In this document: positions 1 to 64,000 of the stretch, piece after piece
Layout: each line of letters opens with the position of its first letter
Position numbering within the stretch: the first letter of the stretch is position 1
Source of the DNA: Paraflavitalea sp. CAU 1676
GTDB lineage: Bacteria; Bacteroidota; Bacteroidia; Chitinophagales; Chitinophagaceae
Assembly: GCF_029223285.1 (NCBI RefSeq)
Contig: NZ_JARHUJ010000004.1
Coordinates: 682,001 to 746,000, forward strand
Direction: 5' to 3'
DNA: 64,000 nt
Position numbers and translations under genes: made by a program
Notes under the pieces: generated by a model
What the model saw: only the letters and a program-made list of their open reading frames with translations
The model's database searches: none
What the model was told of the DNA's origin: nothing

Positions 1-743
1 CGCAATACCAGCCTATGGTAAAAGACCTGCTCGAAAAGATCAGGAAAGACCAGGAGCGGGCAGAAGCAGATCGTAAACGTGCTGAAAAAGACCGTGCAAG
101 AGCCGAGGTGGATAGGGCCGTTGCTGAGAAATACCGCGAGGCCGCCAGTCGTGACCGGGAACGGGCCGAGGTAGACCGCCGCAAAGCAGAGAAAGACCGG
201 GAGCAGGCTAGGGGCGGCCAGGAGCGTGCTGAAAAGGACAGAGAACATGCCACGCATCAACGGGAAACGGTAGAAGCCTACCAACAGGAAGCCCAGAAGC
301 ATCGTGCGGAGGCCGAAGCCGATCGCAAGCAAGCCGAGGCGCACCGGCAGCAGGCAGCAAAAGATCATGCACAGGCCGAAAAGCACCGTACGGAAGCTGA
401 AGCCCACCGCGCGCAGGCCGAAAAGGACAGGGCCCGCGCAGTAGTGGATCGTCAACGGGCCGAAGTCGATCGCCAACGGGCCGAGATAGACCGTAAGCGG
501 GCGGAAGAAGACCGTAAAATGATGGAGCAGATGATCGAAGAGCTGATCAGCGAAAAGATCATCAGTGATCGCGAAGAGCTGCGCGTGGTGCAATTATCCG
601 AAGAAGCCCTTATCATCAATGATACGAAGCAACCTGCAGCCTTGCACCAGAAGTTGAAAGGCAAATACCTGAAGAAGAAAGGTGGCAGGATCACTTATGT
701 ACACAGTCCCAACCGTACGTACTTCGATGTAGATAACAAGTAG
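1..743 (+). CDS. C-terminal part of a probable M56/BlaR1-type protein with long charged heptad repeat (5' end outside window)
   Basis: The reading frame is open to the left edge of the window, so this is only the 3' part of a gene. An ATG at 15 exists, but the frame continues upstream of it. From about residue 12 to 172 (counting from that ATG) there are about 23 consecutive seven-residue units of the form (D/H)R-x-x-A-E-x, predicting one very long charged helix or coiled coil. A ~70-residue globular tail follows, containing LIINDTKQPAALHQKLK. From family knowledge, Bacteroidota M56 (BlaR1-like) metallopeptidases often end with such a repeat plus a 'LIVNGKKQP..HQKFK' tail, which is why I suggest that family. 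The HExxH peptidase domain would lie outside the window and cannot be checked. It converges on zwf with a shared terminator between them. The M56 assignment is inference; the repeat is seen directly. Confidence 0.55.
   Translation, partial: QYQPMVKDLLEKIRKDQERAEADRKRAEKDRARAEVDRAVAEKYREAASRDRERAEVDRRKAEKDREQARGGQERAEKDREHATHQRETVEAYQQEAQKHRAEAEADRKQAEAHRQQAAKDHAQAEKHRTEAEAHRAQAEKDRARAVVDRQRAEVDRQRAEIDRKRAEEDRKMMEQMIEELISEKIISDREELRVVQLSEEALIINDTKQPAALHQKLKGKYLKKKGGRITYVHSPNRTYFDVDNK
48..530 (+). repeat. 21-bp coding minisatellite (about 23 heptad codon units)
   Basis: Degenerate tandem repeat of 21-bp units encoding (D/H)RxxAEx inside the partial gene at the left edge. Recurrent codon strings are gaccg(t/g)...gc(c/g/t)ga(a/g). 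Units have diverged at third positions, indicating an old array under protein-level constraint and not a recent slippage product. Confidence 0.85.
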
Positions 744-764
744 GCTGCAGAGCACTACAACAAC

Positions 765-808
765 AAAGTCGTTTGGCGAAGCAGTTCCTGCATCAGCCAA
801 ACGACTTT
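765..808. terminator. Bidirectional intrinsic terminator between the M56-like gene and zwf
   Basis: A perfect 13-bp stem, AAAGTCGTTTGGC (765-777) against GCCAAACGACTTT (796-808), encloses an 18-nt loop that itself can pair (GCAG/CTGC). It lies between convergent genes and is followed by a T-rich run on the plus strand and preceded by an A-rich run, so it can serve both directions. Confidence 0.85.
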
Positions 809-829
809 CTATTTTGAGATGGGTTGGTC

Positions 830-2332
830 TTATTTCCTCGTATGAGAAGCCCAGGTATGTCCCTGGCGGGCGATCAGGGCCTCTGCATTCTCCGGACCCC
901 ACATACCGGCCGAGTAATTGGGAAATTCGATCGAGTTGTGCGATTCCCACGCTTCGAGAATAGGTGTCACCACATCCCACGCGATCAGCACCTGGTCCGA
1001 GCGCATAAAGAGGGTAGCATCGCCCTGCAGTGCATCGAGCAACAACGTCTCATACGCTTCTGGTGTACTGGTAGAGCAGGAGTCGTAATCGAACACCATT
1101 TCCACCGGGTTCAGGTTCATCTCGAGCCCCTGGCGTTTAGCGGTAAACCGCAGGCGGATGTCCATTTGCGGCTGTATGTTTATGATCAGCCTGTTGGGCG
1201 TTACACTGTCATACAAATGCTCGGGGAACGAAGAGTGGGGTATGGGATGGAACTGGATGGTGATGGACGAAGTCTTTTCGGGCATGCGTTTACCGGTGCG
1301 AATATAGAAAGGCACGCCTTGCCAGCGCCAGTTGTCGAGGTGGAATTTGATGGCCACATAGGTCTCGGCATTGGAGTTGGGGCTTACGCCCGGTTCCTCG
1401 CGGTACCCGGGCACCTGCTTACCCTCTATCCACCCCGCGTCATATTGTCCACGCACGGCATACTTACTAACTTCTTCGGGTTTGATGGGCTTGATGGCGC
1501 GCATCACATCGGCTTTCCGGTTGCGGATCTCTTCGGCATCAAAAGTCACCGGCGGTTCCATCGTGATCATGCACAACAGCTGCAGCAGGTGATTTTGCAC
1601 CATATCGCGCAGCGCTCCGGCGCTTTCGTAATAGCTGCCCCGCTCTTCCACGCCCACCTGCTCGGCCACGGTGATCTGCACGTAGTCGATATAATTCCGG
1701 TTCCACAAGGGCTCAAACAAGGCATTGGCAAACCGGAATGCCAGGATGTTCTGCACAGTCTCTTTGCCCAGATAATGGTCAATGCGGTACAACTGCTGCT
1801 CCTGGAACAGGCCGGTCAGCAGGTTGTTGAGTGCAATAGCTGTTTCCTTGTTGTGGCCGAATGGCTTCTCGATCACGACACGGTCGGTAGCAGCATTGGA
1901 GGCCAGCCCTTGCTTGTGCAGGTTAACGGCTACCACTTCCACAAAGCGCGGAGCGATCGAGAGATAAAACAAGCGGTCGGCACGCAGTCCCCACTGCTTG
2001 TCCAGCTCGTTCACCTTATTGGTGAGGTTGGTATAAGTGATCTCTTCATTCATATTGGCCGGGATATAACTCAGCCGGCTTTTGAACTCCTGGAGCGCAG
2101 CAGCATCTGGTTTGCCCTTGCGCGAAAACTCGTTCAGGCTGTCTTCTACGAATTGGTGGTATTGGGCATCATCGAATTCATTGAGGCCAAGACCAATAAT
2201 GGCAAACACATCGGGCATCCAGCCATCGAGGTATAAATTATAGAAAGCAGGCAATAACTTTCTCTTCGAGAGATCGCCGCTGCCGCCGAAGATGACAATG
2301 ATGGTGGGGGTGGTTTTTTTCCCTGAGATCAT
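830..2332 (-). CDS. zwf: Glucose-6-phosphate 1-dehydrogenase
   Basis: Oxidises glucose 6-phosphate to 6-phosphogluconolactone with NAD(P)+, the entry step of the oxidative pentose phosphate pathway, in the cytoplasm. The 500-residue length is standard. The N-terminal Rossmann fold shows the nucleotide motif [10 protein letters not shown] (about residues 16-25), then EKPFG (155-159) and the family catalytic signature RIDHYLGKE (183-191) with the expected Asp-His pair. The C-terminal substrate-binding beta domain is complete. It lies 45 bp downstream of a HAD phosphatase gene on the same strand and is probably co-transcribed with it. No 6-phosphogluconolactonase or gnd gene is adjacent, which is a little unusual because these often cluster. 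Confidence 0.97.
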
Positions 2333-2377
2333 AGTGGTGATTTATGAATGGTTGCGCAAAATTAACAGGTATCTGCG

Positions 2378-2995
2378 TTAGTCGACAGCCATGCCGTATT
2401 GAAGCAGCGCGCGGCGGGTTTCTTCCAGGCTAATGTGCTGAATACCTTGAATACCCAGGCTGCGGGCCACATTGATGAACACAAGCCGGTCGTCCAGATA
2501 CAGTGCTTCTGATGGTTTCACGAAGGCAATGTCCAAAGCCAACGTATAAATTTCTTTATCGGGTTTACGCAATTTCACGAAAGCCGAGGAAATGAAAGCG
2601 TCGATGAACTTATCCAACCCGAAAGTCCGTATACGGTAGTCGTTCAGTTCCCGGCCTTCATTGTTGAGGGCAATGATCCGGATGCCGTATTGCTTTTTCA
2701 ACTTCTGCACGAAGGCCAGCATGTCATTGTCGGGCTGGGTTTGCTGGAAGATGAAATCGGCAAATACTTCGGGGGTAAAAGAACGGGGTTCGTAAAAAAC
2801 GGTTTGTTGCAGGTAGTCGTCCAAAGAGATCTTGCCCGATTCGTAGGTATCGAAGAACAGTTTATGGCGATCGTTAAATTCTTTGAAATCAAGAGAGAAC
2901 TTCTCGGCGGCCAGCTTCCGGGAGCTCTGTGGCCATCCATTCGTGAGAATGACGCCGCCCATGTCGAGGAACAATACTTTAATTGGTGTACTCAT
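2378..2995 (-). CDS. HAD-superfamily hydrolase (HAD-IA, YihX-like)
   Basis: A 205-residue soluble protein beginning MSTPIKVLFLDMGGVI. I chose the start at 2995 because the alternative start 36 bp upstream adds a non-conserved extension. Motif I is DMGGV: the nucleophile Asp11 is present, but the second Asp of the canonical DxDx(T/V) is Gly. This substitution also occurs in YihX/epoxide-hydrolase-like HAD-IA proteins (DLGNV or DLGGV). A cap insertion follows, then a Lys-containing SSAFVKLRKPDKEIY motif III and a DD motif IV (YLDDRLVFIN). Likely a small-metabolite or sugar-phosphate phosphatase; the substrate is unknown. It lies directly upstream of zwf, 45 bp apart, which would fit hexose-phosphate metabolism. 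A good promoter lies upstream. Confidence 0.85.
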   Translation of the reverse strand: MSTPIKVLFLDMGGVILTNGWPQSSRKLAAEKFSLDFKEFNDRHKLFFDTYESGKISLDDYLQQTVFYEPRSFTPEVFADFIFQQTQPDNDMLAFVQKLKKQYGIRIIALNNEGRELNDYRIRTFGLDKFIDAFISSAFVKLRKPDKEIYTLALDIAFVKPSEALYLDDRLVFINVARSLGIQGIQHISLEETRRALLQYGMAVD

Positions 2996-3028
2996 ATATA
3001 ATTGCCTGTCAGTTTTATAATCCGCAAA

Positions 3029-3059
3029 CAAAGCTATTGAGTAAGTTCCAATACACCAA
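3029..3059 (-). promoter_or_regulatory. Bacteroidota-type promoter for the HAD-zwf unit
   Basis: On the minus strand, TTG (3059-3057), a 20-bp spacer, then TAGCTTTG (3036-3029), an exact match to the Bacteroidota -7 consensus TAnnTTTG. It sits about 34 bp before the HAD start codon. Confidence 0.65.
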
Positions 3060-3145
3060 TTGACAATTAATTACCCGTATTGTACAAATCATGGAAAGCC
3101 CGGCGTATATCACCACTGCTGGCGACGATACACGCCGGGATCGTA

Positions 3146-3937
3146 TTAATTAAAGATATCGTTGAGTACACCCGCCAGGCGAACCCCGCCTTTCAGCAGC
3201 CGCTCGTTGAGGGTTTGCACATGGTCGAAGTTGTAGCGGTAACTCAGTTTCTGGTTAGGCTCTTTGATCTCTGCGTACAGCTGATTGCTTACCGTGTACG
3301 ATTCGAACAACCATTGGCCGATCGGTTGACTTTGCCATTCCTTCCTTTGTTCTTCCGTTGTAAAATTGATGGCCTTTACATATTCAGTATAGCTCAGCTC
3401 CTGGTACTCGATGAGCTTCTCGTCCCACACGCTGTGGAGGTTTGCCGGCTGGTTAAACCATAAAACATTAACACGGTTGCCGCCAAGATCATCCGGGCGG
3501 CCGGTATGCATGGGTTGATGGGCGTCGCCCACGAGGTGAATGAGAACGCGCAGGTATAAAAGCTTTTTGTCGGCTTCCAGCGACTTGTTCTTTAGTTCAC
3601 TGATCACAAAGTTCATCTTAGTATAAATATCCGTGGCGGTGTCTTTGGCAAGGTAGTCGTGAACCTGCTGTTCGCTCAATCCTTCTTTGAAGTTGATATA
3701 GTGCCACGGGCTCAGGTAATTGTAGGCCGGGTCGGATTTGATGAAGTCGGGCCAGTTGCTCGTCATGGCCAGCGATTCGTTGCCGAGAATGGCGGCGATC
3801 TGGCGGCGCGCCTTTTTGGTAAGATAGCCATCGGCTATTTCACCCACGATGCGATGTCCCAGCATACCCCAGGCCATCGATTGGGCGGGCATATAAAAGA
3901 GGAATGCCATAAACAACCATTTTTTCAAGATACTCAT
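3146..3937 (-). CDS. Secreted S1/P1-family nuclease
   Basis: Zinc-dependent single-strand nuclease/3'-nucleotidase type, exported to the periplasm or outside. The start at 3937 gives a typical signal peptide (MSILKKWLF, hydrophobic core, cleavage near QSMA-WG). The mature N-terminal Trp is the conserved zinc ligand of this family. Other hallmarks are GHRIVGEIA, SNWPDFIKS, HYINF, LIHLVGDAHQPMH and GGNRVNVLW.....NLHSVWDE. The 263-residue length matches the family. It is a single-gene unit whose likely role is nucleic acid scavenging. It is transcribed divergently from mlaE. Confidence 0.93.
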   Translation of the reverse strand: MSILKKWLFMAFLFYMPAQSMAWGMLGHRIVGEIADGYLTKKARRQIAAILGNESLAMTSNWPDFIKSDPAYNYLSPWHYINFKEGLSEQQVHDYLAKDTATDIYTKMNFVISELKNKSLEADKKLLYLRVLIHLVGDAHQPMHTGRPDDLGGNRVNVLWFNQPANLHSVWDEKLIEYQELSYTEYVKAINFTTEEQRKEWQSQPIGQWLFESYTVSNQLYAEIKEPNQKLSYRYNFDHVQTLNERLLKGGVRLAGVLNDIFN

Positions 3938-3958
3938 ATCAGTAAGTAATTGTTTGCC

Positions 3959-3966
3959 CAAATATA
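3959..3966 (-). promoter_or_regulatory. -7 box for the S1/P1 nuclease gene
   Basis: TATATTTG on the minus strand (3966-3959) matches TAnnTTTG exactly and lies 21 bp from the chosen start codon, implying a very short leader. No clear TTG element is found at the expected -33 distance. Confidence 0.5.
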
Positions 3967-4094
3967 AGCAGATCACCCCACGCCACCATTAAGCCTGTCT
4001 TAAGTCCCGGGTCTGGTGGCATAAGATTGGAACCTTTATAAAATAGTCATAACCGGGGAAATTTAGCCCCGTTCAACGTCAAACAGTCTCATTT

Positions 4095-4892
4095 ATGGGT
4101 GAACCTTCCAGGAAAACGCGCACGCAGGTATTTACAAAGCAATTGGATTCCTTTTTCATGGATATCTATGCTATCGGGCAGTTTACCGGCAGATTCTTTC
4201 GTGAAGCGTTCCGCCCGCCGATAGAATGGAAAGAGATCATCCGGCAGTTTTATATGGTAGGATATAAATCGCTGGCACTCGTTTCCGTGACCAGTTTTGT
4301 AACCGGTATCGTATTTACCAAACAATCGCGCCCCTCGCTGGCCGAGTTTGGAGCCACCTCCTGGCTGCCTTCCCTGGTAGCCATAGCCATTATCCGGGCC
4401 CTGGCGCCGCTGGTAACAGCCCTCATCGCTGCCGGGAAAGTGGGATCGAATATCGGAGCCGAGCTGGGGTCTATGCGCGTAACGGAACAGATCGATGCCA
4501 TGGAAGTATCTGCCGTCAATCCCTTTCGCTATCTCGTGGTTACCCGCGTGCTGGCTACTACCTGTATGCTGCCGCTGCTCATGCTGTATATGTCGCTAAT
4601 AGCTTTGCTCGGCGCCTACCTCAATGTGCACCAGAACGAACAAACCAGCCTCAATGCATTCTTTCAAAATGCTTTTGAGCAGATATCCTTCCTCGACTTG
4701 TTTGCCTCGACCTTCAAATCGCTCGTATTTGGCTTTACCATTGGCATAGTTTCCAGTTACAAAGGATATTATACCACCCAGGGCACACAGGGCGTAGGAA
4801 AGGCCGCCAACTCGGCCGTAGTAATATCCATGTTCCTCATATTCATCGAAGAGATCATCATCGTGCAAGCCGTTAACTCAATAAGACCGTAA
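4095..4892 (+). CDS. mlaE: MlaE-family ABC permease (phospholipid/MCE transport)
   Basis: Inner-membrane permease of the Mla-type system that moves phospholipids between inner and outer membrane. A 265-residue protein with an amphipathic N-terminus and about five hydrophobic segments. It shows the family hallmark run IRALAPLVTALIAAGKVGS followed by GAELGSMRVTEQIDAMEV, the EQIDAL-like coupling segment that contacts the ATPase. It is the first gene of an operon with the ATPase (7 bp downstream) and the MCE protein. No MlaB or MlaC gene is present, as is usual in Bacteroidota. A leader of more than 150 bp separates it from the divergent nuclease gene. Confidence 0.95.
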   Translation: MGEPSRKTRTQVFTKQLDSFFMDIYAIGQFTGRFFREAFRPPIEWKEIIRQFYMVGYKSLALVSVTSFVTGIVFTKQSRPSLAEFGATSWLPSLVAIAIIRALAPLVTALIAAGKVGSNIGAELGSMRVTEQIDAMEVSAVNPFRYLVVTRVLATTCMLPLLMLYMSLIALLGAYLNVHQNEQTSLNAFFQNAFEQISFLDLFASTFKSLVFGFTIGIVSSYKGYYTTQGTQGVGKAANSAVVISMFLIFIEEIIIVQAVNSIRP

Positions 4893-4899
4893 ACAACCA

Positions 4900-5676
4900 A
4901 TGAAGAAACCAAACCAACATATCGAACACAACAACGCAGTCATTCGCATCCGCGATCTCTACAAATCGTTTGGCGATAACCATGTATTGCGTGGCATCAA
5001 CCTCGATATCCGGCAGGGCGAAAACCTGGTGGTGCTCGGCAAATCAGGTACCGGTAAATCGGTGCTCATCAAGATCATGGCTGGCCTCCTGAAGCCGGAT
5101 AGCGGCACGGTAGAAGTATTGGGCGAGCACGTAGATAAACTGTCTGCCAAAGAACTCGATGCCCTGCGGCTAAAGATTGGATTCTCATTCCAGCACAGCG
5201 CGCTGTACGATAGCATGACGGTAGGGGAGAACCTGGCTTTTCCCCTGCAGCGCCACCAGCGGCACTTATCGGCCGATGACGTGCGTAAAGAAGTAATGCG
5301 GGTACTGGAGGCTGTAGGGCTGGCACAAACCCTTAAACAGTTGCCGAGCGAGCTATCGGGCGGCCAGCGCAAACGTATCGGTATTGCGCGTACCCTTATT
5401 ATGCAGCCTGCTATTATGTTGTATGATGAGCCTACGGCCGGTCTCGATCCCATAACCAGTATGGAAATCAATAACCTTATCAATGAAGTGCAGGAAAGTT
5501 ACCACACCACGGCCGTGATCATTACCCACGACCTTACCTGTGCCAAGTCGACCGGCGACCGCATAGCCATCCTGCTCGATGGCCATTTCAATCATACCGG
5601 CACCTTCGAAGAAGTAGTGGAGAAAAGTACCGACCCGCAAGTGAAAAGTTTTTATGACTATAATTTTATCGACTGA
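4900..5676 (+). CDS. mlaF: MlaF-type ABC transporter ATP-binding protein
   Basis: Cytoplasmic ATPase powering the MlaE permease. 258 residues with Walker A GKSGTGKS (47-54), Q-loop (FSFQHS), ABC signature LSGGQRKR (152-159), Walker B IMLYDEP (172-178) and H-loop His210. The C-terminus (KSFYDYNFID) resembles the MlaF tail that in E. coli reaches across the dimer. The stop codon shares one base with the mlaD start (TGATG), so translation is probably coupled. Confidence 0.95.
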   Translation: MKKPNQHIEHNNAVIRIRDLYKSFGDNHVLRGINLDIRQGENLVVLGKSGTGKSVLIKIMAGLLKPDSGTVEVLGEHVDKLSAKELDALRLKIGFSFQHSALYDSMTVGENLAFPLQRHQRHLSADDVRKEVMRVLEAVGLAQTLKQLPSELSGGQRKRIGIARTLIMQPAIMLYDEPTAGLDPITSMEINNLINEVQESYHTTAVIITHDLTCAKSTGDRIAILLDGHFNHTGTFEEVVEKSTDPQVKSFYDYNFID

Positions 5677-6692
5677 TGGCAACCAACAAAAACAGACATG
5701 CTATAACGGTGGGCTTTTTTATTACCCTCGGCACCATTATCCTCATCGTAGGCATATTCACCCTCGGCGGACAGAAGAAAACCTTCTCTCCCTCGCTGCA
5801 TGTTTCGGCCGTATTCAATAACGTCAACGGATTACAGAAAGGCAATAATGTATGGTTTTCCGGGGTCAAGATCGGCACTGTACGCAGCATCGAATTCTTT
5901 GGTACCTCGCAGGTAAAGGTGACCGTCAATATCGACCGCACCGCACGCGAATACATCCGGAAAGATGCGCGGGCGAAGATCACGGCCGAAGGATTGATCG
6001 GCAACAAACTCGTGGTATTGTCGGGCGGCAGCCAGGAGGCGGGCCCTATACAGGGCGGGGAAATCCTGCTGGTAGACGAAGCCATGAACCCCGACGAACT
6101 GCTGGGCACGCTGCAAACCAACAACAAAAACCTGGCAGCCATCACCACCGATTTCAAAACCATCAGCAAGCGACTGGTAGAGGGAGAAGGGTCGATGGGT
6201 GCCTTACTCACCGATAAAACCCTGTACAAAGACCTGCAGACCACCATGGCGGCCCTGCGTACCACCGTGGGTAACTTACAGGTAGCGGCCCGCAACAGCG
6301 AGCAGCTGACAAAAAGTATAGCCGACTATTCCTCCAGCCTCAACCGCCCGGGCACCCTGGCCGGCGACCTGGTTTCGGATACAGTCATCATGACCAACCT
6401 GCGCACCTCGGTCGAGCAGATCAACCTGGCCACGGCTCAGGCCAATGCGTTCGTGCATTCGCTGCGTAATGCCGGCAAAAAACTCGATGAAGGGGATAAT
6501 GCCGCTGGCCTGCTCCTCCATGATGAACAGGTGGCAGAAGAGTTGCGCAGTACCCTGCAAAACCTCAACAGCAGCAGTAAAAAGCTCGATGAGAACCTGG
6601 AAGCCATGCAGCATAATTTCCTGTTCCGTGGTTATTTTAAAAAGAAGGCCCGGCAGGAAGCGAAGGATAGCGCGCGGGCGAAGAAAAATTAA
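5676..6692 (+). CDS. mlaD: MlaD-type MCE-domain lipid-transport protein
   Basis: Substrate-binding component of the Mla-type complex, anchored in the inner membrane and projecting into the periplasm. 338 residues: one N-terminal transmembrane helix (about 11-31), an MCE domain (about 39-115, with NNVNGLQKGNNVWFSGVKIG and the TAEGLIGNKLVVLSGG edge), and a long alpha-helical C-terminus rich in Leu/Ser/Asn predicted to form a coiled-coil tube. It ends in a Lys/Arg-rich tail. Its start overlaps mlaF by one base. A strong terminator follows. Confidence 0.93.
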   Translation: MATNKNRHAITVGFFITLGTIILIVGIFTLGGQKKTFSPSLHVSAVFNNVNGLQKGNNVWFSGVKIGTVRSIEFFGTSQVKVTVNIDRTAREYIRKDARAKITAEGLIGNKLVVLSGGSQEAGPIQGGEILLVDEAMNPDELLGTLQTNNKNLAAITTDFKTISKRLVEGEGSMGALLTDKTLYKDLQTTMAALRTTVGNLQVAARNSEQLTKSIADYSSSLNRPGTLAGDLVSDTVIMTNLRTSVEQINLATAQANAFVHSLRNAGKKLDEGDNAAGLLLHDEQVAEELRSTLQNLNSSSKKLDENLEAMQHNFLFRGYFKKKARQEAKDSARAKKN

Positions 6693-6756
6693 GCTGGTAC
6701 TGCCCGATGCCGTCAACCCCTACAGAGATCCGGAACATCACAACAACGTATAAGTT

Positions 6757-6794
6757 GCCCCTGTTGAAACAAACCACCAACAGGGGCTTTGTTT
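6757..6794. terminator. Terminator after the mla operon
   Basis: A perfect 10-bp stem GCCCCTGTTG (6757-6766) / CAACAGGGGC (6778-6787) with an 11-nt loop and TTTGTTT. The T run abuts the stop codon of the convergent permease gene at 6793, so it probably terminates both. Confidence 0.85.
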
Positions 6795-9237
6795 ATTCCG
6801 TCTTCAAACTTTTAACCGGGTTCACCAAGGCTGCCCGGATAGCTTTATAACCCACCGCGATCCACGCGATGAGCATGGAGAAAACGATCGCCAGCAGGAA
6901 GATCCCGGCACCCATCGTTGTGTGGTAGTGGAAATCGGCCAGCCACTCGTTCATGAAATAATAGGCCACCGGACCAGCGATCAGGAAAGCCACCACGATC
7001 AACACCGTAAACTCTTTGGAAAACAACAGAACAATGCTTTGTACCGAGGCGCCCAACACTTTGCGTATACCGATCTCCTTCGTCTTTTGAACCGCCATAA
7101 AGGCAACCAGCCCATACAAACCGAGGCAGGAGATGAAAATGGCCAGCACGGCAAATACTTTGAACAGCTGAGCCGTGGTAGCCTCCGACTTATACATGCC
7201 GTTTATTTTATCATCGAGAAAGGTAAGGTCATACAGGTAGGTTGGGTAGATGTTCCTGAACAGCCGCTCCACCTTTTCCATCGTTGGGCCAAAGCTGGCG
7301 GTGTTGACGCGAACGGCCAACGTAGAATAGTAACCCAAATTCGTCGTGATGGCGATCGGCTTCACCGCCATGTGCAAAGACCGGCTATTGTAATCACGCA
7401 CAACGCCTACTATAGGATACCGGGTTTTTCCATCGAACGAAAGCGTTTTACCGATAGCCGCATCCGCAGCAGCAAGTCCCAGTTGCTTCACAGCGGTTTC
7501 GTTCACTACTACTTCTCTAACGGAATCGCTTTGGAAGGGAAGCCTTCCTGCTGCCAGTTGCAAACCAAAAGTGGAATAAAAGCTGGTATCGCCAAACTGA
7601 ATGGTGATCCTGAACGGCAGTTTCTCCGCATCGTTATTGAAGTAAAGTTCTTCTTCGGCCGACCAATAGGCGACCGGCGAATCCCAGCACAGGCTCGCCT
7701 CTTTTACGCCAGGCAGCGCCTGCATCTGTTGTTTCAGTAAGGGATATTTCACCCGCAGCGAACTGTCGCTGGGCAGATCGATCAGGGCAATGCCCTCTTT
7801 CACCAATCCCATTGACTGGTTGCGGAAAAATTGCATCTGCTTCACCACGACGATCGTGCCAATCACCAGCAACTGTGCGATCACGAACTGAAAAACCACC
7901 AGCGATCTCCGCAGCGAAATGCCGCCTCCGATCTTACTGCTGAGCTTGTTCCTGAAAATGGCCGCCGGTTTAAAGCCCGATACAATGAAGGCCGGGTACA
8001 GGCCCGCCAACAGCGTGATGACCAGTGTAAGGGCAACCAGGAACAAGAGCACGGCTGGATGCAATAACAGGCCAACCGAAAAGGTTTTGTTCAAAAGGTT
8101 GTTGAGAATAGGCAGGCAGGCCACAGCCAGTAGCATACCCAGCAGCAAGGCAAAGAAGGTAATAACCCCTGTTTCCTGCAGGAACTGGCTGATCAGCGAA
8201 CCGCGATCGCTTCCCAATACTTTTCGTACGCCGATCTCTTTCGCTCTAAGTACAGATTGAGCCGTAGATAAGTTGATAAAATTGATGCAGGCCACCAGCA
8301 ACAGGAACACACCGATAAGGCCCAGCGACCACACCTCGCGGCGCGATAAACCATCCTCCCGGAAACTGCCATATGAAGCATTGAAGTGAATATCGTGCAA
8401 GGGTTGAAACCTGAGTTGAGAGCTGGCCTGCCCGGGTTTTGCCACCGGTGCATATTTCTTCATGAAGGCCGGTAATTGAGCGGCCTCGGTGTTAATGGAA
8501 TGGTTGCGGGGCAACAGCACAAAACATTGCATCCGTTCATTGACCCAGTTCCAGTTATCTGCTGCAGTAAACCAGGTGGGATCCATGATCTTTCGAAGCG
8601 TGGCGAGCGACACCCCCAGTTGTACAGGAATATCGGTATTGCCGGGCAGGTCCTTGAAAACGCCCTGGATCAGTACTTTATTCCGGAACGACCAGAACTC
8701 GATCGTACGGCCAATGGCAGCCTGCGCACTGCCGAAGTATTTTTTAGCCAGGGTTTCCGACAGCACACCGGTATTCGGCGCCGTGAGGCCAGTCGCGTTG
8801 CCAGCCACCCATTGGTAATCGAAGATCTCGAACACGCCGGATTCAGCGAAGAACAGTCCCTCGTTTTCCTTGAACCGCTTTTCGTCGGCAAGCCCGTTGC
8901 TGCCGGGTACATAGATCTGTGCCTGGCCCAGCGAAGCAATGAAACCCACTTTCTCAAAAGCCGGAAAGTCGTTGCGCAGCGCATCGACCATGGGGTTGGG
9001 CACGCCGCGATGGTATTCATCGATAGCACCGGTAGTGGCATTTTTCTTTTCGGTAACTACACGGTAGATCCTGTCATTGTTTGCATGATAATTGTCATAT
9101 GTCTCCTCGTACCGGATCACCAGGAAGAGAAGGATGGCGGCAGCGATGCCCACTCCCAGGCCCGCAATATTGATCAGGGCAAAAGACCTGTTCTTCTTCA
9201 ACGACCGGAATGCCGTCTTCAGGGAGATAGTAGTCAT
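6793..9237 (-). CDS. FtsX/MacB-type ABC permease (orphan, 814 aa)
   Basis: Large inner-membrane permease of the MacB/FtsX superfamily. The start at 9237 gives MTTISLKTAFRSLKKNRSF, the usual cytoplasmic lead-in; an upstream in-frame ATG would add an unlikely Cys-rich extension. The order is TM1, a MacB periplasmic core (about 50-265), three TMs, a second lead-in (ISLRRSLVVFQFVIAQ) with a second periplasmic domain, and three TMs. Both FtsX segments contain the coupling motif KEIGVRKVLGS / KEIGIRKVLGA. No ATPase is encoded next to it. Such orphan 800-residue permeases are abundant in Bacteroidota and their substrates are generally unknown. Confidence 0.9.
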   Translation of the reverse strand: MTTISLKTAFRSLKKNRSFALINIAGLGVGIAAAILLFLVIRYEETYDNYHANNDRIYRVVTEKKNATTGAIDEYHRGVPNPMVDALRNDFPAFEKVGFIASLGQAQIYVPGSNGLADEKRFKENEGLFFAESGVFEIFDYQWVAGNATGLTAPNTGVLSETLAKKYFGSAQAAIGRTIEFWSFRNKVLIQGVFKDLPGNTDIPVQLGVSLATLRKIMDPTWFTAADNWNWVNERMQCFVLLPRNHSINTEAAQLPAFMKKYAPVAKPGQASSQLRFQPLHDIHFNASYGSFREDGLSRREVWSLGLIGVFLLLVACINFINLSTAQSVLRAKEIGVRKVLGSDRGSLISQFLQETGVITFFALLLGMLLAVACLPILNNLLNKTFSVGLLLHPAVLLFLVALTLVITLLAGLYPAFIVSGFKPAAIFRNKLSSKIGGGISLRRSLVVFQFVIAQLLVIGTIVVVKQMQFFRNQSMGLVKEGIALIDLPSDSSLRVKYPLLKQQMQALPGVKEASLCWDSPVAYWSAEEELYFNNDAEKLPFRITIQFGDTSFYSTFGLQLAAGRLPFQSDSVREVVVNETAVKQLGLAAADAAIGKTLSFDGKTRYPIVGVVRDYNSRSLHMAVKPIAITTNLGYYSTLAVRVNTASFGPTMEKVERLFRNIYPTYLYDLTFLDDKINGMYKSEATTAQLFKVFAVLAIFISCLGLYGLVAFMAVQKTKEIGIRKVLGASVQSIVLLFSKEFTVLIVVAFLIAGPVAYYFMNEWLADFHYHTTMGAGIFLLAIVFSMLIAWIAVGYKAIRAALVNPVKSLKTE

Positions 9238-9328
9238 AGCAATTTGGGTGGTTATGTGTTTAAACAGATACGGGCACGGAGAAATGTGCATTAGCTGATC
9301 CCAAAAGCAGTCCAAAAATTATCGACTT

Positions 9329-9336
9329 CAAAGCTA
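9329..9336 (-). promoter_or_regulatory. Possible -7 box for the FtsX-type permease
   Basis: TAGCTTTG on the minus strand (9336-9329) matches TAnnTTTG exactly, about 90 bp before the start. The nearest TTG is only 14 bp further upstream, shorter than usual, so this is a weaker call. Confidence 0.35.
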
Positions 9337-9422
9337 ATAAGATAGAAATGCAAGAGAAGAATAGGCTGTTCGATAGTGATACACTGGCCGACCGGATTTG
9401 AACAACCTGCGCCTTAAAATGA

Positions 9423-9462
9423 GGGCACCCCTTCGCGGTCTGCCGACCAGGAAGGGGTGCCC
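9423..9462 (-). terminator. Terminator of the secreted hydrolase gene
   Basis: An 11-bp perfect stem GGGCACCCCTT (9423-9433) / AAGGGGTGCCC (9452-9462) sits 24 bp past the stop codon of the minus-strand hydrolase gene. On that strand it is followed by a short U-rich stretch (TCATTTT). Confidence 0.7.
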
Positions 9463-9485
9463 CGTTTATCGCCTTACTATAGAAT

Positions 9486-10853
9486 CTACTTTTTGATCAT
9501 CACCCGCTGGGTAAATTCAACCGCTGTACCCTGCACCAGTACGAAGTACTGGCCAGCTGCCAGCTGATGGGTGGGTATACGCTGTTGCCAGTAACCTGCT
9601 TCCTTGTTGAATTGATTCACTTGCACCGTGATGCCCTGGCTGTTCAACAGCTTAACGGTGATCCTGTCCTTGTTGGGATTGTTGAAGCCGATCGTGATCG
9701 CATCGGTTGCCGGGTTGGGAAACAATACCAGCTTGCCTGTCTGCACATCGATGGTAGCCTTCAGCAAGGAGAACAAGGTAGTTTTACCGTTGACGTCCGT
9801 TTGGCTGAGCCTGTAATAATTATTGCCGATTGCCGGATGTTCGTCTTTGAAAGCATAGTTGCTGCCATTGGCTTCGTTCGTCGAAGCAACCTGGCCTATC
9901 TTCTGGAAATTGACCCCGTCTTCCGAACGTTCGATGCTGAAGAACTGGTTGTCCTGCTCCAGGGTCGTAGACCAAATGATGCTCACCCCTTCTTTGCCCG
10001 AGGAAGCGATCTTATAATTGGAAAGCGCTACCGGCAGGGCAGCTTCGGCCCGGCTGTACTGCAGCGCCCATTCGTACACATTCCTGCCATTCTCCTTAAA
10101 GGAAGCGTCGTAGGTGGCCGTCCAGGCATCATGGTCGGCCGATGGGAAGATCGTCTTTTTGGCCCTTGGGGTAGGTGGGTGTAAGCCATCGTTGATCAGC
10201 GTAATGTACAGGTTGGTGGCAGTGACCCGCACAGTGAGGTCGCCGTCGTTGTGCGTAGCCCATACCGGCAGGTTGGCTTCGCCGATATTGTCAGCAAGCC
10301 AGGAATAGGCTTGCGAATAACCGCATACAGGAATAATACCGGCCAGCTTTTTGGCTGCCGCAAGGCTGCTGCCCGCATATTCCCATACGGCGCCGCCACC
10401 CAGGCTCATGCCGGTAAGGTAAATACGGTCGGTATCTACCCGGTAATTATTCTTTACATAAGTGAGGATCGATTCTACTTCTGAAGGAACCAGTCTTTGC
10501 TTGTATTGGGGTGAGATAACTATGAAACTATAAGACCGCCCGCCGGAAGTAACTGTCGTGGGGAACTTGCCTTCCTGGATATTTTTGGGAATGGCATCAC
10601 CCAGTAACTTCTGCAGATCATTTTCACTGCCATCGCCACGGTCGCCATCACCATGGAGGTAAACGATCACGGGATATTTTTGGGTACCACTGGGGTTGTA
10701 GCCCTGGGGCAGGTACTCCCACAAACCACCACAATTGTTGTTGATGAAAACTGTCTTTTTCCGGTGTACGGACGCTTGAGCAAAACCTCGCTGATTCAAT
10801 AACAGGCATACCAATAACAGGCATGCTGTACCGAAAGTGTACAAATGCTTCAT
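9486..10853 (-). CDS. Secreted alpha/beta hydrolase (feruloyl-esterase/PHB-depolymerase-like) with T9SS sorting domain
   Basis: Exported esterase-like enzyme. 455 residues: signal peptide to about residue 25 (GFAQ-AS), an alpha/beta-hydrolase domain (about 45-265) and a C-terminal T9SS type A sorting domain (about 375-455, with LFPNPATDAITI and the terminal ..QRVMIKK). The catalytic triad is visible: nucleophile Ser150 in GMSLGGG, Asp203 or Asp205 in HNDGD, and His241 in SADHDAW. The oxyanion segment is VIVYLHGDGDRG. This architecture matches polysaccharide-associated acyl esterases or PHB-depolymerase-like proteins; the substrate is not determined. A linker domain between 270 and 370 resembles a fibronectin/Por-linked beta sandwich. 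It is a single-gene unit with its own terminator. Confidence 0.85.
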   Translation of the reverse strand: MKHLYTFGTACLLLVCLLLNQRGFAQASVHRKKTVFINNNCGGLWEYLPQGYNPSGTQKYPVIVYLHGDGDRGDGSENDLQKLLGDAIPKNIQEGKFPTTVTSGGRSYSFIVISPQYKQRLVPSEVESILTYVKNNYRVDTDRIYLTGMSLGGGAVWEYAGSSLAAAKKLAGIIPVCGYSQAYSWLADNIGEANLPVWATHNDGDLTVRVTATNLYITLINDGLHPPTPRAKKTIFPSADHDAWTATYDASFKENGRNVYEWALQYSRAEAALPVALSNYKIASSGKEGVSIIWSTTLEQDNQFFSIERSEDGVNFQKIGQVASTNEANGSNYAFKDEHPAIGNNYYRLSQTDVNGKTTLFSLLKATIDVQTGKLVLFPNPATDAITIGFNNPNKDRITVKLLNSQGITVQVNQFNKEAGYWQQRIPTHQLAAGQYFVLVQGTAVEFTQRVMIKK

Positions 10854-11181
10854 GTCGTTAATTTTTCAGGATAAATACAATAAGGGCGGCTACAGCCTCG
10901 CAGCTGTACACAAGAAATTGGATGCTATGGCAAGAAGTGTAATCAGAAGGTAAGCGACCAACGACGAAAAAAAATCGTGCCTGTGGTATTTTACGGGATC
11001 AGGTCAGGTTTAGGTTGCCAGTTATTATAAATAGCGGCAAATATTCCACAAGATTGGACTGGGTGCTTTGAGCGGCCCAAAGCTACAGAAATTTTTACCG
11101 TATCCGCCGCGGTTTGCAAGATTAAAGTTAGGAGTTATAGGTTGCCGATAGAATTGGGTTCCCGGCCGATTAGCACTACAC
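10854..11181. other. Gene-free stretch between hydrolase and NIPSNAP genes
   Basis: 328 bp without a credible ORF, tRNA or repeat. It should hold the promoter of the hydrolase gene, but no TAnnTTTG box is seen within the first 100 bp upstream of its start. Confidence 0.6.
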
Positions 11182-11973
11182 TTATATCTGCGAGTAATTG
11201 GTGGGCTGCAAAAAGGTCTTTGTAATGCGCGAAATGATCAGCTTGTCGGCATACTCCGGCAGGCTCGCGACCTTTTTCCACTCGGGGTCGCTACCGAAGG
11301 TTTTCCAGTTGCGGTCGTGTGCCTCCATATTATCGAAAGTAATCATGTAAGTAAGGTTGGGCCGCGCTTCGCCGATCAGCGATTCACCAAAGAAAACGGG
11401 AGTGAGCCCGGTCTTTTTGAAGATCTCTATCTCACCGCCTTCATTGAACATCTCGATCTTTTTCTTGCCGGCATACTCTGTAGGGCTTTCATACCGGCGC
11501 AGCTCGAAGATCCTTTCCTTCATGGGTGGCGCCACCAGGTGGGGCATTTCGGTGAATGATTTCAGCAAAGAACTCTGTATCCGTTCGTAGGCCGGAGCAT
11601 CGGCCGGGGCACTCAGATAGTCGGAAGCTGCTTGCTGGAATGTTATGTCTTTCGCCAGGTTGAAGTCCATCGACGTAAAATCATCCAGCGAAGGAAAGGG
11701 GATCACTACATACAGTTTGGTTTGCCCCGTGGGCTGCAATTCAGTAAAAACGCCTACCTGCTTTGCGCCAAGCCGGTTGAGGGCAGGTATGGCTGCCTGG
11801 GCAAAATAACGTTCGGTAAGTTGTTGCTGTTCGGGATTCTTAAAAGTGTAGATACGCAGTTCATAATATTCCTGCTTCTTTTTTCCTGCCGCGGGTGGCA
11901 AAGCAGCAGCGGGCAGGGAGGCAGCAGAAGCGCCGGTAACAAGGGCAGATTGAATAAAACGACGACGTTTCAT
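11182..11973 (-). CDS. Tat-exported NIPSNAP-domain protein
   Basis: A 263-residue protein starting MKRRRFIQSALVTGASAAS, a twin-arginine type signal (RRxFI) followed by an Ala-rich hydrophobic stretch and an AxA-type cleavage region. The mature protein has two ferredoxin-like NIPSNAP repeats: YYELRIYTFKNPEQQQ (about 36-51) and, in the second half, FELRRYESPTEYAG. Bacteroidota NIPSNAP proteins of this form are common, periplasmic and of unknown function. Tat export suggests that it folds, perhaps with a cofactor, before export. No functional partner is adjacent. Confidence 0.85.
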   Translation of the reverse strand: MKRRRFIQSALVTGASAASLPAAALPPAAGKKKQEYYELRIYTFKNPEQQQLTERYFAQAAIPALNRLGAKQVGVFTELQPTGQTKLYVVIPFPSLDDFTSMDFNLAKDITFQQAASDYLSAPADAPAYERIQSSLLKSFTEMPHLVAPPMKERIFELRRYESPTEYAGKKKIEMFNEGGEIEIFKKTGLTPVFFGESLIGEARPNLTYMITFDNMEAHDRNWKTFGSDPEWKKVASLPEYADKLIISRITKTFLQPTNYSQI

Positions 11974-12091
11974 ATAACAGGTATAGTAAGTGAGATCAAT
12001 AAGAATGATATCGATGTAAATTTATTGATTCCGGCCGGTATTCAGGAGAGCTTTTTATAGCCGCTCACAATGCACCATCCAAATAACCGAT

Positions 12092-12122
12092 AAAAAGCCG
12101 GCAGCAGATCAACTGCCGCCGG
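12092..12122 (-). terminator. Terminator of the RND efflux operon
   Basis: On the minus strand, a 10-bp stem with one mismatch (CCGGCGGCAG / CTGCTGCCGG, 12122-12098) with a 5-nt loop is followed by CTTTTTA. It lies about 130 bp after the pump gene stop. Confidence 0.75.
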
Positions 12123-12253
12123 ACGGGCCAACCGTCTATCTCATCGCCGACGGCCAGGCCCTATGTTGACATAACAAGCAAACCCATAACAGACCAGTTC
12201 AGAAACAGTAGAAAGTCTTCACCTCCGTACAGGGCCTTGGTCCCCACACGGTC

Positions 12254-15200
12254 CTATGTGCTCATGGCTGTTTTCTTTTTTCGCCGCTTTTGCGAGCGCC
12301 GGTAAAAGATCTCCACGATCAATGGAAAGATCAGAAGCGTAAGGATCGTTGAACTGATGAGCCCGCCGATCACGACGATTGCCAAAGGCTTCTGTGTCTC
12401 TGACCCAATACCGGTGGAGATGGCTGCTGGCAACAGTCCGATGGCTGCCATCAAAGCCGTCATTACCACCGGCCTGATCCTCGAATTGACCCCATCGCCA
12501 ATGGCCCGCACCAGCGGTATTTTCTGGTGCATGTTCTGCTTGAACACCGAAATGAGAATAACCCCGTTCTGGATACAGATACCAAAAAGTGCGATAAACC
12601 CGATGCCCGCCGAGATACTGAAGATGGTGCCCGTGATGTGCAACGCGAGTATACCGCCGATCATGGCAAAAGGTACATTGATCAGCACCAGACCTGCATC
12701 CAGAGCATTACCGAACATGATGAACAGGAGAATGAAGATCATGACCAAAACCACCGGCACTACCTGCGAAAGCTTTTGCTGCGCACGCACCTGGTTCTCA
12801 AACTCGCCGCTCCACTCGATGTTCATTCCCTTGCCCAGCTTCACTTGCTGCTGTACCCTTTTTTGCGCATCGGTGATCGTGCTGCCCATATCGCGCTCGC
12901 GAATGGAAAACTTGATGGCAATGAACCGGGTGTTCTTATCACGGTAAATAAAAGCCGGTCCGGTCACCGTGCCGATGGTGGCGATCTCTTTGAGTGGCAC
13001 CGTAGCACCATGCAGGGTGGGTACCCGCAATTTGCTCATGGCATATTCATTGTCCCGGTACTCTTCGGGATAGCGGATGCGGATGGGGAACTTGCGATCG
13101 CCCTGGTAAAAGTAAGAAGCCGATTTACCACCAATCGCCGTTTCGATCACGGCATTGGCATCGGCAATGGTAACACCGTAGAGCGCCATTTTCTGTTCGC
13201 TGAGTTGTATGCTGATCTCCGGCTGGCCCAAGTTGCGCAACACACCCAGGTCCTTCACCCCCGGCACGGTTTTCATCACCTGGTACACACTGTCGGCCAC
13301 CCGGTCAATACTCTCCAGATCATTGCCGAATATTTTGATGCCGAAGGAAGCCTTGAAACCCGCCACCGCCTCGGCTACGTTGTCGATGATGGGTTGAGAA
13401 AAGTTGAGTACGATACCAGGGTACTGATTCAGTTTTCCGTTCATCTCTTCGATCAATACCTCCTGACTGATCTTTCTTTTCCATTCTTTTTTGGGCTTGA
13501 GGTCAACCTGGAACTGGGTGAAATAAAAACCATTCGGGTCGGTACCGTCGTTCGAGCGGCCGATCTGCGACAGCACACGGCTCACCTCATCAAACCCACC
13601 CAGTTCCTTCCGGAAAGTTTCGGACATTTTTCGTGTCTCTGTGAGGGAGTAGCTCATGGGCAACTCCGCCGTAACCCACAGGGCGCCTTCATTGAGCGTG
13701 GGCAGAAATTCGCTGCCCAGGAATTTGAAAGAGAATAGTACAAGACCCATGAAACCAAAAGCAACCGACAGGCTCAGTTTCTTATGGCCCATGGTAAATC
13801 GGAAAGCCCTGTTCACGATGCGGTTGAAGAAATTGACAACCGGATTGTTCCGCTCCCGTGCGTTTTTATTCAACAATAGACTGGCCAGCACCGGTACCAG
13901 CGTAAGGGTAAAGAGCAAAGCGCCCAGCAGGGCAAAGCTCAGTGTCCAGGCCAGCGGGGAGAACATTTTGCCCTCTACCTTTTCAAAAGCGAAAATGGGA
14001 ATGAGGCTGGTGATAATGATCACCTTGGCAAAGAAGATGGCCTTGGCCAGCGATGAGCCCGTTTTACGGATCATGCTCAGTTTGGCCATCTTGTTGTACC
14101 GCGCCATACCCACCTCATGCGCTTTGTGCGCCAGCACTACGAACAACCCTTCCACCATCACCACGGCCCCGTCGATGATGATGCCAAAATCGATGGCCCC
14201 CATCGAAAGCAGGTTGGCGCTCATGCCTTTCATACGCAGACAAATAAAAGCAAACAGCAGCGAGAGGGGAATAATGATCGAAACGATCACCGTCGTGCGC
14301 CAATCGAACATGAAGATGAAAACGATCAGCGTTACCAGCAGAATGCCTTCAATAAGGTTGTGGGTGATCGTTTCCGTACAAAAATCCATCAGTTTGTCGC
14401 GGTCGTAAAAAGGCACCATACTTACACCGGCCGGCAAAGTATGCTCATTGAGTTCTGCGATCTTCGCTTTCACTTTGGTCAATACTTCCCGCGGGTTCTC
14501 CCCTTTGCGCATCACCACAATACCTTCTACCACATCGTTGTCCTCATCGAGGCCCACCTGGCCCACGCGTGGCACATGACTTTCCACAACAGCCGCCAGG
14601 TTCTTCACCAGCACTGGTGTACCGTTGATATTGTCTACAATAATGTTTTCGATGTCGCGTGTTTTGTCGAGCAGGCCAATGCCGCGCACCACATAAGCCT
14701 GTCCGTTCTTCTCGATCACATCACCGCCTACGTTAATATTGCTTTTGCTGACGGCGTTGAAAACTTCCAGGGGGGTGATATCGTAACGCAGCAACATGGC
14801 AGGATCTACCTTGATCTCATAGGTTTTTTCAGCACCACCGAAAGCGACCACATCGGCCACACCGGGCACACTGCGCAGCTGCCGGTCAATGACCCAGTTC
14901 TGGATGGTGAGCAGGTCGGTAGAGCTTTGGCCCTTACCCTGCACGGTGTAACGGAATATTTCGCCCGTAGGGCCATAGGGAGGTTGTACCTCCGGCTCCA
15001 CACCATCGGGCAGGTTTACATTGGCCAGTAAATTGTTCACCTGTTGCCGGGCAAAAAAATCTTCTACCTCGTCATCAAAGATGATCTTGGTAACGGACAG
15101 GCCAAACATTGAGATGGAGCGCAGCGAGGTTTTCCTCTGCACCGGGTTGAGGTTCACCTCGATGGGAACAGTTACAAACCGTTCCACTTCTTCGGCGCTG

Positions 15201-15376
15201 CGTCCTGGCCATTGTGTTACGATGACGATCTGCGTATTGGTAACGTCCGGGAAAGCCTCCAGCGGAGTTTTGATATAACTCCAGATGCCGGCAACGATCG
15301 TTACCAGCGTCATGAAGAAGATGAAGAACCTGTTCTTTAACGAAAAGGTCACTATGTTGGAAATGAATTTGTTCAT
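12254..15376 (-). CDS. Heavy-metal-type RND efflux pump (CusA/CzcA family)
   Basis: Inner-membrane proton-driven pump of a tripartite exporter, HME-RND class. 1040 residues with TM1 at the N-terminus, a large porter domain, TM2-6, a second porter domain and TM8-12. HME-type signatures are VTQWPGRSAEEVERFVTVPI and, in TM4, DFGIIIDGAVVMVE, where the two Asp and the Glu match the proton-relay residues of CzcA/CusA. Metal specificity (Cu/Ag versus Co/Zn/Cd) cannot be read safely. It is the last gene of the operon with the adaptor 32 bp upstream; a terminator follows. Confidence 0.93.
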   Translation of the reverse strand: MNKFISNIVTFSLKNRFFIFFMTLVTIVAGIWSYIKTPLEAFPDVTNTQIVIVTQWPGRSAEEVERFVTVPIEVNLNPVQRKTSLRSISMFGLSVTKIIFDDEVEDFFARQQVNNLLANVNLPDGVEPEVQPPYGPTGEIFRYTVQGKGQSSTDLLTIQNWVIDRQLRSVPGVADVVAFGGAEKTYEIKVDPAMLLRYDITPLEVFNAVSKSNINVGGDVIEKNGQAYVVRGIGLLDKTRDIENIIVDNINGTPVLVKNLAAVVESHVPRVGQVGLDEDNDVVEGIVVMRKGENPREVLTKVKAKIAELNEHTLPAGVSMVPFYDRDKLMDFCTETITHNLIEGILLVTLIVFIFMFDWRTTVIVSIIIPLSLLFAFICLRMKGMSANLLSMGAIDFGIIIDGAVVMVEGLFVVLAHKAHEVGMARYNKMAKLSMIRKTGSSLAKAIFFAKVIIITSLIPIFAFEKVEGKMFSPLAWTLSFALLGALLFTLTLVPVLASLLLNKNARERNNPVVNFFNRIVNRAFRFTMGHKKLSLSVAFGFMGLVLFSFKFLGSEFLPTLNEGALWVTAELPMSYSLTETRKMSETFRKELGGFDEVSRVLSQIGRSNDGTDPNGFYFTQFQVDLKPKKEWKRKISQEVLIEEMNGKLNQYPGIVLNFSQPIIDNVAEAVAGFKASFGIKIFGNDLESIDRVADSVYQVMKTVPGVKDLGVLRNLGQPEISIQLSEQKMALYGVTIADANAVIETAIGGKSASYFYQGDRKFPIRIRYPEEYRDNEYAMSKLRVPTLHGATVPLKEIATIGTVTGPAFIYRDKNTRFIAIKFSIRERDMGSTITDAQKRVQQQVKLGKGMNIEWSGEFENQVRAQQKLSQVVPVVLVMIFILLFIMFGNALDAGLVLINVPFAMIGGILALHITGTIFSISAGIGFIALFGICIQNGVILISVFKQNMHQKIPLVRAIGDGVNSRIRPVVMTALMAAIGLLPAAISTGIGSETQKPLAIVVIGGLISSTILTLLIFPLIVEIFYRRSQKRRKKKTAMST

Positions 15377-15408
15377 GGTGCAACAACTTTTGCAATGGGT
15401 AAATCGGA

Positions 15409-16512
15409 TTAATTGTTCAGCGCACCATAGATCAGCAGCTGGTAGCGTGCGATCACTTTTTCGCCTTCCTGCAGTCCGCTCCTGATATAGGTGGTAGTAC
15501 CGATGGTCTTATAAGGTTCTACTTCACGGGTTTCGATTTGGCAATGGTCTTTGTGGACCATCACGAAATTCCGGTTGTGGTCGAAGATCATCGCCTGTGC
15601 GGGGATGGCTGGCATCTGCTCCCGGCCTTCGGTGTACTCGATATTGATCTGGGCAAACATTTCGGGCTTCAGCAAATAGCCGTCATTGGGAATCCGTATC
15701 CTCACCTTCATCACCCGGCTTTGCGGATCCAGGATGGAATAGATGCGGTCTACCTTGCCTTTAAAGACTTTGTCTTTGTAGGCGATCACACTTACCTGCG
15801 CATCATAACCCACCTGTATCTTGGAGATATCGCTTTCAAATACATTGGCGATCACCCATACTTCATCGAGGTTGGAGATGATGAAGAACGGGTCGGATCC
15901 TTCAACACGGTATTGCATTTTGTCGGTCACGTTTTTCTCCACGATAAAACCGGATACAGGCGCCGTGATCGTTTGCAGGGCATTGCCGCTGGCGCCGTAA
16001 ATGGCATTCGTTTCGCGGATGCGCTTGAGATCGGCGCGCGCTTTGTCGAGATCTGTTTCGGCGGCAAGCACATCTTTTTCTGTAGCGAGGCCGGCAGCAA
16101 ACATCTCTTTATTGGCGGTCAAGGATTTCTCCGCCAGCTTAACCGTCGATGCGGCATTCGACAACTGCCCCTGGTAATCGGCAATCTCACTGCTGCGCAC
16201 CACGGCCAGTACCTGCCCCTTGGTGACGTAATCGCCCAGCTGCACTTTCAGCGATTCAACAATGCCGCCCACTACCGGAAATACCTTGATCCATTTATCT
16301 TCATTGGCTTCGATCTTTCCCGATAAGGCGATCTCATTCCTCACGGTGTCGGCCTGTACGGTTGCCAGCTCAATGTTCTTTTGCAAGGTATCGGAGAGGC
16401 AAAACCGTTCAGGCTCAATGGTGTTGGATGCCTGCTCCTGGCAGGAGGCCAGTGGCAGCCACATCAAAACGATGTATACAGGAAATAATAGTGGTTTCAT
16501 AATTGAATGCAT
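15409..16512 (-). CDS. RND periplasmic adaptor (membrane fusion protein), lipoprotein
   Basis: CusB/CzcB-type adaptor bridging the pump and the TolC channel. 367 residues with lipoprotein signal MKPLLFPVYIVLMWLPLASC (lipobox LASC). The ATG at 16500 (MKPLL) is as likely a start as that at 16512. It has biotinyl-lipoyl halves (GGIVESLKVQLGDYVTKGQ and ITAPVSGFIVEKNVT) around an alpha-helical hairpin (about 110-160), followed by beta-barrel and membrane-proximal domains. No His/Met-rich metal-binding extension is seen. The gene lies 9 bp after the TolC gene and 32 bp before the pump gene. Confidence 0.92.
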   Translation of the reverse strand: MHSIMKPLLFPVYIVLMWLPLASCQEQASNTIEPERFCLSDTLQKNIELATVQADTVRNEIALSGKIEANEDKWIKVFPVVGGIVESLKVQLGDYVTKGQVLAVVRSSEIADYQGQLSNAASTVKLAEKSLTANKEMFAAGLATEKDVLAAETDLDKARADLKRIRETNAIYGASGNALQTITAPVSGFIVEKNVTDKMQYRVEGSDPFFIISNLDEVWVIANVFESDISKIQVGYDAQVSVIAYKDKVFKGKVDRIYSILDPQSRVMKVRIRIPNDGYLLKPEMFAQINIEYTEGREQMPAIPAQAMIFDHNRNFVMVHKDHCQIETREVEPYKTIGTTTYIRSGLQEGEKVIARYQLLIYGALNN

Positions 16513-16521
16513 TTAAATGGG

Positions 16522-17796
16522 TTAGTTGAATACATTTTTGCCCAGCGCGAAATTGAGCGACTCGAGCGCCTGGTCTTTCTCATTCCGCAGCTGGTTCCAC
16601 CGCAGGATATTATCGCGCCAGGATTCGTAGAAGTCGGTAAACTCCAGCAGACTGATGTTCTTCTTCTGGAAATTCTCAGTGATGCCTTGTAGCAGGTGGT
16701 CGAACTTCTTGTGGAAAGCCGGGTCGAAAGATTGCAGCATCTTCTCGCTGTTCAGCGCCTTGATATAGGCTTTCTGCACTTCATTTTCTACAGTAAGTTC
16801 CTGTTGCTGATGCAAAACCTTGCTTTGCTCAACCTGTGCCTGCGCGGCTTTGATATTGCCCTGGTTGCGGTTAAAAAATGGGAGGTCCATCGCAGCATTG
16901 AGGAAGGTGGCGTCGTTTACGAAACTGCCGCGCTTATCAAACTCGAGACCCAGTTGCAGATCGGGCGTGCGCAGGGCTTTCTGCCATTGATAGTGCTGCT
17001 GGCTGGCCGCCGTGTTTGCATCGGCTGCTTTGAGGTCGTACCGGTTGTTGAAAGCGCTGTCGAGCAGTGATTGCAATGGATGTTGCTGCAGGGTAACCGG
17101 ACCATCACCCATTTCCACAGGTAAATAATAATGGTGGTTGTCATTCAGTAATAACTGCCATTCGGCCTGCAGGTCATTGAGCTGGTTGTCGATACTGGTC
17201 TGCTCGGCTTGCAACGTATACAACAGCGATTGAATACGTACGGCATCTTTAAGGGTTACTACTCCCTTACTCAGCAGGTCATTGTAGGCAACACTCAGCT
17301 GCTGCAGTGATCGCACCTGTGTTTGATAAGCCTGCCTCGACTGGTGCAGTCGAAGTATGCTGAAATAGTGGCTGCGCAGTGTATAGCGCAGGGTACGCAG
17401 CAAATCGTAGAACTGATACTCCACAATGGTTGCCTGCGTAGTCGCCAATTTGATCTGCTTATTGCGTTTGCCGGCGAGGCTGATCAGTTGGGTTAACTGG
17501 ATATCGTACTGCCCCGTTTTATGGGTTACATCGAAAGGTTTGCGCAGGTCGGGGTTGTACAGGTTACCGCTTACCGACAGGTTGGGGTTGTTGTACAAAC
17601 GCGCCTGGATCACCTGGGCCTGTGCCGCGGTAATATCGTACCGGGCCGCCAGCAGGGAAAGATTGTGTTGGAAGAACTGTTGTTCGGCAGCCTGCAGGGT
17701 AATGCGCAGCGTGTCCTGGGCTTGCACAGCAAGGCCACAGAACAATACGCCAACGAATACCATGCACCGTCCGAACAGAAAATGAATTCTATTCAT
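16522..17796 (-). CDS. TolC-family outer-membrane efflux channel
   Basis: Outer-membrane component of the tripartite metal efflux system (CusC/CzcC type). The start at 17796 gives a signal peptide (MNRIHFLFGRCMVFVGV, cleavage after VQAQ); the frame is open further upstream but would add a Cys-rich non-signal segment. It has two OEP repeats with helical hairpins (about 30-215 and 235-410) and the typical ARYDITAAQAQVIQARLYNNPNL opening. About 424 residues is the normal family size. First of the three pump genes; a 174-bp gap separates it from the small acidic gene upstream. Confidence 0.92.
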   Translation of the reverse strand: MNRIHFLFGRCMVFVGVLFCGLAVQAQDTLRITLQAAEQQFFQHNLSLLAARYDITAAQAQVIQARLYNNPNLSVSGNLYNPDLRKPFDVTHKTGQYDIQLTQLISLAGKRNKQIKLATTQATIVEYQFYDLLRTLRYTLRSHYFSILRLHQSRQAYQTQVRSLQQLSVAYNDLLSKGVVTLKDAVRIQSLLYTLQAEQTSIDNQLNDLQAEWQLLLNDNHHYYLPVEMGDGPVTLQQHPLQSLLDSAFNNRYDLKAADANTAASQQHYQWQKALRTPDLQLGLEFDKRGSFVNDATFLNAAMDLPFFNRNQGNIKAAQAQVEQSKVLHQQQELTVENEVQKAYIKALNSEKMLQSFDPAFHKKFDHLLQGITENFQKKNISLLEFTDFYESWRDNILRWNQLRNEKDQALESLNFALGKNVFN

Positions 17797-17970
17797 ACAT
17801 GGAAAAGTTTTGTGAGAAAGGAACAGTAAAGGAGCACAGGCGCATACCGCAAGTTGGCCGGGGCAGACAGACATAATCAGTCTGCCATACGGCAGCATAA
17901 TGGCAGTATAGGCTGTGTAAGCGTACAGCAGTTCAGGAACGAAGTATCATTCGCCCTGCATTAACTGCCA

Positions 17971-18360
17971 TTAAGCAGAAATGCGATCGGGAGGAGGTGT
18001 GAGAATAGTGAAGAAGCCTTTGCAGGTAGGAGAGAGCTGCATCCACGCCATCGAGGCACTTGTATTGGTGCCGCTCGGGGGCACACTTACTTTGGGAGCC
18101 GGTTGAAACACCAGCGGCTTAAAGGCAGATTTTTCAAGGCCCTTGTTCTGGGGCATACCATCGCTGTCGTCATCGTCGTCGGGTATATAATCGTTGTCGT
18201 CCAGGATATGCTCGATCACGTATTCGGTGATGCTGTCGAAGTCATCGTAATCCTGTACAGCCTTCGCCGTTCCGATATTGAACGACGTGGTGAGGTAGTC
18301 GAGGTCAATACTCTGGTTGAGTACCGAAAAAGCGACGAGTATGAGAATAAACCTGGTCAT
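17971..18360 (-). CDS. Small Asp-rich exported protein upstream of the metal efflux operon
   Basis: A 129-residue protein with a hydrophobic N-terminus (MTRFILILVAFSVLNQSI) that could be a signal peptide or anchor. An acidic central stretch (DYDDFDSITEYV..DDNDYIPDDDDDSDG, residues ~37-68) is followed by a Pro-rich tail ending TPPPDRIS. A single Cys is present (about residue 113). I do not recognise a named family. Small proteins with a similar PPPDR tail recur next to metal efflux operons in Bacteroidota, as far as I recall. Position and strand suggest it is the first gene of the pump operon. The Asp cluster could bind cations, but this is inference. Confidence 0.7.
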   Translation of the reverse strand: MTRFILILVAFSVLNQSIDLDYLTTSFNIGTAKAVQDYDDFDSITEYVIEHILDDNDYIPDDDDDSDGMPQNKGLEKSAFKPLVFQPAPKVSVPPSGTNTSASMAWMQLSPTCKGFFTILTPPPDRISA

Positions 18361-18376
18361 GTACGGGACGAAGTTG

Positions 18377-18384
18377 CAAATATA
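18377..18384 (-). promoter_or_regulatory. -7 box of the efflux operon
   Basis: TATATTTG on the minus strand (18384-18377) is an exact TAnnTTTG match 16 bp before the acidic-protein start codon. A T-run ending in TTG lies too close for a canonical -33 element. Confidence 0.5.
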
Positions 18385-18544
18385 GAAGGCCTCACCAAAA
18401 AATAGCAGCTGGTGCCTGGATAAGCCGTTAAGATCGAGTTAAGTATTTTCATCAGGCAACACTTTACATAAGGAACCGCTAAGAAAAAAATGGGTGCAAC
18501 TGGTTTTTAGGCCCCAAAACCGGCATTCCCGATCTAGAAACTGC

Positions 18545-18622
18545 CTAATCGATTGATTAGCAGGAATTATCGTTTTGACATATGAATAGTTTTTCCCAAT
18601 CGGGTAACCCTTTTTTCCCGAT
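18545..18622. promoter_or_regulatory. Inverted repeats in the divergent efflux/TonB-receptor intergenic region
   Basis: Two inverted repeats lie upstream of the receptor gene: CTAATC-gatt-GATTAG (18545-18560) and ATCGGG/CCCGAT (18599-18604 / 18617-18622) spanning a GGGTAACCC palindrome. They are candidate operators for a metal or iron regulator, or part of the 5' leader. No known consensus (Fur, MerR) is matched convincingly. Confidence 0.3.
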
Positions 18623-18655
18623 CCGGCACCCAAATTCACCTGCCCAACCCCAATT

Positions 18656-21127
18656 TTGCGCAAAATTTTACTGGCTGTGAAAAATATCTATCTGCCCATC
18701 GTGCTGTTTTTTGGAATAGGAGCTGCTCAGGCTCAGGATCAAACTTCCGTTGCGCACACGTCCGCCGCAACTGTTCATATTCCTACCGAAACCGACCCAG
18801 GCCCCACGGCAACTATTAAAGGAAAGGTGGTGACCACCGACGGTAACCCCGGTTCATTCGTCAATATTGTACTGAAAGAAATTAATAAAACTGTGGTAGC
18901 CGATGAGGCTGGCTTTTACATCCTGAAGGGTGTTAAGCCTGGTACCTATACGCTCCTGGTTTCTCACACAGGTCTGCAAACCCAGGAGAAAAAAGTAGAG
19001 CTGGCTGCCGGCGACACGAAAGAATTTGACTTCACCCTCCGCGAAACTTCGCTCCAGTTGGAAGAAGTGATCGTAGAAGGCAGAAGAAGCCTCAACAACA
19101 AAGTAGTAGGCATCGGTAAAATACCGATTGCTCCTATGGACCTGCCACAGAGCATTACTGTAGTTGGTCAGGGTCTCATCCGCGACCAGCAGGCGCAGCG
19201 CCTCAGCGATATCGTTCGCAACGTAAATGGAGTTTACCTCTCTACTACCCGCGGTGCTGTACAGGAAAGCTTCTCAGGTCGTGGTTACGCCTTCGGTAGC
19301 AACAACCTGTTCAAGAACGGCATGCGCGTTAACTCCGGTGCGATGCCCGAAGTAAGCTCCCTCGAGCGTGTTGAAGTATTGAAAGGCAGCGCTGCCATCC
19401 TCTACGGCAACGTAGCACCCGGTGGAATCCTCAACATGGTGACCAAGCAACCCAAGTTCAACTTTGGTGGTGAAGTGTCATTCCGTACCGGAAGCTATGA
19501 TCTCTACAAACCATCTTTTGATGTATACGGTCCTATCAATTCCAACATCGCTTACCGCCTCGTTGGCACTTATGAAAGTGCTGGCAGCTTCCGCGATGGT
19601 GTAAGCTCCGACAGGTATTATATCAACCCCTCCCTGCTCTTCAAACTCGGTAAACGTTCCGAATTGCTGGTGCAGGGCGATTACCTCAAGCATGACTTTA
19701 CGCCCGACTTCGGTATCGGATCACTCGGCGGCAACAAGATCCCCGACGTAGACCGTTCTTCCTTCTTTGGTACGCCCTGGCAGTATACCAAAACCGAGCA
19801 GGCAACAGCCAATGCTACCTATCGCTATAAGATCAGCGAAAACTGGAACCTCGCTGTAAATGGTTCTTATCAACAATACAAGCGCGACTACTTTGGCGTA
19901 GAGCGTATCCAGGCAGCAGCTGATGGTAAATGGGCACGTCCCCTTGGCCGCAACAACACGGATGAAAAATATTACCTCGCACAGGTTGACCTTACCGGTA
20001 AATTCACTACCGGCAAGATCGGGCATATCCTGCTGGCGGGCGTAGATGCCGATCGTTACGATATCGAAAACCTTGGCTACAATACGCCCACTAAAGCGTA
20101 TGATACCATCAATATCCTCGACCCGAAGAAATATGTTCCCCGCACCGATATGCCGGTAGTGACTGCCATTCGTACAGTTAAAACGCCTACCAACCGCGTT
20201 GGCGCTTATGTGCAGGACCTCATCAGCATCACCCCCAAGCTGAAATTGCTGGCAGGTGTACGTTACTCATATCAGCGCGCCCTGGCGCCAGATTCTACTA
20301 CCTTTGCCACAGGGGCAAAGGGTAAGGGCAAGGATAAAACAGACGATGCGTTTTCGCCCCGCGTTGGCCTGGTGTATAAGGTGACCAACAATACAGCCGT
20401 ATTCGCCAGCTATGCCAATAACTTTTCCGTAAACTCCGGTACTGATATTTATGGCGAAGCATTGAAGCCTTCTATCATCGACCAGTTTGAAGTAGGTGTT
20501 AAGAACGACTTTCTCAACGGACTGCTCTCTGTAAACGTAACGGCTTACCGTATCCTCAACAACAACTTCGCCATCACGGCGCCGTTTACAAAGGATGGAG
20601 CGGTAAACTCCAACAGCTCGCTGAAACAACTTACCGGCCAAACTACCAGCGATGGTATTGAACTCGATGTAACCGCGCACCCCACACGCGGCCTGGACCT
20701 CACCGCCGGTTACAGCTACAACAGGATGCGTTATACCAAAACCGATACTACCGTTGGTAGCTATGTTGAAGGTGAGCGCCTGGTAAACACACCTGCGCAT
20801 ACAGCCAACGCTACTGTTTTCTACACCTTCTCGGGCAACAACCTGAAAGGATTGAAAGTTGGCGCCAGCTTCGTATACATTGGCGAGCGCAATGCAGGCT
20901 GGAACAACCAGTACAAACTGAACGGCTATCCCGGCGTATCGCGCCTGTTTGCAGTAGATGGCTATGCTACCCTCGATCTTTCTGCCGGCTACAGCTGGAA
21001 GAAGATCTCGGTACTCGCCAAGGTGTCGAACGTGACCAATACGCTGAACTACATCGTGCACGAGAACTATAGTGTTAACCCGCTGCCTCCCCGCCAATTT
21101 GCGGCAACAGTGGCTTACAAATTCTAA
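18656..21127 (+). CDS. TonB-dependent siderophore-type receptor
   Basis: Outer-membrane receptor for a ferric-siderophore-like ligand. 823 residues from a TTG start: an in-frame stop (TAA at 18605) and absence of any upstream ATG force a non-ATG start. TTG at 18656 gives a good signal peptide (MRKILLAVKNIYLP..GAAQAQ); GTG at 18677 is the alternative. The order is signal, carboxypeptidase-regulatory-like beta sandwich (about 50-135), plug (about 155-265, with PQSITVVGQ, RVEVLKGSAAILYGN and PGGILNMVTKQP), then a 22-strand barrel ending in Phe (AATVAYKF). The PQSI..LKGP(S)xxLYG pattern is that of the FhuA/ferrichrome group. It is transcribed divergently from the metal efflux operon. A terminator follows. 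Confidence 0.92.
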   Translation: MRKILLAVKNIYLPIVLFFGIGAAQAQDQTSVAHTSAATVHIPTETDPGPTATIKGKVVTTDGNPGSFVNIVLKEINKTVVADEAGFYILKGVKPGTYTLLVSHTGLQTQEKKVELAAGDTKEFDFTLRETSLQLEEVIVEGRRSLNNKVVGIGKIPIAPMDLPQSITVVGQGLIRDQQAQRLSDIVRNVNGVYLSTTRGAVQESFSGRGYAFGSNNLFKNGMRVNSGAMPEVSSLERVEVLKGSAAILYGNVAPGGILNMVTKQPKFNFGGEVSFRTGSYDLYKPSFDVYGPINSNIAYRLVGTYESAGSFRDGVSSDRYYINPSLLFKLGKRSELLVQGDYLKHDFTPDFGIGSLGGNKIPDVDRSSFFGTPWQYTKTEQATANATYRYKISENWNLAVNGSYQQYKRDYFGVERIQAAADGKWARPLGRNNTDEKYYLAQVDLTGKFTTGKIGHILLAGVDADRYDIENLGYNTPTKAYDTINILDPKKYVPRTDMPVVTAIRTVKTPTNRVGAYVQDLISITPKLKLLAGVRYSYQRALAPDSTTFATGAKGKGKDKTDDAFSPRVGLVYKVTNNTAVFASYANNFSVNSGTDIYGEALKPSIIDQFEVGVKNDFLNGLLSVNVTAYRILNNNFAITAPFTKDGAVNSNSSLKQLTGQTTSDGIELDVTAHPTRGLDLTAGYSYNRMRYTKTDTTVGSYVEGERLVNTPAHTANATVFYTFSGNNLKGLKVGASFVYIGERNAGWNNQYKLNGYPGVSRLFAVDGYATLDLSAGYSWKKISVLAKVSNVTNTLNYIVHENYSVNPLPPRQFAATVAYKF

Positions 21128-21196
21128 AAAAGAGCCTGGGAGCTACGCTACCTCCCTTGTCGAGAAATAAGAAGAAACTGCCCTTGGGCAGTAACG

Positions 21197-21225
21197 GGCT
21201 GGCAGTCGAACTGCCAGCCTTTTTT
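21197..21225 (+). terminator. Terminator of the TonB receptor gene
   Basis: A perfect 10-bp stem GGCTGGCAGT (21197-21206) / ACTGCCAGCC (21210-21219) with a CGA loop is followed directly by six T. Confidence 0.93.
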
Positions 21226-21316
21226 GTGCCCTGGCCAGAACGGGTTGGGTATTAAGTAAGGTAAACTACACTCCCTCCGCCGACCAAGCCGTCGCGACCA
21301 GGTGGTTGATTTAGGG

Positions 21317-21371
21317 ATGTCTCGTATATGTCTCGTCTATGTCTCGTAGATGTGCCGTATATGTCTCGTCT
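21317..21371 (+). repeat. Five 11-bp direct repeats ATGTCTCGTnn
   Basis: Five abutting 11-bp units at 21317, 21328, 21339, 21350 and 21361: ATGTCTCGTAT, ATGTCTCGTCT, ATGTCTCGTAG, ATGTGCCGTAT, ATGTCTCGTCT. The last two bases vary. The period equals about one helical turn. Confidence 0.92.
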
Positions 21372-21378
21372 CTTATAG

Positions 21379-21436
21379 AGACGGGATATCTACGGGATAA
21401 ATAAGAAACAACTGCGGGATAAAAACGGGATATCTG
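21379..21436 (-). repeat. Inverted, degenerate copies of the 11-bp repeat
   Basis: Downstream of the forward array, AGACGGGATAT, CTACGGGATAA, CTGCGGGATAA and AAACGGGATAT read on the minus strand as ATATCCCGTnn-type units, that is, the same ATrTCyCGT core in opposite orientation. Two are abutting; the others are separated by short spacers. Confidence 0.75.
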
Positions 21437-21541
21437 AATAAATCTCTTGATTACCCTATAGCACAGGTAGGAAGGTTGGGTGCTTTTCATTATTATTGCT
21501 CTACCGTACGATTGAACGAATTAAATATTTAAGCCATATTC

Positions 21542-24319
21542 ATGCACCCATCCTTTTTGCCGGCAAGGCGGCCCAGCTTTCGCGCCGCTATCTTCTTTTT
21601 GCTCACAATAGCCCCATTCTTAAGCACCAACGCCCAGGAAACCATCATAAAATACCTCTCGGGAGTTGATAAGGACCATACCGTAAACTGGGATTTCTTT
21701 TGCACCGGCGGCCGCAACAGCGGCAAATGGACCAGCATCGCCGTACCCTCCTGTTGGGAACTGCAGGGCTTTGGCCACTACGACTATGGCCGCGTGAAAC
21801 TGGAAGAACAATCGGAGGAAGTGGGGAAGTACCGCTATCGCTTCCAGGCCGATAAGCCATGGAAGGGACAAACCGTGAAGATCGTTTTTGAGGGATCGAT
21901 GACAGACACAGAGGTGAAGATCAATGGCAAACTGGCCGGTCCAACCCACCAGGGCGCTTTCTATCGCTTTACGTACGACATCACTGCTTTACTGAAATAT
22001 GGAGGCTCTAACCTGCTGGAGGTGGAGGTGAAGAAAAAATCCGCCAACAGATCGGTGAACCTTGCCGAAAGGGATTCCGATTTTTGGGTATTTGGCGGCA
22101 TCTTCCGTCCCGTATATCTCGAAGTAACGCCAACGGCGCATATCGACCGGCTGGCGATCTTTGCCGCCGCTTCAGGCGATTGCCGCATCTCCGTGATCAA
22201 GAAAGGCGCCGGTACCGCCTACAAAGCATCTGCCGTGATCACGAAAGCGAATGGCCAGGTCATAACAACAGAGAATAATCTATATGTGGCCGGCGATACG
22301 CTCGACGTGTTGCAATATTTTGTGAGTAAACCCGACCTGTGGAGCCCTGAGTTTCCCAACCTGTACAAAGTGAAAGTGGACCTCAAAGACCCGCAGGGTA
22401 AAGTAGTGCACACGGTAGAAAAGAAATTTGGATTCAGGGATGCGGAGCTACGCGTAGGCGATGGCTTTTACCTCAACGATAAAAGGGTTGTATTTAAAGG
22501 GGTGAACCGGCATAGCTTTTGGCCCGAAAGTGGCAGAACCCTCAGCAAGGCCATCAGTATCGAAGATGTGCAACTGATGAAAGACATGAACATGAATGCC
22601 GTGCGCATGTCGCATTACCCGCCCGATCAGCATTTTCTCGATGTTTGTGATTCACTGGGCCTGATGGTGATCGATGAACTCACCGGCTGGCAAAAAATGT
22701 ACGACGATACCACAGCGCGCAGATTGGTGAAAGAGCTGGTAATTCGCGATGTCAACCATCCTTCCATTGTATTGTGGGCAAATGGCAATGAAGGTGGATT
22801 CAACAGAACGGTCGACAATGACTATGCAAAATACGACCCGCAGATGCGCCACGTGATCCACCCGTGGGAGAAGTTCTATGGCACCGATACCAAGCATTAT
22901 CCCGATTACAATTACCTCACCAATGCCGCACTCAACGAGCGGGAAGTCTTCTTTCCCACAGAGTTTATGCATGGCCTTTATGATGGTGGTCATGGCGCGG
23001 GGCTCGATGATTTCTGGAACCTGATGCAGCAAACACCCCGCGCCGCAGGTGGTTTCCTATGGTCTTTCGCTGATGAAGGGGTGGTGCGCCGCGATCACAA
23101 CGATAGCATCGATACCTATAAAAACAATGGACCCGATGGTATCCTGGGACCTCATCACGAAAAAGAAGGCAGCTTCTATACCATCAAAGAGATCTGGAGC
23201 CCTGTATATATTGCACCGCAAACGATCAATACAACTTTCAACGGACAACTGCTGGTGGAGAACCGGTACATGTTCACCAACCTCGCTCAATGCAGCTTTC
23301 AATGGAAGCTGTTCAACGTGGAAAAAGAGGCGATGAAAACACTGGCCACCGGTAAAGTACAACCGGTATCCATACTGCCCGGCGAAAGGAAATGGCTCGA
23401 TCTTAAACTGCCGGCAGAACTCGATAACGCCACCATACTGCACCTCACCGCTACCGACCCCTATGGCCGCGAAATATTTACCTGGAGCTGGCATATTAGC
23501 CTGGGTTGGGTGGCCATGCCGCCAATCGACGACAGCAAGGTGGCTAAGGTAACTTATAGCGAATCGGGTAATGAATTGCTGGTGAAGGTCGACAACTTCA
23601 CGGTGCATTTCGACAAGACCACCGGCTATCTGGCCAAAGTAGTAAAGGGCAATGAAGTGTTGTCCTTATCCGGCGGACCGGCCCTGGCCGGCTTCGATCA
23701 GCAACTGAGCTCATTTACGTTTAAGGATCTGGGCAAGGATGTAATGGTGCAGGCAGAATACAAAGGGAAAGACAATTGGCTGAAAGCGATATGGATGTTC
23801 AGATCGGGCCAGATGGTGCAACTGAACTATACCTATTCACAACGTGGCGATGCTGACTACATGGGCATCACTTTCAATTATCCCGAAGAGAAGATAAAGG
23901 GTATGAAATGGGAGGGCCGCGGACCTTACCGGGTTTGGAAGAACAGGTTGAAAGGTATGCAGTATGGTGTATGGGACAAAGACTATAACAACACCATCAC
24001 CGGTGAGCGTGGCTGGCAATACCCCGAGTTCAAAGGCAATCACGCCGAAGTGGCCTGGGCCAGGGTGCGCACCAGTGAGTTTCCCTTTACGGTGTGTCCC
24101 GGCGGCCGATTTCTGCAAATGCTAAAGCCCGATGCGCCGCAAGGGGCTTACAATACGAATACTACCGTCAACTATCCGGCTGGTAATATCGGCATCCTGA
24201 ATGCAATACAATCTATCGGCACTAAGTTTCAGGCAGCCAATGTAATGGGACCACAGAGCCAGAAGAACGTGCAGCTCAACGCGCCCTACGAAGGCCTGGT
24301 GTGGTTCGATTTCAGGTAA
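21542..24319 (+). CDS. Exported GH2 beta-galactosidase-like glycoside hydrolase
   Basis: Retaining glycosidase of family GH2. 925 residues with signal peptide (..FFLLTIAPFLSTNAQ). An N-terminal jelly-roll sugar-binding domain (about 60-200) is followed by an Ig-like domain (about 205-305), a TIM barrel (about 308-580) and a C-terminal beta-galactosidase small-chain-like domain (about 650-920, with WEGRGPYRVWKNR). The acid/base is Glu417 in NGNEGG; the nucleophile is Glu474 in FPTEFMHG. NRHSFWPESGRTLS matches the active-site loop of GH2 beta-galactosidases. Substrate is probably a plant or host beta-galactoside, but not certain. No SusC/SusD pair is next to it, so it is not in a classical PUL. 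Part of its 3' end is duplicated just downstream. Confidence 0.93.
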   Translation: MHPSFLPARRPSFRAAIFFLLTIAPFLSTNAQETIIKYLSGVDKDHTVNWDFFCTGGRNSGKWTSIAVPSCWELQGFGHYDYGRVKLEEQSEEVGKYRYRFQADKPWKGQTVKIVFEGSMTDTEVKINGKLAGPTHQGAFYRFTYDITALLKYGGSNLLEVEVKKKSANRSVNLAERDSDFWVFGGIFRPVYLEVTPTAHIDRLAIFAAASGDCRISVIKKGAGTAYKASAVITKANGQVITTENNLYVAGDTLDVLQYFVSKPDLWSPEFPNLYKVKVDLKDPQGKVVHTVEKKFGFRDAELRVGDGFYLNDKRVVFKGVNRHSFWPESGRTLSKAISIEDVQLMKDMNMNAVRMSHYPPDQHFLDVCDSLGLMVIDELTGWQKMYDDTTARRLVKELVIRDVNHPSIVLWANGNEGGFNRTVDNDYAKYDPQMRHVIHPWEKFYGTDTKHYPDYNYLTNAALNEREVFFPTEFMHGLYDGGHGAGLDDFWNLMQQTPRAAGGFLWSFADEGVVRRDHNDSIDTYKNNGPDGILGPHHEKEGSFYTIKEIWSPVYIAPQTINTTFNGQLLVENRYMFTNLAQCSFQWKLFNVEKEAMKTLATGKVQPVSILPGERKWLDLKLPAELDNATILHLTATDPYGREIFTWSWHISLGWVAMPPIDDSKVAKVTYSESGNELLVKVDNFTVHFDKTTGYLAKVVKGNEVLSLSGGPALAGFDQQLSSFTFKDLGKDVMVQAEYKGKDNWLKAIWMFRSGQMVQLNYTYSQRGDADYMGITFNYPEEKIKGMKWEGRGPYRVWKNRLKGMQYGVWDKDYNNTITGERGWQYPEFKGNHAEVAWARVRTSEFPFTVCPGGRFLQMLKPDAPQGAYNTNTTVNYPAGNIGILNAIQSIGTKFQAANVMGPQSQKNVQLNAPYEGLVWFDFR

Positions 24320-24408
24320 CGTATGGCCGCACCGCCAATAGGGCTTCCGGCTCAACGCACCCTACGAAGGGGGGCGATTTCAGGTAACGTATAGCCGCAC
24401 CGCCAATA
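24275..24408 (+). repeat. Imperfect tandem duplication of the GH2 gene 3' end
   Basis: Copy 1 (24275-24340) contains the last 15 codons, the stop and 21 bp of flank. Copy 2 (24351-24408) repeats it with an internal 8-bp deletion and a few substitutions. Shared blocks are CTCAACGC(g/a)CCCTACGAAGG and GATTTCAGGTAACGTAT(g/a)GCC. Copy 2 is non-coding. Confidence 0.9.
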
Positions 24409-24460
24409 AAGTTTAATATTTTCTTTTCAGGACAGGCGCTATTTTCGGAGCGTAAAATAG

Positions 24461-25660
24461 ATGCTTATGAACGCCTGGGCGGCATTTGGGGATACGGTCA
24501 TTTTATTGGGTATCGTGCAGGGTTTCGTATTGAGTGCCTTGTTGTTCAGGTCGCGCAGGCACCAGCCCGCCAACCAGCTGCTGTCGGCCCTGATCGGGTT
24601 GATCACCCTGGCCTGCCTTAATATCTATTTTCTCGACGCCGACTGGCCGCAAAGCAATAAAGCATTAAGTATATTGGCCAATGCCCTGCCGCTGGTCGTC
24701 ATTATGCCAATGGGGCCGCTCATTTACCTGTATGTGAGGGCCAGTACGCAAGCGAACTTTCAGCTGACCCGCGATCTGCGCGTACACTTTTATCCGGTAT
24801 TGATCGACCTGTTACCTTATATCCTGGTGCTTACAGGTGACCTGGGCCTTTTAACCGGAGGCATTTCTCCTGCCCAACGAAGTTGGATCAGCAATGCCAT
24901 CGATCAGTACGATGTGTATGCCGATATTCCCCGCTGGATCTCGGTAACTGCTTATTGCTGGCAGGCCCGCAAATACCTGACAGGCCTGCAATCATCATCA
25001 GCGGGTGAGGAAAACCAGCGCACCGTTCGCTGGATGCAGCAATTCCTGTTGTTGTTCCTCGTGTTTCAGGCCATATGGTTCTGCTATCTCGTACCGTATA
25101 GTCTACCCGCTACCCGCCAACCCCTGTTGGATGCCGTCGGCTGGTACCCCATCTTCGTACCGCTGGCCATATTGATCTATTGGTTGGGGCTGAAGGGCTA
25201 CCTGATCTCTTATACATCCGCACAGGTAGCCACCGGCAGGCAGGTTGAGACATCCCGGTTGATCGATGCAACAGCCAGCCGTTTGCCCGATACAATCACC
25301 AACCAATATGTGCCGTTGCTCATAAAGGTCATGGAAGAAGAGAAGCTGTTCCTCGACCCTTCCCTTACGGTCAATGGACTGGCCGGCCGGATAGGCGTTC
25401 AACCCAAAACAGTATCAGCCCTGATCAATCAGCAACTGAATAAAAGCTTTTCCAGCTTTATCAACGAATACCGGGTGGGGCATTTCAAAGACCGCGTGCT
25501 GCAGCAGGATGCCGCCTCGCTCACCATTTCAGGCATCGCAGCAGAATGCGGTTTCCCTTCTCCCGCAACTTTTCAACGGGTATTTAAACAGGTTACCGGC
25601 ATTACCCCTTCGCAATACATCCAGGAGGCCAGGCACGACGCGCAAGTGCTGGACCCGTAG
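24461..25660 (+). CDS. Membrane-anchored AraC-family transcriptional regulator
   Basis: A 399-residue protein with about seven hydrophobic helices in the first 250 residues (a 7TM sensor-like module) and a C-terminal AraC-type double helix-turn-helix (about 300-395: LTVNGLAGRIGVQPKTVSALIN and ISGIAAECGFPSPATFQRVFK, ending GITPSQY). This layout is common in Chitinophagaceae, where it is thought to link an envelope or small-molecule signal directly to transcription. The start may be 24461 or the ATG at 24467. TATTTTCG, one mismatch from the -7 consensus, lies shortly upstream. Position between GH2 and S41 genes suggests it may regulate a neighbour, which is unproven. Confidence 0.9.
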   Translation: MLMNAWAAFGDTVILLGIVQGFVLSALLFRSRRHQPANQLLSALIGLITLACLNIYFLDADWPQSNKALSILANALPLVVIMPMGPLIYLYVRASTQANFQLTRDLRVHFYPVLIDLLPYILVLTGDLGLLTGGISPAQRSWISNAIDQYDVYADIPRWISVTAYCWQARKYLTGLQSSSAGEENQRTVRWMQQFLLLFLVFQAIWFCYLVPYSLPATRQPLLDAVGWYPIFVPLAILIYWLGLKGYLISYTSAQVATGRQVETSRLIDATASRLPDTITNQYVPLLIKVMEEEKLFLDPSLTVNGLAGRIGVQPKTVSALINQQLNKSFSSFINEYRVGHFKDRVLQQDAASLTISGIAAECGFPSPATFQRVFKQVTGITPSQYIQEARHDAQVLDP

Positions 25661-25724
25661 ATTGATGCCCGACGTAAACGTAGCCGGCCGCTTAATACTT
25701 GCAAAAAGCAACTTGAACACTGAA

Positions 25725-25768
25725 AAACGGCTATAATGCAGCCGTTATCCCTCTCAAATCCGGATTTG
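25725..25768. promoter_or_regulatory. Hairpin plus 14-bp palindrome between AraC and S41 genes
   Basis: AACGGCT/AGCCGTT can form a 7-bp stem immediately after the AraC gene. It is followed by the perfect palindrome CAAATCCGGATTTG at 25755-25768, then TTGAGC-gtt-GCTCAA partially overlapping it. The palindrome is a candidate operator for the S41 gene; the first hairpin lacks a T run. Confidence 0.35.
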
Positions 25769-25827
25769 AGCGTTGCTCAATTGGGCCAGCGCCGCACCAT
25801 TGAAGAAGTTTGCAAAAAACAATCCGC

Positions 25828-27324
25828 ATGAAATGGTTCCTGAAACAGATTGCCTGTTGGTTATTGGTGCCCGCATTGGCACCTGCGCAAAACAATAAGG
25901 CGCCCTATGATAGTTTGACCGCAAAGATCCTGACAAAGCAGCAGATGCAGGAAGACCTCCAATACCTCCGCAAAGTGATGGAAGAAGTGCACCCGGGTCT
26001 ATACCGCTATACCCCGAAGCCGGATATGGATCGCCGGCTAGATAGTTTCTACCACCAGGTTACCGGACCGCTGCCATATTATAGCTTTTTTAATCAGGTG
26101 TCTTCTTTGGTGGCAGGTGTTCGCTGCGCACACACCCATGCCTTGCCGGGGCCCGATTGGGAAGCCCATTTTATGGCCAATGCCAAACTGATTCCCTTTT
26201 CCACCCATATCATCGATGACCACTTGTACGTATCGGTCAACCTGACAACCGACACCACCATTAAGCCCGGGTACGAGATTGAAACCATTAATGGTGAGCG
26301 GCTGCCCCAAATACTTAGCACCATCTACGATCGCACCTGGAGCGATGGCTACAACAAGACCTCCAAAACCCAGCGTTTTAATACGGGGCACTTTAGCCTC
26401 CTGTACTATATGCTGGTGGCGCGCCCGGATAGTTTCACCGTACAGGCCCGTGACAGGGCTGGGCGCGCCGTAACAGTAACCTATCCCGCCATGACACCTA
26501 CCGAAGCGCGTAAGTACTTCCGGCAAAATCCAGTGAATAAAGAGATAGTGCGACTGTATGTAGACAGGAAACGGGAAGACCTGAAGCTTGACATTCGCAA
26601 AGATCTAAACGCGGGCATCCTCACCATCAGGAGTTTTGGCGGGTCCGCTGCCAAAAAGCTGGGCAGCTTTTTGCCGAAGGCCATGAAGGAAATGGCGCAG
26701 AAAAAGATCGGTCACCTGGTCATCGACCTGCGTTACAATGGAGGTGGCTGGGATAGTGCCGGTGTATTATTGTTTACCTGGTTGATCCACGAGCCATCAA
26801 AGTATTACCTGCGGCAGCATACCGTTAGCGATTCCTCTTCTTATTATAAGCTCAGCGACCTGTCGCCCGAAGACCTCGCCAACGCCAAAAATGAACTTGT
26901 GCGTGAACCTGATGGTACTTTTTCCATCAAGGCTCAATATGCGGCAGGGCTACCGCTTCAGTATCCCGTAAAACAACCTTATGCCGGAAAGCTCTATTTT
27001 CTGATGAATGGCGGCAGCGCTTCCACCACGGCGGAATTTTTGTCGGCAGCCCGCGCCCATCAACTGGGCACCTTCATTGGTGAAGAAGCAGGAGGTAATT
27101 ATGAAGGCGGCAACGGAGGTTCGTTCATTCCGCTTTATTTGCCCAACAGTAAAATTAAGGTTACGATACCAATCGTCTACTACGATAACTATACAAAACC
27201 TCCTGTGGTGAAAGGTCATGGCGTATTGCCCGACCACGCAGTGCCCGATGATCTTGATAACATATTTCGTGGAGTAGATACTCAACTGGAGTATGTTCTG
27301 CAGCTAATACGCGAAGGCAAATAA
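25828..27324 (+). CDS. S41-family (C-terminal processing-like) peptidase, exported
   Basis: A 498-residue protein from ATG 25828; a TTG 18 bp upstream is in frame but less likely. The signal peptide is MKWFLKQIACWLLVPALAPAQ. An N-terminal helical segment with KVMEEVHPGLYRYTPK (typical of Bacteroidota tricorn/S41 proteins) precedes a PDZ-like region (about 125-200) and a protease core with LVIDLRYNGGGWDSAG and NGGSASTTAEF, which carries the nucleophile Ser. The pattern fits periplasmic S41 peptidases of unknown substrate. It converges on the amidohydrolase gene with a 46-bp gap. Confidence 0.9.
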   Translation: MKWFLKQIACWLLVPALAPAQNNKAPYDSLTAKILTKQQMQEDLQYLRKVMEEVHPGLYRYTPKPDMDRRLDSFYHQVTGPLPYYSFFNQVSSLVAGVRCAHTHALPGPDWEAHFMANAKLIPFSTHIIDDHLYVSVNLTTDTTIKPGYEIETINGERLPQILSTIYDRTWSDGYNKTSKTQRFNTGHFSLLYYMLVARPDSFTVQARDRAGRAVTVTYPAMTPTEARKYFRQNPVNKEIVRLYVDRKREDLKLDIRKDLNAGILTIRSFGGSAAKKLGSFLPKAMKEMAQKKIGHLVIDLRYNGGGWDSAGVLLFTWLIHEPSKYYLRQHTVSDSSSYYKLSDLSPEDLANAKNELVREPDGTFSIKAQYAAGLPLQYPVKQPYAGKLYFLMNGGSASTTAEFLSAARAHQLGTFIGEEAGGNYEGGNGGSFIPLYLPNSKIKVTIPIVYYDNYTKPPVVKGHGVLPDHAVPDDLDNIFRGVDTQLEYVLQLIREGK

Positions 27325-27370
27325 ACAACCCTGCGTCCGAAAGGTATACCTCGGTACGCCGTTCCACCTG

Positions 27371-29125
27371 TTATTGGATAAAGTAAACCTCAGCGATCTT
27401 GCCGTTTTTGATCTTGTAAATGGCAATAGCCGAGAGCGGTTTATCGCCAAATCCGGTAACGCTTTCCTGGTCAATGACGGTATCGCCTTGCACAATACGG
27501 TTCACCAGTTTGCAATGGAGCTCCTTTACGCGCTCGAACATGCCACTGTATTGTTTGCGCATCGCTTCTTTGCCCTGCACCATCAGCTTGTCGGGGAATG
27601 AATAAATACGTACGCTATCGCTGTAAGGTTGAAGGAAGGCGTCGATATTGCGTGCATTGTAAGCATTCAATTGTTGCTGCGCCAGAATCTCCGGCGTAAC
27701 GGGCAGTAAATGCTGCGATTGCATAGGAACGCCGCGGTGAATCACGGTCTGTATGTTCCCGAGAGCGGTGAGGTCCTGCAAGGGGTCTTTATCGAGCAGC
27801 AGCAGATCGGCTATTTTACCTTTCTCGATGGTGCCGTATGCTTTGTCCTTTCCAAAACCTTTCGCAGCATTGATGGTGGCCGAGCGAAGTATTTCCGCAT
27901 TGCTTAAGCCAGCCTGCTGCATGGCCAGCAGTTCTGCAAAAAAAGACGAAGCATGTAGGGTGCCGATGTTACCGGCGTCCGTGCCCGCTACCACCAGTAC
28001 GCCCGCCTCCTGGGCCAGTTTGAGGTTGGTGAGCATGGTGCTGTCTCCCTTATCGGGTATGTGCATGCGGCTGCGCAGGCTTTTATAGTCGAAAGGCAGT
28101 TTGCTCTTTTCGATATGTTGCAGATCGGAGAGCGTACCCAGCATAAAGGGATCGCCGTAGGTGAAATCATGAGCCGTAAAATTGAACTGCTGGGTAAAAG
28201 TGCGGCTATATCCCTGCGATACCAGCAGGGTAGGGATGTATACCACCTGTTTCGATTTCAGCAACTGCAGCATCTCCGTATCCAGTACCTTATCATCCAC
28301 ACTGTGCACCAGTATATCGGCGCCAGCCGTTACGGCCAGTTTGGCGGTTTCATATTCAGTCGCATGCACCGCCACTTTAAGACCGGCGGCATGGCTTTCT
28401 TCGATAGCCGCTTGAACGATCGGCAAGGTTGCCTCCGGCTTTTGTCCGGGTAACACGATGTACCAGATCTTGATGAAGTCGGGTTTCAACGGCAATTGCT
28501 TTTTCACGAGCGCCCTCGCTTCTTCGGCGGTGGTTACCTTCACGATCGGCGGATCTTTTTTATCGAGGTTGGGTGGCAGGTAGGTCGAAACGAGCGGACC
28601 TGTCACCAGCGCCTCCGGGGCGATGAGCTGTGCATTGACCGAGTCGCGCACGGCGTAATTGCTCATAGGGCCACCCACATCGATCACCCGGGTGATACCG
28701 CAGGCCAGGTAGCGCGCCATTTGGTTGTACAGATTATCCCTCACCCATTGCTGATCTTTTTCGTAGGGGTAAAACTGCTGGAGGTTCGCCCCATCGGGCC
28801 GGGTATACAAACCTCCACTCTGGAAAAAATGGATATGTGCATCCGTCATGCCCGGCATCAGGTATTTGCCGCTGCCATCGATCACGGTACCATTGGCAGG
28901 TACCTTGATTTTTTTGATCGATCCCACGGCAGTGATCCGGTTGCTGTCGATCACCACGGTTTGGTCGGGTTCAGCTTTACCGGTCACCACATTGATGACA
29001 GTTACTTTGCTGATGATGATGGGAGTGGTTGGCTTCGATATGCCGGCTGTAATGGCTTGGGTTTGCGCGGCGGCAGGCAGGGACAGGGCGAGCAGGATAG
29101 TCGCAGACAAGCACCATTTTCTCAT
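27371..29125 (-). CDS. Exported amidohydrolase fused to a SnoaL/NTF2-like C-terminal domain
   Basis: A 584-residue protein. A signal peptide (MRKWCLSATILLALSLPAAAQ) is followed by an imidazolonepropionase/prolidase-like metal-dependent amidohydrolase (about 35-455), with metal motif DAHIHF, later AVHATE and HSVDD, and TDAG near the end (VVAGTDAGN). About residues 480-584 form a separate SnoaL/NTF2-like fold: LNAYNARNIDAFLQPYS...VQGKEAMRKQY...VTGFGDKPLSAIAIYKIKNGKIAEVYF. That ending is a classic SnoaL signature. Hydrolysis of a cyclic amide or dipeptide in the periplasm is likely; the substrate is unknown. The fused domain adds roughly 100 residues over the usual amidohydrolase length. Confidence 0.9.
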   Translation of the reverse strand: MRKWCLSATILLALSLPAAAQTQAITAGISKPTTPIIISKVTVINVVTGKAEPDQTVVIDSNRITAVGSIKKIKVPANGTVIDGSGKYLMPGMTDAHIHFFQSGGLYTRPDGANLQQFYPYEKDQQWVRDNLYNQMARYLACGITRVIDVGGPMSNYAVRDSVNAQLIAPEALVTGPLVSTYLPPNLDKKDPPIVKVTTAEEARALVKKQLPLKPDFIKIWYIVLPGQKPEATLPIVQAAIEESHAAGLKVAVHATEYETAKLAVTAGADILVHSVDDKVLDTEMLQLLKSKQVVYIPTLLVSQGYSRTFTQQFNFTAHDFTYGDPFMLGTLSDLQHIEKSKLPFDYKSLRSRMHIPDKGDSTMLTNLKLAQEAGVLVVAGTDAGNIGTLHASSFFAELLAMQQAGLSNAEILRSATINAAKGFGKDKAYGTIEKGKIADLLLLDKDPLQDLTALGNIQTVIHRGVPMQSQHLLPVTPEILAQQQLNAYNARNIDAFLQPYSDSVRIYSFPDKLMVQGKEAMRKQYSGMFERVKELHCKLVNRIVQGDTVIDQESVTGFGDKPLSAIAIYKIKNGKIAEVYFIQ

Positions 29126-29217
29126 GGAAGGGTTAGTTTTACCTTAAAGATAGTGGAAACCGACGGATGGGAACGGGCAGCTGAACCGCACGCTGGGATG
29201 ATCGCACAACGGTCGAT

Positions 29218-29316
29218 CGAACACCGCCGCGACCGCGCGGTGCCTCGATCAAAGCAGGCGTGATTGGCCGCTGGCCCGCACACATGCCCGACCGAACACC
29301 CGCTTGATCACGCGGG
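29218..29316. promoter_or_regulatory. Pair of GC-rich hairpins sharing CGAACACC upstream of an ECF sigma gene
   Basis: CGAACACC occurs at 29218 and again at 29293 (75 bp apart). Each copy leads into a stem: CACCGC/GCGGTG (29222-29227/29237-29242) and CCCGC/GCGGG (29299-29303/29312-29316). The region is divergent between the amidohydrolase and sigma genes, so it may be a regulatory element or a pair of RNA hairpins. Low certainty. Confidence 0.35.
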
Positions 29317-29391
29317 CCGAAACAACCACCCGGCGAAAAAAAGTTGCTCTTACCTGTAAGTTTTGGACCGCTCCCGCGATAAACTATAGTG

Positions 29392-29898
29392 ATGGCATTA
29401 TTGGAAGCTGAATTTACCGACCTGCTTAACCAGCACATAGGGTTGATCTACAAGGTCTGCAATATCTATTGTGCCGATAAGGAAGACAGGCGCGATCTGT
29501 TCCAGGAAATTGTATTGCAATTGTGGAAAGGGTATGCGGGCTTCAAACAGGAGGCCCGGTTCTCTACCTGGATGTACCGGGTGGCGCTCAACACGGCCAT
29601 CTCTAATTACCGGCGCGTGCGCAGCAGGCCCCGCCGGGTTTCGCTGGAAGACGCAGGGATCGATATCCCCGACCCCGGTGCATTGCCTACAGCCAATGAA
29701 TCCGTCAAATTATTGTACCAGGCAATCGCTCAGTTAACGCCGGTAGAAAAAGCCATGATCCTGCTTCATCTCGATGGATGCACCTACCAGGAGATGGCGG
29801 CCATCACCGGCATCAGCAACAACAATGTGGGTGTAAAACTGAACCGTATCAAAAGTAAACTTGAAAAAATATTAGCTGTTTATGGCAACAACATTTGA
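29392..29898 (+). CDS. ECF-type RNA polymerase sigma factor
   Basis: A 168-residue sigma-70 family protein with regions 2 and 4 only. Region 2 includes DLFQEIVLQLWKGYAGFKQEARFSTWMYRVALN; region 4 includes LTPVEKAMILLHLDGCTYQEMAAITGISNNNVGVKLNRIKSKL with its recognition helix. Start at ATG 29392 is preferred over GTG 29389. Its last 17 bp overlap the next gene, implying coupled expression. No classical zinc-binding anti-sigma gene follows; the overlapping membrane gene may fill that role. Confidence 0.93.
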   Translation: MALLEAEFTDLLNQHIGLIYKVCNIYCADKEDRRDLFQEIVLQLWKGYAGFKQEARFSTWMYRVALNTAISNYRRVRSRPRRVSLEDAGIDIPDPGALPTANESVKLLYQAIAQLTPVEKAMILLHLDGCTYQEMAAITGISNNNVGVKLNRIKSKLEKILAVYGNNI

Positions 29899-30520
29899 AG
29901 CGCTGCAGGCTGCCTGGCAGACCTGTGATCAGCAATGGCAAACACAAAAGAAGGTCAGTGAAAGATTGATACGTTCCATGATCAGGGAAAGGTCGGTCAC
30001 TACGCTCGCGGCTATGGGGCGGCAGAACCTGTTGCTGGCGGGCTTGTTCCTACTGTACACCGCATTCTTTATCGCCTGTATAGTGGGCAATGCATTCGAT
30101 TATACCGCTGTAGTTTTCTTTATTCCGCTTTCGGTGCAGGCAGTTGCCTGCTTGGTAGGCGCGCTGCTGCTGCTGTCGGTCTACCAGCGAATCAAAAACA
30201 TCAGCCTTGCCAACGAATCGCTGGCCGGCGGCCTTCGTCAGGCCATCGATGCCAATGAGCGGCACCTGAAAATGAGCCATAAAATTTGGTGGTGCTATTT
30301 CATGGCAGGCGCAGCATTCCCCTTTACATGCTTACCCGCTGCCATCGCAAAGAGGGGAACAGCCGAAGCGCTGGGCTACCTGGTCATTCCGCTGGTGATC
30401 ATACTTGGAATGGTACTGCTGGCGAAAAAAATGGGTTGGTTTAAAAGCAGCAAACAGGAAAGCCTGAAACGTCACCTGGCCGAGTTGGAATCCCACCTGG
30501 CCGAGTTGGAAGCGGCTTAA
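29882..30520 (+). CDS. Four-helix membrane protein overlapping the sigma factor gene (putative anti-sigma partner)
   Basis: A 212-residue protein: cytoplasmic N-terminus of about 45 residues (MATTFEALQAAWQTCDQQWQ), two close TM helices (about 48-65 and 75-97), a cytoplasmic loop (YQRIKNISLANESLAGGLRQAID), two more TMs (about 137-155 and 163-180), and a Lys/Glu-rich tail. Genes of this form regularly follow ECF sigma factors in Bacteroidota, and their N-terminal segment could bind the sigma factor, but anti-sigma function is inference. The extreme C-terminus is a duplicated heptapeptide (HLAELES-HLAELEA). Overlap with the sigma gene is 17 bp. Confidence 0.75.
   Translation: MATTFEALQAAWQTCDQQWQTQKKVSERLIRSMIRERSVTTLAAMGRQNLLLAGLFLLYTAFFIACIVGNAFDYTAVVFFIPLSVQAVACLVGALLLLSVYQRIKNISLANESLAGGLRQAIDANERHLKMSHKIWWCYFMAGAAFPFTCLPAAIAKRGTAEALGYLVIPLVIILGMVLLAKKMGWFKSSKQESLKRHLAELESHLAELEAA
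30473..30511 (+). repeat. 21-bp tandem duplication at the 3' end of the membrane protein gene
   Basis: The 18-base block CACCTGGCCGAGTTGGAA is identical at 30473-30490 and 30494-30511, separated by TCC; both encode HLAELE. Identity at third positions indicates a recent duplication. Confidence 0.95.
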
Positions 30521-30529
30521 CAAAACTAA

Positions 30530-30553
30530 ACAGGATGGCCGTAGCCACCCTGT
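30530..30553. terminator. Terminator between the sigma operon and the OmpA gene
   Basis: ACAGGATGGC (30530-30539) / GCCACCCTGT (30544-30553), a 10-bp stem with one A-C mismatch and a 4-nt loop, between convergent genes. On the minus strand it runs into TTTAGTTTTGTT, so it mainly serves the OmpA gene. Confidence 0.65.
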
Positions 30554-30595
30554 ACCTTCTCATTTCTGTATAGTCGTTGCGTGCAAAAAGGTTCT

Positions 30596-31879
30596 TTATT
30601 GTTTTTCAAATTCCACCCGGCGGTTATTGGCTTTGGCAGCCGGTGTGGTGGCCTTATCAACCGGCGCGCTTTCACCCTTGCCATCGGTCTCCATGCGGTC
30701 GGCATCGATTCCAAACTCTGTCGTTAAAGCCGCCTTCACGGCTGCTGCTCTTTGTTTAGAAAGGTTGAGGTTGTACGCCGCTTCTCCATCGCTATCGGTA
30801 TGGCCCGTGATCTTTACTTTCAGCGACGCATTTTCTTTCAGGGTGGCAGCAATTTCTTTCAACACGCCATATGATTCAGGTTTGATGCGATCGCTGTTCA
30901 CGTCGAACAGGATACCCGTGGTCACAAACTTTCCTTCCGTGAGTAATTTGTTGCGCAGGTCGGGCGCACCGGTGGCGAGGCGCAGGTTGGTGATGAAATA
31001 CTGGTCGGGCTCGGTACGGGCGGTGGTGAGGCCAAACACGAGTGCATTGTAAGCGGGTGCATTGAGCGCCCGAGCCACATCCACCACTTTCTCTTCATTG
31101 AAGTAAATGCGAATCCTCGTCTTCTGCCGCCATATGGCCACCTTCATGAAATTCTTCGTTTTGGCATGGAACTGGGTGGTGGCCTGTTGCTGCTGTAAAG
31201 AGTAGTCTCCGTTCAGCGATGCTTCATAACCCATACGGCCAGTTTGTCCGTCGGTCGACATAGGCAGTATCCAGGTATTGAAACCCGTGCGTCCGCCCAA
31301 ACCCTGCATATAACGGGTATAATGATCCGGCTTTTGCAAAGAAGCGATAGCGAATGACAATGGCGACGACTGGTTGCGGAATCCCGGATTACAGCCTACC
31401 TCAAACTCGAGCGTAAAGTTATCGGGCAAAGCAGAGATGAATTCGGGCATGTACACACCGCTTTTATTGATCGCCAGCCATTGGCCGCTATGGCCTTCGA
31501 GGGTAACGATCTCGCCGCCCGCATTCGTATTCCATTTGGCGGGGAAGTCGCCGCGGGCATCCTGCGAAAAATCTTCGAAGGCGATCACTTTATCACCGGG
31601 CACAAAGTCGTAGGCGCTGTATACCTTGAGACTGCCGGCAGCTGCTGGCGCCGCAGCTACTGCACCCGTTTTTTCCGGGGTACCTGCTGCCGGTGAGGTA
31701 GTCGTCTTTTTGCCATGCTTGCCATCCAGCACGCTGTCCATGGCTTTGCCCGATTCTTTCACCACTTTATTCTCCGCCTTGTCTTTGGCGAGGTTCTTCA
31801 GCTTATTCAACAATTGTGCCTCCGCGCTACTGGCTGTCAGCACGGCAATGGCAATAATCAGATGCTTCATAACAAACAT
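30596..31879 (-). CDS. OmpA-family peptidoglycan-binding outer-envelope protein
   Basis: A 427-residue exported protein (signal near MKHLIIAIAVLTASSAEAQ; ATGs at 31879 and 31870 are both possible). After a basic, helical N-terminus (LLNKLKNLAKDKAENK) and an Ala/Pro/Thr linker comes a concanavalin-like or 3-keto-disaccharide-hydrolase-like beta-sandwich (about 88-300, AFEDFSQDARGDFPAKWNT.. YITNLRLA). The C-terminal OmpA domain (about 310-427) carries TGHTDSDGEAAYNLNLSKQRA and NNRRVEF, with the Asp and Arg that bind meso-diaminopimelate. It likely ties the outer membrane to peptidoglycan while displaying a sugar-binding-like domain. Confidence 0.9.
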   Translation of the reverse strand: MFVMKHLIIAIAVLTASSAEAQLLNKLKNLAKDKAENKVVKESGKAMDSVLDGKHGKKTTTSPAAGTPEKTGAVAAAPAAAGSLKVYSAYDFVPGDKVIAFEDFSQDARGDFPAKWNTNAGGEIVTLEGHSGQWLAINKSGVYMPEFISALPDNFTLEFEVGCNPGFRNQSSPLSFAIASLQKPDHYTRYMQGLGGRTGFNTWILPMSTDGQTGRMGYEASLNGDYSLQQQQATTQFHAKTKNFMKVAIWRQKTRIRIYFNEEKVVDVARALNAPAYNALVFGLTTARTEPDQYFITNLRLATGAPDLRNKLLTEGKFVTTGILFDVNSDRIKPESYGVLKEIAATLKENASLKVKITGHTDSDGEAAYNLNLSKQRAAAVKAALTTEFGIDADRMETDGKGESAPVDKATTPAAKANNRRVEFEKQ

Positions 31880-31912
31880 TTAGAGGGGATAATGATCGAT
31901 TAGTTCACGCAT

Positions 31913-31920
31913 CAAATGTA
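31913..31920 (-). promoter_or_regulatory. -7 box for the OmpA gene
   Basis: TACATTTG on the minus strand (31920-31913) is an exact TAnnTTTG match 33 bp before the start codon. No TTG is seen at the -33 distance. Confidence 0.45.
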
Positions 31921-32033
31921 ATGGTGTCGCGAAGCCTGGCGCAGGAGAAAGCTACCAGTGTACTTATACGCAGACGAAGACAGGTAAACTTGATTGGCAG
32001 AGCTATGTGGTATCCTGTCGGATAATAGGGCTG

Positions 32034-32121
32034 TTCGTCGTACCCGGGGGCATTGTGCAGGCCAATGCGGTCACTCATCGGGCTATCGGCTGTTTCGTCG
32101 GATAGGCCCGGCCTCCACTGG
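32034..32121 (+). promoter_or_regulatory. Putative response-regulator binding region upstream of the LytS/LytTR operon
   Basis: TTCGTCG occurs at 32034-32040 and again exactly 60 bp later at 32094-32100. The second copy is followed by CCCGG and CTCCACTGG (32113-32121), ending 22 bp before the histidine kinase start. The same ordered blocks TTTCGTCG-CCCGG-CTCCACTGG recur upstream of the small exported gene at 34187. This suggests a shared operator or promoter element, possibly for the encoded LytTR regulator. Confidence 0.5.
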
Positions 32122-32143
32122 CATGTTATACTAATTTTAACAC

Positions 32144-33226
32144 ATGAGCCGGATTGCCTGGAATCACCTTCTAACCAAAAGGGTATTGTGGACCATTACT
32201 GTCAAGGAGTTATTGCTTTGGCTGTTGTTCAATATCGTGTACGGGTTACTTTTTTACCTCGCCCTGCACGCTATTAGCGGCGGGCAAAAGATCCATGGCA
32301 TCTATGTATGGTTATTGCTCGATGTATTTATCGAGATCTTCATCCAGGGTTTGCTCACGATTCCTTTGTGGTGGCTGTTTTTCCGCCGCCTTAGCGATAA
32401 ACCTATACCCGTCATCCTGGTTACGCATGTGGTGCTGGTAAGTGCTTTTTTGTACCTGCGTGGTGTAAGCGAAGGAGTAGTGAGTAAACTAACCTGTAAG
32501 GAGTCGGGCGCGTTTTTCTACTGGCATGCCTACTACCTGCCCATGCTGTTTTACGTGATCCAGTTCTCCATCTTCCATGCCTATAATTTCTGGCTCAAAA
32601 GCCAGCGCCAGGTAGAGAAAGAAAAAGAGTTGATGTCGCTGGCCTACCAAAGTGAAGTGAACGCACTCAAAGCACAGATACAACCTCATTTCCTCTTCAA
32701 TACCCTCAACTCCATCAGCGCTACCGTGCCGCCCGAAATGGAAGCTACCCGCGTATTGATCGCCCGGCTGGCCGATACCTTCCGCTATGCATTGAAAAGC
32801 ACACAAAAACACCAGGTAACACTGGGGGAGGAGCTGGATTTCATCCGCACCTGGATCGAACTGGAGATGCACCGCTTCAAATCGAGGCTTAAAGTTGAAT
32901 ATCATACCGATGAGTCGGTGCTGCAGTTGCAGATCCCGCCCATGTTGCTGCAACCCCTCGTGGAGAATGCCGTAAAACATGGGATCGGCGGCAGCATTAC
33001 CGGCGGCACCATCAAAATATCCTGCATCCGGGAAGGTCGCCATGCCAAGATCATTATCAGCGATACCGGGGCCGGTTTCAAGGGCGATCTGCAGCAACTG
33101 GAGCGCACAGAGGGCATCGGATTAAAGAATACCCGACTGCGCCTGCTGCGTTTGTACAACGAAGAGCTGTTTGTGGAACCTAATGTACCTTCCGGACTAA
33201 CATCGTATTTTTACATTCCTTTATAA
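32144..33226 (+). CDS. LytS/YehU-type membrane sensor histidine kinase
   Basis: A 360-residue protein: four TM helices in the first 150 residues (about 20-45, 53-80, 88-104, 128-150), a short coiled coil (QRQVEKEKELMSLAYQSEVNALKAQ), then the HisKA-LytS phosphoacceptor motif QIQPHFLFNTLNSIS with His182. The ATPase domain has N-box LLQPLVENAVKHGI and G-box DTGAGF and EGIGLKN. It has no extracytoplasmic sensor domain, so the signal is probably sensed in the membrane. It is encoded 8 bp before its cognate LytTR regulator. Confidence 0.95.
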   Translation: MSRIAWNHLLTKRVLWTITVKELLLWLLFNIVYGLLFYLALHAISGGQKIHGIYVWLLLDVFIEIFIQGLLTIPLWWLFFRRLSDKPIPVILVTHVVLVSAFLYLRGVSEGVVSKLTCKESGAFFYWHAYYLPMLFYVIQFSIFHAYNFWLKSQRQVEKEKELMSLAYQSEVNALKAQIQPHFLFNTLNSISATVPPEMEATRVLIARLADTFRYALKSTQKHQVTLGEELDFIRTWIELEMHRFKSRLKVEYHTDESVLQLQIPPMLLQPLVENAVKHGIGGSITGGTIKISCIREGRHAKIIISDTGAGFKGDLQQLERTEGIGLKNTRLRLLRLYNEELFVEPNVPSGLTSYFYIPL

Positions 33227-33234
33227 ACCGCGCA

Positions 33235-33975
33235 ATGGCCAAGAAAGTACTTATCATAGACGATGAAGATGCAGCCCGCCTGGTGATACGCCAGTACCTG
33301 GGGGCTTTTGAAGAGTTGCAGATCGTTGGCGAATGCAGCCATGGGCAAGAGGCCGTAACGGCCATCAACCGGCTCGAGCCCGACCTGGTTTTCCTGGATG
33401 TGCAGATGCCCGGGCTCAGCGGCTTTCAGGTGATCCAGCAAATAGTACACGTGCCACAGATCATCTTTACTACTGCCTACGACCAATATGCGCTCAAGGC
33501 GTTTGATTCCAATGCCATCGATTACCTGCTCAAGCCCTATACCCTCGAACGGTTCAAACAGGCAGTTTCAAAAGTATTGTTGCGGTCCGGCAATCCTTCC
33601 ATCGATGCCGTAAAGAACCTGGCTGATCAGGCCGGCGGTAGCGCCACTACCTACTCCGAAAGGATACTGGTGGAGAGCGGCAATAAAATGACCAATATTC
33701 AAACTGCAGAGATCATCTACCTCGAGGCCGAGCGCGACTATACGCGGCTGCATACCGAAAAAAAGAATTACCTCAGCAACTACGGCATTGGCGTTATCGT
33801 GCAACGGCTCGATCCCCGGCATTTTATCCGCATTCACCGGTCGTACATCGTCAACATCAACCATATTAAAGAAGTATACCGCGAAGACAACGGCATCCTC
33901 GTCATCACCTCCAACAATGTATCGCTCAAAGTAAGCCGCAGCTATACCGACGACCTCCGCCGACTGATGTATTGA
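33235..33975 (+). CDS. LytTR-family response regulator
   Basis: A 246-residue protein. The receiver domain is intact: acidic pair Asp9/Asp10, phosphoacceptor Asp55 (LVFLDVQMPG), Thr80 and Lys100 (DYLLKPY). It is joined to a LytTR DNA-binding domain (about 140-245: ILVESGNKMTNIQTAEIIYLEAERDYTRLHT ... FIRIHRSYIVNINHI). It is cognate to the kinase 8 bp upstream. A candidate binding motif occurs both before the operon and just after it. Confidence 0.95.
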   Translation: MAKKVLIIDDEDAARLVIRQYLGAFEELQIVGECSHGQEAVTAINRLEPDLVFLDVQMPGLSGFQVIQQIVHVPQIIFTTAYDQYALKAFDSNAIDYLLKPYTLERFKQAVSKVLLRSGNPSIDAVKNLADQAGGSATTYSERILVESGNKMTNIQTAEIIYLEAERDYTRLHTEKKNYLSNYGIGVIVQRLDPRHFIRIHRSYIVNINHIKEVYREDNGILVITSNNVSLKVSRSYTDDLRRLMY

Positions 33976-33980
33976 TATCC

Positions 33981-34045
33981 CGACGAATGACTTAATCGAA
34001 CGATGAAATGTTATTGCTCATTTCGTCGACCCGGTTCTCCACTGG
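33981..34045 (+). promoter_or_regulatory. Second copy of the TTTCGTCG-CCCGG-CTCCACTGG element
   Basis: TTTCGTCG (34021-34028), ACCCGG (34029-34034) and CTCCACTGG (34037-34045) appear in the same order and orientation as upstream of the kinase gene. An inverted CGACGAA is at 33981-33987. The element lies between the response regulator stop and the small exported gene, about 140 bp before its start. Confidence 0.5.
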
Positions 34046-34186
34046 TAGTTTATGGCTTTTATCCCGTCAATGTCCATCCTACATTTGTTTTCGCAACCCG
34101 GCCGGACGAAAAAATGACAGAGGGTGGTAATTTTTTGCTGACTGGCGGGGTTGCTTTTCAAGCATCTCTTTTCAAAGAATACAGCC

Positions 34187-34483
34187 ATGAATAAAACAAT
34201 CCTTTTACCCGCCGGCATGCTGGCACTTACCGGTATGCTGATCACTGTTATGGAAGCTGCTGCTACCACCGGCTATCAACGGCAGTCACTGGCCGACGCC
34301 GTTTGTCCGCTCAGGGTCGGGGCTGTTGAATTCTGCACAGACCGGTCCCTGCACCATCATCATTCTACTGGAAATACATTTGCCGCTGCTGCCTTACTGA
34401 ATACATACGGCCTCAAAACGGCCACTGGCTTCATCAAGGATCATGGCAGCCTTTCATCGACAGACGTACACAACAATCAATAA
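34187..34483 (+). CDS. Small exported protein downstream of the two-component system
   Basis: 98 residues starting MNKTILLPAGMLALTGMLITV, a signal peptide with probable cleavage after EAAA. The mature part has two Cys (CPLRVGAVEFC, likely a disulfide) and a His run (LHHHHSTG). I do not recognise a family. The ATG at 34187 is preferred over an upstream in-frame start at 34151 because only the former gives a clean signal peptide. A copy of the two-component operon's upstream element precedes it, suggesting it is a regulatory target. Confidence 0.65.
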   Translation: MNKTILLPAGMLALTGMLITVMEAAATTGYQRQSLADAVCPLRVGAVEFCTDRSLHHHHSTGNTFAAAALLNTYGLKTATGFIKDHGSLSSTDVHNNQ

Positions 34484-34502
34484 ATCAGAAATACTGAAAA
34501 TG

Positions 34503-34543
34503 AAACGGACCACCGCCGGTTTGGGCGCATGGCCCGTTTTTTT
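34503..34543 (+). terminator. Terminator after the small exported gene
   Basis: AAACGG (34503-34508) / CCGTTT (34534-34539), or alternatively the internal GGGC-GCATG-GCCC stem, followed by seven T. The stem is modest but the T tract is strong. Confidence 0.55.
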
Positions 34544-34571
34544 ATGAACGATGGGCTAACTGCCGGAGTGC

Positions 34572-35201
34572 CTATAATTTTGCCATCTTCGCTGCTTCCA
34601 CAGGCGATACAGGCGCAGGTACGCGGTTCTTCACCGGAGGTAATGATTGCAGATAAGTATACACTGCTTTAAGATCTTCATCGGTCATTTTTCCTACCAT
34701 TTCCCAGGGCATGGGTGGCATAATGGGACGCCCGCCTTCCTGACCAAGATGCTTGCCGGTGCGCAAGGTCTTCACAAAGTTCTCTTCGCTCCAGGTGCCG
34801 AGGCCGGTAGTGGAATCGGGCGTAAGGTTGGCCGAATAGCTGATACCCCAGGGGCCAACAGCGGCGGTGATGTCGCCGGCAAACAACATCCAGTTGCCTG
34901 GCTGTAATGCTTTGGCGTCGATCGGCGGCAGCTTGCTGCCTTCGGGGTGGCCCGATAATAAACGTTCTTCATCAAGCACCGGACCATTGGGGCCAAACTT
35001 TTTGGGCGTGTGGCAATCGTGGCACGCGCCGATGGTAACCAGGTATTTACCACGGGTCACCAGTTCGCCGTTGGTAGGTGCATTCGAAGCAGATAATGAA
35101 TCGGTTTTCTTTTCCACCTGTGTAGTACATCCGGTCTGGAACATCAGGGCAGTTCCTGCCAGCAAGCCAATCATGCCTGCCAGCATCAATTTCTTTTTCA
35201 T
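34572..35201 (-). CDS. Monohaem cytochrome c lipoprotein
   Basis: 209 residues. Lipoprotein signal with lipobox FQTGC (lipidated Cys25) and a Ser/Asn linker, then a class I cytochrome c fold with haem site CHDCH (Cys60, Cys63, His64). The candidate distal Met lies in RPIMPPMPW (about 165-173). C-terminal helix TDEDLKAVYTYLQSLPPVKN is typical of the sorbosone/alcohol-dehydrogenase-type and diheme-like c cytochromes. It is probably a periplasmic-face electron carrier. The dehydrogenase partner is not in the window. Confidence 0.9.
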   Translation of the reverse strand: MKKKLMLAGMIGLLAGTALMFQTGCTTQVEKKTDSLSASNAPTNGELVTRGKYLVTIGACHDCHTPKKFGPNGPVLDEERLLSGHPEGSKLPPIDAKALQPGNWMLFAGDITAAVGPWGISYSANLTPDSTTGLGTWSEENFVKTLRTGKHLGQEGGRPIMPPMPWEMVGKMTDEDLKAVYTYLQSLPPVKNRVPAPVSPVEAAKMAKL

Positions 35202-35427
35202 CTTGTACTGTGTTTAATGAGCAATAAAATTCCAGCTGCAAGCCATTGAAGCTTGCGGATCATAATGCCTGATAAGGGATAGCTACAGATTGATCAGTGG
35301 GGCCTGAATACGGAGTGGGTGAATGCGTACAAATCTATTCAGTGATACAAATATAGTCAATAAGGCTATGCATGAATTGGTACGGGATGCGTACAGGATG
35401 AGCAAAGGCCGGGAAGGATTGTGGTCA

Positions 35428-36084
35428 TCAGGCCGGGCGGCCAACCAGGTACATGATCCAGCAAATGGTAGCAGTGATGGCCAACACCATCACCCATTTG
35501 TATTTTTCCCACAGGTCGCGCCGCTTTCTGCGTTGAACGGCTTCGTGAACGTCGCGCAACATGGTTTCATCGGTGCCAGCAAGTTGCGAAAGCAGGAGGG
35601 CGATGGGTTGCAGGTAACGCAGCGGCAGCGGATCGGCCGCTTTCAGCAGCGAGGAAATGATGGCGCGGTTGACAGGTTGTTGTTGCGCCTGCTGAAGGAT
35701 ACCGAGATTGGTTTCGCTGAGCAGTTGCCGCACATGAAAGCTCAGGGCATCATAGTCGAGCTGGAAAATGTTCATCGAATGGACGTAGTGCCGGAGCCTT
35801 TTGCACTCGGCCAGGATGGCATCGGGGCTAAGGGCTTTTTCAACAAACGCCTCTCCGATACTGCGGTTGTACCAGCGTTTGTAATTGTACTCTTCCCGTA
35901 GAGTGGGATCGGAGAGTACCTCCCATGCTTCCTGCACTTCACGAAACAGCGCGGCCGAGAGATGGTCGCCGTTGTTCTTATCGGGATGGTATTTGAGCGC
36001 CAGCCGCCGGAAAGATTGTTTGATCTCCTTGTGGGTGGCGATGGGGGCGACTTCCAGAATTTTATAGTAATCCTTTAATTCCAT
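35428..36084 (-). CDS. J-domain (DnaJ-like) membrane protein
   Basis: 218 residues. The N-terminal J domain (about 4-68: DYYKILEVAP.. LALKYHPDKNNGDHLSAALFREVQEAWEVLSDP) has the catalytic HPD tripeptide, needed to stimulate DnaK. It lacks Gly/Phe and zinc-finger regions. A middle helical region (90-185) is uncharacterised, and the protein ends in a TM helix (about 193-214, WVMVLAITATICWIMYLV), so it is tail-anchored. It probably recruits DnaK to a membrane site. A variant -7 box (TATTTTCG) lies close upstream. Confidence 0.9.
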   Translation of the reverse strand: MELKDYYKILEVAPIATHKEIKQSFRRLALKYHPDKNNGDHLSAALFREVQEAWEVLSDPTLREEYNYKRWYNRSIGEAFVEKALSPDAILAECKRLRHYVHSMNIFQLDYDALSFHVRQLLSETNLGILQQAQQQPVNRAIISSLLKAADPLPLRYLQPIALLLSQLAGTDETMLRDVHEAVQRRKRRDLWEKYKWVMVLAITATICWIMYLVGRPA

Positions 36085-36139
36085 ATTCGACGGTGCGAAA
36101 ATAGTGGTAAATGTGTTACGCTGATAGACAACAAAACCC

Positions 36140-36147
36140 TAAGTTTG
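36140..36147 (+). promoter_or_regulatory. -7 box for the polysaccharide deacetylase gene
   Basis: TAAGTTTG is an exact TAnnTTTG match 37 bp before the start. A TTA is present 21 bp upstream of it but no TTG. Confidence 0.45.
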
Positions 36148-36184
36148 CCGTTTTATTGAAGGAATATACCCCATTCACTAAGCT

Positions 36185-37090
36185 ATGAAAACCACTGCCT
36201 TTCAAGTTGTTGTCCGCACCCTGTATGTAGTTGCCGCAGTATCGCTCATCACTGGTTGCGAAAACCTGTCCGAAGCGAAGGTGGCGGTCGCCGCTACGCC
36301 AGCAGCCAAAGAAGCAGCTGCTGCCACACCGGCCCCTGCCAGCGACAACAATACACCCGCCACTACGCCGATCACCAAACCGATCCCGGCGGATGCAGCT
36401 ACGGTCATCGCCCGGAAAGAAGTGCCCATTCTTTGCTACCACCAGGTACGTGACTGGAAGCCCACCGATTCTAAAACAGCCCAGGCTTATATCGTTCCTG
36501 TTCAGGCCTTCAAAGACCAGATAAAGATGCTGGCCGATAGTGGTTACCATACCATCTTGCCCGATCAGTTGTATGCCTACCTAACCACCGGTGCTCCTTT
36601 GCCATCCAAGCCCATCATGCTCACCTTCGATGATACCGATCTCGATCAGTATACCACGGCACTGCCCGAAATGAAGAAGTATGGATTCAAAGGCGTATTC
36701 TTCGTCATGACAGTATCCATCGGCCGCCCGCGCTATATGAGCAAAGAGCAGATCAAAGAATTGTCGGATGAAGGACACTCCATCGGTTCTCATACCTGGG
36801 ATCATCACAATGTAAAAAAGTACCAGGGCCAGGATTGGGTTACGCAGATCGAAAAGCCTTCCAAACAAATTGAGAAGATTACCGGTAAACCGGTTACTTA
36901 TTTTGCATATCCCTTCGGCTTGTGGAATCCGCAGGCCATTCCCGAGTTGAAGCAACGGGGCATCATTGCAGCTTTCCAGCTCTCTGATAAACGCGATCCC
37001 AACGATCCCCTGCATACCATTCGCCGTATCATTGTACCTGGCTCATGGAAGCCTGCTATGCTTCAAAGATCGATCAGGAGCAGCTTCTAA
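36185..37090 (+). CDS. Polysaccharide deacetylase (CE4/NodB) lipoprotein
   Basis: 301 residues. Lipoprotein signal ending SLITGC, then a low-complexity Ala/Pro/Thr linker (about 33-75) and a NodB homology domain (about 80-295). Motif 1 is MLTFDDTD (catalytic base and metal Asp), motif 2 is SHTWDHH (HxxxH metal ligands) and motif 3 is FAYPFGLWN. It likely deacetylates peptidoglycan or a surface N-acetylated glycan at the periplasmic face. It is followed by a LytTR regulator in the same orientation, 162 bp on. Confidence 0.92.
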   Translation: MKTTAFQVVVRTLYVVAAVSLITGCENLSEAKVAVAATPAAKEAAAATPAPASDNNTPATTPITKPIPADAATVIARKEVPILCYHQVRDWKPTDSKTAQAYIVPVQAFKDQIKMLADSGYHTILPDQLYAYLTTGAPLPSKPIMLTFDDTDLDQYTTALPEMKKYGFKGVFFVMTVSIGRPRYMSKEQIKELSDEGHSIGSHTWDHHNVKKYQGQDWVTQIEKPSKQIEKITGKPVTYFAYPFGLWNPQAIPELKQRGIIAAFQLSDKRDPNDPLHTIRRIIVPGSWKPAMLQRSIRSSF

Positions 37091-37173
37091 GCGTATAGTT
37101 GCATTTTCAAAACGGTTCATCCTGAAAAACGTTCGGTTTATTCTTTTTGATTGACTGTCTGTGACCTTGACCC

Positions 37174-37203
37174 TTTTTGCGGTGAAGGGTATCGATACAT
37201 TTG
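37174..37203 (+). promoter_or_regulatory. Promoter for the stand-alone LytTR regulator
   Basis: TTTTTG (37174-37179), a 16-bp spacer, then TACATTTG (37196-37203), an exact -7 match. The distance to the chosen start codon is 49 bp. Confidence 0.6.
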
Positions 37204-37252
37204 TCGGCCTAAGAAAACTTTCTTATTTCTCAACCCGATAAAGCGTAGCGAC

Positions 37253-37990
37253 ATGAAGGTATTAGTTGTGGAAGGAGATAAGCGCGTTGTAAGAATTCTG
37301 GAACGTGCTTTGAAGAGAATCGATCACTCCATCCGTATCATTGGCACAATTCCTGCCATTTTCTCATCGGCCCATTGGCTGAAGCAACATGGAATTCCCG
37401 ACATTATTTTAATGAGTGAGGATGCTGTGAAAGAGCACCAGATCATTGACCTCTCAAACGGCAAGGTCAATGCAACGGTTATTTTCACAGTTCAGTCGGA
37501 TCAATTCACATTCTATGCATTCCGCCTGGCTCATCTCGAACACCTGCTGCCCGCCGCATTCATGGAACGTTTCCAGGACGAAATGGACCAGGATGTAGTA
37601 ACGGCTCCCGTACAGGTTATGGCACCGGCCACGAAGGTCATTCAAACAACCTGGCGAACCCGTTTCCTGGTAAAGCAGGGACAGAAATTTGCTTCGGTGG
37701 AGACGGCGACCATCGCTTACTTCTTTTCAGAAGGCCGCTTCATTTTCTTCAAAACGATCGACGGGCAGAAATACCTGGTCGAGTACACGCTGGAGGAATT
37801 GGAGTCCATGCTCGATCCGCAGCAGTTCTTCCGCATCAACCGTTCACTGCTGGTTTCCTTTAAAAGTGTAGATCAGATCCATCCTTATTTTGGCAATCGT
37901 TTAAAGCTCTTTCTCGAGCCCGCTATGGAGAAGGATATTCTGGTTAGCAGGGAAAAAGTGAATGAGTTCAAAAAGTGGCTGGGGCAGTAG
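37253..37990 (+). CDS. LytTR regulator with degenerate (pseudo-)receiver domain
   Basis: 245 residues from ATG 37253; the open frame further upstream contains the promoter. The N-terminal half aligns with a response-regulator receiver, but key residues are lost. Where the intact regulator at 33235 has Asp55 (PDLVFLD) this protein has Ser55 (PDIILMS); Lys100 (DYLLK) is Pro100 (EHLLP); the acidic pair is reduced to VVEGD. The C-terminal LytTR domain (about 140-245) is well preserved: FLVKQGQKFASVETATIAYF and FFRINRSLLVSF. It thus probably binds DNA without phosphorylation control. No kinase gene is adjacent. Confidence 0.9.
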   Translation: MKVLVVEGDKRVVRILERALKRIDHSIRIIGTIPAIFSSAHWLKQHGIPDIILMSEDAVKEHQIIDLSNGKVNATVIFTVQSDQFTFYAFRLAHLEHLLPAAFMERFQDEMDQDVVTAPVQVMAPATKVIQTTWRTRFLVKQGQKFASVETATIAYFFSEGRFIFFKTIDGQKYLVEYTLEELESMLDPQQFFRINRSLLVSFKSVDQIHPYFGNRLKLFLEPAMEKDILVSREKVNEFKKWLGQ

Positions 37991-38128
37991 CTCGATTCGC
38001 TACCCGGATTATTCGATTCGCACAGCGTAATATGCAGTTAGCACGAAATGGCTTTAGGGGCCAACAGGCAAAAAGTATTTTGGGAGGTAACCCAAATACC
38101 CTGTTAAAAACCCTCAAACCCTCTAACC

Positions 38129-39247
38129 ATGCGTTCCATTGCGATCCTATCCGGTCTGGCAATCCTGTTGCTATTCCTTCAACCAGCGTACAGTCAATGC
38201 AAAAAGGCCCCTCCTCCTGAACCCTGTACGGGAACAGAGCCTTCTCCGGTCAATAACGAGATCATGACCGTGGGCATTAAGAAATGGTATTATGGCCCTG
38301 CCGCCACGTTCAGTCAGTTAACCCTCCGGGGCGGCACCCTGGTCGTTTGCAGCGATCTTACCATTACCAAGTTAATCCTCGATTCAGGAACTATTGTGAT
38401 CAACCCTGGCGCCAAACTCACAGCAGGTGGTGGTGGAAGTGGTATGATCTGGCAGGGCGGATGTGCCGTGTACAATCACGGCCGGTTCGAGATCACTTCC
38501 AACCTCACCCTGCAGGGGCCCTATGCTTCTGCGGCAAGGCCCAATATCCTGATGAATACGTCGCCGGCAGCATCCAGCAGGTCATTCGATTACCTGGTGA
38601 TCAACGATCCCAATTCATTTTTGATCAACAATGGGGCTGCCCAGTTCCATGGCGTCATCACCGATAACCTGGCGGCGCCGGGAAGCGTTTGCCTCGGCTA
38701 TACCAGTCAGCTGAAGCAATCGGTGCTTATCAATAAGGTCAAGGATAGTTATGTGGCGCCATCGGGTACAGCCTGTGTGTCGGTATCCTCCTTTTCGCAG
38801 TTCCTGGATACGCTCACCAACCATCCGTCCCTGCTCGCCTGTATAAGTTCGGGGCATACTTCTCAAACCGGGGGAGCCAACAAGCCCAATGCCTGGGGAG
38901 AAGCAACCAGATTCAATGCGTGTACCGATTGCGCCAGCATCGCTCTGCTCGATCTGGAGCCAGAGCGCCCGCGCATAAACAGGCCAACGGAAGAGGCTGG
39001 CATTAAATTCTTTCCAAACCCTTTCACCACCCAGGTTCAGGTGAGCTGGGCGGCAGGCCAAAAGCCCGAAGCGGTAATGATTGTCAGCAGCACCGGCCAG
39101 CCAGTATACTACGCCCGCACCGACGGCGCCACGGCAAATGGCATGAAGATCGGACTGCCGGCCTCGCTGCCCGCAGGCAGCTTTATCGCCAAATTGATCT
39201 ACCCCGCCACGACGGTAGTTCACAAACTCATTAAAATACAGGAGTAA
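38129..39247 (+). CDS. Secreted protein with T9SS type A sorting domain
   Basis: 372 residues with signal peptide MRSIAILSGLAILLLFLQPAYSQ. A Pro/Cys-rich start (CKKAPPPEPC) precedes a repetitive beta-strand region of about 200 residues (GGTLVVCSDLTITKLILDSG..INPGAKLTAGG), suggestive of a small right-handed beta-helix. A Cys pair (CTDC) precedes the C-terminal Por/T9SS sorting domain (about 295-372, FFPNPFTTQVQVSW ... KLIKIQE). Likely exported through the type IX system and displayed on the cell surface or released. The function is unknown. Confidence 0.8.
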   Translation: MRSIAILSGLAILLLFLQPAYSQCKKAPPPEPCTGTEPSPVNNEIMTVGIKKWYYGPAATFSQLTLRGGTLVVCSDLTITKLILDSGTIVINPGAKLTAGGGGSGMIWQGGCAVYNHGRFEITSNLTLQGPYASAARPNILMNTSPAASSRSFDYLVINDPNSFLINNGAAQFHGVITDNLAAPGSVCLGYTSQLKQSVLINKVKDSYVAPSGTACVSVSSFSQFLDTLTNHPSLLACISSGHTSQTGGANKPNAWGEATRFNACTDCASIALLDLEPERPRINRPTEEAGIKFFPNPFTTQVQVSWAAGQKPEAVMIVSSTGQPVYYARTDGATANGMKIGLPASLPAGSFIAKLIYPATTVVHKLIKIQE

Positions 39248-39511
39248 ACCCTTAATGCGCAACCCCGGGTACAATAAATTGTGTTGATAAACAAGTACTT
39301 ATGTTGTTATTGCCGACCGGCCCCGAAAGTGGGCGCCGCCAGGCTTTTTTGTGATGCAACGAAAGGGAAAAGTTGGATGTCTAAATGGCTGCGGAGGAAT
39401 TCCGGCACAGGAACGCAATCTTTTGCAATACTTGTAGTCAAATTCATCACGCAGCTAAATAATGTTTTAGATTCGCGAACCCTATTATTTCAGACACAAA
39501 AACATAAAACG

Positions 39512-40258
39512 GTGCAAACGAGCAAGGTGAAAATTACTTTATGGAGTTTGGTAGCAATGATCGGTATTTCTTTGACTGGTTGTTTAAAAGCCACAGATCC
39601 CCAGCCACAGGCCGCAAAGGCATATGTGTCGATATTGCATTTGGCTACAGTGCCCACCGCATTGAGCACAGATGTCTATTTCGATGATAAAAAGGTTTCT
39701 ACCAACGCTTTTCCTCCCGGTGGTGTACCACAGTTCTATTCGCAGATCGAAGTAGACGGTTTCAAGATCGACTTCAAAAAAGCAAACGGCGACAGCCTGA
39801 TGGCCAACGTTCCGTTTGCGCTGTACGATTCCCTCGGTTTTTATTCAGTGATATTGTACAACCCCACCAGCACCAGCAATGCGATGAAAGCCATGAGGAT
39901 CGAGGATGATTTCTCGAGTTTGTCTCTTGACAAGACTTTCTTTCGTTTCTGGCACCTGAGCCCAAGTGTCAACGACCTGGGGCCAGTTGATCTGTACATC
40001 GACAACAACAAAGTAGCCAGCAACCGCACCCTGGCCGATAATGAATTCAGCGACTATCAGAATATATTCCAAACCACCACGTCCGGCAGCCATTCTATCA
40101 AGATAAAGCTAAGCAATAAGGATACTGTGATCTATCAATCCCCTTCGGATGTTTCGTTCCAAAGTGGCAATGCTTATACTTTATACCTGGCCGGTAATAC
40201 CGGCGGCGCAGATGCCAACAAACTTACTGTTGGTTCATTGAGAGCGGCTAATAACTAA
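39512..40258 (+). CDS. DUF4397-domain lipoprotein
   Basis: About 248 residues. The frame is open upstream to 39281 but no ATG fits. A GTG at 39512 (or 39527) gives a short lipoprotein signal ending GISLTGC, so a non-ATG start is most likely. The mature part is a beta-rich DUF4397 domain (YVSILHLATVPTALSTDVYFDDKKVS, RFWHLSPSVNDLGPVDLYIDNNKV). Such lipoproteins are widespread in Bacteroidota and of unknown function. A strong bidirectional terminator follows. Confidence 0.82.
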   Translation: MQTSKVKITLWSLVAMIGISLTGCLKATDPQPQAAKAYVSILHLATVPTALSTDVYFDDKKVSTNAFPPGGVPQFYSQIEVDGFKIDFKKANGDSLMANVPFALYDSLGFYSVILYNPTSTSNAMKAMRIEDDFSSLSLDKTFFRFWHLSPSVNDLGPVDLYIDNNKVASNRTLADNEFSDYQNIFQTTTSGSHSIKIKLSNKDTVIYQSPSDVSFQSGNAYTLYLAGNTGGADANKLTVGSLRAANN

Positions 40259-40276
40259 ACGAACTTTACCAATACA

Positions 40277-40310
40277 AAAAAGGATGCACCTTACGGGGTG
40301 CATCCTTTTT
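40277..40310. terminator. Bidirectional terminator between DUF4397 and glycosyltransferase genes
   Basis: A perfect 14-bp stem AAAAAGGATGCACC (40277-40290) / GGTGCATCCTTTTT (40297-40310) with a 6-nt loop. The A and T runs make it symmetrical for both convergent genes. Confidence 0.95.
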
Positions 40311-40331
40311 CTATGTTAGCCTGTCCCAATG

Positions 40332-41714
40332 CTAATTTCTTACCAGTACTTTATCGTTGTTGATAGAATGGCTGGTCCTTACCGGGGTCTTTCCCTGCAG
40401 TAATTCGGCCACATAACCGGCGCACAACAGGTGCGGATCGTAACGGTTGAACTCGGCTGCCATGGTTTTTACATGTTGGCGGTACGTATCATTCTTCAAT
40501 ACCTCCTCCACACTTTGTTTTACCTGGGCGGGCGTTGGCTTTTCTGTTTTCAGATCGATACCCAGTTTAAAGTAACCCACCCGGGCGTTGATCTCGAGTT
40601 TACCTTCATGTACACCACCCACCACCAGGGGCAGCAGGTGCTGAACGCCCAGCATAACGCCGCCATAACCACCGTTGGTTACGTATACGTCCGAGTAAGG
40701 CATCACATCATCGAAGGGAATGAAATCTTCAATGATGAGGTTGTCCGACTGATATCTTTTTCTCAGTTCACCGGTCTTCGATCCACCGGTAGTAACGATA
40801 ACGAGGTGGTTGGAATTCCTGAAGGCCTCGATGGTGGGCACGATGATCTTCTCCGGATCCTTCTCTACGGTGCCCTGGGTTACCAGGATCACTTTGTCGT
40901 ATTGCTCGAGCTTGGGATGATACCAGCGCTCGCGCTGTTGCGTCGATTGATAGGGCAGCAGGGGGCCCAGGAAGCGAACATTGCTGCCAAGGTCGCTGCG
41001 TTTGTATTCGAAACCGGGTGTGCCGCTCTGCAGCAATAGGGAGGCTTTGCGCGTCAGGGCATCAAACACATTCGAGCCGCCGGGATCGATATCGTATTCG
41101 CGGAAGATCTTGCGGAAGACCTGGTTCGATTTACGGAAAATGAAATTGTCGGCAATGAAACGCATCACATCCTGCTTGCGGCGGCCAAAGAAACCGCTGG
41201 CCGGTGTGAGGCCAAGGCCGGCAGGGCCCAGGTCGCGCGAGGTTTCGGTGAGTGGCACCACGCCGATCGCGATCGCCGGTATATGCATCTTCTCTCTCAC
41301 GAAAGGAAGCGCACCAAAAGTGACATCGGCGATCACCAGGTCGAAGGGAAACTCCTGGTAGATCTCCTGGATATCCTCAAAGTATTCAGTAGAGCGAAGG
41401 ATGAACACATTGATCAGGTCGAAATTGAGTTTGCTCACCTGGCTTTTGTGCTTTGCCCGTTCGGGAAAAACATCATCCGGCTCGCCGCCCGAAAAATCGA
41501 AGGCGCGGTTGAAAGGATAATGCGGTATGCCCAGTTTGCGGAGCTTATCGCTATAGGTTTCGGAAGTGTACCACCTCACATCATAACCTATACTCTTCAG
41601 GTGCATGGCCAGCCCCGTAAGGGGATTGAAGTGGCCGTCTGCAGGTACATTGGCAAACAGGATCTTTTTTCCATTGCCGTTTGCGGGAAACCCGTAATAT
41701 TTATTCTTTTCCAT
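40332..41714 (-). CDS. MGT/UGT-type (GT1) glycosyltransferase
   Basis: 460 residues, GT-B fold. The N-terminal half has KILFANVPADGHFNPLTGLAMHL, the acceptor-binding start of macrolide/sterol-type glycosyltransferases (EryCIII/MGT group). The C-terminal half has the nucleotide-sugar site: VILVTQGTVE, EDFIPFDDVMPYSDVYVTNGGYGG and PLVVGGVHEGKLEINARV. No signal peptide, so it is cytoplasmic. Acceptor unknown; a lipid, carotenoid or small molecule is plausible. Single-gene unit. Confidence 0.9.
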   Translation of the reverse strand: MEKNKYYGFPANGNGKKILFANVPADGHFNPLTGLAMHLKSIGYDVRWYTSETYSDKLRKLGIPHYPFNRAFDFSGGEPDDVFPERAKHKSQVSKLNFDLINVFILRSTEYFEDIQEIYQEFPFDLVIADVTFGALPFVREKMHIPAIAIGVVPLTETSRDLGPAGLGLTPASGFFGRRKQDVMRFIADNFIFRKSNQVFRKIFREYDIDPGGSNVFDALTRKASLLLQSGTPGFEYKRSDLGSNVRFLGPLLPYQSTQQRERWYHPKLEQYDKVILVTQGTVEKDPEKIIVPTIEAFRNSNHLVIVTTGGSKTGELRKRYQSDNLIIEDFIPFDDVMPYSDVYVTNGGYGGVMLGVQHLLPLVVGGVHEGKLEINARVGYFKLGIDLKTEKPTPAQVKQSVEEVLKNDTYRQHVKTMAAEFNRYDPHLLCAGYVAELLQGKTPVRTSHSINNDKVLVRN

Positions 41715-41734
41715 GACTGATAACCGGTTTAAAT

Positions 41735-41758
41735 ATTAATTGCAATAGCAATATTAAT
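41735..41758. promoter_or_regulatory. AT-rich inverted repeat upstream of the glycosyltransferase gene
   Basis: ATTAATTGC-aata-GCAATATTAAT, an inverted repeat with a 2-bp insertion in one arm, 21 bp before the start codon. On the minus strand it overlaps TAATATTG, one mismatch from the -7 consensus. Candidate operator; weak. Confidence 0.35.
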
Positions 41759-41852
41759 CACCGGAAATCCGGGCCCAATGGGGCTCTTGCATGAATTGCC
41801 CCATCCTTATTGTCAGTTGTCGAAATCGGTGGATGGAAATGGAAGTCTGGAG

Positions 41853-42491
41853 TCAGTATTCGAAGCCCTTGATGGCATCATCTTTCAGCATCATATCTAC
41901 AAACCGGTCCTGGTTGACCTTGGTGCCTTTAAGTTTAAGCAGTAGATGGAGTTCGTTGCCTTTTTTGGTGCGTTTCTGCCGGCTGCAGCGCAGGCGGCAT
42001 TCCGTATACATCCTGTTGAACCTGATGAGCACATCGGGGACGCTGTCGCATACGATGATGTAGTTGCGTTCTTTGTGAATGGTATCGATGATGGGTTCCA
42101 GTTTGATAAAAATGGAAAGCACCACCAGTACGCTAACGGTAGTGCCCGCCGCAATGAGGTAAAGACCGCTGCCCACTGCCATGCCGATGGCAGCGGTAGT
42201 CCATACGGTAGCGGCCGTGGTGAGGCCATTGACGCCCTGTTCGCTCCTGAAGATCACGCCGGCGCCGAGAAAACCAATACCGGTTACTACGGTCGAGGCA
42301 ATACGGTCTGCCGTGCCGTTCGTGAGTAGTTGCGACACGATGCAAAACAGGCACGAACCCACGCAGATGAGGGTAATGGTGCGGAGTCCGGCCGATTTAT
42401 CATGATATTCCCGTTCGGCTCCGATGATGCCGCCCAGCAAAATGGCCAAACCAATCCTCAGCAAGGCTGTGTCCCAACTGAATAGTACCAT
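41853..42491 (-). CDS. MgtC/SapB-family membrane protein
   Basis: 212 residues: four or five TM helices in the first 135 residues (LLRIGLAILLGGIIGAEREY..GSCLFCIVSQL..VVTGIGFLGAGVIFR..GLTTAATVWTTAAIGMAVG), the MgtC signature, followed by a cytoplasmic C-terminal domain with an ACT-like pattern. In Salmonella MgtC modulates membrane ATPase and Mg2+-limited growth; here the role is unknown. It lies only 6 bp after the acidic-protein gene, in the same operon. Confidence 0.92.
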   Translation of the reverse strand: MVLFSWDTALLRIGLAILLGGIIGAEREYHDKSAGLRTITLICVGSCLFCIVSQLLTNGTADRIASTVVTGIGFLGAGVIFRSEQGVNGLTTAATVWTTAAIGMAVGSGLYLIAAGTTVSVLVVLSIFIKLEPIIDTIHKERNYIIVCDSVPDVLIRFNRMYTECRLRCSRQKRTKKGNELHLLLKLKGTKVNQDRFVDMMLKDDAIKGFEY

Positions 42492-42497
42492 GGAGGG

Positions 42498-43067
42498 TTA
42501 TTTTTCGTCGTCTTCGTTTTCTTCGTCCAGACTATAAGCATTGTTCTCTTCATCCTCTTCGCCAATGGCTTCATCGGCGTCGTCATCTTCACTGCCCGGC
42601 ACGTCGAGATCACGCCCGCTGTAGGCATTGCTGAATCCTTTTTCATTGAGCGGGTCGCCGTCATCATCCGTGCTGTCGAGCGCAGTAGCACGTATTCTGC
42701 GGCCTTCCTCATCTGTAGTATAACCGGCAGCATCCCTCAGGCGGTCGGCTTCCTCTTTGGTAACGTTCGTGGTGCCCCTGTCGGCCCGGAAGTCTTCGTC
42801 TTCCCGGTCGTCGAGAATGCTGTCTCCTTCTTCATCTTCCGAAGAAATAGTGGTATCGGCATATTCGCTCATGCGCGGTACATGAATGTGTTCCTGTCCG
42901 GGAATGTCTTTCACATCGGGCAGGTCGAGGGTGGTCTCTTCCTCCTTCATTTTTGCTTCATCCTCGGGCGTGTCGGGGAGGTCGGCACTGCCAGAGCGCT
43001 TGTTGACGGGGACTTTGGGAGCGGTGGTTTGGCCCCTGCCAGGTGAAGCGGACTTTGACTTTTTCAT
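42498..43067 (-). CDS. Highly acidic hydrophilic protein in operon with MgtC
   Basis: 189 residues from ATG 43067 (MKKSKSASPGRGQ); the frame is open further upstream, but the first ATG after the gap gives the sensible basic N-terminus. The rest is very rich in Asp/Glu (for example DLPDVKDIPGQEHIHVPRM, EDEEGDSILDDREDED and a terminal acidic stretch). It is probably mostly disordered, with no signal peptide or TM helix. I do not recognise a family. Six base pairs separate it from mgtC, which suggests linked functions, perhaps cation buffering; this is inference. Confidence 0.7.
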   Translation of the reverse strand: MKKSKSASPGRGQTTAPKVPVNKRSGSADLPDTPEDEAKMKEEETTLDLPDVKDIPGQEHIHVPRMSEYADTTISSEDEEGDSILDDREDEDFRADRGTTNVTKEEADRLRDAAGYTTDEEGRRIRATALDSTDDDGDPLNEKGFSNAYSGRDLDVPGSEDDDADEAIGEEDEENNAYSLDEENEDDEK

Positions 43068-43540
43068 AAACACCTCTTTTTTTAAGATACCGGCTAAAAT
43101 CTTGTGCCAGCGTCGGCAAGCTGACAGAGCGGCTGTCAGGCGCCCCGCCCGCGTGGAGAGCAGCCCGGTCACCCACGCTCACCCGTCTGCCGCGTTCCGT
43201 CATCCGGGTGGTGAGAACGGAGGGGCAGGGATCAAGAAACGAAGCCCAGGTTCCCTGTAAAACCTGCCCTGCGGTGAAATAAGAATGGGATTAAAATCGA
43301 TACTTTTTTAACAGGGGTTGATGGGTCGATTTCTTTTTTACTTATCTTTGAAAGGATCGAAAGATTTGCAGCGATTATTACTTTCTCCGTCAACATTGAG
43401 TGCCTGCCATATTTAAAGTTCTCCCGATTTTTTGCCAACGAATTGCATCTGTACCTGTCGATTGAAACATGTGTCGGTACCATGTACCGTACCAAATCAG
43501 CCACTATTCAGTATTCTGGTCACTCATAAAATCTGATCGC
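43068..43540. other. Gene-free stretch upstream of the acidic-mgtC operon
   Basis: 473 bp. Contains a perfect 7-bp hairpin CTGACAG-agcgg-CTGTCAG (43121-43139), an exact -7 box TATCTTTG on the plus strand at 43343-43350 (23 bp after a TTG), and three GTACC units around 43478-43495. A leader RNA for the small ORF at 43541 is possible. No convincing ORF. Confidence 0.55.
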
Positions 43541-43744
43541 ATGAAAAAGCTACAGTACAATTACCTGCCTGCCGACGGCGGCAGCACAGGAAAGGCAACG
43601 AAAGGCAAAACAAACGCAAAGTCAACTGCAAAGCAAACGGCGCCCGTGCCACCCGATGAGGAAACGGTCAACCGCCTCAATGCTATCGCCCGCGAGTACC
43701 CGTTTTGTGTTTACTTCAAGCAGAGCACTATTTCCCTACTATAA
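43541..43744 (+). CDS. Small ORF, 67 aa, hypothetical
   Basis: ATG 43541 opens MKKLQYNYLPADGGSTGKATKG, then a Lys/Ala/Thr-rich stretch and a helical end (DEETVNRLNAIAREYPFCVYF). No signal peptide, no recognised family. The strong terminator that follows only at 43841 and the open +1 frame (ending at 43865 inside the terminator stem, with three Cys) raise the possibility that the gene originally continued and has suffered a frameshift. It could also be a genuine short peptide gene. Coding status is uncertain. Confidence 0.4.
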   Translation: MKKLQYNYLPADGGSTGKATKGKTNAKSTAKQTAPVPPDEETVNRLNAIAREYPFCVYFKQSTISLL

Positions 43745-43840
43745 TAATATTTTCTATCGGAACTGTACAGCCGCACGTGGCGACAGTCAATCACTGTGTG
43801 GTCCGTACACTATAAACATCAACACCAACTGCTACAACGG

Positions 43841-43878
43841 AAAAGGCCATCTCAAACCAGTTTGAGGTGGCCTTTTTT
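43841..43878 (+). terminator. Strong terminator downstream of the 43541 ORF
   Basis: A 16-bp stem with one G-U wobble: left arm 43841-43856 (AAAAGGCCATCTCAAA), right arm 43861-43876 (TTTGAGGTGGCCTTTT), 4-nt loop, six T in all. Its presence argues that the region upstream is transcribed. Confidence 0.93.
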
Positions 43879-43902
43879 AATAATACAACTTCTGTAAACA
43901 AT

Positions 43903-43925
43903 AAAAGGGTACTCAACGAGTACCC
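43903..43925 (-). terminator. Terminator of the 43952 lipoprotein gene
   Basis: A perfect 8-bp stem GGGTACTC (43907-43914) / GAGTACCC (43918-43925) with an AAC loop. On the minus strand it is followed by TTTTATTGTTT. Confidence 0.85.
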
Positions 43926-43951
43926 TCATTTTCATGGAGACGTTCAGCAGA

Positions 43952-44506
43952 TCAACTTTTTGAAAAGCTGATGGTGTGATCGTCATCTACCGGCAGGGAT
44001 TGAAACCAGAGCCTTAACGGATAATTTTCGGAAGGGTCGTAATCGAAATAGAATCTGTTGTTGTTGGTAAGCTGCCTTACCTCATCGTCTGTGGCAGGGC
44101 GATCGATGGTCTTGTTGCCACTTCTCCAGCCCCGGTAATGGGCCTCGCATACTTTAAATTCCAGGGTATGCGCCGCTTCATCAAACACCACCGTACCATT
44201 CATTTTGGTTACGGACTGCATACCGCTGTAATAACCACCATCCACCAGCACAACGAGTTCTGCGTTCTTTCCATTGGCATCGAACTTCAGGTATTGGCCG
44301 GTTTTGAAACCCGTACCAACATATTTGCCGTTGTAGGCATCTACTACAATGGTGCCCGAAACGCCGCCGTGGGCCCATCCGCCCGCCATACCTGAAGGGG
44401 CGTTGCTGCTGGGCAGGTTGCAATTTTTACCGTCGTTGTCCTTGTCACAACTCATCGAAGCGACTGCAAGGGCAGCCGCACACACAACATAAAACAATTT
44501 GCGCAT
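43952..44506 (-). CDS. Hypothetical lipoprotein
   Basis: 184 residues with lipobox SMSC (MRKLFYVVCAAALAVASMSC), followed by an Asp/Asn-rich linker and a small beta-rich domain (GTIVVDAYNGKYVGTGFKTGQYLKFDANG..VVFDEAAHTLEFKVCEAHYRGW). Tightly spaced Gly/Tyr/Phe suggests a beta-sandwich or lipocalin-like fold. No family recognised with certainty. It is divergently transcribed from the DUF481-like gene; a TAGCTTCG box (one mismatch from the -7 consensus) with TTG 21 bp further upstream precedes it. Confidence 0.75.
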   Translation of the reverse strand: MRKLFYVVCAAALAVASMSCDKDNDGKNCNLPSSNAPSGMAGGWAHGGVSGTIVVDAYNGKYVGTGFKTGQYLKFDANGKNAELVVLVDGGYYSGMQSVTKMNGTVVFDEAAHTLEFKVCEAHYRGWRSGNKTIDRPATDDEVRQLTNNNRFYFDYDPSENYPLRLWFQSLPVDDDHTISFSKS

Positions 44507-44607
44507 GACTATACTTTTTGGCTTGATTAATGATGGTGCGAAGCTACCCCCCGCTAGTGCCCGGCGTCAATGACGAATGGATTGAATTGCCATTTCCGGC
44601 TGGTGAA

Positions 44608-44636
44608 TTGAGGGGGCACATTATCCATTACCTTTG
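44608..44636 (+). promoter_or_regulatory. Bacteroidota-type promoter for the DUF481-like gene
   Basis: TTG (44608-44610), an 18-bp spacer, TACCTTTG (44629-44636): both elements are consensus at ideal spacing. The start codon is 23 bp further on. Confidence 0.75.
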
Positions 44637-44658
44637 CCGCTCATTGCATCAGTTTGAT

Positions 44659-45390
44659 ATGAAAGGATGGTTGTTAACCCTTGGGGGTATTATTTTATAT
44701 GGCTGCGTGGCGGCACAGTTCAACGACTCAACCCATTATCACATTAAATACAGCACTACCGGCATCATCAATCGTACCAATGATGCCCGGTCCTTCGTAT
44801 TGAACAATGTATTGGGATTCCAGGTCAATAAAGAGAAGATCACCATCAACAGCGGCAACAGTTGGATCTATGGCCGACAGGGCAGCCGCCTTACCAACAA
44901 TGACTTTATCTCGGCACTCAATGTCGATTATCTCAAGAACAGGCAGCGGTTGTATTATTGGGGACTCGTCACCTTTACCACCAGCTATTCGTTAAAGATC
45001 GATCACCAGTTGCAGGCCGGTGGAGGTATTGGCTATAACTTCATCAACAAGGAAAAGGCCGAACTGGTAGTAAGTGATGGACTACTCTACGAAACCAGCA
45101 AGTTCACCCTGGCGACGGAGGGCGACTTCGATCACCAGACGGTGCGCAATTCGCTGCGCATAAAATACAAATGGCATGTGACCGATGTGGTGCTCCTCGA
45201 CGGCGTGCACTTTTGGCAACCATCCCTCGAAAACTTCTCCGACTACAATATCCGCTCTACCTCTTCGCTCTCGGTAAAGCTGCGCAAATGGCTTAGTTTA
45301 ACAACTGCCCTTACTTACAACAAAGTGAGCTTCACCAACCGGGAGAACCTGCTCGTCAACTTCGGCATCACGGCCGAGAAATACTTCTAA
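44659..45390 (+). CDS. DUF481-like outer-membrane beta-barrel protein
   Basis: 243 residues from ATG 44659 (MKGWLLTLGGIILYGCVAAQF, signal peptide). The frame upstream contains the promoter, which rules out earlier starts. The mature part consists of alternating beta strands with aromatic ends (YHIKYSTTGIINRTNDARSFVLNNVLGFQV, LYYWGLVTFTTSYSLKIDHQLQAGGGIGY) and ends in Phe, like YdiY/DUF481 outer-membrane proteins. The function is unknown. Inferred to be a monomeric barrel of about 12 strands. Confidence 0.75.
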   Translation: MKGWLLTLGGIILYGCVAAQFNDSTHYHIKYSTTGIINRTNDARSFVLNNVLGFQVNKEKITINSGNSWIYGRQGSRLTNNDFISALNVDYLKNRQRLYYWGLVTFTTSYSLKIDHQLQAGGGIGYNFINKEKAELVVSDGLLYETSKFTLATEGDFDHQTVRNSLRIKYKWHVTDVVLLDGVHFWQPSLENFSDYNIRSTSSLSVKLRKWLSLTTALTYNKVSFTNRENLLVNFGITAEKYF

Positions 45391-45414
45391 ATTGCCCACC
45401 AATTGAACCCCTCA

Positions 45415-45444
45415 TGTCACGTTATGTCATGACATAACATGACA
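45415..45444. promoter_or_regulatory. 30-bp near-perfect palindrome (TGTCA-type half sites)
   Basis: TGTCACGTTATGTCA (45415-45429) followed without spacer by TGACATAACATGACA (45430-45444): 15-bp arms with a single mismatch. Each arm contains two TGTCA units. It lacks a T tract, so an operator or protein-binding site fits better than a terminator. Confidence 0.6.
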
Positions 45445-45590
45445 CCCGCAAAGAAAACATCAACAAAATTTGGAATCGCCAGGTTCCCCTGATTACGTTT
45501 GCGGCGAAAGGCAATCAGATAGGCAGGAGATCATCAAAAAGAGGCCGTTTAAACAGTTTAGAGTAATCGTTGAAGTGATCCGCAGGCACC

Positions 45591-45641
45591 CGCTCCGTGG
45601 CGCTCCCGTACCCGCTCCGTACCGCTCCCGTACCGGTCTCG
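45591..45641 (+). repeat. Array of ~10-11-bp repeats CGCTCC(C)GTAC
   Basis: Five units: CGCTCCGTGG, CGCTCCCGTACC, CGCTCCGTAC, CGCTCCCGTAC, CGGTCTCGAAT. They share the TCyCGTA core with the array at 21317 but differ in flanking bases. Confidence 0.8.
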
Positions 45642-45836
45642 AATAAATAGCGCAACTTTTGAAAAAGCCCCTCTTTCACTAAAAGCGGTAGGGCTGCTGG
45701 CGTCCTTATCCTATTGAGCTAGCTTCTACAGAGCAAGACCGCTGCCGGATCCGCTGGCGTATCCGTGCTCAAATCCCCCTAAAAAATCAACTTTCTACCT
45801 CTCGAAATCACACTGTCACATATAGGCTCCCCCAAA

Positions 45837-45861
45837 ACAAAAGGCCGGCATAAAGCCGGCC
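45837..45861 (-). terminator. Terminator of gcvP
   Basis: On the minus strand GGCCGGC-TTTAT-GCCGGCC (45861-45843) is followed by TTTTGTTTT: a perfect 7-bp GC-rich stem, 5-nt loop and U tract, 25 bp after the stop codon. Confidence 0.93.
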
Positions 45862-45885
45862 CTTGCGTGGAATCTTCTATGTTAA

Positions 45886-48765
45886 TTATTGTGCTTCAAT
45901 TTCAGCATAAGAGCTAACAGGCTCACAAGTGCAGATCAGGTTCCTGTCCCCATGCGTATTGTTCACGCGGGCAACAGATGGCCAGAACTTGTTGGCACGG
46001 ATATAAGAAAGCGGGAAAGCTGCCTGCTGACGGGTATATGCATGCTTCCACTCATCAGCCGTAATCACAAACTGCGTATGAGGCGCATTCTTCAGCGGGT
46101 TATCTTTCTTATCGGCCTTGCCTTCTTCAATAGCACGTATCTCTTCACGAATGCTCAGCATCGCGTCGCAGAAACGGTCCAGCTCGGCCTTGTCTTCACT
46201 TTCTGTAGGCTCGATCATGATGGTGCCCGGAACCGGGAAACTCATGGTAGGAGCATGGAAGCCATAGTCCATCAAACGCTTGGCCACATCTTCCGCCTCG
46301 ATCTCTGCAGATTTCTTGAACGGACGCAGGTCAACGATGAACTCATGCGCACACTGGCCATTGTGGTTCGTGTACAGGATCTCATACTCTTCCTGCAATC
46401 TTGCACGCATATAGTTGGCATTGAGGATCGCATATTCAGTCGCCATCCTGGCACCTTCCTGGCCCAGCATGCGGATGTAACCATAGCTGATGAGCAGGAT
46501 AGAAGCCGAGCCATAAGGAGCAGCAGACACCGCGCCTTTGCCATTCAGCGAAACGTGACCGGGCAGGTAGGGAGCCAGGTGTTCCTTCACGCAAATGGGG
46601 CCCATGCCGGGACCACCACCTCCATGCGGGATAGCGAAGGTCTTGTGCAGGTTGAGGTGACAAACGTCGGCACCGATGAGGCCAGGAGCCGTAAGACCTA
46701 CCTGGGCATTCATGTTGGCGCCATCCATATAAACCTGACCGCCATGCTGGTGGATGATATCGGTAATCTCTTTTACAGTCTCTTCATACACACCATACGT
46801 GCTGGGGTAGGTGATCATGATACCGGAAAGCTCTTTGCTGTATTGAGCAGCCTTGGCCTTCAGGTCCTCTACATCGATATAACCGTTCTCAAGGGCTTTT
46901 ACTACTACCACCTTCATGCCGGCCATCACAGCACTGGCAGGGTTGGTACCATGCGCGCTGATGGGGATCAGCATAACATTACGATGTGCTTCGCCGCGGC
47001 TTTCATGGTAATCGCGGATCACGAGCAAACCAGCGTATTCGCCCTGGGCGCCGCTGTTGGGTTGCAGGCTGCATGCATCGAAAGCCGTGATCTGGCACAG
47101 GTATTCGCTCAGTTCAGTGATGATCTGCGTATAACCTTCTGTTTGATCTTTGGGAGCAAATGGGTGGATTTTGCTCCAGTGAGCCCAGCTTAAGGGGATC
47201 ATTTCGGAAGCAGCATTCAGTTTCATGGTGCAGGAACCGAGTGAGATCATCGATGTATTGAGCGAAAGGTCTTTGTTCTCGAGTTGCTTGATGTAGCGCA
47301 TCATTTCCGACTCACTGTGGTGGGTGTTGAACACCGGGTGCGTCAGGAAAGGAGAAGTGCGCGTTAAGCCGGTAGGCAGGTGATACAGGCCGGCGTCTTC
47401 GCTAACTGTAAAACCTGCAACATTGTGCTCATTGGGTTGGTCGAGCAGCAAGAGGATGTCGAGCACGTCGCTGTGGTTGGTGCTTTCATCCAGCGAAATG
47501 CCGATCAGGTTGTTGTCGAAGTAACGGAAGTTGATGCCTTCATGCTCAGCCTTGGCTTTGATAGCGGCAGCGTCCTCTACCTTGATCACAACCGTGTCGA
47601 AGAAGTTTTCATACACTACTTCATATCCTTCAGACTCCAGCTCTTCTGCCATGGCGTTGGCCAGTACAGTTACGCGCTTGGCGATATCTTTCAGTCCATC
47701 GGGACCATGGTACACCGCATACATGGCAGCCATATTGGCGAGCAGGGCCTGGGCGGTACAGATATTCGAAGTTGCTTTTTCGCGCTTGATGTGTTGCTCA
47801 CGGGTTTGGAGCGCCATACGCAGCGCGCGGTCGCCCTGTGCATCGATACTTACACCGATGATACGGCCGGGGATGCTGCGCTTGAATTCGTCCTTGGCAG
47901 CGAAGAAGGCAGCGTGCGGGCCACCAAAGCCCAGGGGAACCCCAAAACGTTGGGCCGAGCCACAGGCAACATCGGCGCCCAGTTCGCCCGGAGGCGTCAG
48001 GAGCGTCAGTGCCAGCAGGTCGGTGGTCATTACCACATAAGCTTCTGCTTCGTGTACCTTCTTGATGAAGGCACGGTAATCTTCAATTGCGCCTTTGTCG
48101 TTGGGGTATTGAACCAATGCACCGAAGTAGCTATTGTCGAAGCTGGCAGTTTTGTAATCGCCAAACACCACTTCAATGCCAACAGGAATAGCCCTTGTTA
48201 CCAAAACATCTTTGGTTTGGGGGAAGGTCTCGTTGTCGACAAAGAATTTGGGGCGGGTAATATGATCGTGGTCTCTGTTGAGTGTGTTGAAGAACATGGT
48301 CATGGCTTCAGCTGCCGCAGTAGCTTCATCGAGCAGCGAAGCGTTGGTGAGCGGAAGACCGGTAAGGTCGGCCACCATGGTCTGGAAATTCAGCAGGCTT
48401 TCGAGACGGCCTTGTGAAATCTCAGCCTGGTAAGGCGTGTACTGGGTGTACCAACCTGGGTTCTCGAAAACGTTGCGGAGAATAACGCTGGGTACGATGT
48501 TGTCATAGTATCCCTGGCCGATATAGCTCTTGAATGTTTTATTCTTGAGGGAGATCTCTTTCAGCTGCTGCAGATACTCGTGTTCACTTATGCCCGCCGG
48601 AATATTGAGGGCCTGGCTCATGCGGATGGCCGGGGGGACTGTTTTGTTGACCAGGGCTTCCAGACTGGATTCCCCGATCGTTTTCAGCATTTGCCTGGTT
48701 TCGCTCTCATGGGGGCCAATATGGCGACGGATGAACTCGGAGTTTTGCTTTTCAAACAGACTCAT
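45886..48765 (-). CDS. gcvP: Glycine dehydrogenase (decarboxylating), P-protein of the glycine cleavage system
   Basis: PLP enzyme that decarboxylates glycine and passes the aminomethyl group to lipoyl-GcvH. 959 residues: a single-chain (fused alpha/beta) P-protein as in E. coli. It begins with [12 protein letters not shown] and has the first-half repeat ([28 protein letters not shown]) and the PLP Lys708 in [43 protein letters not shown] is also conserved. GcvH and GcvT are not in the window. Single-gene unit with its own promoter and terminator. Confidence 0.98.
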
Positions 48766-49148
48766 ATATAGTATTGATTTCTAATTTCAATTGTTGGAGC
48801 AACCGCAAGGAGGGCGGGGAGGTGAAGGAAAAAAGACTACCTCGGAATCGACCACAAACCTTACGGTAACCCTTCTAAAAGGGTGCAAAGTTAAGTGGAA
48901 ACATTCACACTAACAGGTGTTTGCGCAATCCGGTGCATATGATGGGGAAAACCCATTGAAATACAGGGTGGTACAAGCTTCTGCAAGAGGTAAATATAGA
49001 CCTCAAAAGGATAATCGGTCGGAGAAAGGGAGGAATGGGGGCGCAACGGGATACTCAATTCAGGACGGGCGTACTACAACCTTGTTTACGACACAGTTGC
49101 GGGCCGAAAGCGTTATTTGCTTACATTAGGGAGCCAAGCTGCTAACCC
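48766..49148. other. Divergent intergenic region gcvP / DUF3667 gene
   Basis: 383 bp. Holds the gcvP promoter and about 115 nt of 5' leader, in which no glycine-riboswitch-like pattern is evident. No further features are seen on the plus strand; a short GTG-started frame there is not convincing. Confidence 0.6.
48886..48893 (-). promoter_or_regulatory. -7 box for gcvP
   Basis: TAACTTTG on the minus strand (48893-48886) is an exact TAnnTTTG match, about 120 bp before the gcvP start. The leader of roughly 115 nt leaves room for regulation. Confidence 0.45.
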
Positions 49149-49982
49149 ATGCATACCAACAACTGCTTAAACTGTCAGTCGAACTTGTCCGAGAACCAGC
49201 GCTATTGCGCCAAATGCGGCCAGCAGGCCGCCATACACCGGTTTTCCATACCCCACTTCCTGCACGAGTTCTTTCATGCCTTTACCCATACCGACAAAGG
49301 CATCTTCCACCTGCTGAAATGCCTCGCCACCAGGCCAGGCACTACCGCCCGGGAATATCTGCAGGGCAAACGCAAAGCCTACTTCAACCCATTTACCTTC
49401 TTCCTCATCGTGATGGCGATCTACGTATTGGTAGATCCCTTTTTCGTAAAGGCCGTGCCGGAAGCAAGGCCCGATCAGGAGGTACTGGCCCGCATTCCCA
49501 CCGCCGAAGGCCGCGAACGGTATGTGAGTATACTACACCGAGCCAATAACGTACGGCATTTTCTGACCTCCAAAGCCAACATCGTAGCCATGGTAGCCGT
49601 ACCGCTGATAGCTTTTATATCCTGGTTGTTCTTTTACCGCCGTGGGTTCAACTTTGCCGAACACCTCACTGCTAATATGATGTTCGTAGTGTTCAGTAAC
49701 CTGGTGCTGGTGGTATTGATCTTTCCACTGAAAGCGATGCTGAAGAACGATTCGTTGGGGGCCAAATTACCCTTTCTGGGAATGCTGTTGCAAGTCCTGT
49801 ATCTGTGGTGGTGTTATAATGGATTCTTTCAGTTTCGAACGCCCGCATTGCGTACTAAATCCTTCCTGGTAAGCCTATTCTCGATCAGCCTGTGGTTCAT
49901 GTTCTCACTCACCATGGTGGCGATCTATATCTACCAAAGCTGGGACTTTTATAAATTCTTTGGCCTTATGGCCGGAAGGTAA
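49149..49982 (+). CDS. DUF3667 membrane protein with zinc ribbon
   Basis: 277 residues. The N-terminal zinc ribbon (CLNCQSNLSENQRYCAKCG) is followed by HEFFHAFTHTDKGIFHLLKCLATRPGTTAREYLQGKRKAYFNPFTFFL, the DUF3667 signature, and about five TM helices. Function unknown, though found widely in Bacteroidota. The stop codon at 49982 abuts the end of the convergent sterol desaturase gene with no gap. Confidence 0.9.
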   Translation: MHTNNCLNCQSNLSENQRYCAKCGQQAAIHRFSIPHFLHEFFHAFTHTDKGIFHLLKCLATRPGTTAREYLQGKRKAYFNPFTFFLIVMAIYVLVDPFFVKAVPEARPDQEVLARIPTAEGRERYVSILHRANNVRHFLTSKANIVAMVAVPLIAFISWLFFYRRGFNFAEHLTANMMFVVFSNLVLVVLIFPLKAMLKNDSLGAKLPFLGMLLQVLYLWWCYNGFFQFRTPALRTKSFLVSLFSISLWFMFSLTMVAIYIYQSWDFYKFFGLMAGR

Positions 49983-50927
49983 TTACTGGCCCGAAGCTTT
50001 AACGGCAATCGGATCCTCCTGGAGCTCGGGCAGGGTACCTGCCTCTTCCTCCCTCATTTGCTCGCTCGTGAGGCGGCTGCCATCGTGGCTCCAGCCCGGA
50101 GGACCGAATACATACCCCCATTTCTCCCGCCAGCCAATATCGGTGCGGGAAATATCCTTGAAGATGTTTTGCCATTCGTGAAATACGACCGTAACGGGCG
50201 TCTCCTTCTCCGTCGGCTTGCTGGTGAGCCCGTACCGGATGGGTTGGTATTCAGTAGCCGGCAGTTCGGCCTGGAATGTGCCAAACAGCTTATCCCAGAT
50301 GATCAGGAACATGCCCATGTTCTTATCGAGGTACCTGGCATTCGAAGCATGGTGTACCCGGTGGTGCGAAGGCGTCACCAGGATATGTTCCAGCCAACCC
50401 ATTTTATGGATCAGTTCGGTATGCACAAAAATGCCCCAGATCTGCGTGGCAGAATAAACGAATACGATGTCGATCGGCGAAAAGCCCATCAGCGCCAGCG
50501 GTATAAAATAAATGAAACGATACAAAGGTTGAAACACCGAAGAGCGGAATCCCACGGTGAAGTTCATGTGCTCCGACGAGTGGTGCGTTACATGCACCGC
50601 CCAGAACAGGCGTATCTCATGATCGAAGCGGTGCAGCCAGTAATACAGGAAGTCTTCCAGCAACACCAGCATGAACCAGTATACCACCACATGACTGAAG
50701 GAGAAGATATGATGCCGGTAAAAATAATCGAGGATCACCAGGTAAGCGCCCCTGAACAGCAGGTCGATCGCGCCATTGGCCAGCATCAGGTAACAGTTGA
50801 TGGCAGTGTCTTTCCAGGTATATGATTTGCGATGGCGGTAATTGCTCAATAAGATCTCCAGCCCGATGATGATGAGGTAGATCGGGGTGCTGATAAGGAT
50901 GAGTATTTGTTCCCGTAATGAATCCAT
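49983..50927 (-). CDS. Sterol desaturase / fatty acid hydroxylase family protein (copy 1)
   Basis: 314 residues from ATG 50927 (MDSLREQILIL); the open frame further upstream is not conserved with its neighbour. Integral membrane di-iron oxygenase with the histidine clusters HRFDH, HVTHH and HHRVHH, within four to five TM helices. It probably hydroxylates or desaturates a lipid. The paralogue at 51070 shows colinear identity over the whole length, so this is a tandem duplication with divergence. A short (<10 nt) leader follows the -7 box. Confidence 0.93.
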   Translation of the reverse strand: MDSLREQILILISTPIYLIIIGLEILLSNYRHRKSYTWKDTAINCYLMLANGAIDLLFRGAYLVILDYFYRHHIFSFSHVVVYWFMLVLLEDFLYYWLHRFDHEIRLFWAVHVTHHSSEHMNFTVGFRSSVFQPLYRFIYFIPLALMGFSPIDIVFVYSATQIWGIFVHTELIHKMGWLEHILVTPSHHRVHHASNARYLDKNMGMFLIIWDKLFGTFQAELPATEYQPIRYGLTSKPTEKETPVTVVFHEWQNIFKDISRTDIGWREKWGYVFGPPGWSHDGSRLTSEQMREEEAGTLPELQEDPIAVKASGQ

Positions 50928-50934
50928 GCGGCAA

Positions 50935-50942
50935 CAAAAGTA
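50935..50942 (-). promoter_or_regulatory. -7 box for sterol desaturase copy 1
   Basis: TACTTTTG on the minus strand (50942-50935) is an exact TAnnTTTG match only 7 bp before the ATG at 50927, predicting a nearly leaderless mRNA. The TTTTG upstream is 24 bp away, longer than ideal. Confidence 0.45.
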
Positions 50943-51069
50943 AGCATCCGATGGTAAATGAATTGTCAAAAATTAAGCGGTACCCGTTTGTGTGCAGTCT
51001 ACATAGATTAGAATTTATATACATCATAAAATTCATGTGGCGATCATGATAAGTGGACAGGATAACTGA

Positions 51070-51990
51070 TCACCCATTTCCAGCTTGTATCAACGTATTA
51101 TCGACTGCTTCGATGGCCCTGAGCTCCTTGCTCGTATGCCGGCTGCCATTGTGGCTCCAGCCAGGCGGACCAAATACATACCCCAACCGTTGTTTCCAGT
51201 TGATACCGGGCTGGCGTACATCCTGCCATATATCGGCCCATTCATGAAAGATGACGGTAGACAGGGTATCATCCTGCATCGGTGTTTTCAGCCCATAACG
51301 GATGGGTTCATACTGCAGGGCCGGTAATTCCGGTTGAAACGTGCCGAATAGCTTGTCCCAAAAAATAAAAACAGATCCCATATTCCGGTCGAGGTACCGG
51401 GTGTTGGAAGCATGGTGTACCCGGTGGTGAGAGGGGGTAACGAGCACGTATTCGAGCCATCCCAGTTTGCGCACTTTTTCGGTATGGGTGAGGATAGCCC
51501 ATATTTCGGTAATGGAATAAACCAGCAGGATATCGGCCGGCTGAAAACCCGCCAGCGCAACAGGAATAAAGAACGCAAAGCGATACAAGGGTTCCATCAC
51601 CCCGGCCCGGAAACCCACCGTAAAATTGAACTGGGCCGAAGAGTGGTGGTTCACATGCACCGCCCAGAAAAGCCGGCAGGTATGGCTTAAACGGTGCAGC
51701 CAGTAATGCATCATATCCACCACCAGCAGCAGGCCCACCCAATACATCCAGGAGTGGCTCAAATGTGTGAATGCAACGCCAAAAAAGAAACTCAGCAGGG
51801 CAAAACTCACTCCCCGCATCACCAGGTCTACAACGCCGCTACAAATACTGAGGGCGAAGTTCTGGATGGTATCGCGCCGGCGATAGCTGTGGGTATGGTG
51901 CAGGTTGCTTAAAATGATCTCGGTGCCAATGATGATGGCATAAAGCGGCGTGGTGATCAACACCAGTAATTGCTGATGAAGTGTACCCAT
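51070..51990 (-). CDS. Sterol desaturase / fatty acid hydroxylase family protein (copy 2)
   Basis: 306 residues, with the same three His clusters (HRLSH, HVNHH, HHRVHH) and topology as copy 1. Shared blocks include LHR, FWAVHV-HHSS, NFTVGFR, PSHHRVHHASN-RYLD-NMG, WDKLFGTFQ-ELP and LGYVFGPPGWSH-GSR. Starts MGTLHQQLLVL at 51990. A 142-bp gap separates the two genes on the same strand; whether copy 1 is co-transcribed or uses its own promoter is unclear. Substrate unknown. Confidence 0.93.
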   Translation of the reverse strand: MGTLHQQLLVLITTPLYAIIIGTEIILSNLHHTHSYRRRDTIQNFALSICSGVVDLVMRGVSFALLSFFFGVAFTHLSHSWMYWVGLLLVVDMMHYWLHRLSHTCRLFWAVHVNHHSSAQFNFTVGFRAGVMEPLYRFAFFIPVALAGFQPADILLVYSITEIWAILTHTEKVRKLGWLEYVLVTPSHHRVHHASNTRYLDRNMGSVFIFWDKLFGTFQPELPALQYEPIRYGLKTPMQDDTLSTVIFHEWADIWQDVRQPGINWKQRLGYVFGPPGWSHNGSRHTSKELRAIEAVDNTLIQAGNG

Positions 51991-52129
51991 GCCCCCGTCA
52001 ATTCAAAAAAAGTACCATGTAATGCTGGCCCGGTTCAGTAACTTGCAGGCGTAAATAATTCTAATCACATTCTAATGGTCCATTAATCTGCCGGAGCGTA
52101 TAATTGGCTCTTGTGGAATGATTTAGCGG

Positions 52130-52630
52130 ATGCAGATACCCATCAACGATAACTGGAAAAAGAAGGCGGCTGCCAATCAAAAGCAGTACGGGCGGTTCCT
52201 GAAGCAGGCCGATAAGAACAAAGTGTTGAAACAATTGCCCGATTTGCACGAAGAGGCATTCAGCCACATCGATTGTTTGCAATGCGCAGCCTGTTGCAAG
52301 AACTATTCGCCGCGCTTCAAAACACCGGATATCAAGCGTATCAGCAAACACCTTAGAATGAAGGAAAGCGTATTTATAGAAACCTATCTCCGCCTCGATG
52401 AAGAAGGCGATTACGTCGTGAAATCGACACCCTGTCCCTTTCTCGGCGATGATAATTTTTGCTCCATCTATGATGAGCGTCCTTCCGATTGCGAGCGTTT
52501 TCCCTATACAGACGAAGATGTGTTGTTGAAAAGACCACAACTTACCCTGAAAAATGCAAGCTTTTGTCCTGCTGTATACCATGTCATGGAAAACCTGATA
52601 CAGCAGGCGGAAAATAAAACAGGAAAATAG
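52130..52630 (+). CDS. YkgJ-family cysteine cluster protein
   Basis: 166 residues, cytoplasmic. The conserved Cys pattern CLQCAACCKNYSPRF, later CPFLGDDNFCSIYDERPSDCERFPY, is the UPF0153/YkgJ signature, thought to bind a metal or Fe-S cluster. The protein is somewhat longer than the minimal YkgJ domain, with a basic N-terminal helix (NWKKKAAANQKQYGRFLKQADKNK). Function unknown. Confidence 0.92.
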   Translation: MQIPINDNWKKKAAANQKQYGRFLKQADKNKVLKQLPDLHEEAFSHIDCLQCAACCKNYSPRFKTPDIKRISKHLRMKESVFIETYLRLDEEGDYVVKSTPCPFLGDDNFCSIYDERPSDCERFPYTDEDVLLKRPQLTLKNASFCPAVYHVMENLIQQAENKTGK

Positions 52631-52727
52631 CCGCTGCCTCCCAACAACAAGACAATATTTTTTGTATAATTCAGCTATTGCTAAGAATAGGATCTAGTTA
52701 CCAAAGACGATCATAAACCAACCGCCC

Positions 52728-54950
52728 ATGCATTTACCTGACCTGATTGTAGACCTCGCCCTCATATTGGGTGTAGCCGGTATCACCACGCTTATTTTCA
52801 GACGCCTGAAACAGCCGGTGGTATTGGGTTATATCCTGGCAGGCCTGCTGGTCGGTCACAATGTACCCTGGACGCCCACCATCTCCGATGAAGCCAATGT
52901 GGAAGTATGGGCCAAGATCGGTGTGGTGTTCCTCTTGTTCAACCTCGGACTTGAATTCAGTTTCAAAAAGTTGGTGCGCATCGGCGGCACGGCCTCCATT
53001 ACCGCCATCGTCGAAATTGCAGGCATGCTGTTGGTCGGCTTCCTCGTGGGCCGCCTCATGGGCTGGTCAACCATGGATAGCATCTTTCTCGGTGGTATAT
53101 TATCCATTTCATCAACAACCATCATTATCCGCGCTTTCGAAGAACTGGGCATCAAGAGCCAGCGCTTTGCAGGCATCGTGTTTGGCGTGCTCATCGTCGA
53201 AGACCTGGTAGCCATCTTATTGATGGTGATCCTTTCCACCCTGGCCGTAAGCCAGCAATTCGCTGGCGGTGAAATGCTCATTTCCCTCGCCAAACTTGTT
53301 TTCTTCCTGGCCGTATGGTTCCTGGCCGGCATCTTCCTGTTGCCGACTTTTCTGCAAAAGGCCCGTAAGCTCATGAGCGAAGAAACACTCCTCATTGTAT
53401 CACTCGGCCTCTGCCTTGGTATGGTCGTGCTGGCAACCAGTGTAGGATTCTCGCCCGAACTCGGGGCCTTTGTAATGGGGTCCATCCTCGCCGAGACCAC
53501 CATGGCCGAGCGCATCGAGCACCTTGTGAAGCCAGTGAAAGACCTGTTTGCCGCTGTATTCTTCGTGTCGGTCGGTATCATCTTCGACCCCGGTACCATC
53601 ATTGAATACAAATGGCCGGTGCTCATCCTCACCGTGGCCACCATTATTGGCAAAGTCCTGAGCACAACAGCCGGGGCTTTGTTATCGGGCCAGCCGCTGA
53701 AGCAATCACTGCAATCGGGCATGAGCCTCGCGCAAATAGGAGAGTTCTCGTTCATCATCGCATCCCTCGGACTTACCCTCAATGTAACAAGCGGCTTTTT
53801 GTATCCCATTGCGGTAGCCATCTCGGCGATCACGACCTTTACCACGCCTTACCTGATCAAGTTTTCCGAGCCGCTGTATCATTGGATAGAGGCGCGCCTG
53901 CCCATGCGGTGGAAGGTGGCCATCAATCAATACGGTACCGGTGCGCAAACTATCCAGGCCGAGAGCGATTGGAAGATCGTATTGCGTTCTTATATCACTA
54001 TTATGGTGATCAACTCCGTCATAGTATTGGCGATCGTGTTGTTATCACAACGCTTCCTGCTGCCATTGATAGCATCTTCTGTCAACAGCGAAACCGTCGC
54101 TGCGGTGATCACGTGCTTTATTACGCTGGTGGCCATAGCCCCCTTCCTCTGGGCCCTGGCCATCCGCCGCCTGCATTCCTTTGCCTATGCCAACCTTTGG
54201 CTCGATAAAAAATACAACCATGGACCGCTCGTAATGCTCGAAGTAGTGCGTAACGTGCTGCTGGTAGTGCTGGTAGGTTTCCTGGTAGATCGCCTGTTCA
54301 CGGCAATGATCGCGGTGCTGGCGGTGCTGCCCGTGATCATCGTGGTACTGCTCATCTTTTCGCGCAGACTGCAATCGTTCTATTCACGTATCGAGAAAAG
54401 GTTCTTGTCCAACCTTCACGAACGTGAAGGCGCCACCCATGGATTGCCCCACCTTTCGCCCTGGGATGCACACATTGCCTATTTCACGATCCAGCCCGAA
54501 TCGAGCGTCATCGGCAATACCTTGCAGGAATTGGCCTGGCGCGAACAATACGGCGTGAACATCGCCTCCATCGAAAGAGGCAAACGCACCGTCTATGCAC
54601 CCACCCGATTTGAAAAGATATTTCCGTACGATAAGATATCAGTGATCGGTACCGATGTGCAGCTGGAGAAATTCCGTAAGGTCGTGGAAACAGAGGTCAT
54701 ACCAGAAGAAAAGCAGATCGCCCGCGAAGATATTACCCTCAATAAACTGATCATCGACGAGCATACCGCCCTTCGCGGCCAATCGATCCGCAACTCCGGC
54801 ATCCGCGAAAAAGTGAACGGATTGGTCGTAGGCATCGAACGCAATGGAGAACGCATCCTCAATCCCGATTCAACCACCATCTTCGAGTGGGATGATGTAG
54901 TGTGGATCGTGGGCGATCGCAAACAGCTCCATCAGTTGGTGAAAGAATAA
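52728..54950 (+). CDS. Kef-type cation:proton antiporter (CPA2) with two TrkA-C domains
   Basis: 740 residues. A 12-13 TM Na/H-exchanger-like domain (about 5-380, with VVLGYILAGLLVG, GIVFGVLIVEDLVAILLM and LAQIGEFSFIIASLG) is followed by four more TM segments (about 420-560). The C-terminus has two tandem TrkA-C (RCK_C) modules (about 575-655, AYFTIQPESSVIGNTLQ.. VIGTDVQLEKF; and 665-738, LIIDEHTALRGQSIRNS.. VWIVGDRKQLHQL). No RCK_N (TrkA-N) nucleotide fold lies between them. It exchanges K+ or Na+ for protons. Extra TMs between transport domain and RCK_C are a noteworthy feature. Confidence 0.92.
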   Translation: MHLPDLIVDLALILGVAGITTLIFRRLKQPVVLGYILAGLLVGHNVPWTPTISDEANVEVWAKIGVVFLLFNLGLEFSFKKLVRIGGTASITAIVEIAGMLLVGFLVGRLMGWSTMDSIFLGGILSISSTTIIIRAFEELGIKSQRFAGIVFGVLIVEDLVAILLMVILSTLAVSQQFAGGEMLISLAKLVFFLAVWFLAGIFLLPTFLQKARKLMSEETLLIVSLGLCLGMVVLATSVGFSPELGAFVMGSILAETTMAERIEHLVKPVKDLFAAVFFVSVGIIFDPGTIIEYKWPVLILTVATIIGKVLSTTAGALLSGQPLKQSLQSGMSLAQIGEFSFIIASLGLTLNVTSGFLYPIAVAISAITTFTTPYLIKFSEPLYHWIEARLPMRWKVAINQYGTGAQTIQAESDWKIVLRSYITIMVINSVIVLAIVLLSQRFLLPLIASSVNSETVAAVITCFITLVAIAPFLWALAIRRLHSFAYANLWLDKKYNHGPLVMLEVVRNVLLVVLVGFLVDRLFTAMIAVLAVLPVIIVVLLIFSRRLQSFYSRIEKRFLSNLHEREGATHGLPHLSPWDAHIAYFTIQPESSVIGNTLQELAWREQYGVNIASIERGKRTVYAPTRFEKIFPYDKISVIGTDVQLEKFRKVVETEVIPEEKQIAREDITLNKLIIDEHTALRGQSIRNSGIREKVNGLVVGIERNGERILNPDSTTIFEWDDVVWIVGDRKQLHQLVKE

Positions 54951-55041
54951 TAGAAACGCCCGCAGAACAGCGCCGCTCTGTGAGCAGCCTGCAAAACCCC
55001 GCTCAGGCGGTGAGGCATTTTAACTGCTGTCTGACTATTAC

Positions 55042-56292
55042 TTAGTATTCAAACTTCCGCAGGGTAGGGGCTTTGAACCACATGGCCATCACCACCAGCA
55101 AGGTCATGGTGCCGCCAAAGATAACAGAAGGCACTACGCCCATAGCCCGTGCAGCCAGCCCGCTTTCCACCTGGCCAATCTCATTCGATGAATTGATGAA
55201 CATCGAGTTCACCGACGAAACCCGCCCGCGCATATTATCGGGCGTTTTCAATTGCAATATGGTGCCCCGCACCACCACACTGATGCCATCGAGAATGCCG
55301 CTGATGAGCAAAGCAAGGAATGAAAGCCAGAATATCTTCGAGAAACCAAACACGATAATACACAAACCATAACCCGCCACCACATACAGCAGGGTGAGGC
55401 CCTGCTTTTTGCGCAGTGGGAAAAATGTAAGCGTAACGATCACACTGATGGCGCCGATATCGGTGGCAGCATTGAGCCATCCAAAACCAATGGGACCTAC
55501 ATGCAGTATCTCGCCGGCAAAGAAAGGGATCATGGCCACTGCGCCGCCAAACAGTACGGCAAACATATCGAGCGTAAGAGCCCCCAGCAGTTCTTTCGTG
55601 GCAAACACATATTTCAATCCTTCCTTAACACTCTCCCAGGTCTTTTGCTCACTGTTCTTATGCAGGATGGGTTTGGGTTTGATGAGCCAGATGCAGATGG
55701 CCGAAATGACCAGGTAGCCCATAATGATCGAGAAGGTAACCGAATAACCGAGGTAGGCGATCAGCAATCCCGCCGATCCATGCCCCAGCACCGAGCCGGT
55801 AAGCCAGGTAGTGGAGCTCCAGGTCACAGCATTTGGTAACAGAGGCTTTGGAACCAGTTGAGCAAGGATAGAGCTGGAGGTAGGACCCGAAAAGGAACGG
55901 ATAAAACCGGTACAGAAAATGATCAGGTAAATACCCAGTTGCACAAAGCGCTTGCCCATACTCACCTCAACGCTTTGGAAAGTTATGAAGAGCAATCCGG
56001 TAACACACAGCAGGTATAAGAGTATAGTGCGGAACAGGAGGGTGCGTTTGTCGCTTTTATCGACGATATGGCCCGAGTAAAGGGCCATCGTAATGGCAGG
56101 AATAGCTTCCGATAGACCGATCAGCGAAACCTGTAAGGGGTCTTTCGTAAGCAGGTAGATCTTCCACAATACCAGCGTGGCCACCATGCGCATGGCCATA
56201 ATGAAGAAGAACCGTTGAATGATGAAGTAGCGAAATTCTTTGATGCGTACAGAGGCGAAGGGGCTGTTCTGACTTTGAAGATCGGTATCCAT
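55042..56292 (-). CDS. MFS transporter (EntS-like exporter)
   Basis: 416 residues with 12 TM helices. N-terminal FRYFIIQRFFFIMAMRMVATLVLWKIY, then IALYSGHIVDKSDKRTLL (MFS loop 2-3 motif), and RSFSGPTSSSILAQLVP, all typical of the MFS_3/enterobactin-exporter group. Mid-loop of about 50 residues. Substrate unknown, possibly a drug or siderophore. The 3' end of the deoxynucleoside kinase gene is 18 bp upstream, so the two are co-transcribed. Confidence 0.9.
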   Translation of the reverse strand: MDTDLQSQNSPFASVRIKEFRYFIIQRFFFIMAMRMVATLVLWKIYLLTKDPLQVSLIGLSEAIPAITMALYSGHIVDKSDKRTLLFRTILLYLLCVTGLLFITFQSVEVSMGKRFVQLGIYLIIFCTGFIRSFSGPTSSSILAQLVPKPLLPNAVTWSSTTWLTGSVLGHGSAGLLIAYLGYSVTFSIIMGYLVISAICIWLIKPKPILHKNSEQKTWESVKEGLKYVFATKELLGALTLDMFAVLFGGAVAMIPFFAGEILHVGPIGFGWLNAATDIGAISVIVTLTFFPLRKKQGLTLLYVVAGYGLCIIVFGFSKIFWLSFLALLISGILDGISVVVRGTILQLKTPDNMRGRVSSVNSMFINSSNEIGQVESGLAARAMGVVPSVIFGGTMTLLVVMAMWFKAPTLRKFEY

Positions 56293-56310
56293 GCCCGCAA
56301 AAATAAAAAA

Positions 56311-56943
56311 TTACGGCAAAGTAAGGTAATGCTGTCCGTAGTCGTAGTCCTTTTCCAGGGCATCCGTGATCACTTTTAAATGCTTTTCATTGCCCAGGAA
56401 ATCGGCATTGCTCGCATCCACAAACAGCGTCTTCATATTGTGCTGTTTGATGTAATGCGTATAGGTCTCCTGTATTCTGAAAAGATATTCGTCGGGGATG
56501 TTCTGCTCGTATGACCGGTTTCGCTTGCGGATATTTATTTGCAGTTTATTGACAGGCGCGTGCAGGTATATCAGGATCTCCGGTTGGGTGATCTGCTGGT
56601 GAATGATCTCAAACAGCTTCTGGTAAAGACGAAATTCTTCTTCGGGCAGGTTCACCTTGGCAAACAACAGGCATTTGGTAAACAGGTAGTCAGTAACGGT
56701 GACGCTCTGGAAGAGGTCTTTCGTATGAATGAGTTCTTTCAGTTGCTTATACCTTTCGGCCATGAAGAACAATTCGAGCGGAAAAGCATACTGGGCGGGG
56801 TTTTCATAGAACTTGCTGAGGAAAGGATTGTCAGCAAAAGCTTCCAGGATCAATCGCGCGTTGTACTTTTTGGCCAGTAAATGAGATAAGGTGGTTTTAC
56901 CCGCCCCTATATTGCCTTCGATGGTGATAAAGTGATAGTTCAT
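56311..56943 (-). CDS. Deoxynucleoside kinase (dNK family)
   Basis: 210 residues from ATG 56943 (MNYHFITIEGNIGAGKTT). P-loop GNIGAGKT, the conserved DRY/ERS-type segments EAFADNPFLSKFYENP and FFMAERYKQL, and the RKRNRSYEQNIPDEYL lid region place it in the deoxyadenosine/deoxyguanosine kinase family. It phosphorylates deoxynucleosides for salvage. It lies 211 bp downstream of folK and 18 bp before the MFS gene, same strand. Confidence 0.93.
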   Translation of the reverse strand: MNYHFITIEGNIGAGKTTLSHLLAKKYNARLILEAFADNPFLSKFYENPAQYAFPLELFFMAERYKQLKELIHTKDLFQSVTVTDYLFTKCLLFAKVNLPEEEFRLYQKLFEIIHQQITQPEILIYLHAPVNKLQINIRKRNRSYEQNIPDEYLFRIQETYTHYIKQHNMKTLFVDASNADFLGNEKHLKVITDALEKDYDYGQHYLTLP

Positions 56944-57154
56944 ATATTGATTGCGGGAAACGTCAACGCCCGTCAAAATAAAGGAAATGGATACACACCT
57001 TTATCGGGTGATCATAATTTGTGGAAAAGTCTGGGGGAAATACGCAATCGATCCTGTAACGGGCCAGTTATCAGCCGCTTTGTGGTTTATCACCTGCTTG
57101 GGCAGCTGCCACCGGCTGCAAACGACGCCAGGCAGCAATCATTCCTGGCTTATC

Positions 57155-57640
57155 TCAGTCTTTTAATCGCTGAACCTCGAGCGTGTCCGGGCATTCCAGC
57201 AATAATTGATGGATGGATTTGTGTAAAACCGGGTGCATCAGCTGCGGCGCTATCTCTTCCAGCGGCGCCAGGGCAAACCGCCGGTTCTGCACTTCCGGAT
57301 GGGGGATGGTGAGCGACGGCAGGTCGATAATGTCATTATTAAAAAAGATTATATCAATGTCGATAATGCGCGGCCCATACCTTTCATCCCGCACCCGCCC
57401 CAGGGATGTTTCCACTTCCAGCACGTGGTGGAGCAGTTCGGGTGCTGAAAAGTGCGTTTCGATCCGTAAAGCCTGGTTGAGGAAGGCCTGCTGGTCGGTT
57501 TTACCCCAGGCGGCTGTTTCATACAATGCCGATTGCTGCCGAACGCTTCCGCAGCGTTCATCGATGGCTTTTACAGCCTGGTGCAGGTTTTGCTGCCTGT
57601 TGCCTACGTTGCCGCCTATCAGTAAATACGCTTTATTCAT
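57155..57640 (-). CDS. folK: 2-amino-4-hydroxy-6-hydroxymethyldihydropteridine pyrophosphokinase
   Basis: HPPK of folate biosynthesis: transfers pyrophosphate from ATP to the pterin. 161 residues from ATG 57640 (MNKAYLLIGGNVGNRQQNL), preferred over the ATG nine bases upstream. Family signatures are visible: GGNxGNR, ETAAWG, and GRVRDERYGPRIIDIDIIFF, with the two Asp that bind Mg-ATP. IPHPEVQNRRFALAPLEEIAP is the typical C-terminal core. Divergent from sppA. Confidence 0.97.
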   Translation of the reverse strand: MNKAYLLIGGNVGNRQQNLHQAVKAIDERCGSVRQQSALYETAAWGKTDQQAFLNQALRIETHFSAPELLHHVLEVETSLGRVRDERYGPRIIDIDIIFFNNDIIDLPSLTIPHPEVQNRRFALAPLEEIAPQLMHPVLHKSIHQLLLECPDTLEVQRLKD

Positions 57641-57643
57641 ATA

Positions 57644-57674
57644 TTGCATCCCGTCGAAGGGTCAAATATCTTTG
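57644..57674 (+). promoter_or_regulatory. Bacteroidota-type promoter of sppA
   Basis: TTG (57644-57646), a 20-bp spacer, TATCTTTG (57667-57674): exact -7 match at normal spacing. Start codon 26 bp downstream. Confidence 0.7.
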
Positions 57675-57700
57675 AATTTTGTATTAAAATCAATTAGTTG

Positions 57701-59455
57701 ATGAATAGCTTCCTGAAAATATTTCTGGCATCCCTGGCCGCACTTTTTTTGTTTACCGTGATCATGATGTTCATCACGATTGGTTTTTTGAGTGGCCTCG
57801 CCACACCCAAAAAGGAGTCAACCGGTTCCAAAGCCGTATTGATGCTCGATCTTTCGCAACCATTTACGGAAGTCAAAAAAGAAAACCCACTCGCCGGCCT
57901 GGGGGGCAAAGAACAGTATTCAACACCGGCTTTATACGAAGTGGTACGCCTCATCCGCTATGCCAAATCCGATTCGTCCGTGAAGGGGATCTATATTAAT
58001 TGTGGAACCAACAGTAATGGTTTTGCAACGGGCGATGAATTGCGCCAGGCCCTGCTCGATTTCAAAGCAGGGGGTAAGTTCATCTATGCCTATGCCGACG
58101 TGATCAACCAAAACGCTTACTACGTGGCCAATGTTGCCAATAAAGTGTATTGCAATCCCAAGGGTGGGCTCGACTGGCGCGGCTTCTCCATGCAGATGGT
58201 ATACCTGAAAGGCACCCTGCAAAAACTGGAGATTGAACCACAGATATTCTATGCCGGAAAGTTCAAGAGCGCTACCGAACCATTCCGCGAAGAAAAAATG
58301 ACCGATGCCAACAGATTGCAATCTACTGTTATCCTCAATGACCTGTACGGACACTTCCTGTTGCAAACGTCCGCAACACGTAAGCTCGATACCGCCCTGT
58401 TGCACCAGTATGCCAACGAAAACCGCATACAGTTTGCCAACGATGCACTTCAGTATAAACTCGTCGATGGATTGAAGTACGACGATGAAGTGAAAGACGA
58501 GATCAAGGAAAAGCTCTCTGTGAGCAAATACGACAAGATCAATTTTGTAAGCCTTGGCAAATATGCCATGGCCGTTAACTATAAAGCCACCGGCGAAAAG
58601 AAGATCGCCGTGATCTATGCCGAAGGCGATATCGTAGATGGCAAAGGCGACCAGGAGAACATTGGCGGCGATACCTACCGCAACCTCATCCGCAAAGCCC
58701 GGCTCGATACCGAGATCAAGGCCATTGTAATAAGGATTAATTCAGGAGGCGGCAGCGCCATGGCGAGTGAGAACATGTGGCGCGAAATCGCGGTGGCCCG
58801 GCAGGATAAACCCGTCATTGTGAGTTTTGGCGATGTGGCGGCATCAGGTGGTTATTACATGGCCTGTGGTGCCGATAGCATATTTGCACAGCCCAATACC
58901 ATCACCGGCTCCATCGGTGTGTTCACCCTGCTGCCCAATATGCAAAGCTTCTTTAAGAACAAACTGGGTATGACCTTCGACGGCGTTAAAACCTCCCCCG
59001 ACGCAGATGCACTGTCGGTATCCAAACCACTCACACCGGCACAAAGACAATATTTACAGAACGACGTTGATACCATCTACCAAACCTTTAAGCAACGCGT
59101 AGCCGCCGGCCGCAAAAAGAGCGTCGAATACATCGACAGCATTGGCCAGGGACGCATCTGGAGCGGGTCGCGTGCCGTAGAACTCGGCCTGGTCGACCGC
59201 ATCGGTGGTCTCGATGAAGCCATCGAAGCAGCCGCGAAACTGGCTAAAGTATCAGGTTATGGACTAAAAGAGTTTCCCGAGCCGCGTAATATCTTCGAGT
59301 TGATATTCGGTGATTACCAGCAAAATGCAAAGCAGTCGGCCATCCGGGAAGAACTAGGTGCCGAGGGTATGAAAACCTACAATACCCTTAAAAGGGCAAA
59401 GGCTATGGTGGGTGTGTCGCAGGCAAGACTACCTTTCGATTTTTCGATAGATTAA
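57701..59455 (+). CDS. sppA: Signal peptide peptidase SppA (67-kDa type)
   Basis: Membrane-bound serine-lysine protease degrading cleaved signal peptides. 584 residues from ATG 57701; a TTG one codon upstream is not needed. An N-terminal TM helix (MNSFLKIFLASLAALFLFTV) is followed by two tandem S49 domains. The general-base Lys187 lies in YAGKFKSATEPF and the nucleophile Ser382 in GDVAASGGYYMA, each at the expected place of the duplicated 67K enzyme. ITGSIGVFTLLPNM completes the active site. Complete and normal in length. Confidence 0.96.
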   Translation: MNSFLKIFLASLAALFLFTVIMMFITIGFLSGLATPKKESTGSKAVLMLDLSQPFTEVKKENPLAGLGGKEQYSTPALYEVVRLIRYAKSDSSVKGIYINCGTNSNGFATGDELRQALLDFKAGGKFIYAYADVINQNAYYVANVANKVYCNPKGGLDWRGFSMQMVYLKGTLQKLEIEPQIFYAGKFKSATEPFREEKMTDANRLQSTVILNDLYGHFLLQTSATRKLDTALLHQYANENRIQFANDALQYKLVDGLKYDDEVKDEIKEKLSVSKYDKINFVSLGKYAMAVNYKATGEKKIAVIYAEGDIVDGKGDQENIGGDTYRNLIRKARLDTEIKAIVIRINSGGGSAMASENMWREIAVARQDKPVIVSFGDVAASGGYYMACGADSIFAQPNTITGSIGVFTLLPNMQSFFKNKLGMTFDGVKTSPDADALSVSKPLTPAQRQYLQNDVDTIYQTFKQRVAAGRKKSVEYIDSIGQGRIWSGSRAVELGLVDRIGGLDEAIEAAAKLAKVSGYGLKEFPEPRNIFELIFGDYQQNAKQSAIREELGAEGMKTYNTLKRAKAMVGVSQARLPFDFSID

Positions 59456-59476
59456 GATATTTCCCTTCGTAAGCCA

Positions 59477-59484
59477 TAGTTTTG
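59477..59484 (+). promoter_or_regulatory. -7 box for the ABC-2 permease operon
   Basis: TAGTTTTG is an exact TAnnTTTG match 26 bp before the ATG at 59511. No clear TTG at the -33 distance. Confidence 0.45.
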
Positions 59485-59510
59485 CTGCTCATTTAACTAC
59501 AGGACCCCAT

Positions 59511-60617
59511 ATGCCGCAACCATACAATCAGTTCCGGGGAATGCTGGCCATTACCAGAGCCAGCCTGAAAGCCGTGTTCAGAAGCCCGAGTGCTGTGATC
59601 TTCAGTTTTGCCTTCCCAATGGTATTCATATTGGTGTTTGGCTTCATTGGCGGCGGCGGAGGCATCAATGTACGCATCGCATTCGATAAAAAGGCCGATA
59701 CCACTTCGCCTATCTATACTAATATTCAGAAAGCACCTGGTATCCGCATAGTGAACAAAGGCGAGAAAGAACTGCTGGAAGACCTGGAGAAAGGCCGTAT
59801 TACAGCCATCCTTAACATTCAGAAAAGCAACGATAGTTTATCAGACTACAAGCTAAGCTTCAAGAGCTCCGGTGCGGTAAATCCACAGAACCTCGAAATA
59901 TTGAGATCCATATTTGAGTCGAAAGTAAGGTCAGTGGATGAAGCACTCTATGGCAAAAAGCACACATTGGTGGCGATCGACAAACAGGTCGAGATGGTGC
60001 CCGGCCGTGTGTATCGCACCATCGATTTTATCTTGCCCGGTCAGCTTGGTTTTTCACTCATGAGTGCCGGAATATTTGGTGTGGCATTTATCTTCTTCAA
60101 TCTGCGCCAAACCCTGGTGTTGAAACGCTTCTTTGCTACGCCCATCAAACGTTCTTATATCATATTGGGTGAAGGCCTCAGTCGGGTTATCTTTCAAATG
60201 ATCACCGCCGTGGTGATATTGCTCGTGGGACATTTCTTCTTCAAGTTCACCCTCATTCATGGGGTGCTCACCATGATCGAACTCCTCATCCTGAGCTTTA
60301 TCGGATTGATCGTATTCATGGGCTTTGGTTTTGTCGTGAGCGGTGTGGCCAAGAACGAAAGCGTCATACCACCCCTGGCCAACCTGTTCACTTTGCCGCA
60401 GTTCCTGCTGGCAGGCACCTTTTTCTCGATCGATAATTTCCCTTCCTGGCTGCAGCCGCTTTGCCGCATATTGCCCCTTACCCATATGAACGACGCTATG
60501 CGGAATATCGCCTTCGAAGGGGCGCACCTGACCGATTGCGGAACGCAGATCGGAGTACTCGCCATTTGGGGCGTGGTGGCCTATGCAGGAGCAGTGAAAG
60601 TATTCAAGTGGGAATAA
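59511..60617 (+). CDS. ABC-2 type transporter permease
   Basis: 368 residues. One N-terminal TM (AVIFSFAFPMVFILVFGFIG), an extracytoplasmic domain (about 50-180), then five TM helices (about 185-360). The ABC-2 signature FATPIKRSYIILGEGLSRV precedes TM2, and QFLLAGTFFSIDNFPSWLQPLCRILPLTHMNDAMR lies near the end. Related to YhhJ/DrrB-like permeases that export lipids, drugs or polysaccharides. The expected ATPase gene is not adjacent; sppA lies upstream. Likely co-transcribed with the two genes downstream (gaps 23 and 36 bp). Confidence 0.92.
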   Translation: MPQPYNQFRGMLAITRASLKAVFRSPSAVIFSFAFPMVFILVFGFIGGGGGINVRIAFDKKADTTSPIYTNIQKAPGIRIVNKGEKELLEDLEKGRITAILNIQKSNDSLSDYKLSFKSSGAVNPQNLEILRSIFESKVRSVDEALYGKKHTLVAIDKQVEMVPGRVYRTIDFILPGQLGFSLMSAGIFGVAFIFFNLRQTLVLKRFFATPIKRSYIILGEGLSRVIFQMITAVVILLVGHFFFKFTLIHGVLTMIELLILSFIGLIVFMGFGFVVSGVAKNESVIPPLANLFTLPQFLLAGTFFSIDNFPSWLQPLCRILPLTHMNDAMRNIAFEGAHLTDCGTQIGVLAIWGVVAYAGAVKVFKWE

Positions 60618-60640
60618 GTCCAGTTTATTAAATATCCAAT

Positions 60641-61135
60641 ATGCGCATCGTTAAATTAGGATTGATCAGTTTTGTCGTATTGTTCCTCATCGTGTTCGGA
60701 ATATCCTTGCTGATACCCGGTTATATCCGCATCTCGAGGGCAGTCAATATCACCGCACCCAAAGACAGCATACAGCATTACCTCACTGACTTGCGCCAAT
60801 GGAAGCAGTGGAATGGCCTCACCACCGCCGCTACCGTCGTCAACCCCGCCTGGTCGGCAAATACTTTCACCAGCGATGGACTGCAGGTAGCATTAAAAGA
60901 GGTAAAGACCGACACCATCACTACCAACTGGAAGCAGGAGGGTGGCCGCGAAATTGCAAGTGGTTTCACCCTGCATACCATAGATAACACCACTGTAGTT
61001 CAATGGTATTTCGATTTTAAACTTCGGTGGTACCCCTGGGAAAAATTTGGTAGCATCATTTTTGATAAGCAATTAGGGCCTCCTATGGAGCAATCTTTGG
61101 GTGCCCTCAAAAAAAAGCTGGAATCCATTCCCTGA
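60641..61135 (+). CDS. SRPBCC-family (polyketide-cyclase-like) protein with N-terminal membrane anchor
   Basis: 164 residues. An N-terminal TM helix (about 7-27, LISFVVLFLIVFGISLLIP) is followed by an SRPBCC ligand-binding fold (ISRAVNITAPKDSIQHYLTDLRQWKQWN ... VVQWYFDFKLRWYPWEKFG ... MEQSLGALKKKLE). Such proteins bind hydrophobic ligands; here the ligand is unknown. It lies 23 bp after the ABC-2 permease gene. Confidence 0.88.
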   Translation: MRIVKLGLISFVVLFLIVFGISLLIPGYIRISRAVNITAPKDSIQHYLTDLRQWKQWNGLTTAATVVNPAWSANTFTSDGLQVALKEVKTDTITTNWKQEGGREIASGFTLHTIDNTTVVQWYFDFKLRWYPWEKFGSIIFDKQLGPPMEQSLGALKKKLESIP

Positions 61136-61171
61136 TCACTTAAATTCACGAAACACTAATAAACACGTTGT

Positions 61172-61681
61172 ATGAAAAAACTACTATTTCTGGCTGCCAT
61201 GGCTTTTGCCGGCACCATGTTGTTGTCGACCGAAGCAGCTGCCCAGGGTAAGGCAAGTCCGCATGATACGGTGGCAGTAAAAGATATCAAAGTAACTTAT
61301 GGCCGTCCTTACAAGAAAGGACGCGTGATCTTTGGCGGACTTGAAAAGTTCGGCAATGTATGGCGCACCGGTGCCGACCAGGCCACGGAGATCACATTTA
61401 CCAAAGATGCCACCTTCGGCGGTAAGCCGGTAAAAGCGGGTACCTATTCTTTGTTCACCATTCCTGATGAAAAAGAGTGGACCGTGATCCTGAACAGTCA
61501 GCTGAAACAGTGGGGCGCCTACAAATACAACGAGATCAAAGGCAGCGATGTACTACAGGTAAAAGTGCCCGTAAAGCACCTGGAAAATGTAGTAGAGCAG
61601 CACACGATCCGCTTTACGCCTAAAAATGACCTGATCATCGAGTGGGATCAAACCCAGGTATCAGTGCCCATCAAGATCTAA
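61172..61681 (+). CDS. DUF2911 exported protein
   Basis: 169 residues with signal peptide (MKKLLFLAAMAFAGTMLLSTEAAAQ). The mature protein is the DUF2911 beta-sandwich: VAVKDIKVTYGRPYKKGRVIFGGLEKFGNVWRTGADQATEI, then AGTYSLFTIPDEKEWTVILN. Function unknown, periplasmic. Third gene of the ABC-2 operon; a terminator follows. Confidence 0.92.
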   Translation: MKKLLFLAAMAFAGTMLLSTEAAAQGKASPHDTVAVKDIKVTYGRPYKKGRVIFGGLEKFGNVWRTGADQATEITFTKDATFGGKPVKAGTYSLFTIPDEKEWTVILNSQLKQWGAYKYNEIKGSDVLQVKVPVKHLENVVEQHTIRFTPKNDLIIEWDQTQVSVPIKI

Positions 61682-61707
61682 AACATCCTGTTTATAGCAG
61701 ATCCAGG

Positions 61708-61729
61708 CGGCCCTTCGGGGCCGTTTGTC
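61708..61729 (+). terminator. Terminator after the DUF2911 gene
   Basis: CGGCCC-TTCG-GGGCCG (61708-61723): a 6-bp GC stem with a stable UUCG tetraloop, then TTTGTCGTTT. Confidence 0.85.
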
Positions 61730-61758
61730 GTTTATATTACCTTTACTGAAATTGTTAT

Positions 61759-62382
61759 ATGAGCGTACTGGATAAACTGGCATCTGTCCTTGGCCGCCGC
61801 GATGAAGTGCCCAACCAGGAGTTGGCACATGCCATCGTAAAGAAAAACGATGCGAAAGCCGTGAAAGAACTCGTCGATAACCTGCACCACAAAAACAAGG
61901 ATATACAAAGCGATTGCATCAAAGTATTGTATGAGATCGGCGAACATAAACCGGCGCTCATAGCTGCCTACGCCCCTCAGTTCATTGCCCTGCTCGGTCA
62001 TAAGAACAACCGGCTGCAATGGGGCGCCATGACCGCGCTAAGCGCCATTACCCTCGAAAATCCCAAAGAAATATACGCAGCACTACCTGCCATACTCGAA
62101 GCGGCCGATAAAAGATCGGTGATCACCAAAGACCATGCGGTGAACATCCTGATCAATCTATACAGCGTGAAGAAATACCAGGACGATGCATTTCCCCTGT
62201 TGATAGAGCTATTGGTAAGTAGCCCTGTCAACCAACTCCCCATGTACGCCGAGAAAGCAATGCCTGTCATCCTGGACAAAAACAAAGCGCTGTTCATTAA
62301 AACACTGCAGTCAAGACTCGATGATATTGACAAAGACACCAAACGCAAACGCGTGGAAAAGGTGATCAAAAAACTCAGTTAA
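61759..62382 (+). CDS. HEAT-repeat protein
   Basis: 207 residues, all alpha-helical. Successive helix pairs show the HEAT pattern (AVKELVDNLHHKNKDIQSDCIKVLYEIGEHKP, IALLGHKNNRLQWGAMTALSAI, AVNILINLYSV). No signal peptide. Proteins of this kind act as scaffolds; partner unknown. Its last 8 bases overlap the 3' end of bioA on the opposite strand. Confidence 0.85.
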   Translation: MSVLDKLASVLGRRDEVPNQELAHAIVKKNDAKAVKELVDNLHHKNKDIQSDCIKVLYEIGEHKPALIAAYAPQFIALLGHKNNRLQWGAMTALSAITLENPKEIYAALPAILEAADKRSVITKDHAVNILINLYSVKKYQDDAFPLLIELLVSSPVNQLPMYAEKAMPVILDKNKALFIKTLQSRLDDIDKDTKRKRVEKVIKKLS

Positions 62383-63664
62383 CCGCATTCAGTTCACCCA
62401 GTATTTCATTAATTGTTAAATACACCTTTTCCAGTTCCACTTCCGTAATGCAGTAGGGAGGCATCAGGTAAACGGTATTACCCAATGGACGTAAATAAAC
62501 GCCACGGCTCAGCGCTTTTTGCGTGATCTCCCGGCCGATATTGTTCAGGTATTCATCTTTACCCAGCACCAGTTCAAAGGCAAACAGGGTACCGCAGCAG
62601 CGGATGTTCTTAGTGATGGCTGGAAATTCAACAGCTACCCGGCTGGCAAATGACTGGTGTTGCTGGCCGATACGGTCGATGTTTTGCTGGCAGGTTTCTT
62701 TTTCCAACAGGTCCAGACTGGCCAGCGCAGCGGCGCAGGCCAGCGGGTTGGCGGTAAAAGAGTGACCATGAAAAAAAGTCTTCAGTTTATCCTCTTCCAG
62801 GAATGCTTCATAAATGCGGTGTGTGCAGGCCGTTACGCCCAACGCCATCGTGCCACCGGTAAGTCCCTTCGACAAGCAAACGATATCAGGCTGATGCTCC
62901 AGGTAATGCGAGGCAAATAACTTACCGGTGCGGCCAAACCCTGTCATCACTTCGTCCGCAATACAGATCACCTCATGCGCCTGGCATTTTGCGATCAGGC
63001 CATCGAGCCGGGCTGCCTCATACATCAACATACCCCCTGCCCCCTGCACCAGCGGTTCATAAATCAGGCAGGCCACCTCCTCCCAGGGAATGCCTTGGTC
63101 ATCCAGTTGAGATATGTCAAAATTTGCCTGGTGAACATCGATAAAGATCACCTCGAACAACTTGTCCTGAAAAGCCAGGGTAAAAACGCTTCGTTCGCTC
63201 ACACTCATGGCGCCAAACGTGTCGCCATGGTACGAGTTATTGAAAGCCAATATCTTATTGCGATTCCGCTGGCCTTTGTTCCACCAGTACTGGATCGACA
63301 TCTTGAGGGCTACTTCGGTAGCTGTAGATCCATTATCAGAATAGAATATGCGTGAAATAGCGCCGGGAAGCTTCTCCAAAAGCCGTTCTGCCAGCCGAAC
63401 CGCGGGTTCGTGCGTAAAACCGGCAAAAATTACCTGCTCCAGGGTCTTTGCCTGCTCATATAGTTTTTCCGCAATATATGGATGAGCATGGCCGTGAATG
63501 GTGACCCACCAGCTGCTGATGGCGTCGATATAATCGTTACCGTCTGTATCTGTTAAATAACATCCGTCACCTTTAACTATGGGAATTGGATCCGGCATGT
63601 ATTTTTGTGGAGTGTATGGATGCCAGATCACTTGCTTATCCCTGAGTTTCAATGAATTTGACAT
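62375..63664 (-). CDS. bioA: Adenosylmethionine-8-amino-7-oxononanoate aminotransferase
   Basis: PLP-dependent aminotransferase of biotin synthesis, converting KAPA to DAPA with SAM as amino donor. 429 residues. BioA-specific N-terminus (VIWHPYTPQKYM) and SSWWVTIHGHAHP. PLP Lys266 in CLSKGLTGGTMALG, with DEVMTGFGRTGKLFA before it. Other bio genes are not in the window. It overlaps the HEAT gene by 8 bp at the 3' end. Its promoter is unusually close to the ATG. Confidence 0.97.
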   Translation of the reverse strand: MSNSLKLRDKQVIWHPYTPQKYMPDPIPIVKGDGCYLTDTDGNDYIDAISSWWVTIHGHAHPYIAEKLYEQAKTLEQVIFAGFTHEPAVRLAERLLEKLPGAISRIFYSDNGSTATEVALKMSIQYWWNKGQRNRNKILAFNNSYHGDTFGAMSVSERSVFTLAFQDKLFEVIFIDVHQANFDISQLDDQGIPWEEVACLIYEPLVQGAGGMLMYEAARLDGLIAKCQAHEVICIADEVMTGFGRTGKLFASHYLEHQPDIVCLSKGLTGGTMALGVTACTHRIYEAFLEEDKLKTFFHGHSFTANPLACAAALASLDLLEKETCQQNIDRIGQQHQSFASRVAVEFPAITKNIRCCGTLFAFELVLGKDEYLNNIGREITQKALSRGVYLRPLGNTVYLMPPYCITEVELEKVYLTINEILGELNAVN

Positions 63665-63668
63665 GGGT

Positions 63669-63699
63669 CAAAGGTAAGGTTCTTCCATTATCCCCAAAA
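63669..63699 (-). promoter_or_regulatory. Promoter of bioA, near-leaderless
   Basis: On the minus strand TTTTG (63699-63695), an 18-bp spacer, then TACCTTTG (63676-63669). The ATG begins 4 bp after the -7 box, so transcription should start at or within a base or two of the start codon. Consensus match and spacing are both ideal. Confidence 0.75.
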
Positions 63700-63799
63700 T
63701 GGGCGCCGGTTGTTGCCGGGCAGGCCGGGGATACAGGTCAAAAAAACTTGCAAGGGAAGCAGAAAAGTAGAATCGGGTGCAACGTCTTGGAATTGTAAA

Positions 63800-64000
63800 A
63801 TGTCACGTGTAGTACAGAAAATGGATTATAACAGGCTGGTTAAAGATTGTATCAAGGGCCGACCGGACGCCCAGCGACAGCTCTACGAGCATTTTGCCGA
63901 GGGGATGCTGGGTATATGCTATAGGTACACTAAGTCGATGACCGATGCCGAAGATGTGTTGCAGGAAGGATTTATCAAAGTATTCAAACACCTGGATCAA
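63800..64000 (+). CDS. ECF-type sigma factor, N-terminal part (cut by window end)
   Basis: The first 67 codons are in the window. Region 2 is clear: YNRLVKDCIKGRPDAQRQLYEHFAEGMLGICYRYTKSMTDAEDVLQEGFIKVFKHLDQ, typical of ECF sigma factors. ATG 63800 (MSRVVQKM) is preferred; an internal ATG at 63821 (MDYNRL) is a possible alternative. Region 4 lies outside the window. Partners unknown. Confidence 0.88.
   Translation, partial: MSRVVQKMDYNRLVKDCIKGRPDAQRQLYEHFAEGMLGICYRYTKSMTDAEDVLQEGFIKVFKHLDQ

Follow-up and report, generated by a model that had tools for sequence, protein, structure and literature searches.

The stretch of Paraflavitalea DNA examined here (the window, 64,000 nucleotides long) carries a LytTR two-component system that, with a probability of roughly two in three, controls the operon that encodes it, together with surface proteins and a cognate small RNA. 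Four observations carry this reading: a distinctive promoter layout, the conservation of that layout, its co-occurrence with the two-component system, and a conserved hairpin. In the mechanism that we propose, the membrane kinase would phosphorylate the LytTR regulator, which would then bind a pair of half-sites, TTCRTCG and, 20 bp on, YTGGTAG or TTCGTCG. A TAnnTTTR -7 box follows 38 bp from the start of the proximal half-site, and bound regulator would activate transcription at this promoter. The local targets would be the kinase-regulator operon itself (autoregulation), the divergent gene for an OmpA-family protein, and a hairpin RNA of ~65 nt encoded directly 3' of the regulator gene; elsewhere, they would include a NIDO/CARDB surface-protein operon and the gene of a stand-alone LytTR protein. 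A small, fast-evolving exported ORF, present in two species, would be expressed by read-through past the terminator of the RNA. We infer that the adjacent regulator does the binding, that it activates rather than represses, and that the RNA is transcribed and functional. The features of the locus are collected in Table 1.

Table 1. Features of the locus, in coordinates of the window; promoters and the RNA are predictions
Feature	Position	Strand	Details
OmpA-family exported protein gene, 427 aa, divergent from kinase	30596..31879	-	PF00691 2.7e-25
OmpA-gene promoter	31913..31978	-	TTCGTCT 31978-31972, CTGGTAG 31958-31952, -7 box TACATTTG 31920-31913
Additional TTCGTCG half-site	32034..32040	+	40 bp before CTCATCG; same position in G001
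Kinase-operon promoter	32074..32139	+	CTCATCG 32074-32080, TTCGTCG 32094-32100, -7 box TAATTTTA 32132-32139
Membrane histidine kinase, 360 aa	32144..33226	+	PF06580 2.6e-23, HATPase_c
LytTR response regulator, 246 aa	33235..33975	+	PF00072, PF04397
Tandem pair TTCATCG-20 bp-TTCGTCG directly 3' of regulator stop codon	33981..34007	-	20-bp pair in 4/4 species
Predicted RNA promoter	34022..34087	+	TTCGTCG 34022-34028, CTGGTAG 34042-34048, -7 box TACATTTG 34080-34087
Predicted hairpin RNA	34092..34158	+	stem 34093-34154, loop 34116-34129 (GACAGAGGGUGGUA), U-rich tail
Accessory small exported ORF, 98 aa	34187..34483	+	in 2/4 species
Terminator-like hairpin 3' of small ORF	34522..34543	+	consensus scan

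The kinase-regulator pair and a shared promoter layout

Five genomes of the Paraflavitalea group (Chitinophagaceae), a genus of the soil, were compared (G000, that of the window, and G001 to G004). Orthologous kinase-regulator pairs lie in conserved neighbourhoods in G001, G002 and G003, orthologs of the kinase being 72-88% and those of the regulator 91-94% identical; G004 has no ortholog of the pair. The regulator combines a receiver domain (PF00072, 5.6e-23) with a C-terminal LytTR domain (PF04397, 1.5e-24), as a LytTR response regulator should. The pairing of a PF06580 kinase with such a regulator recalls BtsSR and LytSR, and the best model for the regulator is that of BtsR. However, it falls short of that NCBIfam equivalog, at 167.9 bits against a cut-off of 246. 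Nor is the kinase a LytS in the strict sense (a transmembrane sensor plus a GAF-type domain): Pfam gives PF06580 and HATPase only, and no match to the LytS sensor domain that would be found in LytSR. The OmpA-family gene is syntenic in G001 and G003 and missing from the G002 locus.

The common layout consists of a TTC(A/G)TCG half-site, 20 bp, a YTGGTAG or TTCGTCG half-site, 38 bp, and a predicted Bacteroidota -7 box, TAnnTTTR. It stands before the kinase-regulator operon and 3' of the regulator gene in all four species with the pair, and before the OmpA-family gene in all three that keep that gene at the locus. A strict composite pattern allowing 0 mismatches retrieves exactly the OmpA-gene and post-regulator promoters in G000, G001 and G003, the former before the same gene each time. 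In G002, whose locus has no OmpA gene, only the post-regulator promoter is recovered, with 2 mismatches, and G004 yields neither an RNA promoter nor any other composite-site match. The kinase-operon promoter is conserved in the four species, with each spacing one base longer in G003; TTTCGTCGGATA is kept upstream of the kinase in all of them. Directly 3' of the regulator, the array CGACGAA-20 bp-CGAYGAA and the element (Y)TGGTAGTTT are likewise found in 4/4 species, and an inverted TTCGTCG in three, being degenerate in G002. The predicted transcription start of the kinase coincides with its ATG in four species (32132-32144 in the window), which suggests that its mRNA is leaderless.

Known LytTR sites are direct repeats of 9-10 bp with spacers of 11-12 bp (PMC2766830). 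The predicted sites described here have the period expected of them (20-21 bp in four species, against about 20-21 bp), and they resemble the tandem sites of SilA, AgrA and VirR (PMC2766830) in that a pair of direct repeats with a period of about 20-21 bp lies upstream of a promoter. They differ from those sites in their half-sites (TTCRTCG / YTGGTAG) and in the -7 box, a putative one of the Bacteroidota type. Given that the Bacteroidota consensus TAnnTTTG occupies -12 to -5 (PMC9723704), the half-sites would start near -70 and -50. The -7 boxes, TACATTTG for the RNA and the OmpA gene and TAATTTTA for the kinase, stand at a fixed distance from them, the start sites being predicted only. The 20-bp period, the fixed distance to the -7 box, the conservation in four species and the absence from G004, which has no pair, all indicate that these repeats behave like tandem LytTR sites.

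An earlier, sequence-only reading of this DNA had noticed that TTTCGTCG, CCCGG and CTCCACTGG occur in the same order at 32093-32121 and at 34021-34045. They do, with 0 expected in shuffled sequence; indeed, TTTCGTCG-N(1-25)-CTCCACTGG has only these two occurrences in the 8.8-Mb genome and none in 40 relatives. The same reading was right about an extra TTCGTCG exactly 60 bp earlier (at 32034, before 32094) and about an inverted CGACGAA near the second copy (at 33981), and its proposed search upstream of orthologous genes in relatives finds the sites conserved at both the kinase and the post-regulator promoters in 4/4 species. As a unit, the motif survives in part: TTTCGTCG is kept in three orthologous loci, but CCCGG and the first copy of CTCCACTGG, on the kinase side, are unconserved there, and we reject these two as functional parts. 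Further, the register differs between the copies, with TTTCGTCG serving as proximal half-site before the kinase and as distal half-site at 34022. That reading had overlooked two features, the predicted hairpin RNA and the promoter of the same layout before the divergent OmpA-family gene.

Sites elsewhere and the identity of the binding protein

Because the locus itself supplied the composite pattern, only the matches at the NIDO operon and at a LytTR gene are independent of it. A broader pattern, run with one mismatch, also finds the kinase promoter and, in G000, G001 and G003, the promoter of the NIDO/CARDB operon, compared with one control match in the five genomes. This three-gene operon (L182:4284-15970, L194, L195) encodes a NIDO/CARDB protein of ~2000 aa, a protein of ~350 aa and a MopE-repeat/M23 protein of 1534 aa; its promoter is orthologous in the three species and was not used in designing the pattern. 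The divergent OmpA-family gene is, from its promoter, also a predicted member of the regulon.

With two mismatches allowed, 70 matches stand against 48 in the control, and most are background. Among them, however, is the promoter of a gene for a 183-aa stand-alone LytTR protein, an orthologous set in four species (L118-L121) in which the 20/38 spacing is kept to a box of the TAnnTTGY type (PMC9723704). In G000 this promoter reads CGATGAAATG..CATTCATCG plus TTGGTAG, arranged as in the RNA promoter. The motif work consisted of pattern scans and selected genome regions. By itself, TTCRTCG-N(13-14)-TTCRTCG is neither rarer nor commoner genome-wide than its reversed control. We also considered, and rejected, the idea that LytTR genes carry the box in general, since the half-site occurs at about chance frequency around the other LytTR loci of the genome (33.7 kb of non-coding sequence hold 17 half-sites, two of them with a partner, where base frequencies predict about 16).

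As to which LytTR protein would occupy these sites, the main uncertainty comes from the stand-alone gene, which carries the same box. The boxes could be real and yet serve chiefly a LytTR protein other than the adjacent regulator, for instance the 183-aa stand-alone protein or the orphan encoded at 37253. The genome has 59 LytTR-domain matches, and the promoter of the 183-aa gene has the same inverted-plus-direct boxes in four species; but the boxes cluster at the locus of the two-component system and are absent from G004, the genus genome devoid of the pair. We regard this alternative as rather improbable, although it fares best among those considered. The orphan itself, at 37253-37990 (+) and 3.3 kb downstream, is syntenic in four species. 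Pfam gives no recognisable receiver-domain match in it, and no TTCRTCG tandem box lies within 200 bp upstream of its gene.

A conserved hairpin behind the regulator gene

Between the second motif copy and the small ORF lies a conserved block, GCAACC..GGCC..AAAAAATGACAGAGGGTGGTAATTTTTT..GGCGGGGTTGC-TTTT. It would specify a ~65-nt element that forms the same single hairpin in four species (-27.1 kcal/mol, z -2.4 for the copy in the window), and the stem base is where the RNA is predicted to start. The loop CAGAGGGUGGU, its most conserved part, is invariant in all four; changes in the stem are one-sided and only pairing-preserving. A covariance model scores 85-100 bits in these four genomes and at most 35 bits elsewhere among 396 genomes of the family. 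The matches of 24-35 bits outside the genus, judged by their sequence, do not have the GAGGGTGG loop, and we take them as chance. A scan of named genomes for the exact core returned two genus members and four unrelated records. No Rfam 15 family matches the element, two unrelated matches falling below their gathering scores, and the RNA is absent beside regulator orthologs of other genera (58-64% identity). At one such locus in another genus (L033), TTCATCG-20 bp-TTCATCG comes next after a regulator of 58% identity and precedes an exported-looking ORF that starts MIKKDFLYIGFILLLIAISIGLSC. Most likely, the element encodes a non-coding hairpin RNA, the probable cognate regulatory RNA of the LytTR system, with the exposed loop as its likely contact site.

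The sequence-only reading had instead suggested that the kinase, the regulator and the small exported protein form a compact three-gene sensing unit, with the regulator governing its own operon and the small gene. The 98-aa ORF does have the signal-like N-terminus, the two Cys and the HHHH that were ascribed to it, and no Pfam or NCBIfam family. LytTR-like tandem sites do stand at both promoters, but a conserved target the small protein is not. The three-gene unit itself fails in the relatives: the ORF is absent in G001 and G002, its homolog in G003 is 33% identical, chiefly in the signal peptide, and the Cys and His residues differ between G000 and G003. Further, the terminator-like hairpin sits between promoter and ORF and, with the promoter, persists in G001 and G002, where no same-strand gene follows it and the downstream genes are convergent. 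One could still hold that the protein is the functional output of such a unit and the hairpin only a leader or attenuator of its gene, as in G000 and G003 the ORF begins about 30 nt past the hairpin with no further -7 box seen in the gap, and the first 30 codons of the ORF have a third-position bias. That bias indicates that the ORF may be translated; we nonetheless consider this account of the locus unlikely. The small ORF lies behind the terminator of the RNA and is not the conserved output. In G003 (L020, reverse complement 8690-10114), a 474-aa transporter-like ORF stands between the small ORF and a cytochrome c gene; it is missing from the other three loci.

Another possibility is that the hairpin merely terminates the kinase-regulator operon and that the sequence upstream of it is no separate promoter. 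A GC-rich stem and a U-rich tail placed 3' of the operon's last gene would suit a terminator, but the 11-nt loop, which a terminator does not need, is the part conserved best, and the 20/38 spacing upstream equals that of the OmpA promoter in three species; we give this explanation little credence. That the block encodes a short peptide (MTEGGNFLLTGGVAF...) is very improbable: an ATG-led frame does run through the loop in G000, G001 and G003, its stop overlapping the start codon of the small ORF in G000 and G003, but the start codon is lost in G002 (ATA), the frame is shifted in G001, and the few substitutions are mostly non-synonymous while the hairpin is kept.

For the favored assignment as a regulatory RNA, we searched for targets. 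Exact complements of the loop occur near control numbers, mostly within genes, and reveal no conserved 5'-UTR target; duplex energies of the RNA with the 5' regions of the co-regulated genes are no better than those of shuffles. In G000 and G003 the best OmpA duplex falls directly upstream of the start codon; it is not significant. Only tentatively do we raise the idea that the main output of the system is this dedicated ~65-nt RNA with its invariant G-rich loop, which might act post-transcriptionally on surface-protein mRNAs (possibly that of the OmpA protein) while the regulator activates the same genes, forming a feed-forward loop.

Relation to known systems

One of the nearest precedents is FasBCA-FasX of Streptococcus pyogenes (PMC12675982, PMC7602753), in which the gene of a LytTR/ComE-like regulator lies beside the small RNA that it controls and a binding site lies upstream of the RNA promoter; here that site is predicted. 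The likeness to FasX is one of location and site only, the RNA element being directly 3' of the regulator gene with a predicted site upstream. The systems differ in phylum, in the number of kinases (two there, one here) and in the RNA (205 nt for FasX, a single hairpin of ~65 nt here); further, the operon itself and surface genes also carry the site in our case. AgrCA-RNAIII of Staphylococcus aureus and VirSR-VR-RNA of Clostridium perfringens likewise unite a LytTR two-component system with a regulatory RNA, and Agr also controls its own operon from a neighbouring promoter (PMC7602753). However, their RNAs are far longer (514 nt for RNAIII and 386 nt for VR-RNA), and no autoinducer peptide gene was identified at the present locus. 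By analogy, the system most likely works in the mode of FasBCA-FasX or Agr-RNAIII, in Bacteroidota; we claim no homology of the RNA to FasX or RNAIII.

Our literature searches found no described LytTR binding site for this group. The locus supplies a testable box, a spacing rule and a target list for LytTR, along with a candidate cognate RNA comparable to those described in Streptococcus, Staphylococcus and Clostridium. A further lesson is that an RNA gene can pass for the leader of a small-protein gene when one genome alone is read.
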